DNA of 64,000 nucleotides from Allobosea sp. TND4EK4 (GTDB taxonomy: Bacteria; Pseudomonadota; Alphaproteobacteria; Rhizobiales; Beijerinckiaceae), in assembly GCF_900156025.1 (NCBI RefSeq), contig NZ_FTMO01000005.1:186001-250000 (forward strand), given 5' to 3'. Of the stretch, positions 1 to 64,000 are shown piece by piece (the stretch's first letter is position 1; each line of letters begins with the position of its first letter). A program made the position numbers and the translations under genes. The notes under the pieces are model-generated. The model searched no databases and was not told the DNA's origin. It worked only from the letters and a program-made list of their open reading frames with translations.

Positions 1-756
1 GAGCGGCTCGGAGACCCGCGACGAGAACTGGCCTTTTCCGTCGATGCTGGGGCCTTCCGTCCACCGGCCCTCCGGGATCGAGCCGTCCCGCATGTGGCCG
101 AAATAGGCGTAGGAAAATTCCTGCTTCTCCTGATCCTGCGGGAAGCTGTTCGGGATCGGCAGGCTGGCGGCTCCGCCCATATCCTCGATGGCAGCCAGCC
201 ATTGCTGCTGATGCATGGTGTCGCGCGCGATCAGGAAGGAGAGCATGTCCTTCATCCCCGCATCGTCGGTCATGTTGTAGAGCCTGACGGCAAGGACACG
301 GCCGGACGACTCTGCCGCGACATTGGCATACATATCAGCCGCGAGATTGCCGCTGGCATAAACATGCGAGGCGTCGAAGGGGACGCCGTTCGCATCGGCC
401 GGCATGGCCGCCAGACCGGTCGAGAGCAGATGGCGGAAATCCATGCCGTTGATGACGGAGCCGGCGACCATGTTGGCCGACGCCTCCTCCTGCATCGACA
501 GCGGCGCCCCTTCGAGATTGAGGGCCACGGCGGTCGCGAGCATCTCGATATGGCCGAGTTCCTCGGTCGCGGTGTTGAGCAGCAGGTCTCGGTATTTGGC
601 CGGCCCTCGTGCGCCGAAGGCCTGGAACATGTACTGCATGCAGACGCGGATCTCGCCCTCGACGCCGCCGATCGCCTGTTGGAGGGCCCGGGCGAAGACC
701 GGATCCGGCTTGTCGACCCGCACGGGATATTGCAGACGGCCATCGGCGTAGAACAT
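1..756 (-). CDS. Manganese (non-haem) catalase, C-terminus cut by window edge
   Basis: Dimanganese catalase, which disproportionates hydrogen peroxide. 252 codons are visible without a stop before the window edge, so the C-terminus is missing. Translating the minus strand from ATG 756 gives all five expected manganese ligands at the family numbering: Glu35 (in VEGEIR), Glu66 and His69 (in EELGHIEM), Glu149 (in AAESSG) and His182 (in DTMHQQQW). The start fits the family (MFYADGRLQYPVRVDKPDP) and has an AGAGG-type ribosome site just upstream. An EcfG-like promoter (GGAAC-N17-GGTT) lies 54 bp upstream at 810-835. The neighbours are DUF4142 and YflT-like stress proteins, which fits a general-stress role. 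Confidence 0.93.
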   Translation of the reverse strand, partial: MFYADGRLQYPVRVDKPDPVFARALQQAIGGVEGEIRVCMQYMFQAFGARGPAKYRDLLLNTATEELGHIEMLATAVALNLEGAPLSMQEEASANMVAGSVINGMDFRHLLSTGLAAMPADANGVPFDASHVYASGNLAADMYANVAAESSGRVLAVRLYNMTDDAGMKDMLSFLIARDTMHQQQWLAAIEDMGGAASLPIPNSFPQDQEKQEFSYAYFGHMRDGSIPEGRWTEGPSIDGKGQFSSRVSEPL

Positions 757-809
757 GGGGAGGAACCTCTCGGAAAGTGATCGCCCGCGGTTTCGGGCAT
801 TGAGCGGCC

Positions 810-835
810 AACCCGACGCCATGGTCGCCCGTTCC
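810..835 (-). promoter_or_regulatory. EcfG-like general-stress promoter of the Mn catalase
   Basis: On the minus strand GGAAC (835-831), 17 bases, then GGTT (813-810). This is one mismatch from the alphaproteobacterial EcfG consensus GGAAC-N16/17-CGTT. It ends 54 bp before the catalase ATG. Inference from motif and position only. Confidence 0.45.
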
Positions 836-879
836 CGTCTGAACGGCAGCGCACCGTGAAAGAGCCGGAGTTTCGGGCG

Positions 880-1200
880 GGCGGGTCCGCGACCGCTCGG
901 GAGCGTCTCCCGGGCGAAGACCGGAGGCGGGCCTCACTGCTACGCTCGGCATAGGCCGAGAACAGCGTGATCGCTTCCTGATGGGCCTGCCCCTGCAGCT
1001 TGACGTAAGCCATATCGGAACCGCCTTGGGGAAGCGGCTGCAAGGGCTTCGAACTGCTGGCGATGCCGGGCCTCGAGCTGCGGCGGCGGGAGCTCCATGC
1101 CGGAGTTGCGCAGCTGAAGAACCAGCGACCGAAACGTCCGCGGCGGTCATGCTCCAGCGGACTGCCATGCCGAGCCTGATGATGGGCTCCAAATAGGACG
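880..1200 (-). pseudogene. Frameshifted DUF4142 family relic
   Basis: No single frame encodes a protein, but consecutive pieces of one DUF4142-like sequence appear in changing minus-strand frames. LEPIIRLGMAVRWSM is in one frame (about 1195-1125), LRNSGMELPPPQLEARHRQQ in a second (about 1110-1030), MAYVKLQGQAHQEAITLFSA in a third (about 1012-950), and VFARETLPSG back in the second (about 930-900). The order matches the family (helix pair, AY...H, then FA-ETLP). The pieces resemble the intact DUF4142 protein at 1537-2070. At least three frame changes mean decay or assembly indels. The interval 757-1236 holds no other gene I can support. Confidence 0.5.
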
Positions 1201-1286
1201 TCCTCCGGCGGGCCATTCTCATCGAAAGGGCAGCGCGATGAATCCAGCAAACCTGCAGATCGCGGCTGCTGGTCGCCCTCGCCGCG

Positions 1287-1526
1287 TTGTTGCGCAGCCG
1301 GAGCGCGGAGGATGGCGCGCTTTCGCCTCGGATCACGCAGGCGCTGGCAGAGGCCTCGGCCGGCCTCGCGAAGGACGGGGACAGGATGGCGCAGCTCAGC
1401 GCCGGCCAACAGGAAAGCCTGCTCTTTCCGATACGCTTCCTGAAGGCGGCGCTGGAGGCGCCGCCCGGCACGCCGCCCTCGAGCGTGATCCGGCGGGTCG
1501 GCCGGACGCTGGACCGGGAAGACTAG
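1287..1526 (+). CDS. Small hypothetical protein, possibly frameshifted at its 5' end
   Basis: A 79-codon frame from TTG 1287. The composition is plausible: a helical, charged body (ITQALAEASAGLAKDGDRM) ending RRVGRTLDRED. The frame is open back to a stop at 1239-1241 and contains a hydrophobic stretch (RLLVALAALL) but no ATG. An ATG at 1238 with nearby purines (GAAAGGGCAGCGCG) is in another frame, so one base change around 1250-1260 would join it to this body. With the relic next door this may be a second decayed gene. I do not recognise the family. Confidence 0.3.
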   Translation: MLRSRSAEDGALSPRITQALAEASAGLAKDGDRMAQLSAGQQESLLFPIRFLKAALEAPPGTPPSSVIRRVGRTLDRED

Positions 1527-1536
1527 GCCCGCGGGC

Positions 1537-2070
1537 TCAGTCCTTCTTCTGAAGCCGCCCGATCAGCTGGATATGCTCCTGCACCCGCCCCTTGATCAGC
1601 ATCGCGACCGCGCGCGAATGGGGGTCCTGGCCCTCGCGGAGATAGGCCTGCTGGATATCGAGCAGCCGCTGGTGCCCCTCGGCCTGAGCGGTGAGATAGG
1701 CAGCGTCGAGCTGCTCGCCGGCGTTCGTCGTGGTCAGCCGGTCGACCATCGCCCGGGTCGGGTCATCGATGGATTGCTGGGCCTGGTGACCCCGCAACTT
1801 CAGAACGGCGGCGACATCGCGCTGCTCTGCGACCTCAAACTCCGCGAACTGGCGAATGTCGCCGCTGGCCCGCCTGACCGCGACCTCGCTCATGGCCAGG
1901 GAGGACATCCCGGCCGCCAAGGTGTCGTTGGCATGACGCAACTCGGCCGGGCCGGCTGCGGGCGCTGCGGCGCGGCTGGGCTCCGCGTCGGTTGTCTTCC
2001 CCTGGGGCTGGGCCCAGGCCTGGGCAGGCAAAACGAGCCCGAGGGCGATGATCAGGTTTCGGCGCAGCAT
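1537..2070 (-). CDS. DUF4142 domain-containing exported protein
   Basis: A 177-residue protein with a Sec signal peptide (MLRRNLIIALGLVLPAQAWA, cleavage near residue 20) and a low-complexity Ala/Pro linker. A DUF4142 ferritin-like helical domain follows from about residue 45: LAAGMSSLAMSEVAVRRA, IRQFAEFEVAEQ, then the AYLTAQAEGHQRLLDIQQAY and RVQEHIQL helices. The family's biochemical role is not established; members are often stress-induced and periplasmic. It is next to the Mn catalase and a DUF4142 relic on the same strand. A weak EcfG-like element (GGAAC-N16-GATT) sits just upstream at 2100-2124. Confidence 0.8.
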   Translation of the reverse strand: MLRRNLIIALGLVLPAQAWAQPQGKTTDAEPSRAAAPAAGPAELRHANDTLAAGMSSLAMSEVAVRRASGDIRQFAEFEVAEQRDVAAVLKLRGHQAQQSIDDPTRAMVDRLTTTNAGEQLDAAYLTAQAEGHQRLLDIQQAYLREGQDPHSRAVAMLIKGRVQEHIQLIGRLQKKD

Positions 2071-2099
2071 GGCATGTCCTTTCGATCGGATTCCCAGCC

Positions 2100-2124
2100 A
2101 ATCCGACGCCCCGCCCAGCGTTCC
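2100..2124 (-). promoter_or_regulatory. Weak EcfG-like promoter of the DUF4142 gene
   Basis: Minus strand GGAAC (2124-2120), 16 bases, then GATT (2103-2100), two mismatches in the -10. The stretch GGCGTCGGRTTGGC around the -10 is shared with the catalase promoter, which is the main reason to list it. Confidence 0.28.
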
Positions 2125-2230
2125 GCAGGGAGCGCTGCCGTACCTTCGCCGGCCCCGGCGGAGCGGCCCCGCCCGATTCCTGTTGCCCTCTCAGCAACCG
2201 CAGCAAAGGCCGGATGATCGGAGAGCCCCC

Positions 2231-2713
2231 ATGCAGACGATCCATCGCACCTACGAAACCTTCGAAGACGCCCGCAACGTGGTGGCCAGGCTGGAAGCGG
2301 AGGGCCTCCGATCCGAGCAGATCAGCCTGGTCGGCCGGAATCGGACCGGCGATGACGGCGCGGCCGAAGGCGCGGCGATCGGCGGCGCCATCGGCGGGGC
2401 AGGCGGTCTCATCGCCGCCCTCGCCGCGGTGACCGTGCCGGGGCTCGGGCCGCTCCTCGCGGCGGGCTGGCTCGGCTGCACCCTGATCGGCGCGGGAACC
2501 GGCGCGCTGGCTGGCGGGGTCCTTGGGGCGCTGGCCGATGCGGGCATCGCGCGCGGTGACGCCGAGGCCTACGCTGAAACGATCCGGGGCGGCGGGTCGC
2601 TCGTGAGCGTTCGCGCCTTGGACCTGGAAGCGCCACGCGTGCGCATGGTCATGGATGCAGCGGTGTCGGTCGAGGACTTCGGAAAGTCTGCACCTGCTCG
2701 CCCGATCGGGTGA
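2231..2713 (+). CDS. YflT-like general stress protein
   Basis: 160 residues. The N-terminal half (MQTIHRTYETFEDARNVVAR, then EGLRSEQISLVGRN) matches the general stress protein 17M / YflT-type domain found in bacterial stress proteins. A Gly/Ala-rich hydrophobic centre (residues about 45-100: GAAIGGAIGGAGG, GAGTGALAGGVLGAL) looks membrane-associating. A C-terminal part (AYAETIRGGGSLVSVRAL) follows. The ATG at 2231 has GGAGAG seven bases upstream, so the long in-frame extension to 2048 is not used. The molecular function of the family is unknown. It lies in a group of stress genes. Confidence 0.75.
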   Translation: MQTIHRTYETFEDARNVVARLEAEGLRSEQISLVGRNRTGDDGAAEGAAIGGAIGGAGGLIAALAAVTVPGLGPLLAAGWLGCTLIGAGTGALAGGVLGALADAGIARGDAEAYAETIRGGGSLVSVRALDLEAPRVRMVMDAAVSVEDFGKSAPARPIG

Positions 2714-2936
2714 CGCTCAACCCCCGCGTCATTCCCGGGACCAGCCCGGCGGCACCGGCGTCCAACACGTCGTAGGCCCTCCCCGCCCTGGCATCGGCAA
2801 TCGCCCTGCGGACACTGGCTTCGGACAGACGCTTTGCCACCGGCAACACCTCACGAACTCGGACCAGCTCGGGCGGCTCTCTGAGAATCCTCATCGTTGG
2901 AGAGGGCGAGGCGCTTCGGAGAAATCGGTCAACCAT
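2649..2936 (-). CDS. Doubtful small hypothetical protein
   Basis: A 95-codon frame (MVDRFLRSASPSPTMRILRE...) with a plausible helical middle (VREVLPVAKRLSEASVRRAI). It has no clear ribosome site, and its last 65 bases overlap the end of the stress-protein gene on the other strand. No family recognised. It is listed because it is the only candidate in the 313 bp between 2714 and 3026. Confidence 0.25.
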   Translation of the reverse strand: MVDRFLRSASPSPTMRILREPPELVRVREVLPVAKRLSEASVRRAIADARAGRAYDVLDAGAAGLVPGMTRGLSVTRSGEQVQTFRSPRPTPLHP

Positions 2937-3026
2937 GGCGGGAACCTGAGCCTGCTTAAGTTCCTATTTCTGCGCGCTTTTCATGGGTTGCCCAGCACCC
3001 CTTGACGACGTAGAACGCCCTCACGC

Positions 3027-3101
3027 GCCGGCGTAGCACAGCGGTAGTGCAGCGGTTTTGTAAACCGAAGGTCGGGAGTTCGATCCTCTCCGCCGGCACC
3101 A
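3027..3101 (+). tRNA. tRNA-Thr (anticodon TGT)
   Basis: The acceptor stem GCCGGCG (3027-3033) pairs with CGCCGGC (3091-3097), followed by discriminator A and an encoded CCA (3099-3101). The anticodon loop TTTGTAA gives TGT. The T-arm is GGGAGTTCGATCCTCTC-like. All arms are canonical for an alphaproteobacterial tRNA-Thr. Confidence 0.95.
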
Positions 3102-3223
3102 TTCTCCTCTTCAAGCCTTGCAGCGAACCAGCGATGGTTCGGCTCGGCAGGCGCAGAGGGCAAGGTGATCTCGATGCCTGGCGCCGGACCGGCGCCCTGA
3201 CCGGGCCGAGAGCGCGGTACGCG

Positions 3224-3249
3224 GGAACGCCGGGCCCAGCCCGGCGTTC
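3224..3249 (+). promoter_or_regulatory. EcfG promoter inside a perfect inverted repeat
   Basis: GGAAC (3224-3228), 16 bases, CGTT (3245-3248): an exact EcfG consensus, 42 bp before ATG 3291. The same bases form an 11-bp inverted repeat (GAACGCCGGGC at 3225-3235, GCCCGGCGTTC at 3239-3249), so a hairpin or repressor site is an alternative reading. Confidence 0.55.
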
Positions 3250-3290
3250 AGCAGCACGTTGATTGCAACGGACCGCCACGGAGGCACGCC

Positions 3291-3581
3291 ATGAAGCGCC
3301 TGATCCTGCTTGCCGCCTTCCTGCTCCAAACGGGAATCGCCACCGCGCAGATCCGCGCCTCCACCGTCGATCGGCCCTGTGAGGCGAGCCGGCGAGATGT
3401 CGCCCGCAATGGCGCGATCGTGTTGGGCACCGGCGGCTATACCTATGACCGCTTCGTCGCCGACCGCCGCTTCTGCGAGCGCGACGAGTTTACCGAGCCG
3501 GCCTTCGTTCCCAGCCGGGATAGCCAATCCTGCTTCATCGGTTATCGCTGCCGGACGTCCAACCCGCTCTGGGATCGGTGA
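3291..3581 (+). CDS. Small secreted protein of unknown function
   Basis: 96 residues: a signal peptide (MKRLILLAAFLLQTGIATAQ), then a mature part with four cysteines (CEASRRD, FCERDE, QSCFIGYRC) that could form disulphides. GGAGG lies 8 bases before the ATG. An exact EcfG-type promoter is 42 bp upstream, so it is probably induced in the general stress response. Its last 47 bases overlap the 3' end of the convergent amidase gene. I do not recognise the family. Confidence 0.7.
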   Translation: MKRLILLAAFLLQTGIATAQIRASTVDRPCEASRRDVARNGAIVLGTGGYTYDRFVADRRFCERDEFTEPAFVPSRDSQSCFIGYRCRTSNPLWDR

Positions 3582-5055
3582 GCCGGTCGACCGGGTTCGC
3601 ATGCGTCCCAGGACGCGGCCTCGCAGCAGCGTCGTCGCTTCCTCCAGCGTGCCGGAGGCCTGGCAGCAAGGCCGGATCGGCGGCCCGGCACACCCCCATC
3701 GTCTGAAGCGCGAAAGCAGCCTTCAGGCACAGATCTTCCCGCCAGGGCGGCGCGATGAGCTGGACGCCGATCGGCAGCCCGGCGCCTTGCACGGGGACCG
3801 CCGCCACGGGCAGCCCCACGCAGGATATCGGCTGCGTGAACAGCCCGAGGCTCGGGCGCAGCGGAAGCGTCTCGCCCCTCACCTCGAGGGATTTCTGGCC
3901 GATCAGCGGCGCGACACAAGGCGTCGCGGGGGCGACGATGAGGTCGACCTCGGCGAAGTGACGCATCATCTCCTCATGGAACCAGCGCCGTGCACGCTGG
4001 GCCTGCACATACCAGCCGGCCGGCAGCAACGCGCCCGCCAGGAAGCGGTCGCGCGTTTCCGGATCGAAGTCATCGGCGCGCGAGCGCAGGCGCGGCAGAT
4101 GGAAGCTGGAGCTTTCCGCGTTGGTGATCAGGAAGGCGGCCGCCCGCGCGATGGGGACCCCATCGATGTCGATGATGCGCTTCGCGCCAAGCGCGCCGGC
4201 GACCTGCGCGACGGCAGCCCGAGCCTCCGGCATGCCGTCGGTGGCGAAGTATCCGCCTGCCACGCCGATGCGCAGACCGCCGATCCCGTCGCGCAGCCGA
4301 AGCACGGTCGGCTCCGCCGTCCTCTGTGCGCAGGCCGGATCGCCGGCATCGGGCCCCTGCATCAGGTCATAGGCGAGCGCAAGATCGGTCACGTCCCGTG
4401 CCAGGGGCCCGAGATGGTCGAGGGAATCGCAGAAGGGGAACGAGCGGGTGCGCGGCAAGCGGCCATAGGTCGGCTTGAGGCCGAAGATGCCGCAGAGCGA
4501 GGCCGGCACCCGGATCGAGCCGTTGGTGTCCGAGCCGAGCGTGATCGGGCTCAGGCCCGCGGCGGTCGCCGAGCCGGAGCCGGACGAGGAGCCGCCCGAC
4601 ATCCGCGCCGGGTCATGCGGATTGCGGCAAGCACCGTCATGGGCGTTTTCGCCCGTGAAATCATAGGCATATTCGCCCATGTTGAGCCCGCCGAGCAGCA
4701 CCGCTCCCGCCGCGCTCAGCCGCTCGACCAGCACGGCGTCGCGCGTCGCTGGCGCCCGCTCCCGATTGATCATCGAGCCGGCCCGGGTCGGCAGGCCGGC
4801 AATGTCGAAGAGGTTCTTGGCGGCGAAGGGGGCGCCTGCCAGCGGCCCGAGCGGCCGGCCGGCACCGCGGTCCTTGTCGATGCTGCGCGCCTGCTCGCGC
4901 GCCCGCGCGGCGGTGATGTCGGTGAAGGCTGCTAGACGGGGGTTCAGCGTGGCGATGCGGCCGAGGAATGCCTCTGTCACGGCTTCCGCGTTTGCTTCCC
5001 CCTGCGCGACCCGCCGCGCGAGAACATGCGCGGGAGCAAAGATGTCGATGCTCAT
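3535..5055 (-). CDS. AtzE/HpxY-like amidase
   Basis: Amidase-signature hydrolase of 506 residues with the Ser-cisSer-Lys triad visible: Lys80 (GAPFAAKNLF), the GGSSSGSGS loop (residues 154-162) and the nucleophile Ser180 (GSDTNGSIRVPAS). It is closest in character to AtzE (1-carboxybiuret hydrolase) and HpxY of oxalurate catabolism, because the preceding gene encodes the small DUF4089 partner these enzymes need. The two genes overlap by ATGA, suggesting translational coupling. The C-terminus runs about 40 residues past the usual end and into the convergent small gene at 3291. The exact substrate is inferred from context. Confidence 0.85.
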   Translation of the reverse strand: MSIDIFAPAHVLARRVAQGEANAEAVTEAFLGRIATLNPRLAAFTDITAARAREQARSIDKDRGAGRPLGPLAGAPFAAKNLFDIAGLPTRAGSMINRERAPATRDAVLVERLSAAGAVLLGGLNMGEYAYDFTGENAHDGACRNPHDPARMSGGSSSGSGSATAAGLSPITLGSDTNGSIRVPASLCGIFGLKPTYGRLPRTRSFPFCDSLDHLGPLARDVTDLALAYDLMQGPDAGDPACAQRTAEPTVLRLRDGIGGLRIGVAGGYFATDGMPEARAAVAQVAGALGAKRIIDIDGVPIARAAAFLITNAESSSFHLPRLRSRADDFDPETRDRFLAGALLPAGWYVQAQRARRWFHEEMMRHFAEVDLIVAPATPCVAPLIGQKSLEVRGETLPLRPSLGLFTQPISCVGLPVAAVPVQGAGLPIGVQLIAPPWREDLCLKAAFALQTMGVCRAADPALLPGLRHAGGSDDAAARPRPGTHANPVDRLTDPRAGWTSGSDNR

Positions 5056-5270
5056 GCGGTTTCGCTCCCGCCGTTGCCCGGCCGGAACACCGGCGCAAGG
5101 CTGAACTCGGCATCGTCCAGCGGACAGGTCGCCACGATGCGCGCCATGCGCTCGGCGATGCCGAGGAACTGCAGCACGACCGGGCGCTGCTCCGCCGTGA
5201 TGGTGAGGCCGATCACCGGCGCCATCGCGTCGAGATGACGCTCGGCATCGAAGGGAGGGCTTCCGCTCAT
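5052..5270 (-). CDS. AtzG/HpxX-like DUF4089 small subunit
   Basis: 72 residues (MSGSPPFDAERHLDAMAPVI, then RPVVLQFLGIAERMARIV and LAPVFRPG). This is the DUF4089 helical protein that partners AtzE-type amidases in a complex derived from the GatCA transamidosome architecture. Its start overlaps the stop of the cysteine hydrolase (ATGA, 5267-5270) and its stop overlaps the amidase start (ATGA, 5052-5055). The three genes are therefore one tightly coupled operon. Confidence 0.82.
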   Translation of the reverse strand: MSGSPPFDAERHLDAMAPVIGLTITAEQRPVVLQFLGIAERMARIVATCPLDDAEFSLAPVFRPGNGGSETA

Positions 5271-5992
5271 GCGACTGTCTCCTGCTCGGTTGGAGCGGCG
5301 CCTGCATCGGCCGACAGTGCCGCCAGAACCTGGCTCGTGGTGGATACCCATCCGAAAATGCCGCCCTGCGCCGCGATCATCCGCAGGCCGACGGCATGGA
5401 ACTCGGGGAAATAGGACGCGCAGGCATCGCCCGGCACGAGGCAGCGATAGCCGCGGTCATTGGCTTCGCGAACGGTGGTGTGAACGCAGACCTCGGTGGT
5501 GACCCCGGCGACGATCAGCGCCTCGATGCCGCGATTGCGCAGCATCAAGTCGAGGTCGGTCTGGTAGAAGGCGCCCTTCCCGGGCTTGTCGATCACCGGC
5601 TCGCCGGCCAGCGGCGACAGCTCCGGGATGATCTCGTGGCCCGGCTCGCCCCGCACCAGGATGCGGCCCATCGGCCCGCAGGCGCCGATCCGCTTCTCCG
5701 GCGGACCTCGCTGCACCTTGTTGGGCGGAGCGTCGGCCAGGTCCGGTCGATGCCCCTCGCGCGTATGGATGACCAGCAGCCCCGCCGCTCGGGCGCTCTC
5801 CAGCAACGCGCGGCAGGGCCCGATGGCGCTCCGCAGCAGCGAAACATCGTTCCCGAGCGCCGCCCCGAAGCCACCCGGCTCCAGGAAATCCCGCTGCATG
5901 TCGATGACGAGCAGCGCAGCGCGCGCGACATCGATCGCGAACGGAGAAGGATCAGCCGGAATTTCCGCGCAAGGCACCGCTCCACGCTCCAT
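5267..5992 (-). CDS. BiuH-like isochorismatase-family cysteine hydrolase
   Basis: About 241 residues from ATG 5992. The catalytic triad of the family is visible: Asp31 (LLVIDMQRDF), Lys in VIDKPGKGAF, and Cys in TTEVCVHTT. The insert THTREGHRPDLADAPPNK-type region (HTREGHRPDLADAP) and ILVRGEPGHEIIPEL are shared with biuret hydrolase BiuH and with guanylurea hydrolase. It probably hydrolyses a ureido amide such as biuret to allophanate. First gene of the leftward operon. The ribosome site is weak, so the start could be slightly upstream. Confidence 0.8.
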   Translation of the reverse strand: MERGAVPCAEIPADPSPFAIDVARAALLVIDMQRDFLEPGGFGAALGNDVSLLRSAIGPCRALLESARAAGLLVIHTREGHRPDLADAPPNKVQRGPPEKRIGACGPMGRILVRGEPGHEIIPELSPLAGEPVIDKPGKGAFYQTDLDLMLRNRGIEALIVAGVTTEVCVHTTVREANDRGYRCLVPGDACASYFPEFHAVGLRMIAAQGGIFGWVSTTSQVLAALSADAGAAPTEQETVA

Positions 5993-6178
5993 CGACGACG
6001 AACGGAACAGGCTTTGCAAAGCATGTGCCCGCCGGGGTGCCGAGGGGCGAGCCCGCTCTGACACCGGCGCGGGCGCGAAATGGGCCGAGGATCGTGACGA
6101 AACTGGACGCAACTCCATCCGAAGAGACGGGCAACGAGACGAAGAGGTGGCTCGCCCGCTGCCCGGCAAGCTCACCGG

Positions 6179-6200
6179 CTTGCATCTCTTTGTATGCAAG
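6179..6200. promoter_or_regulatory. Candidate GntR operator between biuH-like gene and atzF
   Basis: A perfect inverted repeat CTTGCAT (6179-6185), 8 bases, ATGCAAG (6194-6200), in the 295-bp divergent intergenic region 5993-6287. It also contains TTGTATGCAA (6190-6199), close to the TTGTATACAA-like sites of FCD-type GntR regulators. The island encodes such a regulator at 8066-8779. ATGCAAG recurs upstream of the transporter operon at 14854-14860. Confidence 0.45.
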
Positions 6201-6287
6201 ACGCGCAATGCGCCCATTTTTTAATCAGAAAGCCGACCCCGCAGCCCAAAGCGCGGTCGCCTCTTGGACATCAGGTGGAGGTTCCCC

Positions 6288-8093
6288 GTGCCGACCCTAG
6301 CCAGCATCCTCGCCGACCATCTCACGGGCGGGGCACAGATCGCGGACACTGTCTCGGCCTGCTATGCGCGGCTGCGAGCTCATGGCGACGAGGCGATCTT
6401 CATCGCGTTGCGCCCGGAAGCCGAGGTCGTGGCAGAAGCCGAGCGCCTTCAGGCGGAAGGCCCGCGCGGCCGCAGGCTGTGGGGCGTGCCCATCGCGGTG
6501 AAGGACAATATCGACGTCGCCGGCCTGCCGACGACCGCAGCCTGTCCGGCCTTCGCATACAGCCCGGAGCAGGATGCCAGCGCGGTGGCGCGGCTGAGAG
6601 CGCAGGGCGCCATCGTCATCGGCAAGACCAATCTCGACCAGTTCGCCACCGGTCTCAACGGGACACGATCGCCCTATGGCACGCCGCGCAACGCCATGCG
6701 CGGCGATCTCGTCCCCGGTGGGTCGAGTTCCGGCTCGGCGAGCGCGGTCGCCGCCGGCATCGTCCCGGTCGCGCTCGGCACCGACACGGCGGGCTCCGGC
6801 CGCGTCCCCGCCGGGCTGCAGAACATCGTCGGGCTGAAGCCGAGCGTGGGGCTTGTGCCGAGCGCCGGCCTGGTGCCCGCCTGCCGGACGCTGGACTGCA
6901 TCTCCGTTTTCGGCCTGACGGTCGAGGACGCCTGGGCCGTCCTCGACGTGATGTCCGGGCTCGACCCGGCGGATCCGTTCTCCCGGGGCCTTCCGCTTGG
7001 ACGCCCGGGCGCCGCGCCCCCCGCGATACGGCTCGGCGCGCCGCGGCCGGCGGATCGCGATTTCGCGGGAGACCCCGCCGCGAAGGCGAGTTTCGAAGCG
7101 GCGCTCGAACGCGCTCAGAGGTTGGGCGCCGAAATCGTCACGCTCGACTTCACGCCCTTCTATGAGACAGCCCGGCTTCTCTATGACGGCCCGTGGGTGG
7201 CTGAACGCTGGCTCGCCATCCGCGATCTCTACGAGCGCGAGCCGGATGCGATCCTCCCGGTGATTCGCCAGGTGATCGCTGGCCGTCCCCTGCCGGATGC
7301 CGCCGCCGCCTTTGCCGCCCGGTATCGGCTCGCCGAACTTGCGCTTGCCGCCAAGGCGACGCTCAAGAGCGTCGACGCGCTGATGGTCCCCACGGCGCCG
7401 CGCCCGGTGACCCTCGCCGAAATGGCCGCCGATCCTGTCGGCGCCAATTCCATGCTCGGCCGCTATACCAATTTCGTTAACCTGCTCGACCTGTGCGCCC
7501 TCGCTTTGCCGGCGACCCTCGCCCACGATGGCACGGCGGCGGGGGTGACGCTGATCGCACCCGCAGGCCACGACGCCGCCCTCGCCGCTTTCGGCCGCGC
7601 CTTCCAGGCGGCAAGCGGGTTGCCGCTCGGCGCGACGGAGCTGTCCTTGCCCCCGCAGGCAGATTGGCCGCCATCCGGCACGCCCGGCACGATCGAGATC
7701 GCGGTGGTCGGCGCACATCTTTCGGGCATGCCGCTCAATGGCGAGCTGACCTCCCTCGGCGGCTGCTTCGTCCGCGCGACGACCACGACCGCCGATTACC
7801 ACCTCTACGCCCTGCCGGGTGGCCCGCCGATGCGGCCCGGCCTCGTCCGCACCGCCGAACGTGGCGGCGAGATCGCCGTCGAGATCTGGTCTCTGCCCCC
7901 CGAAGGCTTCGGTCGCTTCGTCGCGGGAATCCCCGCTCCTCTCGGGATCGGCACGCTTGCATTGGCGGACGGGACGCGGGTGAAAGGCTTCCTCTGCGAG
8001 CAGATCGGCACGCAAGACGCGCGGGACATCACCGGTTTCGGTGGCTGGCGCGCCTTTGTCGCGGCTCAATCGGCTGCGCGTGCCTCGGCGTAG
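6288..8093 (+). CDS. atzF: Allophanate hydrolase
   Basis: 601 residues. The N-terminal amidase domain has Lys72 (PIAVKDNIDVAG), GGSSSGSAS (144-152) and nucleophile Ser170 (GTDTAGSGRVPAG). The C-terminal domain from about residue 470 (IEIAVVGAHLSGMPLNGEL...TGFGGWRAFV) is the extra domain of true allophanate hydrolases (AtzF/DUR1-type). It releases ammonia and CO2 from allophanate, the final step for biuret and cyanuric acid nitrogen. I chose GTG 6288 because GGTGGAGG lies 6-7 bases upstream; the TTG at 6264 has no such site. It is divergent from the BiuH-like operon. Its last 28 bases overlap the convergent GntR gene. Confidence 0.9.
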   Translation: MPTLASILADHLTGGAQIADTVSACYARLRAHGDEAIFIALRPEAEVVAEAERLQAEGPRGRRLWGVPIAVKDNIDVAGLPTTAACPAFAYSPEQDASAVARLRAQGAIVIGKTNLDQFATGLNGTRSPYGTPRNAMRGDLVPGGSSSGSASAVAAGIVPVALGTDTAGSGRVPAGLQNIVGLKPSVGLVPSAGLVPACRTLDCISVFGLTVEDAWAVLDVMSGLDPADPFSRGLPLGRPGAAPPAIRLGAPRPADRDFAGDPAAKASFEAALERAQRLGAEIVTLDFTPFYETARLLYDGPWVAERWLAIRDLYEREPDAILPVIRQVIAGRPLPDAAAAFAARYRLAELALAAKATLKSVDALMVPTAPRPVTLAEMAADPVGANSMLGRYTNFVNLLDLCALALPATLAHDGTAAGVTLIAPAGHDAALAAFGRAFQAASGLPLGATELSLPPQADWPPSGTPGTIEIAVVGAHLSGMPLNGELTSLGGCFVRATTTTADYHLYALPGGPPMRPGLVRTAERGGEIAVEIWSLPPEGFGRFVAGIPAPLGIGTLALADGTRVKGFLCEQIGTQDARDITGFGGWRAFVAAQSAARASA

Positions 8094-8779
8094 CTGCTGA
8101 ACGCGTCCCTCACCAAGCCGATATGCGCGTGCATGGCCTCGGCTGCGCCCAGCCGGTCCCCGCGCAGGATCGCCTGCACGATCACATCGTGCTCCTGCCA
8201 CGAACCGCCGAGCCGCCCCGTCGTCCGGAACTGGGCCCGGCGGAACGGGGCGACGCGCCGGCGCGTCATCAGCGTCATCTCGGCGAGATAGCCATTATGC
8301 GTGCCGGCATAGATGGCACCGTGAAAGGCCTCGTTGCGTTCGTGATAGCGCAGCGGGTCGCCCCGATGGACCAGCGCCCGCAACTCCTGGTGCAGCTGCT
8401 CCAGCCCGCGCCGCTCCGCCGCCGTCATGTTGCGGGCGGAAAGCCCGGCGCAGAGGGCCTCGAGCTCCGCCATCGCCTCGAACATGTCATGGAGTTGGCG
8501 CGGCGCCGGCAAAGCGACGAGCGCGCTGCGATGTGGCCTCACCTCGACGAGGCCCGAAGCCGCGAGCTGGCGGATGGCCTCGCGGACCGGGGTACGCGAG
8601 ACGCCGAAACGGCGCGCCAGCTCCTGCTCGTCCAGCGGCTGGCCCGGAGCCAGCAGGCCGGAGACGATGTCGTCGGCGAGCTGAAGGCGCAGGGCTTCCG
8701 TACGGGTGGTGGCTCTGGCCTCGCGATCCGCTGCGGCCGGTCCGTGAGACGACGCGTTCTCTTTCGGCAAAAGGCTCAC
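8066..8779 (-). CDS. GntR family regulator, FCD subfamily
   Basis: 237 residues. The winged-helix domain is at about residues 28-95 (LADDIVSGLLAPGQPLDEQE, LARRFGVSRTPVREAIRQL). An FCD all-helical sensor follows, with acidic and histidine residues for metal or acid binding (HERNEAFHGAIYAGTHNGYL). It is the last gene of the leftward transporter operon, 39 bp after the AtzH-like gene, and convergent with atzF. It is the likely local regulator of the island; the effector is unknown. Confidence 0.88.
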   Translation of the reverse strand: MSLLPKENASSHGPAAADREARATTRTEALRLQLADDIVSGLLAPGQPLDEQELARRFGVSRTPVREAIRQLAASGLVEVRPHRSALVALPAPRQLHDMFEAMAELEALCAGLSARNMTAAERRGLEQLHQELRALVHRGDPLRYHERNEAFHGAIYAGTHNGYLAEMTLMTRRRVAPFRRAQFRTTGRLGGSWQEHDVIVQAILRGDRLGAAEAMHAHIGLVRDAFSSYAEARAAD

Positions 8780-8818
8780 CCTGAGCTCGGTCCGGCCGTG
8801 CGCCGGTCTGTGCCGCCG

Positions 8819-9202
8819 CTATGTCTGCGGGATGATGCTGACATGGGCCGCAACGACCCGCCAGCCCTCCGGGAAGCGCACCCAGGACTGGCTCTGCCGC
8901 CCGATCTTGCCAGGCGCGCTTGCGCGCTCGAACAGCGTGTTGGCAGTGGCGAAATCGTCTCCGTAGCTGGTGATGACAGTCCGCTGTAGCGACCGCTCCA
9001 GCCCGGCCGATGGCCGCGCTGCACGAAAGGCTGCGATCTCGTCGTAGCCGTAGAGATTCTCCGTGGCCCCATAGCGCAGCGTCTCCGGCGCCTGCCGGAA
9101 CAGGCGATCGAGCGTGGCGACGTCGTTGCTTGTCAGCGCCGTCTCGTATTCGGCAAAGGCGGCCTCGACTTCAGCCAAAATGGCGGGATCGTTGATCTTC
9201 AT
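8819..9202 (-). CDS. AtzH/HpxZ-like DUF3225 protein
   Basis: 127 residues of the SnoaL/NTF2-like DUF3225 family ([50 protein letters not shown]). HpxZ is encoded with HpxX and HpxY in oxalurate catabolism. AtzH acts beside AtzE and AtzF in cyanuric acid degradation, where I recall it being assigned to handling 1,3-dicarboxyurea; I cannot verify that here. Its presence with DUF4089, AtzE-like and AtzF proteins makes a carboxy-urea type pathway the best reading. It lies 22 bp downstream of the transporter ATPase gene. Confidence 0.78.
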
Positions 9203-9224
9203 GCTGCTCTGCTTCGGTAACGGC

Positions 9225-10925
9225 TCAGGCGGGCGGATGTGGAATCGCCGTCAGCAACTCCTTGGTGTACGCGGCCTTGGGCGCGCCGAGCACCTCTTCG
9301 GCGGAGCCCTGTTCGACGATCTGGCCACTGCGCATGACGATGACCCGGTCGCAGAGCAGGCGGACCACATTGAGATCGTGCGAGACGAAGATGTAGCTCA
9401 TGCCGAGCCGTTGCTTCAGATCATCCAGCAGGTTCAGCACCACCGCCTGCACCGAGACGTCGAGCGCCGCGGTCGGCTCGTCGAGGATGACGAGATCGGG
9501 ATCGAGCGCGATCGCCCGCGCGATGCCGACGCGCGCTTTCTGCCCGCCCGAGAGCTGGTGCGGGAACCGGTCGAGAAGCTCGACCGGCAGCCCGACCAGT
9601 TGCGCCAGTTCCTCGCAGCGAGCGCGCAACGCCGCGCCGCCGCGGATCGCGCCCATGCGCAGGATCGGGTCGAGGATTGCCCGCTCAGCCGTAAAGCGGG
9701 GATTGAGGCTGTCGGTCGGGTCCTGGAACACCATCTGGATGCGTCGCCGGAAGGGCGAAGCGGCGAAGCGCCTGGCGGGAATCGCCCCAATATCCTCGCC
9801 GTCGAACAGGATGCGCCCGCTCGTGGGATCGAGCAGCCGGTTGAGCATCATCGACGTCGTCGATTTTCCGCAGCCGGATTCGCCGACGAGGCCGAGGGTC
9901 TCGCCCCGCTCGACGCTGAAGCCGATGCCGTCCACCGCCCGGAACGGCTCGGCCGGCTTCTCCGCCTTTCCGGCGAGCCGAGCGAGAAAGCTGCCCTGCG
10001 CGGGCCGCGGATATTCCTTCACCAGGTTCTCGACCAGGAGAAGCGGCCCGGCACCCGGCGCACGGGCCGGCGCAGAAGCGGCAGCCGTGCCGGACGCCGG
10101 AGCGCCTTCTGGCAGAAGATCGTGCAGGCTCATGCCGACCCGCGGCGTCGCCTTCATCAGCTTGCGTGTGTACGGGTGCTGCGGATGGCGGAATATCTCG
10201 GCGGCCCCCGCCGTCTCGACCACGCGCCCCTTCTCCATCACCACCACCCGGTCGCAATAGGCGGCGGCGAGGCCGAGGTCATGGGTGATCAGGATCGTCG
10301 ACATCCCGCGCTCGCGCGTCAGCTCGACGATGAGATCCATCACCGCCTTCTGCGTCGTGACGTCGAGCCCCGTCGTCGGCTCGTCGGCGATCAGCAGCTG
10401 CGGCTGGCAGGCGAGCGCGAGCGCGATGACGACGCGCTGGCACATGCCGCCCGAGAGCTCGAAGGGATAGGCGTCATAGCGCTCCTGCGGCCGCGCGATC
10501 CGGACCTTCTCCAGCGCCTCGATCGCCTTCTCGCGCGCCGTCGCCCGGGTGGCCCGCACATGCTGGAGCAGCACGTCCTCGATCTGCCTGCCGACCTTGC
10601 GAATCGGGTTCAGCGCCGCACGCGGATTCTGGAAGATCATCGAGATCTCGCGCCCGCGAATGTCGCGCATCTGCGCCTCGCTGGCGCCAACGAGATCGAT
10701 GCCGGAGAAGCTGATCGAGCCGTCTGCGACCCTGCCCGCCCGATCAAGGATGCGCACCACCGCATAGGAAGTCACGGACTTGCCCGAGCCCGACTCGCCG
10801 ACGATGGCAACCGTCTCGCCCTTGCCGACGCTGATGTCGATCGCCTTCACCGCCTGCACGGTACCCCGGCGGGTGGCGAACTCGACCGTGAGGTTGCGGA
10901 TGTCGAGGAGCGGGGGCGCATTCAT
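9225..10925 (-). CDS. Fused dipeptide-type ABC transporter ATPase (two NBDs)
   Basis: 566 residues with two nucleotide-binding domains. The first has Walker A GESGSGKS (43-50), signature LSGGM and Walker B LLIADEPT. The second has [13 protein letters not shown] and LVILDEPT. Each is followed by the oligopeptide-transporter extension ([11 protein letters not shown] in the first, [11 protein letters not shown] in the second). It energises the two permeases encoded upstream. This is a DppD-DppF style fusion like GsiA. Confidence 0.93.
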
Positions 10926-10941
10926 GGACGGGCGCTCCCCT

Positions 10942-11066
10942 TGTCATTCCGGGGCTCGCGCAGCGAGAATCCGGAACTCGCGACCGGGTGAGAGTCGACG
11001 ACACAATCGGTCTTGCGCCCGCACGTGGATTCCGGGCTCCCTGCTTCGCAGGGCCCCGGAGTGACA
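10942..11066. repeat. Palindromic intergenic repeat, copy 1
   Basis: 125 bp with near-perfect terminal inverted repeats: TGTCATTCCGGGGC at the left and GCCCCGGAGTGACA at the right. It fills the gap between the transporter ATPase and permease genes. It looks like the same class of element as the copies at 13035, 28618, 42812 and 46108. Confidence 0.6.
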
Positions 11067-11085
11067 GTGGCGGTTCCACTCATCC

Positions 11086-11985
11086 TCAATTCCTCCGCTG
11101 CGGGTCGACGAGATCGCGCACGCCGTCGCCGAGCAGGTTGAAGCAGAAGACGGCGGTCATCAGCGCGAGCCCGGGGAAGAAGGCAACCCACCATTCGCCC
11201 GAGACGATGAAGCTCGCCCCTTCGGCGACCATGATGCCCCATTCAGGCGTCGGAGGGCGCACGCCGAGCCCGATGAAGGAGAGGCCTGCCGCGTTGAGGA
11301 TGGCGTAGCCCATCGTCAGCGACATCTGCACGGCCATGATCGGCATGATGTTCGGCACGATCTGCGTCAGCAGCAGCCGCCATTCCGAATTGCCCGAGAG
11401 CCGCGCCGCCTGCACGAATCCGGCCTCGCGCCGCACATTCGCCTCGGCCCGCGCGACGCGGGCATAGAGCGGGAAATTGATGATCGCGGTCGCGATGACG
11501 ATGTTGGTGACGCTGTTGCCGAGCGCCGCGACGATGCCCATCGCCAGCACGAAGAGCGGAAAGGCCATGATCGTGTCGGCAATGCGCCCGACCAACGTAT
11601 CGACCCAGCCGCCGAAGAAGCCGGCCATGACTCCGGCGAGTCCACCGAGCAGGAAGACCAGGGCGACAGAGGCGACGGCGATCGAGAAATCCAGCCGCGT
11701 CGCCGCCACCACCCGGCTGAAGATGTCGCGGCCGAGTTGGTCGGTGCCGAACCAGTGGGCTGCGCTCGGACCCTGCAGGGCGGAGTTCGTATTGGAGGCC
11801 AGCGGATCATAGGGCACCAGCCAGGGGCCGAAGATCGCGGCGAGCAGGATCAAGGCGAACAGCCCGAAGGCAAAGCCGGTGACGGGGTTTTCGGCGACGA
11901 CGTGCCGGGCATGCGCGAGAAGCGATGTCGACGGCGGCGCCTCGAAGCGCAGGGCGGCGGGCTCGATCTTGCTGATCTCGTTCAT
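11086..11985 (-). CDS. ABC transporter permease (DppC type)
   Basis: 299-residue inner-membrane permease with an N-terminal TM segment (GFAFGLFALILLAAIFGPWL), the OppC-type start (PLASNTNSALQGPSAAHWFG, TDQLGRDIFSR) and the EAA loop (RAEANVRREAGFVQAARLSG). It pairs with the DppB-type permease, whose stop lies 3 bp from this start. An intergenic palindromic repeat separates it from the ATPase. Confidence 0.92.
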   Translation of the reverse strand: MNEISKIEPAALRFEAPPSTSLLAHARHVVAENPVTGFAFGLFALILLAAIFGPWLVPYDPLASNTNSALQGPSAAHWFGTDQLGRDIFSRVVAATRLDFSIAVASVALVFLLGGLAGVMAGFFGGWVDTLVGRIADTIMAFPLFVLAMGIVAALGNSVTNIVIATAIINFPLYARVARAEANVRREAGFVQAARLSGNSEWRLLLTQIVPNIMPIMAVQMSLTMGYAILNAAGLSFIGLGVRPPTPEWGIMVAEGASFIVSGEWWVAFFPGLALMTAVFCFNLLGDGVRDLVDPQRRN

Positions 11986-11988
11986 CGC

Positions 11989-13002
11989 TCAGCCCTCCAT
12001 CCGGACGCGGGGGTCGATCACGCCGTAGAGGATGTCGATCAGCAGGTTCAGCGCGACATAGAGGATCGCCATCGTCAGGACGAAGCCCTGGATCGGCGCA
12101 TAATCGGAGGCCAGCAGCGCCTCGACCGCATAGGAGCCGACGCCGGGCCAGGCGAAGACCTTCTCGACCAGGACATTGGCGCCGAGCAGAAAGGAGAACA
12201 CCATGCCGAGCGTCGTCACCACGGGCAGCATGGCGTTGCGGAAGGCATAGGTGCCGATGACCTTGCGGCTGGAGAGGCCGCTGGCACGCGCGGTGCGGAC
12301 GAAATCCGCGCCGAGCACCGCGAGCATGGAAGCGCGCGTCATGCGGGTGATCGGCGCCAGCGAGAAGATCGCCAGCGTCACGGCCGGGAGAAGGATTTGC
12401 GAAAGCGCCGCCCGGAAGGTCTCGCCATCGCCTGCGACCAGGCTGTCGACGAGCAGCAGGCCGGTGACCCGTGGCGGCTCCGAGAGAAAGGCGTCGAGCC
12501 GCCCCAGCGGAGCCGGCGCCCAGCCCAGAATGAAGTAGAAGACATAGACCAGCAGCAGGCCGGTGAAGAACACCGGCAGCGACACGCCGGCGGTGGCGAC
12601 GATGCGACAGAGATGGTCGATCCACGATCCCTGCCGCACCGCCGCCAGCACGCCGAGCGGCAGCGCGATTGCCATGGAAATCAGAAGCCCGAGCAAGGTC
12701 AGCTCGGCCGAGGCCGGCAGCCGCTGCGCCAGATCGGCCGTCACGGCCTGCCCGGTCGTCAGCGAGGTGCCCAGATCGCCCTTCACCAGCGCTGAGACAT
12801 AGGAAACGAACTGCACCGGCAGGGGCTGGTCCAGCCCGAGCTTGCTGCGGATCTCGGCGATGGCCTGCGGCGTCGCCGCCGGGCCGGCGAAATAGGCCGC
12901 CGTATCGCCCGGCAGCACCCGGGTCAGCAGGAAGGTGACGATGATGACTCCGATCACCGAGGGGATCGTGGTCTTCAGGCGCTGTCCGATCAGGCTGAGC
13001 AT
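11989..13002 (-). CDS. ABC transporter permease (DppB type)
   Basis: 337 residues, six predicted TM helices. A classic DppB N-terminus (IGQRLKTTIPSVIGVIIVTF, LTRVLPGDTA) and the EAA-like loop (RASMLAVLGADFVRTARASG). It forms the channel with the downstream permease. A palindromic repeat lies between it and the solute-binding protein gene. Confidence 0.92.
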   Translation of the reverse strand: MLSLIGQRLKTTIPSVIGVIIVTFLLTRVLPGDTAAYFAGPAATPQAIAEIRSKLGLDQPLPVQFVSYVSALVKGDLGTSLTTGQAVTADLAQRLPASAELTLLGLLISMAIALPLGVLAAVRQGSWIDHLCRIVATAGVSLPVFFTGLLLVYVFYFILGWAPAPLGRLDAFLSEPPRVTGLLLVDSLVAGDGETFRAALSQILLPAVTLAIFSLAPITRMTRASMLAVLGADFVRTARASGLSSRKVIGTYAFRNAMLPVVTTLGMVFSFLLGANVLVEKVFAWPGVGSYAVEALLASDYAPIQGFVLTMAILYVALNLLIDILYGVIDPRVRMEG

Positions 13003-13034
13003 GGCTGGTTCTGCTCCGTGGCATCCGCCTCGCC

Positions 13035-13110
13035 GTCATTCTCGGGCGCAGCGGAGCGAAGACCCGAGAATCTCGGGCAGGAGATGCTCGGGTCTTCGCC
13101 CGAGCATGAG
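13035..13110. repeat. Palindromic intergenic repeat, copy 2
   Basis: 76 bp starting GTCATTCTCGGGC and ending GCCCGAGCATGAG, with internal GACCCGAGAATCTCGGG and GATGCTCGGGTC. It lies between the solute-binding protein and permease genes of the transporter operon, so it is transcribed within the operon. Confidence 0.65.
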
Positions 13111-13120
13111 GTTCCTCGGC

Positions 13121-14719
13121 TCACGCCCCCTTGGTCAGGTAGCGGAAGTCCGGCTCGCGGCAGGGCTGGAACTGATAGCCGCCGATCGACTTCTGCATCG
13201 CGACATCATGGGTCGGCTGCGAGATCGGGATCATCGGCACCTCGCGCTCGACCAGCGAGACGAAGTCGACGACGTATTTCTCGTAGGCCGCCTTGTCAGT
13301 GGTGAAGCGCGCGGCGTCGATCAGCTTGTCCAGATCGGGGTTCTGGTAGTTGGCGATGTTGAAGATCGAATTATTGCCGTGCATCGTCCAAAACAGGTAG
13401 TAATCCGGATAGTCCAGCCAGCCCGCGAAGCGGTTCAGGGTCATCGGATTGGTCTTCTTGGCGATCTCGGTGCGGAAGTTCGCGCCGGGTACCTTGGTGA
13501 TCTCGACCTCGATGCCGATCGAGGCCAGCGCCTCCTTGATCAGCACGGACATCGGCTCCGCCACAGTCGCATTGCCGGCGTCGAACTGCAGCGTCGTCGA
13601 GAAGCCGCCGCCGGCCGCGGCGACGAGCGCCTTGGCCTTCTCGACATTGGTCTTGTAGGGGAACGGTGTCGGCCAGGCCGGCTTCGGCGTCTCGGGGCCG
13701 CCGGACATGTCGACGCCGCGGCCGAAGAGCGAGGCCTGCAGCATCTTCTCATAGGGCAGCACCCAGGCCACCGCCTGCCGCAGGCGAACATCCTTGAAGG
13801 GGCCGACCTGGCTGTTGAGATACAGTCCCCAGACGCCATTGGGGATCGGCACGCCGACGACGTTGATCTTGCCGCCATCGGCCAGATCCTTGAAATCCTT
13901 CGGCGGCAGGCCGTAGGAGATGTCGGCGTCGCCGCGCTCGATCAGGGCCCGCCGGGTCGAGGGCGAGGCGATGTCGCGGGCGATGACGCGGCGCAGCTTC
14001 GGCAGCGGGCCGCAGGCCCAGTCATCGTTGCGGACATAGATCGTCTCGACGCCGGGCTTCCAGCTCTCGACCTTGAAGGCACCAGACCCGGCGACATTGT
14101 TTTTCAGCCACTCCTTGGCGAGCGGATCGCCGCCGCTGTTCTTGATCGCAAGTTCGGAGTCGAAGACGAAGGGAATGGTGACCGCCAGGTTCGGCATGGT
14201 CAGCTTGTCCTTGCGGATGAAGTCGATCCGAAAGGTCTTGTCGTCGACGACGACGAACTGCTCCGGCTTTTCCAGGGAGCCCGCATTCATCTGGGTGGTG
14301 GCAAAGCCGCCGATCGTCACCGCGCGGTCGAGCGACCATTTGACGTCCTTGGCCGTCACCTTCCGACCGGAGTGGAACTTGGCGTCCCGCAGCTTGAAGG
14401 TGCAGCTCATCCCGTCCGAGGCGATCTGCCAGCTCTCCGCCAGCTCCCCTTCCAGTTCGCCCATCGAGACCTGGTTGCCACCACCGCCCGGAATTGGGAC
14501 CGGCTTGAAGCGCAGCAGCCGATCATAGCAGTTGAGCGCCACGCCATTGACCGGCTGAGAGGAGCCGATGCCCTGCATGTCGAGGCTGTTCGGCCCGTAT
14601 TCCTGCACCAGCAGAAGCGTCTCGCTCCGGCTCGGCGCTTGCGCGCCGGCGCGCCCACTCATCAGAAATGGCGCAGAAAGACCTCCGGCAAGGGCGGCGC
14701 GACGCGTGATCCCCATCAT
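13121..14719 (-). CDS. ABC transporter solute-binding protein, family 5 (peptide type)
   Basis: 532 residues with a twin-arginine style signal (GITRRAALAGGLSAPFLMSG). It has the SBP_bac_5 pattern: LAESWQIASDGMSCTFKLRD, KFHSGRKVTAKDVKWSLDRA and FKDVRLRQAVAWVLPYEKML. First gene of the leftward operon SBP-permease-permease-ATPase-atzH-gntR. Its linkage to amidohydrolases suggests uptake of a small amide or ureido compound rather than peptides; the ligand is not readable from sequence. Two consecutive ATGs are present; GGGAGAA favours the second, at 14716. Confidence 0.92.
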   Translation of the reverse strand: MMGITRRAALAGGLSAPFLMSGRAGAQAPSRSETLLLVQEYGPNSLDMQGIGSSQPVNGVALNCYDRLLRFKPVPIPGGGGNQVSMGELEGELAESWQIASDGMSCTFKLRDAKFHSGRKVTAKDVKWSLDRAVTIGGFATTQMNAGSLEKPEQFVVVDDKTFRIDFIRKDKLTMPNLAVTIPFVFDSELAIKNSGGDPLAKEWLKNNVAGSGAFKVESWKPGVETIYVRNDDWACGPLPKLRRVIARDIASPSTRRALIERGDADISYGLPPKDFKDLADGGKINVVGVPIPNGVWGLYLNSQVGPFKDVRLRQAVAWVLPYEKMLQASLFGRGVDMSGGPETPKPAWPTPFPYKTNVEKAKALVAAAGGGFSTTLQFDAGNATVAEPMSVLIKEALASIGIEVEITKVPGANFRTEIAKKTNPMTLNRFAGWLDYPDYYLFWTMHGNNSIFNIANYQNPDLDKLIDAARFTTDKAAYEKYVVDFVSLVEREVPMIPISQPTHDVAMQKSIGGYQFQPCREPDFRYLTKGA

Positions 14720-14847
14720 CTTCTCCCGAGATTGCGGCTTTGAAGTGCCGGCGGTTCCGTTCGGGAGGGTGCAATGCAGTTAACGTGCCGAAACCGGAGC
14801 GGGGCGATATCCGCAAAAAGGCGCCTATCCGCGGGACTTCGGGTCGA

Positions 14848-14860
14848 CTTCGTATGCAAG
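14848..14860. promoter_or_regulatory. Candidate GntR half-operator upstream of the transporter operon
   Basis: CTTCGTATGCAAG differs at one base from CTTTGTATGCAAG at 6188-6200 in the other promoter region of the island. The left CTTGCAT arm is absent here, so only half of the palindrome is conserved. Confidence 0.3.
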
Positions 14861-14976
14861 GTCAAGTTTTTGCCTAATAAATAGACATATTGCACGAACG
14901 CTGTAATTTTCGGCGGCAGCCCTTCAGACCCTGCGCGCAACCTCGCCCACGTCTTGGCCCCAACGATGCGAGGACC

Positions 14977-15001
14977 GGAACAGGAGGACCTGCATCGCGT
15001 T
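14977..15001 (+). promoter_or_regulatory. EcfG general-stress promoter
   Basis: GGAAC (14977-14981), 16 bases, CGTT (14998-15001): exact consensus, ending 35 bp before ATG 15037. Confidence 0.6.
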
Positions 15002-15036
15002 GATCTCAAGGGCTCAACCAACCGGAGGGTCGCATC

Positions 15037-15573
15037 ATGCGCCGCCTTCTTCTCGCCGCTGCCGCAGCGGCGTCGCTTGCCTTCGCCATCGCACCACAGG
15101 CTTCCGCCCAGCAGATCGACGCCGCCAGCGGCATGCCGATCGGAGGGGGCGTCCGACCCGGCGGCGGAGGCTGGGGCGCGGGGGCTGCCATCAACCGCGG
15201 GCCGGGCTGGAACAGACCTGCCGGCTACTACGGACGCGGCAACGCCTGGAGGGGCTCAGGCTGGCGTGGCGGCGGCGGCTGGAGAGGCTATCCGCGCTAT
15301 CGGCACGGCCGCTATCCCTATCGGGGCGTTGGAGCAGGCCTGGCGGCGGCCGCGACGATCGGAGCGCTCGCGACCTATCCGCCCTATGCCGTCTACCCTG
15401 ATTACGGACCAGCCTACCCGGTCTATCCGGCTTATCAGCCGGAGCCCGTGGTTGCAGGCGATCATTGCAGCACTCCGGTCAAGATGTGCACGCTTTACCG
15501 GCCGGCCCAGCTCGGCGTGGGTTGCTCCTGCAAGGTCGCCGGCGGCCGCGCGCGCGGCACGGTCGTGCCCTGA
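15037..15573 (+). CDS. Secreted Gly/Tyr/Arg-rich small protein
   Basis: 178 residues. The signal peptide MRRLLLAAAAAASLAFAIAP ends near ASAQ. A Gly/Trp/Arg-rich stretch follows (residues about 45-90, GWRGGGGWRGYPRYRHGRYP), then a hydrophobic segment (GVGAGLAAAATIGALA), a Tyr/Pro-rich segment (YPPYAVYPDYGPAYPVYPAY) and a C-terminal part with Cys residues (DHCSTPVKMCTLY, VGCSCKVAGG). GGAGGG precedes the ATG. An exact EcfG promoter 35 bp upstream suggests stress induction. Function unknown; this composition is common in exported stress-linked proteins of the order. Confidence 0.75.
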   Translation: MRRLLLAAAAAASLAFAIAPQASAQQIDAASGMPIGGGVRPGGGGWGAGAAINRGPGWNRPAGYYGRGNAWRGSGWRGGGGWRGYPRYRHGRYPYRGVGAGLAAAATIGALATYPPYAVYPDYGPAYPVYPAYQPEPVVAGDHCSTPVKMCTLYRPAQLGVGCSCKVAGGRARGTVVP

Positions 15574-15663
15574 TCGCCGTTCTCTGCTGGCAGAAGGCAG
15601 CCGGTCCGCGCTAGAGGGACCAGCGGCGGCGAGACCGCCGGCAACGAACCGCCTGCGACCGGA

Positions 15664-16104
15664 ATGACCGAAGCCCGACACCTGCTGATGCTGGCCAGAC
15701 GCTGCGAAGCCTCGCAGCGACCCGATCGTGAACTCGATGCCGATATCTACGAGGCACTCGGCTTCACCGTCCGCCGCAAGCCGACGCGCTTCGCGTCGAA
15801 GCGCACGCCGGCCGGCGGCATCTACCAGCAAGGCAACTTCTGGAAGACGCTGGGCGCCGTCAGCGCCGATATCGACGTCGCGGTATCTCTGTTACGGGAG
15901 AAGGCGCCGGATTGGAGCTGGAGCCTTCAATGCCTCGTCCGCGAAGAGTCATTGCCCTTCCAGGCGCTGGTGGCGGAATGCTCCGGCCAGGGTGTCATGG
16001 GGTCGCTGGCCTTGTGCGCGGCGATGCTGCGTGCCCTGGCGAAAAGCGACCTCGTACCCCCGGGCTCACGCAAACTTGACCAGGCGGACCAAGGCGGCGG
16101 TTGA
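15664..16104 (+). CDS. Conserved hypothetical, phage ABA-sandwich-like
   Basis: 146 residues. The pattern LDADIYEALGFTVRR, then SADIDVAVSLL, W-W, and LALCAAMLRALA near the C-terminus recalls small phage-derived alpha-beta-alpha proteins found in many Hyphomicrobiales genomes. No other phage gene is nearby. The ribosome site is weak, and ATG 15688 is a possible later start. Confidence 0.55.
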   Translation: MTEARHLLMLARRCEASQRPDRELDADIYEALGFTVRRKPTRFASKRTPAGGIYQQGNFWKTLGAVSADIDVAVSLLREKAPDWSWSLQCLVREESLPFQALVAECSGQGVMGSLALCAAMLRALAKSDLVPPGSRKLDQADQGGG

Positions 16105-16152
16105 ACGCGCACGGTGTCCCGCTAGGCTCCCGCGACAACCAAGGGGGATATC

Positions 16153-17172
16153 GTGACCGACACTGCCAATGACCGCCTCGACCTCACTCGCCGCAGCGTT
16201 TTCGCCGGCGCCGGAGCTCTGGCTGCCGGCATGACATTGAACCTGGGGACCCTGTCCCCGGCAGGCGCTCAGGCCCAGCCTGGCCAACCGCAAGGAGTGA
16301 CCGTGAATCAGGCACCGGGTTTCTACCGCTACAAGATCGGCGACATCACGCTGACGGCGATCAATGACGGCTTCGGCAAGCGTCCGCTGGAAGGCTTCGT
16401 CAGGAACGCCGAACTGGCCGACGTCAAGAAGGCCATGGCCCGTGCCTTCCTGCCGGATGACGCCCTGAACATCACCTTCACGACCCTGGCTGTCCAGCAC
16501 GGCGGCAAGCTGACGCTGATCGACACCGGCAACGGCGATTCCGGCGCGCCGACCTCCGGCACCTGGATGACCAATTTCAAGGCCGCCGGCCTCGACCCGA
16601 AGGATGTCTCTACCGTCGTCTTCAGCCATTTCCATGGCGACCATATCAACGGCTTTCGCCTGAAGGACGGCACCACCGTCTTCCCGAATGCCGAGGTGAT
16701 GGTGCCGGCAGCCGAATGGGCGTTCTGGATGGACGACGCCAAGATGAACACAGCGCCCGAAGCCATGAAGGGCGCCTTCGCCGGGGTGCGCCGCGTCTTT
16801 TCGCCCATCGCCAAGAATGTGAAGCAGTTCGAGCCTGGCAAGGAGATCCTGCCCGGGATCACGCCGATCGCCGCGCCGGGCCACACGCCCGGCCACACCG
16901 TCTTCGCGCTGGCGTCCGGCAACGGCCGGATGATGATCATGTCCGATACCACCAACCATCCGGCGCTGTTCGTGCGCAACCCGGACTGGTCGGCCGTCTT
17001 CGACATGGATGGTCCGCAGGCGGCCGCGACGCGGCGCAAGCTGCTCGACATGGTGTCGGCCGACCGGATGCAGGTCGCGTTCTACCACGCTCCGTTCCCC
17101 GCCACCGGCCACATCGCCAAGGACGGAAACGGCTTCGAGATGGTGCCGGTTCAATGGACGCCGGCGATCTGA
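16153..17172 (+). CDS. Tat-exported metallo-beta-lactamase-fold hydrolase
   Basis: 339 residues. The N-terminal twin-arginine signal (LTRRSVFAGAGALAAGMTL) sends it to the periplasm. The zinc motif HFHGDH is at residues 159-164, with further ligand candidates in APGHTPGHT and MSDTTNHP. Related to quinol-oxygenase/lactonase-like MBL proteins; substrate unknown. The GTG start at 16153 is supported by AAGGGGGA six bases upstream. A strong terminator follows at 17195. Confidence 0.88.
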   Translation: MTDTANDRLDLTRRSVFAGAGALAAGMTLNLGTLSPAGAQAQPGQPQGVTVNQAPGFYRYKIGDITLTAINDGFGKRPLEGFVRNAELADVKKAMARAFLPDDALNITFTTLAVQHGGKLTLIDTGNGDSGAPTSGTWMTNFKAAGLDPKDVSTVVFSHFHGDHINGFRLKDGTTVFPNAEVMVPAAEWAFWMDDAKMNTAPEAMKGAFAGVRRVFSPIAKNVKQFEPGKEILPGITPIAAPGHTPGHTVFALASGNGRMMIMSDTTNHPALFVRNPDWSAVFDMDGPQAAATRRKLLDMVSADRMQVAFYHAPFPATGHIAKDGNGFEMVPVQWTPAI

Positions 17173-17194
17173 TCCGCCTTGGCGGATAACGACA

Positions 17195-17221
17195 AGGGCC
17201 GGGCTCGTCCCGGCCTTTTTC
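17195..17221 (+). terminator. Rho-independent terminator after the MBL-fold gene
   Basis: The stem GGCCGGG / CCCGGCC with loop CTCGT, extended by an A-U pair run (AAG...CTT), is followed by TTTTTC. It sits 23 bp after the stop codon. Confidence 0.85.
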
Positions 17222-17300
17222 TTGGGGCTGTCTCGCTCCCCTTGCCTTTGGCATGGTAAGCCCTGTGCCGTGGCCGTCCGGCCTGGCCTCTGCGGAACCC

Positions 17301-18077
17301 ATGATGACCGAGCGATTCGGCGCGATTGCCTTCGTCGCCAGCGATACGCCCGAGGCGCAAGCCGCGCTCGATAAGCTTGTCGAGCGCTACGGTGATGCCG
17401 AGCCCTCGCAGGCGGACGTCATCGTCGCGCTCGGCGGCGACGGGCTGATGCTGCAGACCCTGCACCGCTTCCTGGGCACGGGCATCCCGATCTACGGAAT
17501 GAATCGCGGCTCGGTCGGCTTCCTGATGAACGAGTTCAAGGAGCGTGGCCTGCTCAAGCGGCTGGCTGCGGCGCAGCGCAGCGTCGTCCACCCGCTCTCC
17601 ATGCATGCCGTCGACAGGCAGGGCGGCCAGGTCGAGGCCAAGGCCATCAACGAGGTCTCGCTGCTGCGGCGCTCCTATCAGGCGGCGAAGCTGCGCATTT
17701 CGGTCGATGGCCAGGTCCGGCTCACCGAGCTGATCGCCGACGGCGTTTTGCTCGCGACGCCTGCCGGCTCGACCGCCTACAACCTCTCGGCCAATGGCCC
17801 GATCCTGCCGCTCGACGCGCCCCTGCTCGCCTTGACACCGATCTCCGCCTTCCGGCCCCGGCGCTGGCGCGGCGCGCTGCTGCCGGACCATGCCAAGGTG
17901 ACGATCGAGGTGCTCGAGGCCGACAAGCGCCCCGTCAGCGCCGTGGCCGACCACACCCAGATCGACGAGGTTGCGGCGGTCTCGATCGAAATCGACCGCA
18001 GCGTCGATCTGGTCATGCTGCACGATCCCGGCCACAGCCTGGACGAACGCATCCTGCGGGAGCAGTTCGGCTATTGA
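17301..18077 (+). CDS. nadK: NAD kinase
   Basis: 258 residues from ATG 17301 (or the next ATG at 17304). It shows the NAD kinase GGDG motif ([12 protein letters not shown]), [14 protein letters not shown], the NE motif ([10 protein letters not shown]), and the [19 protein letters not shown] block. It phosphorylates NAD to NADP in the cytoplasm. The upstream terminator shows it has its own promoter. An upstream in-frame extension to 17253 lacks conservation character and is not used. Confidence 0.93.
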
Positions 18078-18080
18078 GGC

Positions 18081-19295
18081 TCAGGCGGCAGCGCGCAGAT
18101 CGCCGCTGGCCAGCTCCAGCAGGAACGCCGGATCGGCCTCGACCAGAAGGGCGAGCGCGGCATCGTCCGCCAGCGAATTCGCCATGTGACGGGCCTCTTC
18201 GCGCGCAGCCTCGGAATCCATCCGGCGCAGCAGAGCCATGAGCGCGTCCGCTTCCTGCCCCTGCATGGCTTCGCAAGCCAGCATGACCTCGGCGAGCAGA
18301 CCCCGATCCAGTCCCGGGCGGCGGGCGCCGGCATCGAAACCGCGTGTGTTGAGAGCGAGAATGGCCGCGACGAAGGCGGGCTCCAGCGCTTGCGACAGCC
18401 CGGCCTTGCGACAGAGCGCGCGCAGCCCGGCGCCACGGCGGTCTCGCAGAAGCGCCGCCACCCGCCCCCGCGGCAACGCCGACAGCGAAACGAAGGCGGC
18501 CTCGGCGAGTGCCGGCTCGCCGCTCAGCAGCGAGCGCAGCATCAGCCCGGGGGTCAGCCGGCCGGTCTCGCGCAGCACCTCGACGATGGCGGGCGCATCC
18601 GTCGCCTGCCCACCCGCCGCGAGCGCCACGGCAACCCGTTCGGTCGACTCGCGCGCCAGCCGCGCGCTGCGCTCCGGCGTCAGCCAGCCGCAACCCGAGA
18701 CGAACTGGGCGAGCGCGTCGGAGACGCGTGCCGCGATCGCCTGGCGCAGCCCGGCCGGCAGGTCGGCTCGCTCGAGCAGTGCTTCGCGCAGGGCGCCGTC
18801 GTCGCCGCACCGCTCCATCATGCGCTCGAGGGAAAACTCCGGAATATCTGCCGTGCGGTTGCTCGCCAGGGTCACCAGCGCTTCCTCGCAGCCGACCTCC
18901 GCCAGCGCAGCGGCGACGCTCGCCGGCAGGCAGCGCCTCATGGCGATGGCGCGCTGTGCGAGCACATCTCCCACGGCGGCGGCATCGACCAGATCGGCCT
19001 CGCTCAGCACCGGCGAATGCGCCAGGACCAGCGCCGCGACGTCTCCCTGCTCGGCGATCAGCCCGAGAGCGAGATTGCGTGGCGTGCGGGGTGAAGCCGC
19101 CATCTCTTCCGCGATAGCGCGCCGCACGAGCGGCGAAGGGTCGTCGATCAGGGCGATCAGCGCCGTTTCGGCCTCGCACCGGTCTTCGTCCGACATGCCG
19201 GAGCGGAGATAGGCGCTGGCCAGCGCCGCGGCGCCGGACGCGCGAGCCTCGGCCGGGGCCGTGCGGGCCCAGAGCAGGAAGCGGCGAACGATCAT
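18081..19295 (-). CDS. DUF2336 domain-containing protein
   Basis: 404 residues made of HEAT-like helical repeats (DDPSPLVRRAIAEEMAASPR, LAHSPVLSEADLVDAAAVGD, LASNRTADIPEFSLERMMER), the alphaproteobacterial DUF2336 architecture. Cytoplasmic and probably a protein-protein scaffold; function unknown. Its start overlaps the stop of the lytic transglycosylase gene (ATGA, 19292-19295), so the two are co-translated with DUF2336 first. Confidence 0.85.
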   Translation of the reverse strand: MIVRRFLLWARTAPAEARASGAAALASAYLRSGMSDEDRCEAETALIALIDDPSPLVRRAIAEEMAASPRTPRNLALGLIAEQGDVAALVLAHSPVLSEADLVDAAAVGDVLAQRAIAMRRCLPASVAAALAEVGCEEALVTLASNRTADIPEFSLERMMERCGDDGALREALLERADLPAGLRQAIAARVSDALAQFVSGCGWLTPERSARLARESTERVAVALAAGGQATDAPAIVEVLRETGRLTPGLMLRSLLSGEPALAEAAFVSLSALPRGRVAALLRDRRGAGLRALCRKAGLSQALEPAFVAAILALNTRGFDAGARRPGLDRGLLAEVMLACEAMQGQEADALMALLRRMDSEAAREEARHMANSLADDAALALLVEADPAFLLELASGDLRAAA

Positions 19296-20344
19296 GCCCC
19301 GCCCCGCTGTGTCATGAAGGAAGACAGGTCGAGCGGCCCTCGTCGCGAACGGGCCCCGGCCTGGGCAGGGGCACTGGCCGGCATCGACAGATCGGCAGGC
19401 CGCGACGGCGGCAGCGGCGCAGTGGCGGCGACGGCCTGCGAGGCGGCGGCAGAGGAAGAGGCGGCATCATTCTTGACGCGCGGGAAATAGCGCTCGGCCG
19501 CATCCAGAGAGGCCAGCTTCATGCCGCCGGCTGTCGGCGTCGTCCATAGATTGGCGACCGCCTTCGACACAGGCTCGCGCGAGCCGCCGGTCGAGAACAG
19601 GCCGATCAGCCCCTTGGCGCGCTCCGGCCGCAGCGCGGCGGCAATCTCGGCGAGGGGGGCCTCCGAGGCGCCGTTGGCGGCCGCGCTGGGCTGAGCGCTC
19701 GCGGCTGCGACCTGCGTATTGGCGTGGCTGGCCGCCAGCACGCCATAGACCTCCTGCACGGTGCGCGCGCTGCCGGCCTTGTCATAGAAAATGCCGCGAT
19801 TGGCCGCTGCCGCTTCGGGAAAATCCCGCGCCGCAATGCGGGTCGGGTCGCTCGTCGCGGCCTTGATCAGGTCCGAGGCGCCGCGAGAACCCAGCACATG
19901 CGCCATGTAGAGTTCGCCCGCCTGCGGCTGGCGTCCCAGCGCGCTGGCGAGCTGGTCCCGGTTCTTCTGCGTCAGCGCCCCCGCCATCACGGCCGAAACC
20001 TGCGGGTCTGTGCGCAGCTGCAGGATCCTGTCGCGCATGGCCGGGTCCGACACCGTCAGCCGACCGCCGGAATCGCTGATCGCGTCGGCGTAATTCTGCA
20101 TGCCCTGCTTCGGCCCCTCCTGCTTCACCATCGAGAGCCAGGTCTGCTCGATGAACTGGAAGAGGCCCGTCGCGCTGGAGGTCTTGGCCTTGGCGTCCGG
20201 AGCCAGTGCCGATTCCCGCTGCGCCGTCTTGAGCAGGTAGTCGAAGCCCGCGCCGGTCTTCTGCGCTCCGTCGCGAATGGCGCTGACGACCGGGTTGGCG
20301 GTCGGCGTCGTCTCGCGGCTCTGCGGCGTGGTGAACAGGAACAT
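19292..20344 (-). CDS. Lytic transglycosylase SLT-domain protein
   Basis: 350 residues. The catalytic domain is near the N-terminus: Glu44 in LLKTAQRESALAP, then SSATGLFQFIEQTWL and YMAHVLGSRGASDLI. The C-terminal half is Ala/Pro/Ser-rich and disordered. There is no obvious cleavable signal peptide (MFLFTTPQSRETTP), as in transglycosylases exported by flagellar or other specialised routes. It cleaves peptidoglycan glycan strands. I start it at 20344, where this character begins, rather than at the much longer upstream frame. Confidence 0.82.
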   Translation of the reverse strand: MFLFTTPQSRETTPTANPVVSAIRDGAQKTGAGFDYLLKTAQRESALAPDAKAKTSSATGLFQFIEQTWLSMVKQEGPKQGMQNYADAISDSGGRLTVSDPAMRDRILQLRTDPQVSAVMAGALTQKNRDQLASALGRQPQAGELYMAHVLGSRGASDLIKAATSDPTRIAARDFPEAAAANRGIFYDKAGSARTVQEVYGVLAASHANTQVAAASAQPSAAANGASEAPLAEIAAALRPERAKGLIGLFSTGGSREPVSKAVANLWTTPTAGGMKLASLDAAERYFPRVKNDAASSSAAASQAVAATAPLPPSRPADLSMPASAPAQAGARSRRGPLDLSSFMTQRGGA

Positions 20345-20527
20345 GCGGGCTCTCGGGCGCGACTCGCCGCGACGCTGCGGAAGTGCCCGTGGAATCTCGA
20401 CGATTATGGTAAGCGAAGCGTTAAGGGCACTGATGCGCAGCCTCCGCGCTCGCGCCGCTTTCCTCCGGCTCCGCAGGGGGCTAGGAATCGAAAGGTCGGG
20501 CTGGAATCGACGGCTCTGGAGGATGCG

Positions 20528-21025
20528 ATGGCCGAGGCGATGCGCCACAAGCGCGGCGGAATCTATTTCGACGATTTTCAGGTGGGCGCCGTCATCGAGC
20601 ATCGCCTGACGCGGACCGTCACGCAGATGGACAACATGCTGTTCTCCAACATGACGCTGAACCCGCAGCCGCTGCACATCGACGCCCATTTCTGCGCGAC
20701 CGAGACAGAATGGGGCCGCCCGCTGATGAACTCGCTGTTCACGCTCGGGCTGATGATCGGCATCTCGGTGAACGACACCACCGTCGGCACCACCATCGCC
20801 AATCTCGGCATGACGGACGTCGCCTTCCCCGCCCCGCTTTTCGAGGGCGACACGGTGAACTGCACCACGGAGATCGTCGCCAAGCGCGAGTCGCGCTCGC
20901 GTCCCGAAGCCGGCATCGTCGATTTCCTCCACAAGGCCTACAAGCAGGACGGTACGCTCGTCGCCGAGTGCCGCCGCCAGGCCTTCATGCGCAAGCGCCC
21001 GGCGCCCGCCACGGTCGCGGTCTGA
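20528..21025 (+). CDS. MaoC family dehydratase
   Basis: 165-residue single hot-dog protein (GGIYFDDFQVGAVIEHRLTR, MTLNPQPLHIDAHFCATETE). The N-x-x-P-L-H-x-D hydratase-2 motif is present as NPQPLHIDAHF. It probably hydrates an enoyl-CoA-type substrate. It is followed after 4 bp by a CitE-like lyase gene, a pairing known from malyl-CoA/methylmalyl-CoA metabolism. It is too short to be the ~340-residue mesaconyl-CoA hydratase. GGAGG lies upstream of ATG 20528. Confidence 0.85.
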   Translation: MAEAMRHKRGGIYFDDFQVGAVIEHRLTRTVTQMDNMLFSNMTLNPQPLHIDAHFCATETEWGRPLMNSLFTLGLMIGISVNDTTVGTTIANLGMTDVAFPAPLFEGDTVNCTTEIVAKRESRSRPEAGIVDFLHKAYKQDGTLVAECRRQAFMRKRPAPATVAV

Positions 21026-21029
21026 GCCG

Positions 21030-21908
21030 ATGCGCTCGCTCCTGTTCGTCCCGGGCGACAGCCCCCGGAAGCAGCAGAAGGGTCTGGAAAGCGGAGCCGA
21101 CGCGCTGATCATCGACCTGGAGGATTCGGTCGCCCTCGATGCCAAGCCGCAGGCGCGCAAGATCACGCATGATTTCCTCAGGGCCGCGCGGGAGCTGCCG
21201 ACACGCCCCCTGCTGATCGTCCGGATCAACGCGCTGACCACCGGCCTCAGCGATGCCGACCTCGATGCGGTGATGCCCGGCGCCCCCGATGCGATCATGC
21301 TGCCGAAATCGGAAGGCGGCATCGATATCGGGCACCTCGCCGCCAAGATCGCTGTGCGCGAGGCAGAAGCCGACCTGCCGGACGGTGCCACGCGGATCCT
21401 CCCCATCGCGACAGAAACCGGCAAGGGCGTCTTCGGCCTAGGCACTTATGGCCGCTCCTCGCACCGTCTGATGGCGCTGACCTGGGGCGCGGAAGACCTC
21501 TCGGCCGATCTCGGCGCCGAAACCAACCGGCTGGAGGACGGCGCCTATACCGATCCCTATCGGCTCGCCCGCTCGCTCACGCTTTTCGGCGCCAGCGCGG
21601 CGCAGGTCGATGCGATCGACACCGTCTTCACCAATTTCCGGGACGATGCGGCCTTCCGCGCCGAGTGCCGGGCCGCCCGCCGCGACGGCTTCACCGGCAA
21701 GATGGCGATCCACCCCGCGCAGGTCGGTCCAATCAACGAGATATTCGCGCCCTCGGCCGAAGCGCTCGCCAAGGCGCAGCGGGTGATCGCCCTGTTCGCC
21801 GCCAATCCGGGGGCCGGCGTCATCGGTTGCGATGGCGAAATGCTCGATCGTCCCCATCTGAGGCAGGCGGAGCGGCTCGTCGCACGGGCTCGCAAGCTGG
21901 ACGAATAA
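21030..21908 (+). CDS. HpcH/HpaI (CitE-like) CoA-ester lyase
   Basis: 292 residues. A classic start (MRSLLFVPGDSPRKQQKGLE, ADALIIDLEDSV), the Arg of VRINAL, metal-binding Glu/Asp in IATETGKGVFGLG and LTWGAEDLSADLG, and GKMAIHPAQV near the end. It cleaves or hydrolyses a malyl-CoA-type thioester. Four bases after the MaoC gene and 19 bp before the HMA gene. Confidence 0.88.
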   Translation: MRSLLFVPGDSPRKQQKGLESGADALIIDLEDSVALDAKPQARKITHDFLRAARELPTRPLLIVRINALTTGLSDADLDAVMPGAPDAIMLPKSEGGIDIGHLAAKIAVREAEADLPDGATRILPIATETGKGVFGLGTYGRSSHRLMALTWGAEDLSADLGAETNRLEDGAYTDPYRLARSLTLFGASAAQVDAIDTVFTNFRDDAAFRAECRAARRDGFTGKMAIHPAQVGPINEIFAPSAEALAKAQRVIALFAANPGAGVIGCDGEMLDRPHLRQAERLVARARKLDE

Positions 21909-21927
21909 AACGCCGGAGGCGATTCCA

Positions 21928-22137
21928 ATGACTCAGGTTTTCCAGGTGTCGGGCATGCATTGCAGCGGATGTTCCGCCCGCGTCCAGCGCGCGGCGGAAG
22001 CGCTGGCGCCAGGCGCGACGGTGACGCTCGAGCCGCCGCGGCTGACCCTGCCCGAGGGAGCGACCCTCGATGCCGAGACGATCAACCGCCGGCTGGCGGA
22101 GCTCGGCGATTATCGGGCTGCCGCGCTCCCCGGCTGA
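21928..22137 (+). CDS. Heavy-metal-associated (HMA) domain protein
   Basis: 69 residues, a single HMA fold with the metal motif GMHCSGCSARV at residues 9-19, as in CopZ-like copper chaperones and P-type ATPase N-domains. No ATPase gene is adjacent, so it may act alone. Probably the last gene of the MaoC-CitE unit. GGAGG upstream. Confidence 0.82.
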   Translation: MTQVFQVSGMHCSGCSARVQRAAEALAPGATVTLEPPRLTLPEGATLDAETINRRLAELGDYRAAALPG

Positions 22138-22143
22138 AGCCGG

Positions 22144-22752
22144 TCAGCCGCCCGGCGGCCGCTGCAGCGAGAACAGGCTCGTCACCTCGGCATAGTCGGC
22201 ATAGCCGCAGCGCGCGACAGGGTTGGCGCCGGCCGTGTCGAAGCGGCCATCCTTGACGAAGGCGTCGTCGATGAAGGTGCCGACCACCTGCCCCAGGACA
22301 AACCAGCGCGGGATTTCGTTGCCGTCGAGATCGCGCAATTGCTGGATCGAGAGCAGCTTGCATTCCAGCGCAGCCGGCGTGCCGGCGACGCGCGGCGGCT
22401 TGACGAAGCGCGAGGGCGCCATCTCCAGCCCCGCATGGCGGTACTCGCTCTCTCCCCGCGGCAGAGGCGCCGACGTCGCGTTCATCGCCTGCGCCAACGC
22501 GCCGGAAACAAGCGAGCAGGTGAACTCGCCGGTCTCCTCGATGAAGCTCACCGCGTCCTTCTTCCCCTCGGACGAAAAGACCACGATATTGGGCTTGGCC
22601 GAGATGGCGTTGAAGAAGCTGTAGGGCGAGAGATTGACCTCGCCCTTGGCGCTCAGCGCCGTGATCCAGCCGATGGGGCGCGGCGCGACGATCGCCTTGA
22701 AGGGATCATGGGCGAAGCCGAGATCGTCTTTCGTCTCCGAATAATACGTCAT
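22144..22752 (-). CDS. Flavin reductase family protein
   Basis: 202-residue split-barrel FMN protein (FKAIVAPRPIGWITALSAKG, NLSPYSFFNAISAKPNIVVF, DAVSFIEETGEFTCSLVS). The APRPIGW and SPYSFFN motifs are typical of the family. It reduces flavin or another substrate with NAD(P)H. Its start lies next to the stop of the nitroreductase gene, so the two form an operon. Confidence 0.88.
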   Translation of the reverse strand: MTYYSETKDDLGFAHDPFKAIVAPRPIGWITALSAKGEVNLSPYSFFNAISAKPNIVVFSSEGKKDAVSFIEETGEFTCSLVSGALAQAMNATSAPLPRGESEYRHAGLEMAPSRFVKPPRVAGTPAALECKLLSIQQLRDLDGNEIPRWFVLGQVVGTFIDDAFVKDGRFDTAGANPVARCGYADYAEVTSLFSLQRPPGG

Positions 22753-22753
22753 G

Positions 22754-23323
22754 TCAGGCTCCGTAGGTGCTGACGATGTCGGCCATCACCGGCCGGTCGC
22801 GATCGCTGATCGGCGCCGTCGGCGTGCCCAGATGCACGAAGCCGGCGATCCGCTCGTCCTCGGCAAGGCCGAAGTCGCGCAGCACCTCGCGATCGAAGGA
22901 GAACCAGTTGGTCAGCCAGGAGCCGGCATAGCCCATCGCACAGGCCCCGATCAGCATCGTCATGCAGACGGCGCCGGCCGACAATTCCTGCTCCCAGAGC
23001 GGGATCTTGACGTGCTCGCGCGCCCGCGACACCACCGCCACGATGACCGGCGCATGCGTCAGCCTCTTGCGCTCGAACGCGACCTGATCCTCGCTCGCCT
23101 GCGGATTGCGCTCGCGGAACACGCGCGCGACCACCGCCGCCGCCTGCTCGCGCGCCTCTCCCTTGAACACGATGAAGCGCCACGGCACGAGCTTGCCATG
23201 GTCGGGGACGCGCGCGGCGATGGCCAGCAGCTCGTCGAGCTGCGCGCCTTCCGGCCCCGGCGCAGCAAGGAATTGTGGCGGCACCGAGCGGCGCTGCTTG
23301 AGCAGGGAGAGCGTATCGGTCAT
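22754..23323 (-). CDS. Nitroreductase family protein
   Basis: 189 residues, YdjA-like: LLKQRRSVPPQFL at the N-terminus binds FMN phosphate, followed by VPDHGKLVPWRFIVFKG and SAGAVCMTMLIGACAMGYAG. An FMN-dependent NAD(P)H oxidoreductase, first gene of an operon with the flavin reductase. An imperfect palindrome at 23364-23383 lies in its promoter region. Confidence 0.88.
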   Translation of the reverse strand: MTDTLSLLKQRRSVPPQFLAAPGPEGAQLDELLAIAARVPDHGKLVPWRFIVFKGEAREQAAAVVARVFRERNPQASEDQVAFERKRLTHAPVIVAVVSRAREHVKIPLWEQELSAGAVCMTMLIGACAMGYAGSWLTNWFSFDREVLRDFGLAEDERIAGFVHLGTPTAPISDRDRPVMADIVSTYGA

Positions 23324-23363
23324 GGAGGCATCCGGGCGATGAAGGTCCGCCCAGACCTAGGCA

Positions 23364-23383
23364 CTTGCCTTGATAAGGACAAG
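23364..23383. promoter_or_regulatory. Imperfect palindrome in the nitroreductase promoter region
   Basis: CTTG-CCTTGATAAGGA-CAAG, 7 of 10 base pairs symmetrical, between the nitroreductase and the divergent exported-protein gene. The shape suits a dimeric HTH regulator; no regulator gene is adjacent. Confidence 0.3.
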
Positions 23384-23428
23384 CGAGCCTGCTCAGACGT
23401 AGCCGCAACGGCGCCGAGGACGAGACGC

Positions 23429-24388
23429 ATGTTTGAACTGGATCGGTTCGAAGCTGGCCGCAGCGCTGCCTGTGCGCTCGCCCTGCTCACCGTCCTTCTC
23501 TCGCCCCTGCCGGGCGCGGCCCAGACGCCAGCGCCGATCCCGACCCCGCCTGCGCGCGCGCCCTCCGCCCCGGCGCTGGAAACCGCCCCGCCGCCGGCAC
23601 CGGCGACACCCGAGGCGCCTGCCCCTGCCCCGGACACGCTCACCCGCCTCTTCATGTCGGCCCAGTTCGCCAGCGATCGGAAGCCGATCCGCTCCGGCCT
23701 GGTCTGGCGGGTGCTGGCAGAGACCGCGGACGGCTCCCCGCCGAAGATCGTCGCGCGCTCCACAAATCCGGATGCGAGCTTCTCCTTGCCGCCCGGCAAT
23801 TACGTGGTCCACGCTGCCTATGGCTTCGCCAGCGGCACGAAGCGCGTCACCCTCGGCACGCAGAGTCTCCGCGACCAGGTCCAGATCAGTGCCGGCGCGC
23901 TGACGCTTGGCGGGTCCATCGGCGATGCGCCGATTCCCGCGAACCAGCTCTCCTTCCAGGTCTTCGTGCCGCTGCAGGGCAATTCCGAAGGCCGGCTCGT
24001 CACGCGCGACGCCAAGGCGGGCGAGCTCGTCCGCCTGCCCGAGGGCACTTATCACGTCGTCTCGACCTACGGCGATTCCAACGCGATCCAGCGCGCCGAT
24101 GTGCGCATCGAGACCGGCAAGGTCACCGATGCGACCCTGCATCACCGCGCTGCCAAGGTGACGCTGAAGCTGGTGGCTGCCCCGGGCGGCGAGGCTTTCG
24201 CCGGCACCGCGTTCAGCGTGCTGACGCCGGGCGGCGACGTCATCCGCGAGGCGATCGGCGCCTTTCCGCAGGTGATCCTGGCCGAAGGCGACTATGTGCT
24301 GATCGCACGCCAGGAGGGGCAGGTCTTCTCGCGCGACTTCAAGGTGGAGTCGGGCGCCGACCGCGATATCGAGGTGCTGGCCCGCTAG
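23429..24388 (+). CDS. Exported protein with Pro-rich linker and beta-sandwich repeats
   Basis: 319 residues. Signal peptide (ACALALLTVLLSPLPGAAQ), a Pro/Ala linker (residues about 35-70), then repeated beta-sandwich-like units each with a Gly-x-Tyr core (LPPGNYVVHAAYGFASGTKR, LPEGTYHVVSTYGDSNAIQR, LAEGDYVLIARQEGQVFSRD). These look like carboxypeptidase-regulatory or surface-adhesion modules. Periplasmic or surface location is inferred; function unknown. Confidence 0.75.
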   Translation: MFELDRFEAGRSAACALALLTVLLSPLPGAAQTPAPIPTPPARAPSAPALETAPPPAPATPEAPAPAPDTLTRLFMSAQFASDRKPIRSGLVWRVLAETADGSPPKIVARSTNPDASFSLPPGNYVVHAAYGFASGTKRVTLGTQSLRDQVQISAGALTLGGSIGDAPIPANQLSFQVFVPLQGNSEGRLVTRDAKAGELVRLPEGTYHVVSTYGDSNAIQRADVRIETGKVTDATLHHRAAKVTLKLVAAPGGEAFAGTAFSVLTPGGDVIREAIGAFPQVILAEGDYVLIARQEGQVFSRDFKVESGADRDIEVLAR

Positions 24389-24405
24389 CTCTCGATCCCG
24401 CGCCG

Positions 24406-25254
24406 CTACTGCGGAACGGCCGGAGCGCTCTTGATCACATCGATGCGGACATCCCCCAGCCCGGCGGCGATCCCGTCAGCGATCCTCAGCGCCAGGCAGC
24501 GATAGCCGCCATCGACGAGATGCAACCCGTCCATCCCGACGAGATCCTCGGGGCTGAACTGGCTGGACCGCGCCCAGCCTTTCATCATCGCATAGCGCGG
24601 AAACAGCGCCACATTCTGGTCATGCGCGATGCGCGCGAGGATGCCGCGATAATCGTCGTAATGCGGGTATCGGCCCGCGCGCGGAAGCCAGGGAAGGTCC
24701 ATGAGGATCATGTCGGTGCCGGCATCGCGAGCCTTGGCGATGCCCTTGCGCAGGATCTTGCCGAGCTTGTCCTCGCCAATGTCGCGGATCGCGTCGTTGA
24801 CGACGGTCTGCCAGATCACGAGCGCCGGCTTCTCGTCGAACACGTCGGCATCCATGCGCAGGAGCATGTCGTAGGCCGACTGCCCGCCCACGCCCTTGTT
24901 GAGGACACGGACATCGGCCCGCGGCAGGCGGCGGCGTAGCTCGCTCTGGAGCACTGCGGGATAGCTTTTGTCCTCGGTGCTGGCGCCGGAGCCGGCCGTC
25001 GTCGAGGAACCGAGCGCGACGATGACGAGGCGGCCGGTTTCCTGCAGCGCGCGCCGCGCCGCCGGCAGCGCCGGCTGGAAGGGTTGCTGCGCCATCCCCG
25101 CACGGCAGCGCGCATCGGCGCCCGCGAACGGCGCGGCCGGCGCCGCTGCGGCTCCGCCACTCAGCGCGGCGAGAGTGAGGACGAGGGCGCAGCCGAGACC
25201 GGCGCGGGAGCGGCCCGCGCGGCGCCTGCGCGACTGGTGACCGTGCGATACCAC
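24406..25254 (-). CDS. SGNH/GDSL-family hydrolase
   Basis: 282 residues from GTG 25254. An N-terminal export signal (GCALVLTLAALSGGAAAAP), then the SGNH blocks: VIVALGSSTTAGSGAS (nucleophile Ser), NKGVGGQSAYDM (Gly), VIWQTVVND (Asn) and MDGLHLVDGGY (Asp-x-x-His). Probably an esterase or deacylase of a periplasmic polymer. The start overlaps the end of opgC by 94 bp; AGGGG upstream and the signal peptide support it over internal ATGs. Coupled to OpgC, it may remove or move acyl groups on periplasmic glucans (inference). Confidence 0.82.
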   Translation of the reverse strand: MVSHGHQSRRRRAGRSRAGLGCALVLTLAALSGGAAAAPAAPFAGADARCRAGMAQQPFQPALPAARRALQETGRLVIVALGSSTTAGSGASTEDKSYPAVLQSELRRRLPRADVRVLNKGVGGQSAYDMLLRMDADVFDEKPALVIWQTVVNDAIRDIGEDKLGKILRKGIAKARDAGTDMILMDLPWLPRAGRYPHYDDYRGILARIAHDQNVALFPRYAMMKGWARSSQFSPEDLVGMDGLHLVDGGYRCLALRIADGIAAGLGDVRIDVIKSAPAVPQ

Positions 25255-26384
25255 GACAGAAAAACCCCTAGCCCGGCAGAGACTGTAACGCCGCCGGCGC
25301 ACACCGCCAACTGGACGGTCAGATCGAAGGATGCCTCGGCGAGCAGCACCTGGCCGATCACCGCGAGGACGATGCCGACGCAGAAGACATGCAGGGAATT
25401 CTGCCCCGTCTTGGCCAGGATGCGCCCCAGCGCCGAGCGGGAAAGCGCATCGCCGGCCGGCAGCCATCGTACGGCAAGCCAAGTCAGAGCGCCGACATGG
25501 CCGAGCCGGCTCCAGGCGAGGTTCGTCTTGTCGGAACCGAGCTGGACCGAGTCGAACCAGTCGTTGAAAGCGGCGATACCGGTGGGATTGCTCAGCGTCA
25601 CCTTCGCATAGCAGGAGAAGACGATGAATCCGATGGCGAGCGCATCCAGCCAGCGCAGCCGGGGGGCTGCGAGGCCGAGCTGGTTCGAGCGGCCGAGAAC
25701 CACGCCCATCACGAAGACGACCTGCCACGCGAACGGATTGAAGAACCACGTTCCGCCCGAATTCGGAAGGTTGAGATCGAGCGCCAGCGCCCCCTGCCAG
25801 ATCGCGAGCGAGAGGCCCAGCGCCAGCACGGGGCTGAACCGGACAGCGTAGTAGATGGCCGGAAACAACGCGAGCAGCACGATGTAAAGCGGCAGGATGT
25901 CGAGATAGGACGGCTGATAGGTCAGCGTCAGCGCGCCGAGCAGCGCCTCGGCCGTATCGCGGAAGAAGGGCTGGACGTTGATCAACTCGATATAGAGCGG
26001 GTTCTGCGTATGCGTCACCGCGGCAGCGATCACCCCGCAGACGATGATGAAAACGGCGATATGCGCGATGTAGAGCGTCCACAGCCGCGCTCCGAGCTTC
26101 AGCATCGCGATCGGCAGCCCTCGCCGCTCGATCAGCCCGCCATAGGCGAGCGTCGCGGAGACGCCTGCCAGCAGCACGAAGATGTCGGCAGCGTCCGAGA
26201 ACCCGAAATTATGCGGCGTATAGGCCGCAACCACGTTTCCCGGCATATGGTTGATGAAGATGATCAGCAGGCACAAGCCGCGGATGACGTCGATGCGGGC
26301 GTCACGGGCCGGCTTGTCGGTCACGGCGCCTGGCCCGGCGGAGCCGGAGAGAATGAAGCGCCGAAATTGCGGAGCGACCGACAC
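25161..26384 (-). CDS. opgC: OpgC domain acyltransferase
   Basis: 407-residue membrane protein of about ten TM helices. It starts RDARIDVIRGLCLLIIFINH with the OpgC/acyltransferase-3-like Asp-x-x-Arg-Gly pattern and continues YTPHNFGFSDAADIFVLLAG. OpgC succinylates osmoregulated periplasmic glucans. The GTG start at 26384 has GAGGAC nine bases upstream. An exact EcfG promoter lies 32 bp upstream, suggesting stress control of glucan modification. It overlaps the SGNH hydrolase gene. Confidence 0.85.
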   Translation of the reverse strand: MSVAPQFRRFILSGSAGPGAVTDKPARDARIDVIRGLCLLIIFINHMPGNVVAAYTPHNFGFSDAADIFVLLAGVSATLAYGGLIERRGLPIAMLKLGARLWTLYIAHIAVFIIVCGVIAAAVTHTQNPLYIELINVQPFFRDTAEALLGALTLTYQPSYLDILPLYIVLLALFPAIYYAVRFSPVLALGLSLAIWQGALALDLNLPNSGGTWFFNPFAWQVVFVMGVVLGRSNQLGLAAPRLRWLDALAIGFIVFSCYAKVTLSNPTGIAAFNDWFDSVQLGSDKTNLAWSRLGHVGALTWLAVRWLPAGDALSRSALGRILAKTGQNSLHVFCVGIVLAVIGQVLLAEASFDLTVQLAVCAGGVTVSAGLGVFLSWYRTVTSRAGAARAAPAPVSAAPSSSLSPR

Positions 26385-26415
26385 GGGGCAACGTCCTCGA
26401 AAGCCTGCAAAAGGG

Positions 26416-26440
26416 AACGTCGGGTCGGGACTCCTGTTCC
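26416..26440 (-). promoter_or_regulatory. EcfG general-stress promoter of opgC
   Basis: Minus strand GGAAC (26440-26436), 16 bases, CGTT (26419-26416): exact consensus, -10 ending about 31 bp before the GTG start of opgC. Confidence 0.6.
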
Positions 26441-26662
26441 GCTTCCGGCCGTTGAAGCTGAACGGAACCTGCCTGCTCCGTTCATCTGGCGTTCATATAG
26501 GGCGCCATGCTTAACGTCACCTTTCCGAGGCGTCACAAGCGCGTGTGAGGCTGCAGGACGATCGTGGCATTGTCGGGAGATGCGGCGCGCCTGGGACCGC
26601 AGCCACGGGATCGTGATCGGCGAGGCTCGATCGGATCGCGAGGCCTGGACGCCCGAGGTCCG

Positions 26663-27271
26663 TCAATAAGGCGGCTCGGAGTGGACGGGCTTCCCGTCGA
26701 TCAGGAGCCTCTTGATCGCCGCATCGCCGGAGGGCGAGACTGCGGCGACGACCTCGATGCGCGCCTTCTCGGTCCGCTCGATGGCTACCCCCTGGCCCTG
26801 GGGCACGAAATAGCTCTCGATGCCATAGGACACGCCGAGGCGCCGGCGCCCGCCCGAACAATCGAGCCGTCCGTCCTCGGCCCGCGCGCAGGCGCTGGTC
26901 GAGGTCACGCGCCCTGCGATCACGGTCGCGCCCGCAACGGGCGCGGGCTTCTCCCGCGAAACGCTCTCGGCGCGCACGAAGCCGTCCGGTCCCGGCTTCA
27001 GCGTGACATAGACCTGCTCCCCGCGCCGGAAACCGCTGGCGTTGCCCGCATCGACCGTCCCGATCTCATAGGCGAAGACGACGTAATCGCCCCTGAACAG
27101 GTCGCGCGGATCGACCGGCACGGTTCGCAGCCGAACCTCCGCACCCGTCTGCAGGATGCTCGCGCGTTGTTGGACCAGTGCGAGCAGCGCCAGCGAGAGC
27201 AGGACCACCGTCGCGAAGGCACGCCAGGCGAGCGGGACTTTGCCAGCCAGCGCATCGGCCGAAAGGCGCAT
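26663..27271 (-). CDS. GDYXXLXY domain protein
   Basis: 202 residues. One TM helix (AFATVVLLSLALLALVQQRA), then an extracytoplasmic domain with the diagnostic motif RGDYVVFAYEI and VDPRDLFRGDY, as in the GDYXXLXY family. Function unknown. Its ATG overlaps the TGA of the DUF2157 gene (TGATG), the usual partner of this family. Confidence 0.85.
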   Translation of the reverse strand: MRLSADALAGKVPLAWRAFATVVLLSLALLALVQQRASILQTGAEVRLRTVPVDPRDLFRGDYVVFAYEIGTVDAGNASGFRRGEQVYVTLKPGPDGFVRAESVSREKPAPVAGATVIAGRVTSTSACARAEDGRLDCSGGRRRLGVSYGIESYFVPQGQGVAIERTEKARIEVVAAVSPSGDAAIKRLLIDGKPVHSEPPY

Positions 27272-28563
27272 CACATCGCCTCCCTGGCTGGTGGGGGATT
27301 GAGCAGCGCGAAGAGACGCCTCGCGCCGGCTGCGACGGCGATCAGAACCACGCCCGCCACGAGGAAGAACAGCGACTGGTCGAGCAGCGTGCCGATCGTG
27401 CGCCAGAGCAGGACCAGGATCGCGACGCCGAACAGAAGCGAGCCGGCCAGCAGCAGCCGCCGCACCCCGCCGGCGCCGCCGGCGACCACGAGCGCCATCG
27501 CCGACAGAAGGATCAGGCTGGCGACAGCCACCTTCCCGACGATCCCTGCCGCAACCCCGCTCCAGAAGACGGCCGGCACGAGCAGGGCGCAGGCGAGTCC
27601 GGCGGCCAGGGGCCAGGCAAAGCGCCGCTCGCGGGCGATGGCAGCCAGCAGCAGGACCAGGAGGGCCGCGACCGCATAGGCCTGGAAGACGAGAGGGAAA
27701 GCCCGCCCCGCTTGCGATTCGGGCGCTTCGAGGATGCGGAACAGCTCGACATTGAGCGCCACCACGAAGCCCATCAGCCCCCAGGGGAGGCACGCCGTCA
27801 GCAGCGCCGGCTGGCCACGGTCCAGCGCCAGCGCCCCCATTGCGACGAAAGCAGCGGAGACCGCGAGCCCATAGGCCAGCAGCCCGTAATTGAAGCTGCC
27901 AAAATACCAGTGCCCGGGCAGCGTGCCGAGCCAGAACGCGGCGGCGAGCACCGCCAGATGGTGCACCATTCGGTTTTGCCGCGAGAGCGCGATCCACAGC
28001 GCCGGCAGATAGAGCACGAGGAAACCGGGATGCGGGCCCGCTTCCGCCTCGCTCCAGCGTCCGCCGCTCCAGGCCACGATCGCGACGAAGGCGATGGCAA
28101 GCGCCCCGTTCGACCTCATCAGCAGGCCGGCGACGAGTGCGCCCAGCGCCAGCAGCAAAGCTCCGCCCGGCCAATCCTGCGGCAGATGATACATCTGGCC
28201 AACGAGCGCGAGGCCCGCACCGTAGATCAGGACGCCGCAGGTGGAGGCCGCTTCCGCGCCCCCGCTCGATCCCGACTTCTGAAGCCGCCAGGCCAGGGCG
28301 AAGGTCGCAGCGATGCCTGCCACGATCAGGCCGAGCTTCGTCAAGCGCGGGATCGCTTCCCAATTCGCAGCGACGAAAGCCGCGACGCTGGCGGCGATCA
28401 GCAACCCGCCGAACAGCCCGAGCAGGGCCGGGAGGCGAAACCCTCCATCCTCGCGTGCCACATCGCGCCGGATGGCGTCCGCGGCCTGGGTCTCGAGATA
28501 GCCCGCGCCGACCCATCGCGTCAGGTCGGCGTCGAGTCGCTTGCGATAGGAGCCGGTCAGCAT
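27271..28563 (-). CDS. DUF2157 membrane protein
   Basis: 430 residues from ATG 28563 (TTG 28572 is possible). A short cytoplasmic N-terminal helix domain (LDADLTRWVGAGYLETQAAD) is followed by about 12 hydrophobic helices, the DUF2157 arrangement (VAAFVAANWEAIPRLTKLGL is a typical signature). Function unknown. Co-transcribed with the GDYXXLXY gene. Confidence 0.85.
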   Translation of the reverse strand: MLTGSYRKRLDADLTRWVGAGYLETQAADAIRRDVAREDGGFRLPALLGLFGGLLIAASVAAFVAANWEAIPRLTKLGLIVAGIAATFALAWRLQKSGSSGGAEAASTCGVLIYGAGLALVGQMYHLPQDWPGGALLLALGALVAGLLMRSNGALAIAFVAIVAWSGGRWSEAEAGPHPGFLVLYLPALWIALSRQNRMVHHLAVLAAAFWLGTLPGHWYFGSFNYGLLAYGLAVSAAFVAMGALALDRGQPALLTACLPWGLMGFVVALNVELFRILEAPESQAGRAFPLVFQAYAVAALLVLLLAAIARERRFAWPLAAGLACALLVPAVFWSGVAAGIVGKVAVASLILLSAMALVVAGGAGGVRRLLLAGSLLFGVAILVLLWRTIGTLLDQSLFFLVAGVVLIAVAAGARRLFALLNPPPAREAM

Positions 28564-28617
28564 CGCGGGCAATCTGGCACGGCGGGCGCGATCAGGGCTA
28601 GAGGCACCTGCCAGACC

Positions 28618-28706
28618 TCATTCTCGGGCGAAGCATGGCTTCGACCCGGGAATCGCGTGCCGGCTGGCCGACCTGTCGAGCGATGCCCGGGGCAAGCCGA
28701 GCATGG
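28618..28706. repeat. Palindromic intergenic repeat, copy 3
   Basis: 89 bp starting TCATTCTCGGGC and ending GCCGAGCATGG. It lies between the DUF2157 start and the thrS stop. More degenerate than copies 2, 4 and 5. Confidence 0.5.
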
Positions 28707-28723
28707 CGCCAGCTTTGCGGCCC

Positions 28724-30727
28724 TCAGCCCCTGAGTGCCTTCGCCTTCGCCTTCCGTACCAGATCCGGCGCCTGCGCCTCGCCCGTCAGCACCGCCATCA
28801 CCTCTGCGAGCGACATGACGGTCTGGGCCTGGCTGCCCAGGCGGCGGATCGTCACGGTCTTCTCCTCAGCCTCGCGCTTGCCGACGGCGAGGATCACCGG
28901 GACCTTCGCCAGTGAGTGCTCGCGCACCTTGTAGGAGATCTTCTCGTTGCGCAGATCGGCGCGGGCGCGCAGCCCCTCCGAGAGAAGCGCCATCGTGACT
29001 TCCTCGGCATAGGCGTCGGCGTCCGAGACGATCGGGCAGACCACCACCTGCTCGGGCGCCAGCCAGAGCGGGAAATGCCCGGCATGATGCTCGATCAGGA
29101 TGCCGGTGAAGCGCTCCAGCGAGCCGCAGATCGCGCGGTGGACCATGACCGGCTGCTTCTTCTCGCCATCGGCGCCGATATAGAAGGCCCCGAAGCGCTC
29201 CGGCAGGTTGAAGTCGACCTGCGTGGTGCCGCATTGCCAGTCGCGGCCGATGGCGTCGCGCAGGACATATTCGAACTTCGGCCCGTAGAAGGCACCCTCG
29301 CCCGGATTGATCTCGGTCTTGATCCGGTTGCCGGACTGGGCCGCGATCTGTTCCAGCACCTTGCCCATCACCGCCTCGGCATGGTCCCAGACGGCGTCGG
29401 AGCCGACACGCTTCTCCGGTCGGGTCGAGAGCTTGATGACGAGATCGTCGGTGAAGCCGAAATCCTCGTAGACCGAGAGGATCAGGTCGTTGATCTTCAG
29501 GCATTCGGCCGCGAGCTGGTCCTCCGTGCAGAAGACATGCGCATCATCCTGCGTGAACCCGCGCACCCGCATCAGCCCGTGCAGCGCGCCGGAGGGCTCG
29601 TAGCGATGCACGTTCCCGAATTCGGCAAGCCGGATCGGCAGATCGCGATAGCTCTTCAGCCCATGCTTGAAGATCTGGACATGGCCCGGGCAGTTCATCG
29701 GCTTCAGGGCGAAGACCTTGTGATCCCGGTCCTTGTCGTTCGGATTCTCGAAGGCCGAGGCCGATTTTACCGCGAACATGTTGTCCTGGTACCAGCCCCA
29801 ATGACCGGAGGTCTCCCAGAGCGACTTGTCGAGTACCTGCGGGGCGTTGACCTCCTCATAGTCGGCGGCGAGGCGCCGGCGCATATAGGCGATGATCTCC
29901 TGAAACAGCCGCCAGCCCTTGGAGTGCCAGAACACGACGCCCGGCCCCTCCTCCTGGAAATGGAAGAGGTCCATCTCCCGGCCGAGCTTGCGGTGATCGC
30001 GCTTCTCCGCTTCCTCGATCTGCTTGAGATAGGCGTCGAGGTCTTCCTGCTTGGCGAAGGCAGTGCCGTAGATGCGCGTCAGCATCGCGTTGTTGCTGTC
30101 GCCGCGCCAATAGGCGCCGGCCGTCTTCATCAGCTTGAAGGCGTTGCCGACCTTGCCGACCGAGGTCATGTGCGGGCCGCGGCAGAGGTCGATCCAGGCG
30201 CCCTGCGCATACATCTTCAGCGACTGGTCGGCGGGGATCGCATCGACCAGCTCGACCTTGTAGGCCTCGCCCTTCGCGGCGAAGAAATCCTTCGCCTTGT
30301 CGCGGCTCCAGATCTCCTTGGTGAAGGGTTTGTCGCGCGCGATGATCTCCCGCATCTTCTTCTCGATGACCGGGAGATCCTCGGGCGTGAAGGGCTCGTT
30401 GCGGGCGAAATCGTAGAAGAACCCATTCTCGATGACCGGGCCGATCGTCACCTGCGTGCCGGGAAAGAGCTCCTGCACGGCTTCCGCAAGCACATGGGCC
30501 GTGTCGTGGCGGATCAGTTCCAGCGCACGCGGATCCTCGCGGTTGAGGAACTCGATCCTGGCGTCGCGCTCGATCGGGTCCGCCAGATCGACGACCGTGC
30601 CGTCGAGCGCCATCGCCACCGTGCGCTTCAGGAGAGAGGGAGAAATGCCCTTGGCGATGTCGACCCCGGTGATGCCGGAGGGAAATTCGCGCTGGGCGCC
30701 ATCGGGAAAGGTCAGGGAGATCGTCAT
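28724..30727 (-). CDS. thrS: Threonyl-tRNA synthetase
   Basis: 667 residues. N-terminal TGS domain ([20 protein letters not shown]), editing (SAD) domain with [15 protein letters not shown], class II catalytic core with the zinc Cys in [15 protein letters not shown], motif 2 around [20 protein letters not shown] and motif 3 [13 protein letters not shown], then the anticodon-binding domain. It charges tRNA-Thr. The 5' leader contains unusual interleaved inverted repeats (30749-30830), a possible control element. Confidence 0.97.
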
Positions 30728-30748
30728 GGACCTGATGTCCTGCTCACT

Positions 30749-30830
30749 CGGGGATACGAACCCCGTAAGACAAGGCCGGATACGTCTGCGAATGCCTTCA
30801 GGGCGCGTATCCGGTGAAGCGGCCTGAAGG
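30749..30830 (-). promoter_or_regulatory. Structured thrS leader: pseudoknot-like repeats and T-arm-like hairpin
   Basis: Read in the mRNA sense there are two interleaved perfect pairs: CCTTCAGG (30830-30823) with CCTGAAGG (30802-30795), and CCGGATACG (30814-30806) with CGTATCCGG (30784-30776). The order is A-B-A'-B', an H-type pseudoknot geometry. Next comes a 5-bp stem with a 7-base loop, CGGGG-TTCGTAT-CCCCG (30765-30749), shaped like a tRNA T-arm, ending 21 bases before the thrS start. Inference: a tRNA-mimic or regulatory leader. Confidence 0.5.
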
Positions 30831-30976
30831 GAAGTGACGGCCTATACGACGATCCCGGCCCGCGCAATCGCGGTCGCGCCGACCTTGCCGATTTGTCATG
30901 CTCCCGTCAGCGCGGCGCAACGGGGCCGCAATCATGGTCGAGCTTGCCATCGATCATCCGGAAAGGACTGCCGATC

Positions 30977-31207
30977 ATGACCCGCATCGTTCTCGCCGCC
31001 CTCATGCTCACCGCAGCGATCCCGGCCTTCGCGCAGGACCGGGCCGCGGTACGCACCGCCTGCCAGGCTGATTTCGCCAGGAACTGCCCCGGCATCATGC
31101 CCGGCGGCGGCCGCCTGATGGCCTGCCTGAAAGAGAAGCCGGACCAGTTCTCGCAAACTTGCAGGGACGCGCTCAGGACGGCGCAGGCCCAACGCCAGGG
31201 CCGTTGA
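30977..31207 (+). CDS. Small exported cysteine-rich-repeat protein
   Basis: 76 residues: signal peptide (MTRIVLAALMLTAAIPAFAQ), then one cysteine-rich repeat of the GLG1 type (ACQADFARNCPGIMPGGGRL, MACLKEKPDQFSQTCRDAL). Four cysteines are spaced for two disulphides. GAAAGGA upstream of ATG 30977 fixes the start; an upstream extension to 30893 would bury the signal peptide. Its end overlaps the convergent yidD gene by 35 bp. Confidence 0.78.
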   Translation: MTRIVLAALMLTAAIPAFAQDRAAVRTACQADFARNCPGIMPGGGRLMACLKEKPDQFSQTCRDALRTAQAQRQGR

Positions 31208-31604
31208 GGCCGGTCGTTTCAAGGGCGAGCGGGGCCGGCTCGTTCGTGCCCCGCCAGCGTCCGTAGGACCAGGGCCGGTACCAGCGGGAGCCAAGGGGCA
31301 AGGCCTCGCAGACGATGTCGATGCCGCTGGTTCCCCAGGGATTGCAGCGGCAAATCCGCGCGAGGCCCATCCAGCCGCCGCGCCACAGGCCGAAGCGCTG
31401 GATGGCCTCGTCCGTATAGGCCGAGCAGCTGGGCCAGTGACGGCAATGGCGGCCGACCAGCATGGACAGGCTGAGCTGATAGCCGCGGATCAGCAGGTGA
31501 GCGGAGGCGCGCGGCAGCCGCCCGATCTTTCGCCGCAGCGAAAATCTTTGCTTAACAGAGACCTGATCAAATAAAGCGTCCAGATCGTTTCGTTCAGCCT
31601 TCAC
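31173..31604 (-). CDS. yidD: Membrane protein insertion efficiency factor YidD
   Basis: 143 residues. The YidD core is clear: LIRGYQLSLSMLVGRHCRHW, PSCSAYTDEAI, CRCNPWGTSGIDIV. It assists YidC-dependent membrane protein insertion. There is no ATG; GTG 31604 is the best start because GAGGAAAG precedes it. Both ends are longer than the usual ~70-90 residues, with about 35 extra residues before the core and a Pro/Gly-rich tail. It is divergent from the acid phosphatase gene with only 30 bp between them. Confidence 0.85.
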   Translation of the reverse strand: MKAERNDLDALFDQVSVKQRFSLRRKIGRLPRASAHLLIRGYQLSLSMLVGRHCRHWPSCSAYTDEAIQRFGLWRGGWMGLARICRCNPWGTSGIDIVCEALPLGSRWYRPWSYGRWRGTNEPAPLALETTGLNGPGVGPAPS

Positions 31605-31634
31605 CGCACCCGCTTTCCTCGACCGAAGCTTATT

Positions 31635-32366
31635 ATGATGCGCGCCTCGCCTCTTCGCCATGCCCTCGCGGGCTGCGGCCTCCTGCTCGGCCTCGTGCTC
31701 GCCTCGTCGGCAGGTGCGCAGCAGCGTCCCTACCTGCTGTGGCTGGACGGCGCCCATATCGACGTCGCCAAGATCATCGGCCTGCCTCCGGCCCAGAACT
31801 CGCCCGAGGCGAAAGCCGAATATGAGCAGGTCCTGAAGCTCACCCTCGAGCGCACGCCCGAGCGGGAGAAGCAGGCCATCGCCGACCAGCGCCAGGGGCT
31901 CGTCAACTTCCTCAACGGCATCGACACCAAATATGTCGACAATACCCATCGCGAAGTCCGTCTGCTCTTCCGCGAGGCCCAGGTCGAGCTCGCCATCCTG
32001 CTCAAGAGCGTCCACCGCCTGACCAGCCGCCAACGCCCCTTCAGCGTCTGGAACAAGGTCCGCGTCAAGCCCTGCCCCGGCGCGCGGCCGGACGGCACCT
32101 CCTTCCCCTCCGCGCACGCGGCCACGGCAGCGCTCTACGCGGAATTGCTGAAGACCGCCGTGCCGAGCATGGCCGAGCCATTGGAAGACAGGGTCAGGAG
32201 CTATGATGAAAGCCGCCTGATCTGCGGCTTCCACTACCAGAGCGATCTCGCCGCCGGTGACAAGGTCGGCCGCGCCGTCGCCAAGGCGCTGCTCGCGGAC
32301 AAGGCGTTCAAGGCCCGCTTCGACGAGACGATTCCCGAGATCAAGGTCGCGCTCGGCGTGAAGTGA
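31635..32366 (+). CDS. Class A-type (PAP2) acid phosphatase
   Basis: 243 residues. Signal peptide (HALAGCGLLLGLVLASSAGA), then the vanadate-type phosphatase motifs: SRQRPF, the SFPSAHAATAA block (PSxH) and SRLICGFHYQSDLAAG (SRxxxxxHxxxD). A periplasmic non-specific phosphatase. The stop abuts the convergent NifU-like gene. Confidence 0.88.
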   Translation: MMRASPLRHALAGCGLLLGLVLASSAGAQQRPYLLWLDGAHIDVAKIIGLPPAQNSPEAKAEYEQVLKLTLERTPEREKQAIADQRQGLVNFLNGIDTKYVDNTHREVRLLFREAQVELAILLKSVHRLTSRQRPFSVWNKVRVKPCPGARPDGTSFPSAHAATAALYAELLKTAVPSMAEPLEDRVRSYDESRLICGFHYQSDLAAGDKVGRAVAKALLADKAFKARFDETIPEIKVALGVK

Positions 32367-32813
32367 TCAGGCGGCCGCCTCGCGCCGCCGCGCCTCGATC
32401 TGGTCGATCGCATCGACCACAGCGTCGAAGGTGAGCATTGTCGAGGCGTGCCGCGCCTTGTAGTCGCGCACCGGCACCAGCACGGCAAGGTCCGCCCATT
32501 TGCCCTGCGGCGGCTCGCCATTCTGTTTGAGGATCGCGCGCGCCTGCTCGCGCAGCTCACGCAGCTCCTGCGCCGTCGAGCCGACGACGTGCTGCGCCAT
32601 GATCGAGGACGAGGCCTGGCCGAGCGCGCAGGCCTTCACCTCATGCCCGAAGCCGGTCACGACATCGCCCTCCATCGTCAGGTCGACGGTCACGGTCGAA
32701 CCACAGAGCTTGGAATGGGCGCGGGCCGTCGCGTCCGGAGATGGCAGGCGCTCCAGCAGCGGAATATTCGCTGCGAGGGAGAGAATGCGCTTGTTGTAGA
32801 CGTCGTCCAGCAT
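32367..32813 (-). CDS. NifU/SufU-like iron-sulphur scaffold protein
   Basis: 148 residues of the IscU/SufU fold ([54 protein letters not shown]). Two of the three cluster cysteines are present, Cys37 and Cys62. The third position, usually Cys, reads RHASTML (His122-Ala-Ser124). That may be a feature of this alphaproteobacterial subgroup or imply another ligand. Proposed role: scaffold or sulphur relay in cluster assembly; no suf genes are adjacent. Confidence 0.82.
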
Positions 32814-32977
32814 GGCAGCTTCCCGTCTGCGGGCTGGCAAGCCCGCTCCGCGCACCAATATAAGCTTGATCGCGATGCGGCGGGAGGGCATGGACGCTTC
32901 CTCTCGCTGCATGGCGGGATGTTGCCGCTGGCCTGCGCCGTACGAGGGCATGACAGGCACCGAATGCGAGGCGAATC

Positions 32978-33619
32978 ATGACCTCAGTGGTCAAGACCCT
33001 GCCGGTCGGCAGGGCCTCCCCCGCCGCCGACAAGATCATCGGCAGGCGGCCGACGCGCGAGGAGGCCGAGGAGGCCGTCCGCACCCTCATCCGCTGGGCC
33101 GGAGACGACCCTGCGCGCGAGGGTCTGGCCGAGACGCCGCAGCGCGTGGTCAAGGCCTATGGCGAGCTCTATCGCGGCTATGGCGAGGACCCGCGCGACA
33201 TTCTCGATCGCGTTTTCGAGGAGGTCGAGGGCTATCAGGACATGGTCCTGGTCCGCGACATTCCGTTCCATTCGCATTGCGAGCATCACATGGCGCCCTT
33301 CTTCGGCAAGGCGCATATCGGCTATTATCCGTCCGGCGGCGTGATCGGGCTCTCCAAGCTTGCCCGCGTCGTCGAGGTCTTCGCCCGCCGCCTGCAGACG
33401 CAGGAGACGATGACGGCCCAGATCGCCGATGCGATCGAGGACAGCCTGAGGCCACGCGGCATCGCCGTGCTGATCGAGGCCGAGCATATGTGCATGTCGA
33501 TGCGCGGCGTGCAGAAGCAGGGGTCCTCGACCATGACCAGCCAGTATCGCGGCCTGTTCCGCGACGATCCCGCCGAGCAGGTCCGGTTCTTCACCATGGC
33601 CAAGGCGCCCGGGCTGTGA
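32978..33619 (+). CDS. folE: GTP cyclohydrolase I
   Basis: 213 residues. The zinc and active-site segments are intact: [20 protein letters not shown] (Cys and His ligands) and [20 protein letters not shown]. It makes 7,8-dihydroneopterin triphosphate for folate and queuosine-type pathways. Its TGA overlaps the GTG start of hisI, so the two genes are coupled. Confidence 0.96.
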
Positions 33620-34023
33620 CGACCCCCTTCCCGCCCGCCGCCGACAAGCACGCGCTCGAAGAGGGCACGGCGCTGAGCCCGCGCTTCGATGCCAACGGCC
33701 TCGTCACCTGCGTGACCACGGACGCCGAGTCCGGCGAACTGCTGATGGTCGCCCATATGAACGCCGAAGCGCTGCGGCGTTCGATCGAGACCGGCGAGGC
33801 CTGGTACTGGTCGCGCTCGCGAAGGGAACTCTGGCACAAGGGTGCGACCTCCGGCCAGATCCAGACCATCGTCGAGATGCGGGTCGACTGCGACCAGGAC
33901 GCGCTCTGGCTCAAGGTCAAGGTAGCGGGCGACGGCGGATGCTGCCATACCGGCCGCCGCTCCTGCTTCTACCGCATCCAGCCCCTGCGCGAACAGGGCG
34001 CCGAACCGCTGCGCTTCGCCTGA
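33616..34023 (+). CDS. hisI: Phosphoribosyl-AMP cyclohydrolase
   Basis: 135 residues from GTG 33616, overlapping the folE stop (GTGA). Signature [29 protein letters not shown], then the metal-binding [12 protein letters not shown] and [14 protein letters not shown]. Third step of histidine biosynthesis. The folE-hisI pairing is common in the order. Confidence 0.95.
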
Positions 34024-34218
34024 CGGTCCCGACCATCCGCCATGTCGCGGCTGGCCTTCACCGGATCGTCAAGGCCCGGCGATAATCGATGGCGGCCGCG
34101 GCGTTCACCATTCGCTCATCCAGTCCTGCCATCCTCGATGGACGGCGGAGGGCTGGAACCGATGTTCTGGGACGGTGTCGCGCGGCGGGCTTCTGGTCTT
34201 GGCGGAGGTGGTACCGCG

Positions 34219-35229
34219 ATGAATGATGGAAGCGCGGCGGTAAAGCCGGTCGATTCGCGCCACTCACAGCCTCGCGGCGGCCGTCCGCGGATCGGCCTCG
34301 CGCTCGGCGGCGGCGCCGCGCGCGGCTGGGCCCATATCGGTGCGCTTGAAGTCCTGGTCGAGGCCGGATTCGCCCCGCAGGTCATCGCCGGCACCTCGAT
34401 CGGCGCGGTCGTGGGCGGCTGTTATGCGGCCGGCAAGCTCGACGAACTCAAGGCCTTCGCCACCGGTTTGACCAAGCGCCGTGTCGTCGGGCTGATGGAT
34501 TTCCATATCGGCGGCGCCGGACTGATCTCGGGCGGCAAGCTGAAGCGCCTGCTCGAGCGCGACCTTGCCGACATGCGGCTGGAGGATCTGCAACAGCGCT
34601 TCGTCGCCATCTCGACCGAGCTGGGCACGGGCCACGAGATCTGGCTGACCCATGGCCCGCTGATCGAGGCGCTGCGCGCCTCCTACGCCCTGCCCGGCAT
34701 CTTCGACCCGGTGAAGCTCGGCGGGCGCTGGCTGATGGATGGCGCGCTCGTCAATCCGGTTCCGGTGACCGCCGCCCGCGCGCTCGGCGCCGACATCGTG
34801 ATCTGCATCAACCTGAACAATGATCTCGCCGGCCGCGGCACCGTCATCCAGAATCACGGCTCCGAGCCCGATGTCGAGCCAGCGGAGGAACTCGTGCCGG
34901 AGCTCGAGGTCCGCCCCAGTTCGCACTGGTTCACGGGCATCACGGGCGCGGCCCGGCGGGTGCGCAATCTCGTTGGCCGCGCCAGCGAGAACCGTCCCGG
35001 CCTCGCCGGCGTGATGATCGACGCCTTCAACATCACGCAAGACAGAATCTCGCGCTCGCGTCTGGCCGGCGATCCGCCCGATGTGATGCTGGGGCCACGC
35101 CTCGGCCGCGTCGGCCTGTTCGATTTCCACAGGGCCGAGGAGACCATCGCCCTCGGGCGCCAGGCGGCCGAACGCGCATTGGACGAGATCGAGGCGGTGG
35201 TCGCGGCGAACTATCTCCCGGCGGGCTGA
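34219..35229 (+). CDS. Patatin-like phospholipase (RssA type)
   Basis: 336 residues. Oxyanion glycine loop GGGAARG (30-36), nucleophile Ser60 in GTSIG and catalytic Asp174 in LMDGALVNPVP. A serine lipid acyl hydrolase with the short bacterial RssA-like architecture. GGAGGTGG 7 bases before ATG 34219 fixes the start. The 195 bp between hisI and this gene show nothing else. Confidence 0.9.
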   Translation: MNDGSAAVKPVDSRHSQPRGGRPRIGLALGGGAARGWAHIGALEVLVEAGFAPQVIAGTSIGAVVGGCYAAGKLDELKAFATGLTKRRVVGLMDFHIGGAGLISGGKLKRLLERDLADMRLEDLQQRFVAISTELGTGHEIWLTHGPLIEALRASYALPGIFDPVKLGGRWLMDGALVNPVPVTAARALGADIVICINLNNDLAGRGTVIQNHGSEPDVEPAEELVPELEVRPSSHWFTGITGAARRVRNLVGRASENRPGLAGVMIDAFNITQDRISRSRLAGDPPDVMLGPRLGRVGLFDFHRAEETIALGRQAAERALDEIEAVVAANYLPAG

Positions 35230-35250
35230 GCCGCCGGGAAACGCCGGCGC

Positions 35251-35682
35251 TCAGGCCATCGCGATGTATTCGCGCATCGCCTGGCTTTCGGCCTCGATCG
35301 CGGCGACGCGATGCTTCACGACGTCGCCGATCGAGACGATCCCCGTGACGCGGCCATTCTCTACCACCGGGACGTGACGGAAGCGGCCCATCGTCATGAT
35401 CTCCATCAGCTCGTCGACGCTGGTCTGCGGCCGGCAGGTGACCACCTTGGCCGTCATGACGCTGGAGACGGCGCTCTCCAGCGCAGCCTCGCCCTTGGCA
35501 CCCAGAGCCCGGATGATGTCGCGCTCGGACAGGATGCCCACCAGCGCCCCGTCGGCGCCCATCACCACCACGGCACCGATGCGCTTTTCGCTGAGCGTCT
35601 TGATCGCCTCGGCCAGCGTCCGGTGCGGCAGCACAGTGACGAGATCTCGGCCCTTGTCGTTGAGAAGCTGCTCGACATGCAT
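35251..35682 (-). CDS. CBS-pair domain protein
   Basis: 143 residues with two CBS domains (VLPHRTLAEAIKTLSEKRIG, ALVGILSERDIIRALGAKGE; VVTCRPQTSVDELMEIMTMG, VTGIVSIGDVVKHRV). Stand-alone CBS-pair proteins bind adenine nucleotides and sense energy or stress. AGGAGGAA lies 6-7 bases before the ATG, an unusually strong site. Confidence 0.9.
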   Translation of the reverse strand: MHVEQLLNDKGRDLVTVLPHRTLAEAIKTLSEKRIGAVVVMGADGALVGILSERDIIRALGAKGEAALESAVSSVMTAKVVTCRPQTSVDELMEIMTMGRFRHVPVVENGRVTGIVSIGDVVKHRVAAIEAESQAMREYIAMA

Positions 35683-35873
35683 GGAAAGTTCCTCCTGCTC
35701 GCGTGCCGTTGGCCGGCACGCTTTCCGCGGATGCTTCCCAGGCTGCCGGCGAGCTCACGATGCCGACAGGCCCGGAAACGCTTCGCAATCGCTGGCAGTG
35801 TGGGCGAAGACAGGGGCGCAGGCAAGGCGGCCGATGCCAGCCGCCGGGAGAACCTGAAGCCGGCGAGAGAGCT

Positions 35874-36686
35874 TCAGGCCCGTCGCGGCGCGCGGTCGAA
35901 GAGCGGGAACAGGAACAGCCCGACGAGGAAGCCGCCGATATGGGCCTGCCAGGCGATGCTGGTTTCCTCGCCGAAGATCGGCACCAGCCCGGCGCCGAAC
36001 AGGATGTTGGTCACGAACCAGATCGCCGTGAACAGCAGCGCCCGCGAATTGCGCCAGAGCCGGCCGAGCGGCTCGATCGGGATAGACCGCACGACCGCGT
36101 CGTTCCCGAGCGCTCCGAAGCGCAGGCCAGGCGCGAAGACGAAGCGGATGGCCGCTGCCGTCGCCCCCGAAATGCCGGCCGAGGCACCGACCAGGGGCAG
36201 CACGTCGAGGTCGCGCGTCCACCAATGCAGCAGCGCGCCGCCGACCGTGCAGAGGGCGAGCAGGTTGAGGAAGCGGCCGGCCCCCAGCCGCCGAGCGACC
36301 GGGCTGCCGAAGGCGGCGAGCCAGAGCCCGTTCGAAGCAAGGTGCATCCAGGAGCCGTGAAGCAATCCGTAGGTCAGCAGCGTCCACAGCCTGACGCCAC
36401 CATCGGCGAGCAACAGACGCACCAGTTGCAGTTTGTCCGCCACATTCTGCCCTGCGGTGGACTGAGCCAACGCGTTGACCACCTCGTCGATGCGCTCCGG
36501 TTGGGCCCACAGCGTCAGCCGGGCAGGCACGAAGGCGAGCCAGGAGATCACGGCATAATCGTCGATGTCGGAGAGCAGCCCTCGCCCGGCCTGAATCAGC
36601 GCGAGGATGACCAGGAGCCAGACGACGACGGGGGGCAGGTTGAGTGCGGGCTCGTGCGCCGGCGGGCGGGGATCATAGGGGGCCAT
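35874..36686 (-). CDS. Rhomboid family intramembrane serine protease
   Basis: 270 residues. TM segments, the HGSWMHLASNGLWLAAFG loop (residues 110-127), the catalytic Ser169 in GASAGISG and His249 in AHIGGFLVG. It cleaves substrate TM helices; the target is unknown. The 187 bp between it and the CBS gene show no gene. Confidence 0.88.
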   Translation of the reverse strand: MAPYDPRPPAHEPALNLPPVVVWLLVILALIQAGRGLLSDIDDYAVISWLAFVPARLTLWAQPERIDEVVNALAQSTAGQNVADKLQLVRLLLADGGVRLWTLLTYGLLHGSWMHLASNGLWLAAFGSPVARRLGAGRFLNLLALCTVGGALLHWWTRDLDVLPLVGASAGISGATAAAIRFVFAPGLRFGALGNDAVVRSIPIEPLGRLWRNSRALLFTAIWFVTNILFGAGLVPIFGEETSIAWQAHIGGFLVGLFLFPLFDRAPRRA

Positions 36687-36964
36687 CGGGCGCCACAGTT
36701 GCCGAAGGCGCAGGCCGGCGCAAGCGCGTTTGCAGCCGCGGCAGCCCGGCCGTCATGCCGGGCATTTTATGTTTCATCCACAGCGGCAATACTTTGTTAA
36801 CCCTACCGGCCCGCTCGCCTCCCCCGACTCGGATGGGGGTGGCAAGACGGCATGGCGGATGCGTCCTCGATTCCCTGAAGGACTGTTTCGTCCCCCGAGC
36901 GTACGATTCTGCGCCATCACGGCACGCGGAGCGGCTCGCAGGGGGACGCCGGCTGAAATGGGCG

Positions 36965-37540
36965 ATGATGAAGAACACGAGCACACGTCTGGTCTTCGAC
37001 TATTGGGACAAGCTGCGCGGCGACCGCTCGGCCCCTGAGCGTGGCGAGATCGAACCCGGCGCTCTTCGCCACGCGCTGGCGGACACCTTCGTGCTGGAGA
37101 ACGAGCCGATCGGCCCCGTCTTTCGCCTCGCCGGCACGCGGCTTTGTGCCCTGACCGGCCACGAGCTGCGCGGGCGCCCGTTCACGGCGCTCTGGCCCGA
37201 TGTCGAATCGCAGGCCGATATGCGCCGCCTCGTCCAGACGGTGATGGACGAGAGCGCCGGCGCGGTCGCGGGCCTCTCCGGCGAGACCAGCACCGGCCTG
37301 CCGATCTATCTGGAGCTGATCCTCCTGCCGCTGCGCTATCGCGGCCGCACCCATGCTCGCGTCATGGGCGCCCTGTCCCCCGCTTTGACGCCGGACTGGC
37401 TCGGGCTCGACACGGTCGCAGGCATGCGGATGATCTCCCTGCGCATGCTCTGGCCGGCCGCCGCGTCTCGCCCGTCAACGCCGGAGCCCCAGCGTACCGC
37501 CCCCCCTCGCCTCGTCGTCCTGCCGGGCGGCCGCGCCTGA
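36965..37540 (+). CDS. PAS_5 domain protein
   Basis: 191 residues. Pattern LVFDYWDKLRGDRSAPERGE, IEPGALRHALADTFVLEN, FRLAGTRLCALTGHELRGRP matches the alphaproteobacterial PAS_5 family (single PAS-like fold, no output domain). Function unknown. It is followed by the PilZ gene on the same strand. ATG 36965 or 36968 are equally possible. The 278 bp upstream hold only an A+T-richer promoter-like stretch around 36770-36800. Confidence 0.82.
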   Translation: MMKNTSTRLVFDYWDKLRGDRSAPERGEIEPGALRHALADTFVLENEPIGPVFRLAGTRLCALTGHELRGRPFTALWPDVESQADMRRLVQTVMDESAGAVAGLSGETSTGLPIYLELILLPLRYRGRTHARVMGALSPALTPDWLGLDTVAGMRMISLRMLWPAAASRPSTPEPQRTAPPRLVVLPGGRA

Positions 37541-37617
37541 TCCTTAAGCGGATTTTGCGTCACGGAACGGTCCGTTAACCGCGACTCTTCTAGACTCGGC
37601 TCGAATTCAAGCTGGTC

Positions 37618-38235
37618 ATGATGTTGAGCGCGCTCCAAACGCCCAGAACGGCAACGATGCCGCAGGAACGCAGGCGCCACCACCGGATGAAGGTGGTGCT
37701 GCTCGGCCGCTACATGCTGCCCAATCGCATGGAGTATCCCTGCCAGAGCATCGATATCTCGCCGGGCGGCCTCCACCTGGCCGCGCCAGCCAAGGCCGCG
37801 CCGGGCGAGCGCGTCATCGTCTATCTCGAACATCTGGGCCGCATCGAGGGCACCTGCGTGCGCACCACGATGGAAGGCTTCGCGATGACCATCACCGCGA
37901 CCAGCCGCAAGCGCGAGAAGTTCACCGCACAGCTCACCTGGCTCGCCAACCGCGAGGAGCTGGGCCTGCCGGAAGACCGGCGCCACGAGCGCATCGTGCC
38001 GCGCAATCCGCGCTCGCTCCTGCTCCTCGATGACGGCACGGACCACCCCGTACGCATCATCGACATCTCGCTGTCCGGAACCGCGATCTCGACCGATCTC
38101 GACCTGCCGGTCGGCACCGCGGTCAGGATCGGCAGTACGCCGGCGCGGATCGTCCGCCGTTTCGACGGCGGCCTTGGCCTGGAATTCCGCTTCCCGCTTT
38201 CGGCCGACCTGCTCGACGAGAATCTCGAGCTCTGA
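37618..38235 (+). CDS. Tandem PilZ domain protein
   Basis: 205 residues with two PilZ modules. The first has RRRHHRMKV and QSIDISPGGLHL, the second has DRRHERIVPR and IIDISLSGTAIS, each matching RxxxR...DxSxxG. Likely a cytoplasmic c-di-GMP receptor. Two genes downstream on the same strand is a GGDEF cyclase, with a LapG-like peptidase in between. Confidence 0.88.
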   Translation: MMLSALQTPRTATMPQERRRHHRMKVVLLGRYMLPNRMEYPCQSIDISPGGLHLAAPAKAAPGERVIVYLEHLGRIEGTCVRTTMEGFAMTITATSRKREKFTAQLTWLANREELGLPEDRRHERIVPRNPRSLLLLDDGTDHPVRIIDISLSGTAISTDLDLPVGTAVRIGSTPARIVRRFDGGLGLEFRFPLSADLLDENLEL

Positions 38236-38658
38236 GCGCCCGCCGCTCGGGCGCGCTGAATCCTGACCTGAAGCAAGTCAGTATCTGCGGCGCGCGCTGT
38301 TGCTCGGCGCGCCATCCCCGACCAGCTCTGACCTGGGCGCCCGCCGGCGCCGCCGCTCCCGACGCACATCCGCGCCTCGCCCGAAAACCTCTTGAGAACC
38401 CTGTATCGGTGGCGGGCTGGACTCGCGCCGGGAGTAACACTTCAGTAAGCTAACCGTCCCCTAAACGTCTTCCGGCTATCCACCGTTAATTTTGTATTGC
38501 CGCATCGTCGAGAAAAGTTACCCGCCGATTTGATCCGAATTGATGCTGATCCTGATCGGCAGATCACGCCGCGCGAATACAGACAATTTGACGCTTTCAC
38601 TTCAAGCGAATTCCATCGGCGCAGCAGCATCGTCTCCCCGGGACAGAAAGGGGACGAC
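38236..38658. other. Intergenic region, no gene seen
   Basis: 423 bp between the PilZ and peptidase genes. The right half (38430-38600) is A+T-richer than its surroundings (TTAATTTTGTATTG near 38487) and probably carries the peptidase promoter. No convincing ORF, RNA or repeat was recognised. Confidence 0.6.
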
Positions 38659-39306
38659 ATGCTCCATCATCGACTTGACCTTCGCCACAAGCTGACCGGC
38701 GCCGCGCTGGCCTTCGCGTTCGGCCTCGGCGCCGCTGGCGTCGCCCAGGCGCAGAGCGCTCCCGGCATCCCGGTGGCGAGCGCGCCGGCTACAGCTTCCG
38801 GCGAAGCCCGCGCGCCCTATGCCTGGGTCGATTTCTGCAAGCGCATGCCGTCCGAGTGCCGGCTGGACACCCGCGAGCCCGAGCGCGTCGAGCTGAACGC
38901 CAAGAGCTGGAAGACGATCGTCGCGGTCAACGGCAAGGTGAATCGCGAGATCGAGCCGGTCACGGACGAGGAGCATTGGGGCGTCGTCGACCGCTGGGAC
39001 ATTCCGACCGACGGCAAGGGGGACTGCGAGGACTATGTCCTGCTGAAGCGCAAGCGCCTGGCCGAGGCTGGCGTGCCGCGCCGCGCCATGCTGGTCACGG
39101 TCGTGATCGACGAGGAGAATGCGGGCCACGCCGTGCTGATGATCCGCACCGACAAGGGCGACTTCATGCTCGACAACAAGCGCAACGCGATCCTGCCCTG
39201 GAGCCAGACGGGCTATGTCTACGTCAAGCGGGAGTCGCAATACCAGACCGGCTGGACCTCGCTGGGCGGCCAGCAGTCGCCGACGGTCGCCTCGGTCCAG
39301 CGCTGA
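38659..39306 (+). CDS. LapG-like transglutaminase-type cysteine peptidase (BTLCP)
   Basis: 215 residues. Signal peptide (LTGAALAFAFGLGAAGVAQA), then the BTLCP catalytic triad: Cys123 (GKGDCEDYVLLK), His157 (AGHAVLM) and Asp172 (MLDNKR). In Pseudomonas, LapG of this family cuts a surface adhesin under c-di-GMP control; many alphaproteobacterial members have no known target. GAAAGGGG precedes ATG 38659. A strong terminator follows. Confidence 0.87.
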   Translation: MLHHRLDLRHKLTGAALAFAFGLGAAGVAQAQSAPGIPVASAPATASGEARAPYAWVDFCKRMPSECRLDTREPERVELNAKSWKTIVAVNGKVNREIEPVTDEEHWGVVDRWDIPTDGKGDCEDYVLLKRKRLAEAGVPRRAMLVTVVIDEENAGHAVLMIRTDKGDFMLDNKRNAILPWSQTGYVYVKRESQYQTGWTSLGGQQSPTVASVQR

Positions 39307-39398
39307 GAATTCGAGCGGCGCCTCCAGGGCGCTGCTCGCCAGGACGACGAGGCCCGGTCACGTCCCCACCCACCCGTCCCAGGCCGGGCTTCGTTGAA

Positions 39399-39441
39399 GG
39401 GCCGGTTTCCCGCCGCAGGGAAGCCGGCCCGCTTCTTTTTT
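39399..39441. terminator. Strong rho-independent terminator between convergent genes
   Basis: A 13-bp stem (39399-39411 with 39418-39430, one G-T pair), loop GCCGCA, then GCTTCTTTTTT. It serves the peptidase gene and may also end the convergent gamma carbonic anhydrase transcript. Confidence 0.9.
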
Positions 39442-39445
39442 GCCC

Positions 39446-39976
39446 TCAGTCGATGCGGCTCAGGCCTGCAGCGAACTGCTTCCAACGGGCGACGTAGCCG
39501 CGGGCCGAGGCGGCGATCCCCTCGGCGGCCTTGTCGTCCAATGTGCGGATCGCGCGCGCGGGCGCGCCGACGATCAGCGAATTGTCGGGGAATTCCTTGC
39601 CCTCGGTCACCAGGGCATTGGCACCGACCAGGCTGTTGCGCCCGATCTTAGCGCCGTTGAGCACCGTCGCCCCCATACCGACGAGGCTGTTCTCGCCGAT
39701 CGTGCAGCCATGCAGGATGGCCCGGTGCCCGATGGTGCAGCCCGCGCCAATCGTCAGCGGAAAACCCATATCGGTGTGCAGCACGCAGCCTTCCTGGATG
39801 TTGCTGTCGGGTCCGATCGCGATCCATTCATTGTCGCCGCGCAGCACCGCGCCGAACCAGATGCCGACCCCGGCCGCGATCCTCACACGGCCGACCACAT
39901 GGGCATCGGGCGCCAGCCACCACTGGCCTTCGGCCGCGGTTTCAGGACGGGTCCCGTCGAGCGCATAGAGCGGCAT
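39446..39976 (-). CDS. Gamma carbonic anhydrase-like hexapeptide protein
   Basis: 176 residues of left-handed beta-helix repeats (ADAHVVGRVRIAAGVGIWFG, VLRGDNEWIAIGPDSNIQEG). Three zinc-ligand histidines are placed as in YrdA/PaaY proteins (CVLHTDMG, TIGHRAILHGC). Activity as a carbonic anhydrase is uncertain for this subgroup. Cytoplasmic trimer by family. Confidence 0.9.
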   Translation of the reverse strand: MPLYALDGTRPETAAEGQWWLAPDAHVVGRVRIAAGVGIWFGAVLRGDNEWIAIGPDSNIQEGCVLHTDMGFPLTIGAGCTIGHRAILHGCTIGENSLVGMGATVLNGAKIGRNSLVGANALVTEGKEFPDNSLIVGAPARAIRTLDDKAAEGIAASARGYVARWKQFAAGLSRID

Positions 39977-40067
39977 GGGGCGTTTCTCCAGATCGCGTTT
40001 CAGCGCCGTCGAAGCGGACCGGAACGGTCGCGCCGACGCCCGAGGATTCAGGCGGAGGGCCGCCCGG

Positions 40068-40394
40068 TCAAGCGGTGATGACGTGAAGCAGGTCGAGCAC
40101 GACGCGGCCTGACGCCATGCTCCAGACCCCGGCGATCATGCTGGCGAGCATGACGAACAGGAAAGGTCGTCCCTCGATCCGCCGGCCGCGCACCGTGTTG
40201 CGCAGGATCAGGAAGGGCGCGCTGAAGATCACGACCGGGACACTCGCGACCGCGGCGAGCCCACCCTCCTGCAGCAGCTTGAAGTCGGCCCGCCTTGCGG
40301 TGAACAACTCGAAGGCACTCGCCAGCAGGCCGGCGAAGGCAAAGCCCAGCAACAAGGACTGCAGGGCCTCCAGCACTTCGGGGCGGATGAACAT
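40068..40394 (-). CDS. Small membrane protein (DUF6949-like)
   Basis: 108 residues with three or four hydrophobic helices (EALQSLLLGFAFAGLLASAF, VPVVIFSAPFLILRN, FLFVMLASMIAGVWSMASGR). It resembles the DUF6949 inner-membrane family of Hyphomicrobiales. Function unknown. The 263 bp to the divergent GGDEF gene hold no other gene. Confidence 0.7.
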   Translation of the reverse strand: MFIRPEVLEALQSLLLGFAFAGLLASAFELFTARRADFKLLQEGGLAAVASVPVVIFSAPFLILRNTVRGRRIEGRPFLFVMLASMIAGVWSMASGRVVLDLLHVITA

Positions 40395-40657
40395 GGCGTG
40401 GCCTCTGGCTGTGCGAATGCGCCGGACCCTGCCTCATGGTTTACGAACGGTGAAGAAAAGTCTTAATCAATAGTAAACGAGCATGGTTAACCGCAGGCGC
40501 AGCGCGGCGCGAATGTGCCTGGCCGCCGCGGAAGAGCAGATGCTCCTGTTGCCCCAAGGCCGCTCCACTTGCTACTATCGCTCCGGGCGAAACCGAAGCC
40601 GATCTCTGCGTCGCTCATCCTTCCGTAACGTCAGGCTTTCGGTGCATTGATCTGACG

Positions 40658-41905
40658 ATGTCCGGTATCATCCTCCTCCTGACGCAGGCCCTGATCTATT
40701 TCGGCGTGATGGCCACGCTGTTCCGCCTGCGGCACGCGATGGGGCTGGGCGCCTTTCTCTGCGCGCTCGGCGTGATGCATTTCCTGGAGACCTATCTCGC
40801 GGCGGTCTTCTTCATCCAGCTTCCATTCGGCCTGCTCTCCCCAGGTTCGACCGTGCTGTTCTCCGGCAAGCTGGCGATCATCCTGATGTTCTATATCCGG
40901 GAGGACGCCGAGGCCGTGCGCCAGCCGATCTACGGGCTGCTGATCGGCAATTTCCTGATGGTCGCGCTGGTTCTGACGCTGCGGCTCTATGGAGCCCCCG
41001 TCTCCCTCCCCGGCTACAATCCTGATCTCGTGCTGATCGACGAGATGGGCGCGCTGATGATCTGGGGCACCTCGCTGCTCTTCATCGATGCGATCGCGAT
41101 CATCCTGCTCTACGAAAAGCTGCATACCCTCCTGCCGCGTTCGGTGGTGCTGCGCGCGGGCGTGAGCCTCGCGCTGATCCTGACGTTCGACCAGGTCGGG
41201 TTCTTCATCGGCCTGCATTACATCGCGGGCACGCCCTGGGACGCGCTGGCCGGCGGCTGGATCGCCAAGATGGGTGCGGCACTGGTCTACAGCGCCCTGA
41301 TGGGACTGTATCTCTCGGTCCTGGAACGCGACACGGCCGAGACCGCGCCGTTGCCGCTATCCGACATCTTCCACAAGCTGACCTACCGCCGCAAATACGA
41401 GGAGCTTCTCGGAACCAGCGGGCGCGATGCGCTGACCGGCGCGCTGACTCGCGAGCGCTTCGACAGCGTCGGCCTGGCCATGCTCGGCCGCGCGGTCGCG
41501 ATGAGGCGCCCGCTGACCCTGGCCCTCGTCGATGTCGATCACTTCAAGAGTATCAATGACCGATACGGCCACATTGCGGGCGACGAGGTGCTCACCCGCA
41601 TCGTCGAGTGCCTGCGGGCAGAGATGCGGGCAGAGGATCGAATCTTCCGCTATGGCGGCGAGGAGTTCGTCGTGCTGTGCGAGAACATGCCGCATCCAGC
41701 GGCGATCGCCTATGCAGAACGGTTGCGGGCCTCGGTCCAGCGCACGCTGTCGGTCGAATTCGCGGCCGCTCCCACTGTGAGCATCGGACTTGCCACCTAT
41801 CCGGACGACGCCGCCAGCATGCGTGATCTCATCGCCCATGCCGACCGTCATCTGTACGAGGCCAAGCGGCTCGGGCGCGACCGCGTCGTCGGGAATGTCG
41901 GCTGA
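40658..41905 (+). CDS. Membrane diguanylate cyclase (7TM-GGDEF)
   Basis: 415 residues. The N-terminal ~230 residues form six or seven TM helices resembling the VUT/queuosine-precursor transporter fold (AGGWIAKMGAALVYSALMGL). The GGDEF domain has the active GGEEF at 333-337 and an inhibitory RxxD site (RAED, 324-327) exactly five residues before it. It should make c-di-GMP with product inhibition, controlled by a membrane sensor of unknown ligand. Near the tandem PilZ protein. Confidence 0.92.
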   Translation: MSGIILLLTQALIYFGVMATLFRLRHAMGLGAFLCALGVMHFLETYLAAVFFIQLPFGLLSPGSTVLFSGKLAIILMFYIREDAEAVRQPIYGLLIGNFLMVALVLTLRLYGAPVSLPGYNPDLVLIDEMGALMIWGTSLLFIDAIAIILLYEKLHTLLPRSVVLRAGVSLALILTFDQVGFFIGLHYIAGTPWDALAGGWIAKMGAALVYSALMGLYLSVLERDTAETAPLPLSDIFHKLTYRRKYEELLGTSGRDALTGALTRERFDSVGLAMLGRAVAMRRPLTLALVDVDHFKSINDRYGHIAGDEVLTRIVECLRAEMRAEDRIFRYGGEEFVVLCENMPHPAAIAYAERLRASVQRTLSVEFAAAPTVSIGLATYPDDAASMRDLIAHADRHLYEAKRLGRDRVVGNVG

Positions 41906-42059
41906 GGCCCCGGTGGGCAACGCAACTCCCGCTTCGGCGCAGTCGGGCGGGCAAGCCGGCTGATCGTTCGGAGCGGAGCTTTGTCCCGAGCCTGCCCCGG
42001 ATCGCATCCGGCCGCTTATGGTTTACGCGCCGTTAAGCGCCCGGTGATTCAGTGGCGGC

Positions 42060-42803
42060 ATGGCCGTTGCGAGACCACAGAACATGACCGCGTCGCTTCC
42101 CCATCACCTGCCCGGGCATCAGGCGACTGCCTTGACCGCCATGGTGAGGACGCGCCTGCAGCGCACCGCCCCACCGCTTCCGCGTGCCGACCTCGCCCTG
42201 GTGAAGGCCGCCTCCGCGATCATCGCCGCCGGCGTCGCCGCAACGGCGCTTGCAACCTACCTCACCCACCGAAAGCCGGAGCCTGTCGACACGCTGCAGC
42301 CGGCCCGCGTCGGCGATGTCGCGCTGATGATCCCGAAGGAGCTGACGGGGCTGGACGAGAATGACGGCACAGGTCGTCTGGTCGGCATGGTCCGCCTACG
42401 GCTCGCCTGGCCCGACCTAGGGCCGGCGCATCCGCAGGACAAGCGCCGCCTGCTGATCACGCTGAGCCCGCCCGACAAGGTCAACGAGCCGGCGCGCCAG
42501 CTCGCCACCTATGCCCGCTTCCTCACCCCGACCGTCTGGTCCAATCCCGGCGGCCTCGTCGTGCGCGGCTTCCGCAAGGGTTCGCCCTTCGAGGGCGACG
42601 AGTTTTACGTTTCGGTGCCGGACGGGCGCGGCTTTGCCGCTCGTTGCCCGGTCGACACCGGCAGCAACCTCGACGAGCCCTGCCGCGTCACCTTCCAGCA
42701 CCGCGGCATGGACGTGAACATCCGCTTCCCCCGCACCATCATCGCGGATTGGGCGGTCATGCTGGGCGGCGTGCGCCGCACGCTCGACGGGCTGATGCGG
42801 TAG
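42060..42803 (+). CDS. Membrane-anchored hypothetical protein
   Basis: 247 residues. One TM segment near residues 50-66 (ASAIIAAGVAATALATYL), then a soluble domain (LMIPKELTGLDEN, LVGMVRLRLAWPDLGPAHPQ, AARCPVDTGSNLDEPCRVTF) that probably lies in the periplasm. It contains two cysteines that could pair. No family recognised. ATG 42084 is an alternative start. Confidence 0.7.
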   Translation: MAVARPQNMTASLPHHLPGHQATALTAMVRTRLQRTAPPLPRADLALVKAASAIIAAGVAATALATYLTHRKPEPVDTLQPARVGDVALMIPKELTGLDENDGTGRLVGMVRLRLAWPDLGPAHPQDKRRLLITLSPPDKVNEPARQLATYARFLTPTVWSNPGGLVVRGFRKGSPFEGDEFYVSVPDGRGFAARCPVDTGSNLDEPCRVTFQHRGMDVNIRFPRTIIADWAVMLGGVRRTLDGLMR

Positions 42804-42811
42804 GACGGATC

Positions 42812-42911
42812 GTCATTCTCGGGCGAAGCGAAGCGCAGGCCCGAGACCGCACGCAGGATGAGGTGCCGGAACCTCATTTTCGACGATGCTCGGGTCAAGC
42901 CCGAGCATGAC
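42812..42911. repeat. Palindromic intergenic repeat, copy 4
   Basis: 100 bp with 13-bp terminal inverted repeats matching at 12 positions: GTCATTCTCGGGC and GCCCGAGCATGAC. It lies between two convergent genes. The clearest copy of the family. Confidence 0.7.
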
Positions 42912-42923
42912 GGCCTTGAAGCT

Positions 42924-43136
42924 TCAATCCTCGAGATCGACGTCGAGGATCGCCATGGTGAAGTTGAAGGAGCGGTCGCCATCCTCGTCGTCGACATGGA
43001 TGATGCCGATATACTCTTCGCCCATATAGACCTCGGCCGAATCGGTCTTCTTCATCCGCGCGCGGACGCTGATATTGGCGTTGTTGAAGGTCTTGCGCAG
43101 ATAGGCCTGCAGCTTGGCGAGTTCGGTCTTGTCCAC
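42924..43136 (-). CDS. DUF3126 family protein
   Basis: 70 residues (VDKTELAKLQAYLRKTFNNA, then AEVYMGEEYIGIIHVDDEDG and MAILDVDLED), an alphaproteobacterial single-domain family of unknown function. I place the start at GTG 43136, nine bases after AGGAC; no ATG precedes the conserved part. Confidence 0.85.
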   Translation of the reverse strand: MDKTELAKLQAYLRKTFNNANISVRARMKKTDSAEVYMGEEYIGIIHVDDEDGDRSFNFTMAILDVDLED

Positions 43137-43289
43137 GATGCTAAGTCCTTTCGATTGGCGGGAGCGATGCCACGCCGCGCCGGAGAGGGCAAGCGAAAGC
43201 CGGCCGTCCCGCCTTGCGCCGGCGCCGCTTGCGCTGTGATCCATGACCCTTAGCATGCGGGTCGAACTGCTCCGGCATGGATCCCAACG

Positions 43290-44669
43290 ATGAAGCCCTG
43301 GCTCTCCCCCGCCCTCGCCTATGTCGAAAGCTGGCTCGCGTTCCAGCGACGGCACCACGATCAGCCCGGCGTCTCGGTCGCGATCGCCGAAGGCACGCAG
43401 ATCGTGCTGGAGGCCGCCTTCGGCAGCGCCGATCTCGCCACGGGCGAGCCGCTGACGCCCCGCCACGGCTTCCGCATCGCCTCGCATTCCAAGAGCTTCA
43501 CATCGGCGGGCATCCTGCGCCTGGTCGAGGACGGCCGGCTCAGGCTCGACGACAAGGTCGGCTCCCTGATCGACGGGCTGCACCCGGAGATCGCCGCCGT
43601 CACCGTCGGCCAGGTTCTCTCCAACAGCGCCGGCCTGACCCGCGACGGGCCTGATGCCGGCCAGTTCCTCGACCGCAAGCCCTATTGCGACAAGGCCGAA
43701 CTGCTGCGCGATCTGGCCGCCCCGCCGGTTTTCCCGGCAGCGCAGCGCTTCAAATACTCCAATCACGGCTTCGCCCTGCTCGGCCTCGTCATCGAGGCGG
43801 TGACCGGGCAGAGCTATCCGGAATGGATCACCGACGAGGTGATCGGCAGGGTCGGGCTGACCGAGACAAAGGCCGACATCGAACTCTGGGGCGAGCGCCC
43901 GATGGCGAAGGGGCATAGCGGCCGGCAACCGCTCGACCGGCGCGTCGTCATCCCCGGCGACAACCCCTGCCGGGCGATGATCTCGGCCGCCGGCTTCGTC
44001 TCCACGGCCGCCGATACCGCCCGCTATTTCGCGCAGCTTTCTCCGGCCGCCGGAGCCTCGATCCTCTCCCCGCTGAGCCGACGCGAGATGAGCCGCCGGC
44101 TTTGGCCGGACGAGGAATCGGCGCTCGGCCGGCATTACGGCCTCGGCACGATTTCCGGCGGCGATGGCGACTGGCGCTGGTTCGGCCATTCAGGCGGCTT
44201 CCAGGGTTTCATCACCCGCACCTGCATCTTCCCGGGCCAGAATCTCACCGTCAGCGTGCTCACCAACGCGGTCGACGGGCTCGCCCATCCCTGGCTCGAC
44301 GGCATCGCCCATATCCTCAGGACCTTCGCGGAGCGCGGCGCGCCGCCGGCGTCGGCCGCCGATTGGCGCTGGCGCGGCTGGTCGATCTGGGGAGCGACCG
44401 ACCTCGTGCCGGTTTCCGACCGCGTGCTCGTCGCCAACCCGGCGCTGCTTGCGCCCTTCCTCGATACGTTCGAGGTGACGCTCGAAACGCCCGACGAAGG
44501 CCGCGTGACCAAGGGATCGGGTTTCGGCAGCCCGGGTGAGTCCGTCAGGCTGGTCCGGGATCAGGCCGGCAAGATCCAAAATGTGCAGTTTGCCGGCGGC
44601 CGGTTGGTCGATGAAGACGCCATCAGGTCGGAGATGCGCGGCCGGTACGAAGCCGGCGCCGGTCGTTGA
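43290..44669 (+). CDS. Serine hydrolase, beta-lactamase/class C-like
   Basis: 459 residues. Catalytic Ser65-His-Ser-Lys68 (SxxK), Tyr in FKYSNHG (YxN) and FGHSGGFQGF (HxG) give the serine beta-lactamase/D-aminopeptidase fold. No signal peptide, so it is probably cytoplasmic, more like an esterase or aminopeptidase than a resistance enzyme. The C-terminal ~100 residues form the lipocalin-like extra domain seen in this family. Confidence 0.88.
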   Translation: MKPWLSPALAYVESWLAFQRRHHDQPGVSVAIAEGTQIVLEAAFGSADLATGEPLTPRHGFRIASHSKSFTSAGILRLVEDGRLRLDDKVGSLIDGLHPEIAAVTVGQVLSNSAGLTRDGPDAGQFLDRKPYCDKAELLRDLAAPPVFPAAQRFKYSNHGFALLGLVIEAVTGQSYPEWITDEVIGRVGLTETKADIELWGERPMAKGHSGRQPLDRRVVIPGDNPCRAMISAAGFVSTAADTARYFAQLSPAAGASILSPLSRREMSRRLWPDEESALGRHYGLGTISGGDGDWRWFGHSGGFQGFITRTCIFPGQNLTVSVLTNAVDGLAHPWLDGIAHILRTFAERGAPPASAADWRWRGWSIWGATDLVPVSDRVLVANPALLAPFLDTFEVTLETPDEGRVTKGSGFGSPGESVRLVRDQAGKIQNVQFAGGRLVDEDAIRSEMRGRYEAGAGR

Positions 44670-44728
44670 AACCCGATCGGGCTCGCCCCGGTTGAAGTGG
44701 CTGTCGGGCGATCGGGCGGGAGGTTTCG

Positions 44729-45121
44729 ATGGAGCAGGAGAGAGGCGGTTGCCGGTGCGGCGCGGTGCGCTTCGCTGCGGAGGGCGCGCCTTATCGCGTC
44801 GGCATCTGCCATTGCATGGATTGCCGCAAGCAGCACGGCGCGCTGTTCCAGGCCTCCGCGATCTTTCCTGAGGATGCGGTCGCGATCGAAGGGGAAACCC
44901 GCGCCTACGAGGGGCGTCATTTCTGCCCCCGCTGCGGCTCGCAGGTCTTCGCCCGCAGCGCCGACGAGATCGAGCTCAATCTCGGCGCCTTCGACGACAT
45001 CGACCGGTTCCAGCCGACCTATGAGCTCTGGACCATCCGCCGCGAATCCTGGCTGCCGGACTTCCCTGTGAAACATCGCTACGAGCGGGACCGCGCAGGG
45101 AGCGGCCGCAGCGAGGACTGA
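44729..45121 (+). CDS. GFA (CENP-V) family zinc protein
   Basis: 130 residues. Two zinc sites are visible: GGCRCGAVRF with CHCMDCRK, and CPRCGSQVF. The family includes glutathione-dependent formaldehyde-activating enzymes, but this short member's substrate cannot be told from sequence. Confidence 0.9.
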   Translation: MEQERGGCRCGAVRFAAEGAPYRVGICHCMDCRKQHGALFQASAIFPEDAVAIEGETRAYEGRHFCPRCGSQVFARSADEIELNLGAFDDIDRFQPTYELWTIRRESWLPDFPVKHRYERDRAGSGRSED

Positions 45122-45196
45122 GCACGGCACTTCCATGGCTGGCGCGGTTCCGTTTCGGCCTGTAAGAGGCGGCACCTCCCGCCAACAGCGAATGCC

Positions 45197-46099
45197 ATGA
45201 CCGCCATCGACGACCTGATCACGCTGCGCGACCTGCTGCGCTTCGCCGTCTCGCGCTTCAATGTGGCGGGCCTCAGCTTCGGCCACGGCACCACCAATGC
45301 GCTGGACGAGGCGGCCTTCCTCCTGCTGGAGGCGCTGAAGCTGCCGGTCGACGACATCAATCCCTGGCTGGACGCGCGCCTCACCCGCCTGGAACGACAG
45401 AGCCTGCTCGACCTGATCGAGGCGCGCGTGACGACCCGCAAGCCGGCCGCCTATCTGGTCGGCAAGGCTTACATCCACGGTCTCGGCTTTCGCGTCGACG
45501 AGCGGGTGATCGTGCCGCGCTCCTATATCGGCGAACTGCTGATGCGCGGCGTGCTCGAATCGGAAGGCCTCGGCCTGGTGCCCGAGCCGGAGGCGATCGG
45601 CAGCGTGCTCGACCTCTGCACCGGCTCCGCCTGCCTTGCCATCATCGCCGCCGGCCGCTTTCCCCAGGCGCAGGTCGATGCCGTCGAACTCTCGCCGGAT
45701 GCGATCGAGGTCGCGAAGCTCAACATCGCCGATTACGAGATGGGCGAGCGCGTCCATCTGCTCCGGGGCGATCTCTTCGCGCCGTTGAGGGGCCGTCGCT
45801 ACGACCTGATCATCGCCAACCCGCCCTATGTCAGGGCGGAGGAGGTCGCGGCCTTCCCGCCGGAATATGGCGCCGAGCCGCAGATGGCCCATATCGCCGG
45901 CACCGACGGGCTCGACCTCGTCCGCCGCATTCTCGCAGAGGCGCACGGCCATCTGAACCCGGGCGGCGCCCTGCTCTGCGAAGTCGGCACCGGGCGCGAG
46001 GCGCTGGAAGCGGACTACGACCTGCCCTTCACCTGGCTCGACACCGAGGACAGCGAGGCGGAGGTCTTCTGGATCGCGGCGGAGGACCTGCCGGGCTGA
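45197..46099 (+). CDS. prmB: PrmB-like protein-glutamine methyltransferase
   Basis: 300 residues. The N-terminal helical domain (DDLITLRDLLRFAVSRFNVA, FGHGTTNALDEAAFLLLEAL) is the PrmB type, followed by a Rossmann methyltransferase with SAM motif VLDLCTGSACLAI and the catalytic NPPY (IIANPPYVRAEEV). It methylates the glutamine of ribosomal protein L3. PrmB is preferred over PrmC because of the N-terminal FGHGTTNA segment. Confidence 0.9.
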   Translation: MTAIDDLITLRDLLRFAVSRFNVAGLSFGHGTTNALDEAAFLLLEALKLPVDDINPWLDARLTRLERQSLLDLIEARVTTRKPAAYLVGKAYIHGLGFRVDERVIVPRSYIGELLMRGVLESEGLGLVPEPEAIGSVLDLCTGSACLAIIAAGRFPQAQVDAVELSPDAIEVAKLNIADYEMGERVHLLRGDLFAPLRGRRYDLIIANPPYVRAEEVAAFPPEYGAEPQMAHIAGTDGLDLVRRILAEAHGHLNPGGALLCEVGTGREALEADYDLPFTWLDTEDSEAEVFWIAAEDLPG

Positions 46100-46107
46100 C
46101 CCCATGC

Positions 46108-46197
46108 GTCATTCTCGGGCTTGCCCCGAGAATCTTCCGAAGCCACGGCTCGGGAGCCGCATCTGCACGAGATGCTCGGGTCGAGCCCGCGCATGGC
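46108..46197. repeat. Palindromic intergenic repeat, copy 5
   Basis: 90 bp starting GTCATTCTCGGGC and ending GCCCGCGCATGGC, with internal GATGCTCGGGTC shared with copies 2 and 4. It lies between the convergent prmB and SHMT-like genes. Confidence 0.62.
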
Positions 46198-46215
46198 GGC
46201 GCGGCCATTCCGTGC

Positions 46216-47544
46216 TCACCGCATGAAATGCAACTCGCGGAACCGGCCGCGGAAGGCCGTCACATCCTTCGCGATGGCATCGGCGGGGCGCGAGCCGTTC
46301 AGCCCCTCGGCGATGTAGCCGGCGAGTTCCGGCATGTCGGCCGCCGTCATGCCGAAGCGCACGATCTCCGGCGTGCCGAGCCTGAGCCCGTTGACGTCTC
46401 CCGGAACCTGAGTGGCCGGCAGGCCGATGCCGCAGGAGAGGATGTTCACCCCGCGCAGCCGCTTCGCCGCCGCCTGCCCGCCGCCATAGGCGGCCGCCTC
46501 GATCGCGAACTGGTGCGAGGTCGTCATGCCGCGGTCGCGGGCGAAGACCGGCACCTGCCGCTCCGACAATGCCTCGGCCAGGGCCTTCGCCGTCCTTGCC
46601 ATCTCCTGCGCATAGTCCCGGCCGAAGGCCTTCCAGTCGAGCAGCGAGATCGCCAGCGCGGCCGATTTCGCCGCGTCGAAATTCGCGGTGAGCCCGGGAT
46701 AGGCGATGGCATCGAGCTTTTCGGCGATGGCGGCGTCATTGGTGACGATCAGGCCCGAAGGTGGGCCGCCGAGGCTCTTATAGGTGCTCATCGTCATCAG
46801 ATGGGCGCCCTCCGCCAGCGGCTGCTGCCAGCCATGGCCCGCGATCATCCCCGACATATGCGCGGCGTCGAACAGCACCAGCGCGCCGACCTCGTCGGCG
46901 ATGGCGCGGATCTCGCGGATCGGATGGGGGAAGAGGTTGAGGCTGCCGCCGATGGTGATCATCTTCGGCTTCAACCGCAGCGCGTCCGCCCGCAGCCGCT
47001 CGACATCGACGGTATACTTCACCGGATCGACGGGCGCCGGATGCGTGACGATGCCGTAGAGACCGGCCGCTCCGGCGCCGTGATGGGTCACGTGTCCGCC
47101 GATCTCGCCCGTCGGCGCGATGATGCAGTCGCCGGGCTTGGCGGCGACCATGAAGGCATAGAGATTGGCGATCGCGCCGGACGGCACCCGAATCTCGGCA
47201 TATTTGGCGCCGAAGACCTCGGCCGCGAGTTCGGCAGCGACGATCTCGATCTGCTCGATCGCCTCCAGCCCCATCTCGTATTTGTCGCCGGGATAGCCGA
47301 GCGAGGGCCGCGCCCCGATTCCGGCCGAGAGCAGCGCCTCGGCCTTGGGGTTCATGACGTTGGTGGCGGGGTTGAGGTTGACGCAGTCGCGCTCGTGGAT
47401 CGCGCGGTTCTCGGCGGTGAGCGTTGCGATGCGCTCGGCGATGGCGTCGAGCGGCTGGCCGGCGGTCTCGCCGGCGACCCGCTGGATGTAATCCTCACTC
47501 GCCTGCGGCACCCAGCCGCGCCGTTCCAGAGCCGTCATCGCCAA
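46216..47544 (-). CDS. SHMT-like PLP enzyme
   Basis: 442 residues of the serine hydroxymethyltransferase fold. GEIGGHVTHHGAGAAGLYGI, LVLFDAAHMSGMIAG (PLP Asp) and the Schiff-base region TMSTYKSLGGPPSGLIV are clear, but the last differs from the canonical TTTTHK(T/S)LRGPRGG. It is probably a paralogue acting on a substituted serine, threonine or similar amino acid rather than the housekeeping GlyA. It is divergent from a LysR regulator. Confidence 0.82.
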   Translation of the reverse strand: MAMTALERRGWVPQASEDYIQRVAGETAGQPLDAIAERIATLTAENRAIHERDCVNLNPATNVMNPKAEALLSAGIGARPSLGYPGDKYEMGLEAIEQIEIVAAELAAEVFGAKYAEIRVPSGAIANLYAFMVAAKPGDCIIAPTGEIGGHVTHHGAGAAGLYGIVTHPAPVDPVKYTVDVERLRADALRLKPKMITIGGSLNLFPHPIREIRAIADEVGALVLFDAAHMSGMIAGHGWQQPLAEGAHLMTMSTYKSLGGPPSGLIVTNDAAIAEKLDAIAYPGLTANFDAAKSAALAISLLDWKAFGRDYAQEMARTAKALAEALSERQVPVFARDRGMTTSHQFAIEAAAYGGGQAAAKRLRGVNILSCGIGLPATQVPGDVNGLRLGTPEIVRFGMTAADMPELAGYIAEGLNGSRPADAIAKDVTAFRGRFRELHFMR

Positions 47545-47655
47545 TTCCCCGCCTGTCGTTCCTGGCCCTCATAACAGCGGTTTGCAGGCGAGCGCGCAAA
47601 CGAGTATTCATCGTCGGAAGACTGAGGAATTCTCAGCCTCTGCCAGGAATGATCC

Positions 47656-48549
47656 TTGTCCGTCAGGCCGCCGCGCCCACGCCTGCCCGCGCTCAACGCC
47701 CTGCGCGCCTTCGAGGCCGCGGCGCGCCTCGAAAGCTTCGCCAAGGCCGCCGACGAACTCGGCGTGACGCCCGGCGCGGTCACGCAGCAGGTCAGGCAAT
47801 TCGAGGCCTGGCTCGGCTTTCCCGTCTTCCGCCGCCTGCCGCAGGGGGTGGTGCTGACGGACGCCGCGCGCGAGGCCCTGCCGCGGCTGACGCGCGGCTT
47901 CGACATGCTGGGCCAGGGCGTTCAGGCGCTGCGGGAGGCGCGGCCGTCCCGCCCGCTCGCTATCGCCGCCCTGCCCTGCATCGCCCAGCTCTGGCTCTCG
48001 CCGCGCCTGCCCGCGCTGCAGCAGGCCTTTGCCGGCCTGCAGGTTTCGGTGGCAGCGATGGAGGAGGTCCCGGATCTGCGCCGCGAGCCTTACGATCTCA
48101 CCCTGTTCTACGGACCGTCGTCCGGCACCGACGCCATCCTGCCCGTCTGCGCTCCCGCCCTGGCGACACGACTCGCCACCCCAGCGGATCTTGAGCGTGA
48201 GACGCTGCTTCACGATGCGGTCTGGCGGCACGACTGGGCGCGCTGGCTGAGCTTCGCCGCTCCGGATGCCGGCATCGATGCCGCGCGCGGTCCCGCCTTC
48301 TCGCTCTACAGCCTGGCGCTCGACGCCGCCCTGGCCGGCGCGGGCGTCCTGATGGGCCGCCTGAGCCTGATCGGTCCGCCGCTGGAGACCGGGCGTCTGG
48401 TCGCGCCCTTCCCGCACGCGATGCCGACGCCGGACGCGCTGGCGATCGCCTGCTCAAGCTCATCCGGCGCCCATCGCGAGCGGCAGGCGGTGCTGGATTG
48501 GTTGTCGGCCGCTCAGATGCAGCCGCCGCAATCGCCTTCGAGGATCTGA
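47656..48549 (+). CDS. LysR family regulator (GcvA-like)
   Basis: 297 residues. N-terminal winged helix (LNALRAFEAAARLESFAKAA, ELGVTPGAVTQQVRQFEAWL), then a LysR effector domain. The GcvA-like helix and the divergent SHMT-like gene suggest control of glycine or serine-type metabolism. It starts at TTG 47656 with AGGAATG upstream; there is no ATG in frame before the HTH. Its end overlaps cysE by 37 bp. Confidence 0.9.
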   Translation: MSVRPPRPRLPALNALRAFEAAARLESFAKAADELGVTPGAVTQQVRQFEAWLGFPVFRRLPQGVVLTDAAREALPRLTRGFDMLGQGVQALREARPSRPLAIAALPCIAQLWLSPRLPALQQAFAGLQVSVAAMEEVPDLRREPYDLTLFYGPSSGTDAILPVCAPALATRLATPADLERETLLHDAVWRHDWARWLSFAAPDAGIDAARGPAFSLYSLALDAALAGAGVLMGRLSLIGPPLETGRLVAPFPHAMPTPDALAIACSSSSGAHRERQAVLDWLSAAQMQPPQSPSRI

Positions 48550-49361
48550 TCCATCGAGCGCGACGGCTCGGCGCATCCGGCCTCGCCCACCACCTTGGCC
48601 GGCACGCCCGCCACGGTCTTGTTGCGCGGCACGGCCTGGAGCACCACGGAGCCCGCAGCGACGCGACTGCACTGCCCGACCTCGATATTGCCGAGGATCT
48701 TGGCACCGGCGCCGATCAGCACGCCCTTGCGAATCTTGGGGTGGCGGTCGCCCCCCTGCTTGCCCGTGCCGCCCAGGGTCACGCCGTGCAGCATCGAGAC
48801 ATCGTCCTCGATCACCGCCGTCTCGCCGACGACGAGCCCGGTCGCGTGGTCGAGGAAGATGCCCTTGCCGATGGTCGCGGCCGGATTGATGTCGGTCTGG
48901 AAGATCTCCGAAGACCGTCCCTGCAGGTAAAGCGCGAAATCGCGCCGCCCCCGTCCCCAGAGCCAATGTGCCAGCCGGTGGCATTGCAGGGCGTGGAAGC
49001 CCTTGAAGAACAGCACCGGCTCGAGCACGCGGTAGCAGGCCGGATCGCGATCCAGCACGGCCACGACATCCGCGCGCATGCCGGCACCGATCGCCGCATC
49101 GTCGGCGAGCGCCTCGGTGAAGGCCTGCTCGATCAGGTCGGCCGGCACGGACGGATGCCCGAGCCGTGTCGCGACGCGATGCGCCACCGCCGCCTCGAAG
49201 CTCGGCTGGTTGAGCACCGAGGCCATGATCAGCGTGCCCAGCGCCGGCTCGGCCGCCACCGCGACCTCGGCTTCCGCGCGCAGGCGCGACCAGGTCGGAT
49301 CGACCCGGTCGAGACCGCTGACGGGGTCACGACGTTCTGCGACGGAGCGTCCGGCTGGCAT
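48513..49361 (-). CDS. cysE: Serine O-acetyltransferase
   Basis: 282 residues. The N-terminal helical domain (VDPTWSRLRAEAEVAVAAEP) and a left-handed beta-helix with the catalytic region TDINPAATIGKGIFLDHATG, VIEDDVSMLHGVTLGGTGKQ. It makes O-acetylserine for cysteine synthesis. The C-terminus (ILEGDCGGCI) ends in Ile, as needed to bind cysteine synthase. Start at ATG 49361 (GGAGAG upstream) rather than the longer frame. Confidence 0.94.
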   Translation of the reverse strand: MPAGRSVAERRDPVSGLDRVDPTWSRLRAEAEVAVAAEPALGTLIMASVLNQPSFEAAVAHRVATRLGHPSVPADLIEQAFTEALADDAAIGAGMRADVVAVLDRDPACYRVLEPVLFFKGFHALQCHRLAHWLWGRGRRDFALYLQGRSSEIFQTDINPAATIGKGIFLDHATGLVVGETAVIEDDVSMLHGVTLGGTGKQGGDRHPKIRKGVLIGAGAKILGNIEVGQCSRVAAGSVVLQAVPRNKTVAGVPAKVVGEAGCAEPSRSMDQILEGDCGGCI

Positions 49362-49485
49362 GGTTGCTCTCCGATACGGGCCTGCGGCGGAAGGACATTC
49401 TAGCATCCGAACGGGCCTCTTGCCCAAGATGAAAGGCGCCGCTGCCCTTCACCGATATGAGATGCGCTGAATCAAAGTCAAAGCA

Positions 49486-49505
49486 TCTCGCGACAAGTCG
49501 CGAGA
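49486..49505. promoter_or_regulatory. Perfect 9-bp-arm palindrome upstream of cysE
   Basis: TCTCGCGAC-AA-GTCGCGAGA, within 49362-49549, between the alpha/beta hydrolase stop and the cysE start. It lacks a U-run on the cysE strand, so it looks more like an operator or a transcript-processing hairpin than a terminator. Confidence 0.35.
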
Positions 49506-49549
49506 AAAGAAAGATTTTCTCCGGCCAGGCCGGCAGCGGTGCACCGCGA

Positions 49550-50317
49550 TCACAAGCGAGCGAGGAAGGCCAGGACCGCCTGCTTGTGGCTCTTGTCGCC
49601 GACGGCGAGATTGTGGTCGCGCCCTTGGATGGCGAAGGATTCCGCGTCGGGAATGAGCTTTGCCAGTTCCGGCCCGGAGCCGGAGACGGCGTCGGTCGTG
49701 CCCACGCTGACCAGAGTCGGGACCGCGATCTGCCCCACCTGCTCGGCGCTCAGCGTCTGGCGCGAGCCGCGAATGCAGGCGGCGAGTGCCTTGAGGTCGC
49801 TGCCCGTCTGCTCGGCGAAGGCGCGGAACATGCGCTGCATCGGGTCGGTCAGGGTATCGAGCGAGGGCGCCTCCATCGCGTCCGCGATCCCCAGCGGCAG
49901 CCCGACGCCCTCCACCAGATGGATGCCGAGCCCGCCGAGCAGCAGCGCATTCAGCCGGCGCGGATGCGCCAGCGCCAGATGAGCCGAAATCCGCGCGCCC
50001 ATCGAATAGCCCATCACCGCCACGCGCGGGATGTCGAGATGGTCCATCAGCCGGCGGACATCCTCCGCCATCACATCGGAGGAGTACGCGGCGGGCTCGT
50101 AGAGCTTCTCGCTCTGCCCGTGGCCGCGATTGTCGAGCGCGACGACGCGGTAGCCGGCATGGGTCAGCGTCTTCGTCCACTGGGTGTTGACCCAGTTGAC
50201 GGCATGGTTCGAGGCGAAACCATGGACCAGGACGATGGTCTCGTGTTTCGGCGTCTCGCCGGTCGGGGCGAGATCGACATAGGCGATCCGCACGCCATCG
50301 GAGGAAAAGCTCTGCAT
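49550..50317 (-). CDS. Alpha/beta-fold hydrolase
   Basis: 255 residues. Oxyanion motif VLVHGFASNHAVNW, nucleophile elbow GYSMGAR (Ser), acid near VSVGTTDAVSG and His in IQGRDHNLAV. It resembles small carboxylesterases and epoxide-hydrolase-like enzymes; the substrate is unknown. No signal peptide. Confidence 0.9.
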   Translation of the reverse strand: MQSFSSDGVRIAYVDLAPTGETPKHETIVLVHGFASNHAVNWVNTQWTKTLTHAGYRVVALDNRGHGQSEKLYEPAAYSSDVMAEDVRRLMDHLDIPRVAVMGYSMGARISAHLALAHPRRLNALLLGGLGIHLVEGVGLPLGIADAMEAPSLDTLTDPMQRMFRAFAEQTGSDLKALAACIRGSRQTLSAEQVGQIAVPTLVSVGTTDAVSGSGPELAKLIPDAESFAIQGRDHNLAVGDKSHKQAVLAFLARL

Positions 50318-50412
50318 CGCTCGGTCAGTCCAGCCTGTCTTGCCGATGTCCCTGCCACGAGAGGGCGACTTTGGGTAGCTGCAGCCGAGCCTCTTGCGTA
50401 TGAGCCGGGGCC

Positions 50413-51414
50413 ATGGGACCCACAGCCATGACCGAGCCAGCCCCGACGCCCGCGCCACCCGCGGCGCCGCCGCCGATGCGCGGCGCGCGCTTCGCGCAGG
50501 TCGATGTCGCGCGCGGCATCGCGCTGCTGGCGATGTTCGTGTTCCATTTCGCCTATGACCTGTCGAATGCCGGCCTGATCGAGACCGACATCGCCTTCGA
50601 GCCCGGCTGGCGCTGGTTCGCGCGCTGCATCGCCGGCTCCTTCCTGACCCTCGTCGGCGTCAGTCTCGTGCTGGCGACGCGCAGGGGCCTGAACCGTGCC
50701 TCCTTCCTGAGGCGCCTCGCCATGGTCTCGGCCGCCGCTCTCCTGGTCACGGCCGGCACCGTCGTCGCGATGCCCGCCAATTTCATCTTCTTCGGCATCC
50801 TGCACCATGTCGCGGTGGCGAGCGTGCTCGCCTTGCCGTTCCTGCGCCTTCCGGTCGCCAGCGTGATCCTTTCGGCCGCGGTCGCCTTCGCCCTGCCCTC
50901 CCTCGTCGCAAGCCCGGTCCTGGATCAGAGCTGGGCGGTCTGGCTCGGCTTCTCGCGCCTTCCGCTCCAGACGGCCGACTTCGTGCCGGTCTTCCCCTGG
51001 TTCGGCTGCGTCCTCACCGGGATCGCGCTGGCGCGGATCGTTCTCCCCCGCATCGAGGACAGCGCGGTGGCGAGCTGGCGCCCGCGCCTCCTGCCCGTCC
51101 GCATCCTCGCCTGGGGCGGCCGTCACAGCCTGCTGGTCTATCTCGTGCACCAGCCGCTCTTCATCGGACTGATCATGCTGGCGGCGCAGGTAATCGCACC
51201 CGTGCCTCGCGAGGAGAGCCGGTTCCTCGGCGACTGCCAGGCGACATGCGTTCGCTCCAATGCGGACGAAACGCTCTGCCGGGATACGTGCGCCTGCACG
51301 GTGGCGGGCCTCAAGCGCGAGAACCTGTGGGGCAAAGCGCTCGCCGATCAGCTCTCGGCCGAGGAGACGGCGCGCCTCAGCCGCCTCGCCCAGGCCTGCC
51401 TGCGCGGGCCCTGA
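50413..51414 (+). CDS. DUF1624 membrane acyltransferase (HGSNAT-like)
   Basis: 333 residues. About eight TM helices with the DUF1624 start (AQVDVARGIALLAMFVFHFA, DLSNAGLIETD) and the conserved GGRHSLLVYLVHQPL near the end. The cytosolic C-terminal tail is rich in cysteines (GDCQATC, TLCRDTCACTV), perhaps a metal or disulphide site. Acetyl transfer is inferred from the family. Confidence 0.87.
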   Translation: MGPTAMTEPAPTPAPPAAPPPMRGARFAQVDVARGIALLAMFVFHFAYDLSNAGLIETDIAFEPGWRWFARCIAGSFLTLVGVSLVLATRRGLNRASFLRRLAMVSAAALLVTAGTVVAMPANFIFFGILHHVAVASVLALPFLRLPVASVILSAAVAFALPSLVASPVLDQSWAVWLGFSRLPLQTADFVPVFPWFGCVLTGIALARIVLPRIEDSAVASWRPRLLPVRILAWGGRHSLLVYLVHQPLFIGLIMLAAQVIAPVPREESRFLGDCQATCVRSNADETLCRDTCACTVAGLKRENLWGKALADQLSAEETARLSRLAQACLRGP

Positions 51415-51521
51415 CGGCCTCCATGAGGCAATTCGCGCCAGCTTCCGCCGCGATCGGCTCTGGCATCCCGCAACGCAACCGGCTAGGTTGCGCCCACATT
51501 CGAGCCTGAAGAGCGACGACC

Positions 51522-51773
51522 ATGGCCGAGCACGGCATTCCGCATTTCCAGAACGATTCCGGCGTCGGGACGATCCATATCGGCGCGCGCGAATTCATGT
51601 GCATCGGCGCCAAGCCGCCCTTCGACCACCCGCATGTCTTCCTCGACATGGGCGCCGATTCCGAGATCGTCTGCCCCTATTGCTCGACGCTCTACAAATA
51701 CGATCCGGCGCTGAAGGGCGGTGAGACGAATCCGGCCGGCTGCGCCTGGCACGACACGCCCAAGGCGGCCTGA
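51522..51773 (+). CDS. CHCC zinc-finger protein (NDUFS6-like)
   Basis: 83 residues with the CHCC pattern: Cys in REFMCIGA, His in FDHPHVF, and Cys-Pro-Tyr-Cys (IVCPYCSTLYKY). This is the alphaproteobacterial homologue of the complex I accessory subunit NDUFS6. It probably helps assemble NADH dehydrogenase, although no nuo genes are nearby. Confidence 0.88.
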   Translation: MAEHGIPHFQNDSGVGTIHIGAREFMCIGAKPPFDHPHVFLDMGADSEIVCPYCSTLYKYDPALKGGETNPAGCAWHDTPKAA

Positions 51774-51870
51774 GCCCACCGATATTTCGCCATCGCGCGG
51801 GCTCTGAGGGGCGCCCGCGCGCACTGTCAGGGCCGCGCTGTCGCGGCCGCCGCTGGAAAGGCATGATGCC

Positions 51871-53046
51871 GTGGCCGCTCCTCATATCGTCATCGCCGGC
51901 GCCGGCATCGGCGGCTTGACGGCGGGTCTGTGCCTCGCCCGGCGCGGCATCGCGGTCACCATCGTCGAGAAGCGCACCGGCTTCGGCGAGCTCGGGGCCG
52001 GCCTGCAGATCTCGCCGAACTCCGGCCGCGTCCTGGACGGGCTGGATCTGGCCCTGCCGCTGAAGCGCGTCGCAGTCTCCTCCCGCGGCCTGACGATTCG
52101 ACGCTGGCGCAGCGGCGCCGAGCTTCTGGCGATGCCGGTTACGCAGGAGCCGGGAGAGCCGCCCTTCCGCCTGCTGAAGCGCAACGACCTCCACACCGTC
52201 CTGCTCGACGCCATCCGGGCGATGCCGAACATCCGCCTGCTGGTCGGGCGCGGGGTGCAGGACGCGGCACAGGATGCCGAAGGCGTCACGATCACGCTCG
52301 ACGGCAAGAACGGCGAGCCCCTGCGCGCCATCGCGCTGATCGGCGCCGATGGCGGCCGCTCCCGCGTGCGCGAACTCGCGGGCGACACCGCCCCGCCGGT
52401 CTTCACCGGCTACGAGGCCTGGCGCACCGTGCTGCCCGCCACCGGCGCGGAGATTCCGGGCGTGACGCTGCATCTGGGGGCCGGCCGTCACGCCGTGCAC
52501 TATCCGGTCGCGGCCGGCCGCGAGATCAATCTCGTCATCCTCCGGCAGGCGCAGGAGGCGCGCGAAGGCTGGTCGCGCGAGGGCGACCGCGCTTTGCTGC
52601 TCGACCATGTCGCGAAGGCCTCACCCGCCCTGCGCGACCTCGCGCGCTCGGCCCCCGGTTGGCTGGTCTGGTCGCTGTTCGACCGCGCGCCTGCGGCCAT
52701 GGCGAAAGGCCGGATTGCGCTCATCGGAGACGCGGCCCACCCCGTCCTGCCCTTCCTCGCCCAGGGCGCATCGCTCGCGATCGAGGACGCGGCGGTGCTT
52801 GCGCGGCATCTCGCCACGACGCTCGCCAGCGACGGGAATGCCGGCGTGGCGACGGCCCTCGCCACCTTCGCGGCCGCCCGCGCCGGCCGTGCCGCACGCG
52901 TCCAGAGCGAAAGCCGCAGCAATGGCCGCACCTATCATCTCGGCCTTCCGCTGAGCCTCGGCCGCGATCTCGTGCTGCGCAGGCTCGGCGCCGAGGGCAT
53001 GCGCGCCCGCTATCGCTGGCTCTACGACTGGCGCGAGGAGGCCTGA
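51871..53046 (+). CDS. FAD-dependent aromatic-type monooxygenase
   Basis: 391 residues. Rossmann GAGIGGLTAGLCLARRG at the N-terminus, the DG motif region (IGADGGRSRVRELAG) and GDAAHPVLPFLAQGASLAIE mark a UbiH/salicylate-hydroxylase-type flavoprotein. The substrate is unknown. The GTG start follows GGAAAGG. Confidence 0.9.
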   Translation: MAAPHIVIAGAGIGGLTAGLCLARRGIAVTIVEKRTGFGELGAGLQISPNSGRVLDGLDLALPLKRVAVSSRGLTIRRWRSGAELLAMPVTQEPGEPPFRLLKRNDLHTVLLDAIRAMPNIRLLVGRGVQDAAQDAEGVTITLDGKNGEPLRAIALIGADGGRSRVRELAGDTAPPVFTGYEAWRTVLPATGAEIPGVTLHLGAGRHAVHYPVAAGREINLVILRQAQEAREGWSREGDRALLLDHVAKASPALRDLARSAPGWLVWSLFDRAPAAMAKGRIALIGDAAHPVLPFLAQGASLAIEDAAVLARHLATTLASDGNAGVATALATFAAARAGRAARVQSESRSNGRTYHLGLPLSLGRDLVLRRLGAEGMRARYRWLYDWREEA

Positions 53047-53104
53047 TCTCGCGCTCGCCGCAATTCGTTCCTATCTCTGCGTCAGGGAAGGGACCTGAAA
53101 CGAC

Positions 53105-53425
53105 ATGATCCGAACCAATCTGTTCGACCAGCTCAATCGCCGCCCCGCCGGCATGCCGCGTTGGGCCGCCTGGCTCGCCATGGCGGCGAGCTTCGCCGTC
53201 GGCATCACGCTGTTCCTGGTGGCGGCAAGCCTTGCGCTGATCCTGATCCCGGTCGTCGCGCTCGCCGGCGCGATCGCGATCTGGAGGCTGAAGGCCAGGC
53301 TCAAGGCCGCCGGCTTCGACGACCGCGCCGACCCCTTCGCGGGTCAGGCGAGGCCGCAGGGGCGCATCGAGATCATCGACGCCGAGTACCGGATCATCGA
53401 GCCCGGCGAGCCGCCGCGCCGCTGA
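53105..53425 (+). CDS. Small membrane protein of unknown function
   Basis: 106 residues: a polar N-terminus (MIRTNLFDQLNRRPAGMPRW), one long hydrophobic hairpin (residues about 22-62), and a basic tail ending with QGRIEIIDAEYRIIEPGEPP. No family recognised with confidence. It starts 58 bp after the monooxygenase gene and may be co-transcribed. Confidence 0.7.
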   Translation: MIRTNLFDQLNRRPAGMPRWAAWLAMAASFAVGITLFLVAASLALILIPVVALAGAIAIWRLKARLKAAGFDDRADPFAGQARPQGRIEIIDAEYRIIEPGEPPRR

Positions 53426-53481
53426 CGCGCCAGGACCGAAGCAAGCGGCTTTGAGACCGAAGCGGCTTGGCGCATCCCTGC

Positions 53482-54789
53482 TCAGTCGATCCGGCTGAGC
53501 AGGATCTTGTCGATGCGACGCCCGTCAAGATCGACGATCTCGAAGCGCCAGTGATCCTTGTCGAAGGTCTCGCCGACATTCGGCAAATGGTTCATCTCGG
53601 CCAGGATGAAGCCTGCGACGGTCTGGAAATCGGCGTCGCGCGGGACGGGAATCCCGAACTCGTGCGAGAACTCGTCGACCTGCATCCAGCCGGCGACCAG
53701 GAAGGAGCCGTCCTGCCGCTGGACGACGGCGGGCTCGCTCTCCTCTTCCTCCTGGAAGGCGCCGGTGATCGCCTCGAGCACGTCGCCGGGCGTGATGATG
53801 CCTTCGAAATGGCCGTATTCGTCGAAGACCAGCGCCATGTGCACCCGGCTCATGCGGATTTCGCGCAGCACGACGAGCGAGCTGGCCGTATCCATCACGA
53901 CAGGCGCCTCATGGATCTGCTTGCGCAACGACGCGATGTCGCCGCGCCCCGCCAGGAAGTCCAGAAGCTCCTTCACGATCAGCACGCCGATGATCGCGTC
54001 GGATTCACCATCATGGACCGGCAGGCGCGAGCGGCGCGTCTCGCGCAGCTGCGTGCGGATCTCCTCAAGCTCGTCGGAGAGATCGACGGTCTCGACCTCC
54101 CGGCGCGGCGTCATCAGCGCCCTCGCCGAACGGTCCGCAAGCCGCATCACGCCGGAGATCATCTCGCGCTCGTCGCGCTCCAGCACGCCGGCCGTTTCGG
54201 CCTCGGCGATGATGGTGCGCACCTCTTCCTCGGTGACCCTCTCCTCGGATTCGCCCTTCTGCCCGAGCAGCCGCAGCACCGCCTTGCCCGAGATGTCGAG
54301 CAGGAACACGATCGGAGCCCCGACCCGCGCGATCAGAAGCATCGCCGGCGCAACACGGGCGGCGACCTTTTCCGGATCGCGCAGCGCGATCTGCTTTGGC
54401 ACGAGCTCGCCAAGGATGAGCGAGAGATAGGTGATCAGGACGACGACGGCACCGACGCCGAGCGTATCGGAGACCGACTGCGAAAGCCCTTGTCCCACCA
54501 GCCATTCCGAGAGGCGCGCACCGAGCGTCGCGCCCGAAAAGGCGCCGGACAGGACGCCGACCAGCGTGATGCCGATCTGTACCGAGGACAGGAAGCGGCC
54601 GGGATCTTCCGCGAGGCGCATGGCGGTGGCGGCGCCTTTGCTACCTTGATCGCTCAGAACCTTGAGCCGCGCCGGCCTTGATGAGACCACTGCGAGTTCC
54701 GACATGGAGAGCAGACCGTTGATCACGGTCAGCGCCACGACGATCAGAATTTCGGTTAACAAAACCAGCCTGCGAACTGCGAAAGCCAC
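53482..54789 (-). CDS. CNNM/hemolysin family transporter-like protein
   Basis: 435 residues. DUF21 membrane domain (LLTEILIVVALTVINGLLSM, SELAVVSSRPARL), a linker (EVRTIIAEAETAGVLERDER), a CBS pair (MTPRREVETVDL, ALVFDEYGHFEGIITPGDVL) and a C-terminal CorC/HlyC domain. CNNM-like magnesium or divalent-cation efflux is the likely role. Confidence 0.92.
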   Translation of the reverse strand: MAFAVRRLVLLTEILIVVALTVINGLLSMSELAVVSSRPARLKVLSDQGSKGAATAMRLAEDPGRFLSSVQIGITLVGVLSGAFSGATLGARLSEWLVGQGLSQSVSDTLGVGAVVVLITYLSLILGELVPKQIALRDPEKVAARVAPAMLLIARVGAPIVFLLDISGKAVLRLLGQKGESEERVTEEEVRTIIAEAETAGVLERDEREMISGVMRLADRSARALMTPRREVETVDLSDELEEIRTQLRETRRSRLPVHDGESDAIIGVLIVKELLDFLAGRGDIASLRKQIHEAPVVMDTASSLVVLREIRMSRVHMALVFDEYGHFEGIITPGDVLEAITGAFQEEEESEPAVVQRQDGSFLVAGWMQVDEFSHEFGIPVPRDADFQTVAGFILAEMNHLPNVGETFDKDHWRFEIVDLDGRRIDKILLSRID

Positions 54790-54854
54790 AACGTCTGGCG
54801 GCCCGCTTCCGCGCTCCTTATAGCGTATTGCCGCCCCGACGCGATGGGGGGCCC

Positions 54855-55529
54855 ATGATTATTCGCGAGGCGCCGATGGCGAGCGACAGGCCAGCATTCT
54901 GGAACCCGGCCGAACAGGGCACCGCCCCCGCGCTGGCAAAGCTCAGCGCCCCGGCCGCGGCCCGTAACCGCGACGCGATCCTCGCCATCCTGCGGGAGAT
55001 CCTTCCGGCGCAGGGCCTTGTGCTGGAGGTCGCCAGCGGCTCGGGCGAGCATGTGGTGCATTTCGCCCGTTCCCTGCCCGGACTGGTCTTCCAGCCCAGC
55101 GACCCGAGCCCGCAGGCGCGGGCCAGTATTGCCGCCTGGGTGGTTGAAGCTGATATCGCCAACATCCGCCCGCCACTGGCGCTCGACGCCTCCGCCGCGG
55201 CCTGGCCGGACATCGCGCCCGACGCGGTGATCTGCATCAACATGGTCCACATCGCGCCCTGGAGCGCGGCGGAGGGCCTGTTCCGCCACGCAGGCGAAGG
55301 GCTCGCTGCGGGCGCACCGCTCTATCTCTACGGCCCCTTCAAACGCCCGGACTGCCCGCTGGAGCCGAGCAATGCGGCCTTCGATGCCAGCCTGCGCGAG
55401 CGCGACCCGCAATGGGGCCTGCGCGATCTCTCCGCCATATCCGCTCTGGCCGAAGCCAGCGGGTTCGCTGCGCCGGAGATCGCCGAGATGCCCGCCAACA
55501 ATCTGAGCCTGACCTTCCGCAAGCGCTGA
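54855..55529 (+). CDS. DUF938 methyltransferase-like protein
   Basis: 224 residues. SAM-binding GLVLEVASGSGEHVVHFARS and the DUF938 blocks FWNPAEQGTAPA, VICINMVHIAPWSAAEGLF and YLYGPFKRPDCPLEPSNAAF. A small-molecule methyltransferase of unknown substrate. ATG 54855 is preceded by GGGGG; the next ATG (54876) is also possible. Confidence 0.88.
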   Translation: MIIREAPMASDRPAFWNPAEQGTAPALAKLSAPAAARNRDAILAILREILPAQGLVLEVASGSGEHVVHFARSLPGLVFQPSDPSPQARASIAAWVVEADIANIRPPLALDASAAAWPDIAPDAVICINMVHIAPWSAAEGLFRHAGEGLAAGAPLYLYGPFKRPDCPLEPSNAAFDASLRERDPQWGLRDLSAISALAEASGFAAPEIAEMPANNLSLTFRKR

Positions 55530-55574
55530 CGGCGCTTGCGTCGGCGCCGCCTCGCCGCTACCGCTCGAAACCGT

Positions 55575-55660
55575 GCGGACGTGGCGAAACTGGTAGACGC
55601 AAGAGACTTAAAATCTCTCGGCCTCTGGCCGTGCGGGTTCGATCCCCGCCGTCCGCACCA
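55575..55660 (+). tRNA. tRNA-Leu (anticodon TAA)
   Basis: Acceptor GCGGACG (55575-55581) pairs with CGTCCGC (55650-55656), discriminator A, encoded CCA. The anticodon loop CTTAAAA on an AGAGA/TCTCT stem gives TAA. The extra arm TCGGCCTCTGGCCGT shows the class II tRNA-Leu shape. Confidence 0.95.
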
Positions 55661-55703
55661 TTCGGCCTCCAAGCCCATCGCCTTCCCCTGCCGCGTTCGG
55701 ATT

Positions 55704-55728
55704 GGAACGCGGAAGCCCATCCGGCGTT
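55704..55728 (+). promoter_or_regulatory. EcfG general-stress promoter
   Basis: GGAAC (55704-55708), 16 bases, CGTT (55725-55728): exact consensus, 57 bp before ATG 55786, just after tRNA-Leu. Confidence 0.6.
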
Positions 55729-55785
55729 CGGGTCCTGAACGCCCTCAGCGGGCGCAGATGCAGAAACGGGGCAGATGGGCCGACC

Positions 55786-56043
55786 ATGATCAAATCATCC
55801 TTGACCAGCCTGGCGGGCGTGTTCGTGGCACGCGAAGTCGGGAAAGGGGCCGTGCCCGCAGCCTTGTCCGTGCCGCTGAGCCTGCTCATCGCGCGGCTGC
55901 CGGGGCCCGTCCTTCTGCTCGGCGCCGCCGGCTACGGCGCCTACCGCCTCGCCGCAGCGTCCCGCGCCTCGCGGAAGCCCTCGCAGACGGCAGGCGAGAA
56001 GCCGCGCAGGCGTGCAGCCCGCACATCGATCGCCAAGAGCTGA
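55786..56043 (+). CDS. Small basic membrane protein, likely stress-induced
   Basis: 85 residues: a hydrophobic middle (VPLSLLIARLPGPVLLLGAA) and a strongly basic, Ser/Thr-rich tail (KPRRRAARTSIAKS). Unknown family. The exact EcfG promoter upstream predicts general-stress induction. Confidence 0.65.
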   Translation: MIKSSLTSLAGVFVAREVGKGAVPAALSVPLSLLIARLPGPVLLLGAAGYGAYRLAAASRASRKPSQTAGEKPRRRAARTSIAKS

Positions 56044-56219
56044 ACAGGACGGAGCGCGCTGAACACAACGGAAGTGTCCTTCCCGCGAATCCGTCCGGCC
56101 GCCTTTTCCCGGCGGCCGGACGCGAGATCGGGGCCGTGGCCCTGATGCCCCGGAAGACCGCCGCCGGACTGGCCTGATGGTTGCTGAATGATGAACGAAG
56201 CAACCCAGGATGTACCCGG

Positions 56220-56558
56220 ATGGCACAGACTTCTCCCAAAACGAATGCCGGCCGCGGCAAGCGCAGCCGCCTCGCCGCTTCCCGCGCGAGGAAAAGCGCA
56301 CTGGCGGGCAGCGTCTGCGCGGTCGCGCTGCTGCTTTCGCAGGAGAGCCAGGCCGACTTCCAGGTCGACACCCGCTATCATCCGGACGGTCGCACCACCG
56401 TGGTTCGCCGGATCAAGCCTCTGAACTTCTCGCTCGGCACCACGCCCGATGGCCCGGCCCCGTCGAACGACTGCCCCGGAAGCGCTTTCCAGATCGCCAA
56501 TCCCCGCGATGGCGAGCCTGCCTGTGTCGGCTATGTCTACCGGCGTCGGCCGCGCTGA
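56220..56558 (+). CDS. Exported hypothetical protein
   Basis: 112 residues. A basic N-terminus (KTNAGRGKRSRLAASRARKS), a hydrophobic export segment (ALAGSVCAVALLLSQ), then a mature part with HPDGRTTVVRRIKPLNFSLG and two cysteines (NDCPGSAF, PACVGYVYR). No family recognised. An in-frame start at 56181 is possible. Confidence 0.65.
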   Translation: MAQTSPKTNAGRGKRSRLAASRARKSALAGSVCAVALLLSQESQADFQVDTRYHPDGRTTVVRRIKPLNFSLGTTPDGPAPSNDCPGSAFQIANPRDGEPACVGYVYRRRPR

Positions 56559-56588
56559 CCCTCTGGCCCGCGTTCCTCGGAGTGCCGC

Positions 56589-57263
56589 TCAACGCTTGTG
56601 CGCGGGCTTGTACCATTCCACGCCATCGGGATCGACATAGAGACCCGGTGGAACATCCGCGCCGATCGATTCTTCCTTCATCGGGACGCGTTCGGTGTCA
56701 TCGTGGATCCCGGCCGGCTTCGTCGCCGTCTCCGGCGTGTCCTTGATATGCCGACGCGAGCTGCGAGCCGCATGGCTGACGACGCCGACGATGCGGCCTT
56801 GCCCGACGACGCGCTCCTGCAGTTCCGCCACCGGCCGCCCGGCAAAAGCGATCTGCGTTGCACCCTCGATCACCGGCAGGGCCTTGCCGCTCGCCCCCTC
56901 GCCGGTGACGCGCACGCCGAGGAAGCGCGGCACATAGGTTGCGCCGCCCTTGCCGAACGATTCCCAGCCTCCGGCCGAAACCATCTGCGCGGCGCAGCGC
57001 TTGTGAGCGCGCTCGCAGGCCGTGCGTGAGGCATAGCGGGGAGTTTTCTGAAGAAACTCCGCCCGCGCATTGCGATAGGCGAATTCGCACTGCTCGGCCG
57101 TCAGCTTGCCGGCGGCGACGCATTCGTCGCGCCGGACATAGACGCTGCCGCCCGCCTGCGCCGCAAGATCGGACGGCCCCGCCAAAGCGAGAGCCGGGGC
57201 GAGCGTCGCCACGCGCAGCATGGACAGGGCGGATGCCGGAATCATCATGCGATGTAACAACAT
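56589..57263 (-). CDS. DUF1190 (YgiB-like) exported protein
   Basis: 224 residues. Signal segment (MLRVATLAPALALAGPSDLA), then the DUF1190 core with paired cysteines: VRRDECVAAGKLTAEQCEFA, SRTACERAHKRCAAQM. The C-terminal region is basic and disordered. Envelope protein of unknown function. Thirty bases separate its start from the stop of the acyl synthetase gene, so it may be co-transcribed with it. Confidence 0.75.
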   Translation of the reverse strand: MLLHRMMIPASALSMLRVATLAPALALAGPSDLAAQAGGSVYVRRDECVAAGKLTAEQCEFAYRNARAEFLQKTPRYASRTACERAHKRCAAQMVSAGGWESFGKGGATYVPRFLGVRVTGEGASGKALPVIEGATQIAFAGRPVAELQERVVGQGRIVGVVSHAARSSRRHIKDTPETATKPAGIHDDTERVPMKEESIGADVPPGLYVDPDGVEWYKPAHKR

Positions 57264-57293
57264 TACGATTATGGCTTTAAAGCAGCTATGGCT

Positions 57294-58859
57294 TTAAAGC
57301 AGCGAGCGGCGTGAGGCGGCGAGCTCACGAGTCGCGCCGTAATCGATCTTGCCGTTGCCGAGAACCGGGATCGCCTGCGTCACCAGAATCGCACGCGGAA
57401 CCCAGAGCTCGGGAAAACCCTCTTCCTTGGCCGCCTCCTGGAGCGCGGCGCGGTCGGCGTCGGGCTTCTCGGTGATCAGCACGAGCTGCTCCCCCTTTCG
57501 CGCGTCCGGCAGGCCGACCACGACGTGGTTCTGGTCCGGCCAGAGCTTGGCGATCATCGTTTCGACGGCGGCCAGCGACACCATCTCTCCGCCGAGTTTG
57601 GCGAAGCGCTTGGCCCGCCCACGGATCGCGACGAAGCCCTCGTCCAGCACCACGATGTCGCCGGTATCGTGCCAGCCGCCTTCGGGCGGAACGATACGGC
57701 CCGGCTGTTCGGGATCGAGATAACCGGCCATGACGTTCGGGCCGCGCAGGCGCAGCCGGCCGCCCTCATGGATGCCCTCGACGGGGTCCAGCACCGCCTC
57801 CAGCCCCGGCAGAAGCTTGCCGACCGTGCCCTCGCGCATGGCTTGCGGCGTGTTGACCGCGATGACCGGCGAGCATTCGGTGCAGCCATAGCCTTCGAGG
57901 ATGGTGGTGCCATAGGGCTCCCACATCCGCTTCGTCTCGGCCTTCACCCGCTCGCCTCCGGCCACGACATAGCGGACGCTCTTCAGGTCGTCCGGCGCCG
58001 CGGCGCGCGCATACCCCTGGAGAAAGGTATCGGTCGCGAGCAGGAAGGTCGCCTTCATGTCGCCGATCAGCTTGGGAACCTGCTTGTAGTGCAGCGGGCT
58101 CGGATACAGCACCACCTTCATGCCGTGCAGCAGCGGCACCAGCAGCCCCGCCGTCAGCCCGAAGGAATGAAACGCCGGCAACGGGTTCATGAACACGTCG
58201 CGCTCCGAGATGGCGCCGGCGGCATGCGCGAAGACCTGACGGGCATTGGAGACGAGGTTGGCATGGCTCAGCACGACGCCCTTCGGGATTCCCTCCGTGC
58301 CGGAGGTGAACAGGATCACGGCCGGCTCGTCCGGCTTGGCTTCGTAGCGCTGGTGAACCAGGCCGGGGGCGAGGCTGCTCAGCGCGCCCCGCGCCTTGTC
58401 GAGGCTGGTGATCTCCTTGCGGACATCTTCCAGATAGATCACGCGCCGCCCCTCTCCGAGCGCGGCGATCTCCTCGTCGAGCTCGCCCTTCTCGACGAAG
58501 CGGCGCGAGGTCACGATGGTCTTGAGCTGTGCCAACGCGCCCGCCGCGCGCAGGTTGCGCACGCCGGCCGTGAAGTTCAGCATCGCCGGCACGCGGCCAT
58601 AGGCCATCAGCGCGAACACCGTCACCGCCATGCCCTGCATGTTGGGCAGCAGCACGCCGACGGTCTCGCGCTCCGAGGTCACCGCTGCGAGCTTGCGCCC
58701 CAGGACCAGCGCGCCCAGCACCAGCCGGCCATAGGTGATTGGCTGCCGTTCCGGGTCCTCCAGCGCGATGCGGCTCTTGCCGTGGCGCGAGACGGCCTGC
58801 AACAGGGCCCGGAACACGCTGATGCGCGCGCCCGCGGCGTCGAAAGGGGTGGCGGCCAT
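57294..58859 (-). CDS. AMP-binding acyl-CoA/acyl-ACP synthetase
   Basis: 521 residues of the adenylate-forming family. P-loop-like ILFTSGTEGIPKGVVLSHAN, GYGCTECSPVIAVN (A5), HDTGDIVVLDEGFVAIRGR (A7/A8) and the catalytic Lys near the end (GNGKIDYGATREL). It resembles the synthetase half of Aas (acyl-ACP synthetase/2-acyl-GPE acyltransferase), so lysophospholipid or fatty acid activation is plausible. Start ATG 58859 with GGAGACGAG upstream. Confidence 0.88.
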   Translation of the reverse strand: MAATPFDAAGARISVFRALLQAVSRHGKSRIALEDPERQPITYGRLVLGALVLGRKLAAVTSERETVGVLLPNMQGMAVTVFALMAYGRVPAMLNFTAGVRNLRAAGALAQLKTIVTSRRFVEKGELDEEIAALGEGRRVIYLEDVRKEITSLDKARGALSSLAPGLVHQRYEAKPDEPAVILFTSGTEGIPKGVVLSHANLVSNARQVFAHAAGAISERDVFMNPLPAFHSFGLTAGLLVPLLHGMKVVLYPSPLHYKQVPKLIGDMKATFLLATDTFLQGYARAAAPDDLKSVRYVVAGGERVKAETKRMWEPYGTTILEGYGCTECSPVIAVNTPQAMREGTVGKLLPGLEAVLDPVEGIHEGGRLRLRGPNVMAGYLDPEQPGRIVPPEGGWHDTGDIVVLDEGFVAIRGRAKRFAKLGGEMVSLAAVETMIAKLWPDQNHVVVGLPDARKGEQLVLITEKPDADRAALQEAAKEEGFPELWVPRAILVTQAIPVLGNGKIDYGATRELAASRRSLL

Positions 58860-58952
58860 GCCGGCTCGTCTCCGTCGGCGTTTCCTCGCAGGTGAACGTA
58901 GTGGCACCGGCGCCGGTTGCAATGAGGATGGGCCGCCGCGGATGAGCGGCGT

Positions 58953-61826
58953 CTACCCGAATGCCCCGATTTCGTGCTGGATCGCACCCGAGATTTCGCG
59001 GATCAGCGCGAAGGATTGCAGCATGGGGCCGAGCACGTCGCGGTGCAGAGCCTCATAGGTGCCGCCGTCGCGCGGACCCGCGGGCTCGCCGAAATCGAGG
59101 CCCAGCGTCGGGTCGGGATCGCGCGGGAAGATCTCGCCGAGCAGCTTGAGCGAGGCGGGCACGTCGAGCGTCAGCAGCCGCTCGACCAGGAGATCGCGCG
59201 TCATCCCGCCATGCGGCCGGAAATCGGGGATATGCGCGAAGGACAGCCAGATGCGGTGGATCGCGGCCAGTCTCAGCGCATGCAGGGCCGCCAGCCTCAC
59301 CGGCATTGCCGGCACGTCGTCGGCGGCGAGCCTCAGCTTCAGCGCGTCTGACGAGAGCCGCCAGAACAGCCGCCGCAGCGCCGGGGCCAGCTCCAGCCGC
59401 GACAGCGCATCGGCCACCGCGAGCAGCTCGTCGCGGCGGTGCTCGCGCAAGGTGCGCCGCGCCCGGTCGAACCAGCTGCCCGGGTCGAGCGTGTCGAGAT
59501 AGGCGCGCAGCACGTCGAGGTCGCTATGGCCCATCGCAGCGGCGGCGAGGCGATAGGCTCGGTCGAAGCGCGGTGACTGCTCGCGCATCGAGCGGAACAG
59601 GTCCGGCGCGCGGGAAGCGGCATGGCCGATGCCGTGCAGGCTGTTGGCCATCCAGCCGAGCTGCTGCAGGATCGCGTTGTTGGGAATGGCGCGCAATTCG
59701 CGGGGATGGCGGATGCGAACGGACCCGATTCCCTCCGACTGCCGCGCCGCCGGGCGCGAGCCGGTCTTGTCGAGCAGGGCCGGCCCGAAGGTACCGATCA
59801 GCGCGGCATAGCCGGGGTCGTCGACCAGCGCGTTCATCTCCTCGCGCACGGTCTGGAAGAACTCGCTGGCGAAATCCGGCTCGTCATAGATCGGGTCCGG
59901 TCCCTCGGCGGGGGCGGCGAACACGGCTTCTGCCACGCGCGCGACCGTAGCGCCTGCCAGCTCCGGCGTCCCGAAGAGCAGATAGCCATCGCTGCCCTGG
60001 AAGCTGGTCTCGCGCACGGTGCGCAGGCTCGCCCTGGCGAAGGCCGCGCGCGCATAGGCGGGATCGAGATAGGCCAGCCGGTCCGCGAGGCTGCCGGGGT
60101 GCGCGCCGCGACCGACCGATTCGCCATGGGTGTCGAAGATCACCAGCTCGATAGTGCCCAGGCCGTAGCGCGCCAGCAGCTCGGCGATGCGGATGCGCAG
60201 CCGCTCCACCCAGAAGGTCGCCGCGACCTGCCCGATATAGCGGCCGGAATCGGAATACCCGAACTGGATGCAAAGACGGCCAAGTCGCTTGAGATAGGCC
60301 CGGAAATGCGAGCTGCGCAGTGCCTCGTCGATGATGCGTGGGCCCTGCTCCAGCGCGTCCGAGGTCTCGAACAGCGGCGAGATCTCGATCTTGTCGGCGA
60401 TGCCGAAGCGGCCGGCCAGCCACAGCGCGCAGAGTAGCGTGTAGCCCGTCTCCGTCTCCGCGATCAGGAATCGCACCGGCCGCGACCCGTCGAGATGCTT
60501 CACGATCTGCGTGATCGTCATCATCATCCGCGCCGCAGAGGAGCGCTCGGCAGCCAGCGCACCGAAATCGATCGCGACCGGCGAGACCGCATCGAGCGCC
60601 GCATTGGCCGCGGCGAGGAAGGCGCGCCGCTGGGCTGGCTGGGCCGGGTCCTCGTCCGACGGAATGACGCCGCGCAGCGCATTGTGGAGTTGCGAGGCGT
60701 TGAGCCGGAAATGCGGCAGCGCGATCGAGACGCCATGCGCCACGACGCCGGCCCGGATCAGCGCGAGCGAAAGCCGCGTCTGATCGTCTTTTGCCGCTGA
60801 AACGGCCTGTCCCAGTGCCGCCAGCAGCGGGGCGGAATCCGGCAGGGCCGCCTCGCGCTCATGGATGAGCGCCAGCGCGAAGGCCTGCAGGGCTCCCAGT
60901 GCCGGCTGCGTGCCGATGGGTGGCGCGAGCGCGAGCTGGCGCCTCACGGCCGCGAGCGCCTCTGCAACGAGGCCGCGCAGCGCCGCCGTCTCCGGCACGT
61001 CCGGCAGCTTCTCCAGGATACGCGCGAACTGCCCGTCCTTGGATTCGAGGCGGTAGCGCAGCGTGTCCCACCAGCCGATATCGGTGCGCCCGTCCGTGTC
61101 GCAGCCGACCCAGGAGGCGAGGATGACCGGGCGCGGCGCGAGCCTGGCCCAGTCCTGCGGCCAGCGAGCTCGCGCCTCGCTCAGGAAAGCGGCGTTGAGA
61201 CGGTCGATCGCGTCGCGCGCCTGACGGACGGCAAAGCGCGCCTGCTCGAACTCGTCCTGCAGGGTGATGCGGTCATCGGGCCGAAAGCTGAGATCGGGAC
61301 TTTCGACCACCGCACCGGCCGGGCGCCCGGAGGCGAGGTCGGCCAGCGCATGGGCGAGCTTGCGCTGCATGCCGAAGGTTGGGTGCGCGGTGAAGACGGC
61401 GCCGAAGCGCGTCCGCTCGACAGCCGCCGCAAAGGCCGCCAAGCCTCCCGCCTCCTCCGCCTCTTGCCTTGCGATCTCCGCGAAGGCGGGCTCGGGGTCG
61501 CGACCGAGCTCGACATAGCGGGACAGCCGCTCCGCCCGCTGTGCGATCGCCTGCTTGCCGAGCCGCCGCACCAGCTCCAGCGCAGCCTCCGCTGTCAGAT
61601 CGCCCCGGTCCATCAACCGCGTCAGCCACAGCGTGACGCGCAGGATCGGGTTGCCGAAGGGATCGTCGCGGGCGTCCAGGCGCGCCTGCTCGATCTTGTC
61701 CTGCAGTTCATCGGCCAGAGCGACGATATCGATCGGCCGGCCCGGCATTCCCAGGGTCTTTGCCGCCATCGCGATCGCCTCCCCCTCGGCGCCTTCGGCG
61801 CCTGCTTGCTGCATTGCAGCATCCAT
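58953..61826 (-). CDS. Divergent phosphoenolpyruvate carboxylase homologue
   Basis: 957 residues, full PEPC length. Some active-site elements remain: His148 in FTAHPTFGM, Glu in PLFETSDAL, Asp526 in GYSDSG, Arg573 in SVGRG and RAIPNN. Others are replaced. The Lys of GYSDSxK is Arg529. The invariant FHGRGGxxGRGG reads FDTHGESVGRGA (564-575), losing the His and first Arg. VTEQGE is absent. The C-terminus (HEIGAFG) departs from the NTG ending. Anaplerotic carboxylation is the family role, but catalysis here is doubtful. Confidence 0.8.
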   Translation of the reverse strand: MDAAMQQAGAEGAEGEAIAMAAKTLGMPGRPIDIVALADELQDKIEQARLDARDDPFGNPILRVTLWLTRLMDRGDLTAEAALELVRRLGKQAIAQRAERLSRYVELGRDPEPAFAEIARQEAEEAGGLAAFAAAVERTRFGAVFTAHPTFGMQRKLAHALADLASGRPAGAVVESPDLSFRPDDRITLQDEFEQARFAVRQARDAIDRLNAAFLSEARARWPQDWARLAPRPVILASWVGCDTDGRTDIGWWDTLRYRLESKDGQFARILEKLPDVPETAALRGLVAEALAAVRRQLALAPPIGTQPALGALQAFALALIHEREAALPDSAPLLAALGQAVSAAKDDQTRLSLALIRAGVVAHGVSIALPHFRLNASQLHNALRGVIPSDEDPAQPAQRRAFLAAANAALDAVSPVAIDFGALAAERSSAARMMMTITQIVKHLDGSRPVRFLIAETETGYTLLCALWLAGRFGIADKIEISPLFETSDALEQGPRIIDEALRSSHFRAYLKRLGRLCIQFGYSDSGRYIGQVAATFWVERLRIRIAELLARYGLGTIELVIFDTHGESVGRGAHPGSLADRLAYLDPAYARAAFARASLRTVRETSFQGSDGYLLFGTPELAGATVARVAEAVFAAPAEGPDPIYDEPDFASEFFQTVREEMNALVDDPGYAALIGTFGPALLDKTGSRPAARQSEGIGSVRIRHPRELRAIPNNAILQQLGWMANSLHGIGHAASRAPDLFRSMREQSPRFDRAYRLAAAAMGHSDLDVLRAYLDTLDPGSWFDRARRTLREHRRDELLAVADALSRLELAPALRRLFWRLSSDALKLRLAADDVPAMPVRLAALHALRLAAIHRIWLSFAHIPDFRPHGGMTRDLLVERLLTLDVPASLKLLGEIFPRDPDPTLGLDFGEPAGPRDGGTYEALHRDVLGPMLQSFALIREISGAIQHEIGAFG

Positions 61827-61986
61827 CGTCGATCAGGGCAAGCATGGCCTCGCCGGAAGGCGGCGGGGGCGAGCGACTTTGCTCCTCCATGATTTCCGCA
61901 AGGGGCCGGCTGCGCCGGACAGCATTGCCGCGGCCTCGGCAGGCCGGCATAGCCGGAGCTTGTTTTTTGCCCAGAGGCTTTCCGAC

Positions 61987-62880
61987 ATGGTCCTCCGCAC
62001 GCAATGGATCGGCATCCTGTGCGGCCTCGCCTGCGCGCTGATCTGGGGTGTCCAGGCCGTGGTCTCGCGGCACGCCATGCTGGTTGGCCTGGCGCCGGCC
62101 GATGTCGCGATCCTGCGCTTCGTCGCGGCGTCCATCGTGCTGCTGCCCTGGGCGCTGAAGAACGCCCGCCCCTTCCCCGTCGGGCGGCTCGGCTGGAAGC
62201 GCGGCTGGCTGATGGCCATCCTGATCGGGCCACTCTACAGCCTGATCCTCGTAGGCGGAGCCTATTTCGCCCCTGCCCTGCATTCATCCATCATCTCGCC
62301 CGGCCTCATCCCGGTCTTCACCGCGCTGCTGGTGGCCATCATCGTCGGCGAGCGCCCGGGCCCGCTGCGGCTGGCGGGACTGTTCGTCATCGTGCTGGGG
62401 ATCGCCGTGTTCTCCCGCGACGCCCTGCTTTCCGTGCCCTCGCGGCCGGATGCCTGGATCGGCGATCTGCTCTTCGTCCTGATCGCGGTGCTGTGGTCCA
62501 TCTTCGGCCTGCTGGCGAGGCGGTGGGGCGCCAGCTCGATGGAGATCACCGTCGCGTCCTGCATCCTGTCGCTGCCGCTCCTGGCCATCATCGCCATCGC
62601 GATGCCGATCCACATGGCCTCGGTCCCGGCCGGGGAACTGCTGCTGCAAGCGCTCTATCAGGGCGTGCTGGTCGGTGCGGTGGCGCTGTATCTCTACGCG
62701 CGCTCGGTCGAGACGCTGGGAGCGGCTCGGGCCACGCTCTTCCTGCCCCTCGTCCCGGTGATCACCGCCGCCTGCAGCGCGCTGCTGCTCTCGGAGAGCC
62801 CGACGCCGACCGAGATGATCGGGATGGCCATCGTGGTCACCGGCATGCTGGTCGCGTTCCGCTCGCCCTCGACCGGCTGA
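61987..62880 (+). CDS. EamA/DMT family transporter
   Basis: 297 residues, ten TM helices in two EamA repeats (LCGLACALIWGVQAVVSRHA, IGDLLFVLIAVLWSIFGLLA), both with Gly/Trp patterns typical of drug/metabolite exporters. Substrate unknown. No regulator or partner is adjacent. Confidence 0.9.
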   Translation: MVLRTQWIGILCGLACALIWGVQAVVSRHAMLVGLAPADVAILRFVAASIVLLPWALKNARPFPVGRLGWKRGWLMAILIGPLYSLILVGGAYFAPALHSSIISPGLIPVFTALLVAIIVGERPGPLRLAGLFVIVLGIAVFSRDALLSVPSRPDAWIGDLLFVLIAVLWSIFGLLARRWGASSMEITVASCILSLPLLAIIAIAMPIHMASVPAGELLLQALYQGVLVGAVALYLYARSVETLGAARATLFLPLVPVITAACSALLLSESPTPTEMIGMAIVVTGMLVAFRSPSTG

Positions 62881-62901
62881 AACGGCCCTGCCCGCTCCGG
62901 A

Positions 62902-63411
62902 TCAGCCCTTGTGCCCCTTGGCGATGGGCTCGACATAGGTCAGCGCCATGTCCCAGGGGAAATAGATCCAGGTGTCCTGGCTCACCTCGGTGACGAAGGT
63001 ATCGACCACCGGCACGCCGGCCGGCTTGGCATAGACCGTGGCGAAATGCGCGTTGGGGAGCATCTCCCGCACCACGCGGGCGGTCTTGCCGGTATCGGTC
63101 AGGTCGTCGACGACGAGCACGCCCTTGCCCTTGCCGTCGCCCACCGCCTTGATGCTGGGCGCGATATCCTTCAGCACTTGGAGTTCGGTCTGGTTCTTGT
63201 AGTCGTGATAGCTCGCGATGCAGACCGTCTCGATCAGCCGCAGGCCCAGCTCGCGGCAGATGATCGCCGCCGGAACCAGCCCGCCCCGTGTGATGCAGAC
63301 CATGGCCTCGAAAGGCCCCTTTTCGGCAAGTCGCCAGGCCAGCGCACGGGCGTCGCGGTGGAACTGGTCCCAGGAGACCGGGAAAGCCTTGTTCGAGGTC
63401 GGTTCGGCCAT
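62902..63411 (-). CDS. gpt: Xanthine-guanine phosphoribosyltransferase
   Basis: 169 residues. The PRPP motif [15 protein letters not shown]-terminal [12 protein letters not shown] and base-site region [17 protein letters not shown] match XGPRT. It salvages guanine and xanthine. Start ATG 63411 (GGAGCG upstream) fits the usual length better than the longer frame. Confidence 0.92.
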
Positions 63412-63528
63412 GACGGAGCGCTCCGGGACTGATCGCGCGAACAGCGCATCCCTGTCCGAAAAGCCCAAACGCGGCCGGCTGGCAAGGGCCAGCCGCCGCC
63501 ATCCCCAGCGCAGGCGCCGGAAAGACCG

Positions 63529-64000
63529 CTAGGCTTTCGGCTGACGCTCCCGCTCGACCATCGCCTTCACCTCGTCCATCGCGGCCTGAAGCATCTGTGC
63601 ATCGCGCGAGCGGACGACGATGTTGGTGTCCGGCCCGGTCTCGCTCCAGAACGGATAGGAGCCGATCGAGACGCCCGGATGCGCCTTGGCGATCTCGGCG
63701 AGAGCCCCGCCGATATCGCCCTCCTTCAGCCCGGCACGAACCGTGTCCGAGAGCACCTTGACCCCCGTCTTCAAGGTCGGGGCAACCACGTCCATCATCG
63801 CCTGCATGATCGAGGGCACGCCGGCCATCACATAGACATTGCCGATGTTGAAGCCCGGCGCCTTGGAGATCGAATTCGCGATGAGTTCGGCGCCCGCGGG
63901 AATGCGCGCCATCCGCAGCCGCGCCTCGTTGAGGTCTGCTTCCGAGAAGCGCTCGCGCAGCATCGCGACGGCGCGCGGATCGTGGTCGATCGAGACGCCG
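63529..64000 (-). CDS. MoaB/CinA-like molybdopterin-binding domain protein, N-terminus cut
   Basis: About 157 codons, open to the window edge, so the N-terminus is missing. Features of the CinA/competence-damage-inducible MoCF domain: DHDPRAVAMLRERFSEADLN, GAELIANSISKAPGFNIGN, VMAGVPSIMQAMMD, and a C-terminal SIGSYPFWSETGPDTNIVVR. Probably a stand-alone CinA N-domain or nicotinamide-nucleotide pyrophosphatase-type protein; it lies 117 bp upstream of gpt. Confidence 0.85.
   Translation of the reverse strand, partial: GVSIDHDPRAVAMLRERFSEADLNEARLRMARIPAGAELIANSISKAPGFNIGNVYVMAGVPSIMQAMMDVVAPTLKTGVKVLSDTVRAGLKEGDIGGALAEIAKAHPGVSIGSYPFWSETGPDTNIVVRSRDAQMLQAAMDEVKAMVERERQPKA

Follow-up and report, generated by a model that had tools for sequence, protein, structure and literature searches.

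Within a 64,000-nucleotide stretch of a Bosea genome (hereafter the window), we found four exact copies of the motif GGAAC-N16-CGTT. In all likelihood these copies, and probably a variant copy ahead of a manganese catalase gene, are the -35 and -10 elements at which RNA polymerase starts when bound to EcfG, the sigma factor of the general stress response. We favour this reading because the genome encodes the EcfG switch genes, the motif is enriched and correctly oriented across the whole genome, the two boxes are kept in relatives while the spacer between them drifts, and the genes behind the sites resemble a general stress gene set. The four sites are very probably members of a genome-wide general stress regulon of about 60 sites. 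A regulon of this type is already known as the alphaproteobacterial general stress response, and the most interesting new member suggested here is a gene pair predicted to encode an OpgC-family acyltransferase and an SGNH hydrolase.

A pattern scan of both strands for GGAAC-N16/17-CGTT returned exactly four matches in the window, all with a spacer of 16, none overlapping a called gene and each oriented toward a start codon. Site 1 (3224..3248, plus strand) is the predicted promoter of a gene at 3291..3581 (plus), which starts 42 bases from the end of the site; its product of 96 aa has a signal-peptide-like start and matches in 57 of the 67 genomes of the genus set (the window's own included). 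Site 2 (14977..15001, plus) stands 35 bases before the gene at 15037..15573 (plus), its predicted target, which encodes a Gly/Tyr-rich protein of 178 aa, again with a signal-peptide-like start and with matches in 44/67 genus genomes. Site 3 (26416..26440, minus) is the predicted promoter of the opgC-SGNH pair and lies 31 bases from the GTG start of opgC at 26384 (25161..26384, minus). The product, an OpgC-family membrane acyltransferase, carries the OpgC_C domain (PF10129, E 1.1e-103), and 65 bp downstream of opgC follows the gene of an SGNH/GDSL-like hydrolase (24406..25095, minus; PF25182 and PF13472). Site 4 (55704..55728, plus) would serve the gene of an 85-aa predicted membrane protein at 55786..56043 (plus), 57 bases away. 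Pfam and NCBIfam held no family for the small proteins encoded at 3291, 15037 and 55786. When the -10 box was widened to GGTT, the only extra match in the window was GGAAC-N17-GGTT at 810..835 (minus, read 835-810), the predicted promoter of a manganese catalase gene (1..756, minus, extending past the window edge; PF05067, E 2.3e-85) that begins 53 bases away. A preliminary description of this DNA had placed four exact sites at these coordinates and strands, called them intergenic, correctly oriented and 32-58 bp from a start codon, and named a catalase with a near match; all of this was recovered, the distances being about 31-57 bases by our measure. An exact EcfG-type site (L170:1298-1322) also occurs, at a distance of about 105 bp, ahead of a second manganese catalase gene of this genome.

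In this family of regulatory systems it is established that NepR holds EcfG in the absence of stress; under stress, HWE kinases lead to phosphorylation of PhyR, and PhyR~P takes NepR and frees EcfG. A genome-wide search found one PhyR and one NepR. The nepR-ecfG genes are divergent from phyR, with an HWE/HisKA_2 histidine kinase at the same locus, and five exact motifs are spread across 6.9 kb around it. The region upstream of nepR itself holds only a TGTT variant, GGAAC-N16-TGTT, 105 bp away; TGTT is among the frequent variant boxes in Sphingopyxis (PMC7083833). The exact motif is the EcfG motif reported for R. etli (PMC3892343) and for Sphingopyxis (PMC7083833), and the consensus published for Methylobacterium is GAAC-N16,17-C/GGTT (PMC4814048), which the catalase site also fits. 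Box sequences and spacing, intergenic orientation and the presence of EcfG, NepR and PhyR thus all agree with EcfG promoters.

One alternative is that these are real promoters but belong to a different ECF sigma factor that also recognises a GGAAC -35 box, for example the EcfG-like factor at G000:C33:182256; we consider it very unlikely. The GGAAC -35 box is common to many ECF families, and five ECF-like factors besides EcfG were found in the genome, one of them 41% identical to EcfG over 146 residues. Against this, CGTT or C/GGTT at a spacing of 16 or 17 is the EcfG -10 box in the three published systems; moreover, sites are concentrated around phyR, and the predicted gene set is of the general stress type. 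The 41%-identical factor (L330, G000:C33:182223-182738) lies about 3.3 kb before the window; it is a possible EcfG paralog and might share promoters with EcfG.

In related genomes we searched 150 bp upstream of orthologs for GGAAC-N16/17-[CG]GTT. The boxes were present in 16/29 orthologs for site 1 (2/29 if CGTT alone is allowed, the rest being GGTT), in 21/29 for site 2 (20/29 with CGTT alone), in 19/37 Boseaceae loci for the opgC site (17/37) and in 6/29 homologs for site 4 (5/29), the weakest of the four. Conservation of the boxes therefore holds for sites 1-3 in part of their orthologs, at site 1 mostly as GGTT; no motif was found within 150 bp in 13/29, 8/29, 18/37 and 23/29 loci for site 1, site 2, opgC and site 4, respectively. 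Ten further site-4 homologs have the motif at 215-221 bp upstream. For sites 1, 2 and 4 the sets are the 29 relatives with a returned locus, a subset of all matches; where an alignment was incomplete, the start had in some cases to be extrapolated. The catalase site is absent upstream of its single close ortholog (88 percent); among manganese catalase loci of other genomes, 10/19 have a site within 300 bp, or 12/21 in the genus when the genome's own two are included.

As a control, 359 permuted single box pairs gave a mean of 0.07-0.09 loci per set, a figure to be doubled for a fair comparison since each permuted pair uses one 4-mer where [CG]GTT allows two. The highest single controls reached 7 (opgC), 11 (site 2), 9 (site 1) and 3 (site 4) loci; most of these top controls are one-base slides of the real motif, the exception being the pair of GACAG and CGTT, which reached its 9 loci at site 1. 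When the spacing was varied from 10 to 23, there were 44 CGTT locus matches at spacings 16 and 17 together versus three at the remaining twelve. The 16-base spacers themselves were only 0.29-0.34 identical to the window copy for sites 1-3 (n=14, 20 and 12), where about 0.28 is expected at random for the given composition by our own arithmetic; for site 4 the value was 0.48, from the four spacers available. Spacers that are near random between boxes that are kept indicate that the boxes are held while the rest drifts.

The same comparison bears on a second alternative, that the letters at 3224-3248 form a hairpin behind a tRNA-Thr gene and are no promoter, which we hold to be very unlikely. There is indeed a perfect 10-bp inverted repeat, AACGCCGGGC-CCA-GCCCGGCGTT, at 3226-3248, about 120 bp after tRNA-Thr. 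No T-run follows it, however, and the spacers of the site-1 orthologs that keep the two boxes (14 of the 16 compared) are only 0.34 identical, so the inverted repeat is not the conserved feature; a perfect hairpin in that role was rejected on this ground.

The genes behind sites 1 and 2, each with its own predicted EcfG-type promoter, are 11.5 kb apart in the window. In 16 related genomes (G002, G012, G018, G022, G023, G024, G027, G030, G040, G042, G044, G052, G055, G056, G060 and G063) their matches share a strand and are separated by 80-365 bases; the site-2 promoter motif was found within 350 bp in 15 of these 16, and that of site 1 in 10 of the 12 with a site-1 locus available. The stretch between the two genes in the window (3535-14716) is a biuret/allophanate-type cluster that encodes an amidase and AtzG-like partner, an isochorismatase-fold hydrolase, an allophanate hydrolase, a GntR regulator, an AtzH-like protein and an oligopeptide-type ABC transporter.

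The preliminary description had proposed a scan of the whole genome for the motif, and promoter placement in such a scan, together with conservation, makes the strong case against chance. We scanned the 4.72-Mb genome (60 contigs) for the exact motif with the reversed pattern as control, counting palindromic sites that read both ways on both strands. There were 94 exact sites versus 79 for the control, of which two were left out for having less than 600 bp of flank near a contig end, leaving 77. Intergenic positions were taken by 74/94 motif sites versus 16/77 control sites, and 57/94 versus 4/77 were intergenic with a start on the same strand no more than 150 bp downstream (Fisher P 2.6e-15). 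At 10-80 bp before a same-strand start the counts were 42 and 1. For 40 of the 74 motif sites between genes, the only start faced is on the same strand, and for 7 it is on the opposite strand; for the 16 intergenic control sites these numbers are 3 and 5. Genes were called with our own codon-usage script, which missed the gene at 15037, so that site 2 at 14977 is absent from the 57. The other 37 of the 94 exact sites are not promoter-placed (20 overlap called genes and 17 have no start within 150 bp), and the motif alone is therefore insufficient to call a promoter; about one third of the exact matches are perhaps chance, or serve genes missed by the caller.

Taken by itself, the window shows a moderate excess, as dinucleotide shuffles gave a mean of 0.58 matches, in line with the earlier estimate of about one chance match per 64 kb, which was a fair one. 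Sites are about five times as dense here as in the genome on average (Poisson P 0.008), a post hoc figure for a window picked for its density. That all four sites are chance matches of a nine-base motif, an idea that could draw on the 3 of 100 shuffles with at least four matches and on a genome total little above that of the reversed control, is barely credible, and we rejected it on promoter placement (57/94 versus 4/77) and on the keeping of the boxes at spacing 16/17 with diverged spacers, which speaks against chance for sites 1-3, site 4 being the weakest. The preliminary description had also grouped the sites as a scattered stress regulon in the window. Its identification of EcfG promoters gained support from the switch genes, the genome-wide placement, the boxes in orthologs and the gene set; its grouping did not stand, as the window has no unit of its own and about 60 promoter-placed sites are spread over 4.7 Mb. 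A window-local regulon was accordingly discarded.

To describe the gene content of the predicted EcfG regulon, we compared 53 of its targets from beyond the window with Pfam. They include Ku, manganese catalase, a starch synthase, a branching enzyme and a CBM48 alpha-amylase, the last of which we read as GlgX-like, together with two PRC-barrel proteins, DUF892, DUF3597, DUF1269, DUF883_C, DUF2934 and DUF2188. Also among them are GCS2, a zinc metallopeptidase, two YkuD transpeptidases and a pyridoxamine-oxidase-like protein; 19/53 targets had no Pfam family. The glycogen-type enzymes (starch synthase, branching enzyme and CBM48 alpha-amylase) lie at G000:C21:124-127 kb (L014 and L017), a region with several EcfG-type sites, one of which reads on both strands between divergent genes.

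We then considered the opgC-SGNH pair. In 37/37 Boseaceae loci, one of them truncated at the end of its contig, the SGNH hydrolase gene stands directly downstream of opgC, and the two genes are probably carried on one transcript. When mapped onto a tree built from 46 OpgC proteins, the motif was present within 200 bp in all 13 rows of the well-supported clade of the window protein (the window included), in 7/9 rows of its sister group and in two further rows; on this tree its distribution needs four changes, versus 15.7 for shuffled labels. An exact motif within 200 bp was missing from 16/37 Boseaceae opgC loci, 7 of these 16 having a variant with one mismatch, and outside Boseaceae it was present at 4/41 opgC loci (L083, L085, L097 and L099). 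The simplest reading of these sequences is that the opgC motif arose inside Bosea and was then lost in places or gained a second time. Most of the top-scoring relatives of OpgC carry the name Bosea, and a phmmer search of OpgC against the Protein Data Bank gave no match at E 0.01. The MdoG/OpgG glucan-synthesis family is present in 67/67 genus genomes, with four matches in the window's own.

Taken together, the predicted chain of events would run as follows. Stress would act through HWE kinases, PhyR~P would take NepR and EcfG would be freed; EcfG with RNA polymerase would then bind and read the GGAAC and CGTT boxes, with transcription beginning just downstream of CGTT. The genes induced would be those of the three small exported or membrane proteins, of the manganese catalase and of the opgC-SGNH pair, whose products may alter acyl substituents of periplasmic glucans or of another envelope glycan. 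We propose by inference that osmotic and general stress reach opgC via PhyR-EcfG in the Bosea clade. A bolder version, tentative and in our judgement doubtful, is that the general stress response took over periplasmic glucan tailoring in one Bosea clade, EcfG driving OpgC as the writer and an SGNH esterase as the eraser of acyl groups. If this were true, PhyR signalling would set the charge of the periplasm, a role that EnvZ-OmpR and Rcs play in Dickeya, and the similar opgC site in the Inquilinus group (L083, L085 and L097) would be a separate gain.

A literature search found no paper joining OpgC with EcfG, and among the matches listed, titles and abstract starts gave no link between opgC or periplasmic glucan and a sigma factor, PhyR, EcfG, RpoE2 or the general stress response; the word "glucan" is absent from the main texts of PMC3892343 and PMC7083833. 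Nor did we find a general-stress study of Bosea, judged by titles and abstract starts. What may be newly suggested, and is modestly new, is envelope-sugar remodelling under stress, via an opgC that in one Bosea clade lies behind an EcfG-type promoter. The analysis also lists, from sequence, probable EcfG targets in a genus with no general-stress study among the listings searched, and it points to conserved small exported proteins and to a gene pair for envelope-glycan modification as directly testable stress outputs.

To conclude, the known systems nearest to the predicted Bosea regulon are EcfG regulons. The -35 and -10 motif and its spacing are as in the EcfG (sigma-EcfG, RpoE2 or SigT) regulons of Methylobacterium, Rhizobium, Sphingomonas and Sphingopyxis, and the phyR-nepR-ecfG-kinase layout of EcfG general stress response systems is the same in the Bosea genome. 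The EcfG table for Sphingomonas melonis lists Ku, GlgX, PRC-barrel, DUF3597 and general stress protein 26 (PMC6599016), and the overlap with our targets comprises Ku, PRC-barrel, DUF3597, the pyridoxamine-oxidase-like general stress protein and the glycogen debranching enzyme. In contrast to these regulons, that of Bosea is predicted from sequence, and it adds the opgC-SGNH pair and small-protein families that have no general stress link in the literature searched. For opgC itself the nearest comparison is Dickeya dadantii, in which an opgC-type acyltransferase gene is likewise under stress- or osmolarity-linked control. There, expression of opgC at high osmolarity is under EnvZ-OmpR and RcsCDB (PMC4726272), whereas in Bosea the gene has a predicted EcfG promoter and an adjacent SGNH hydrolase gene.
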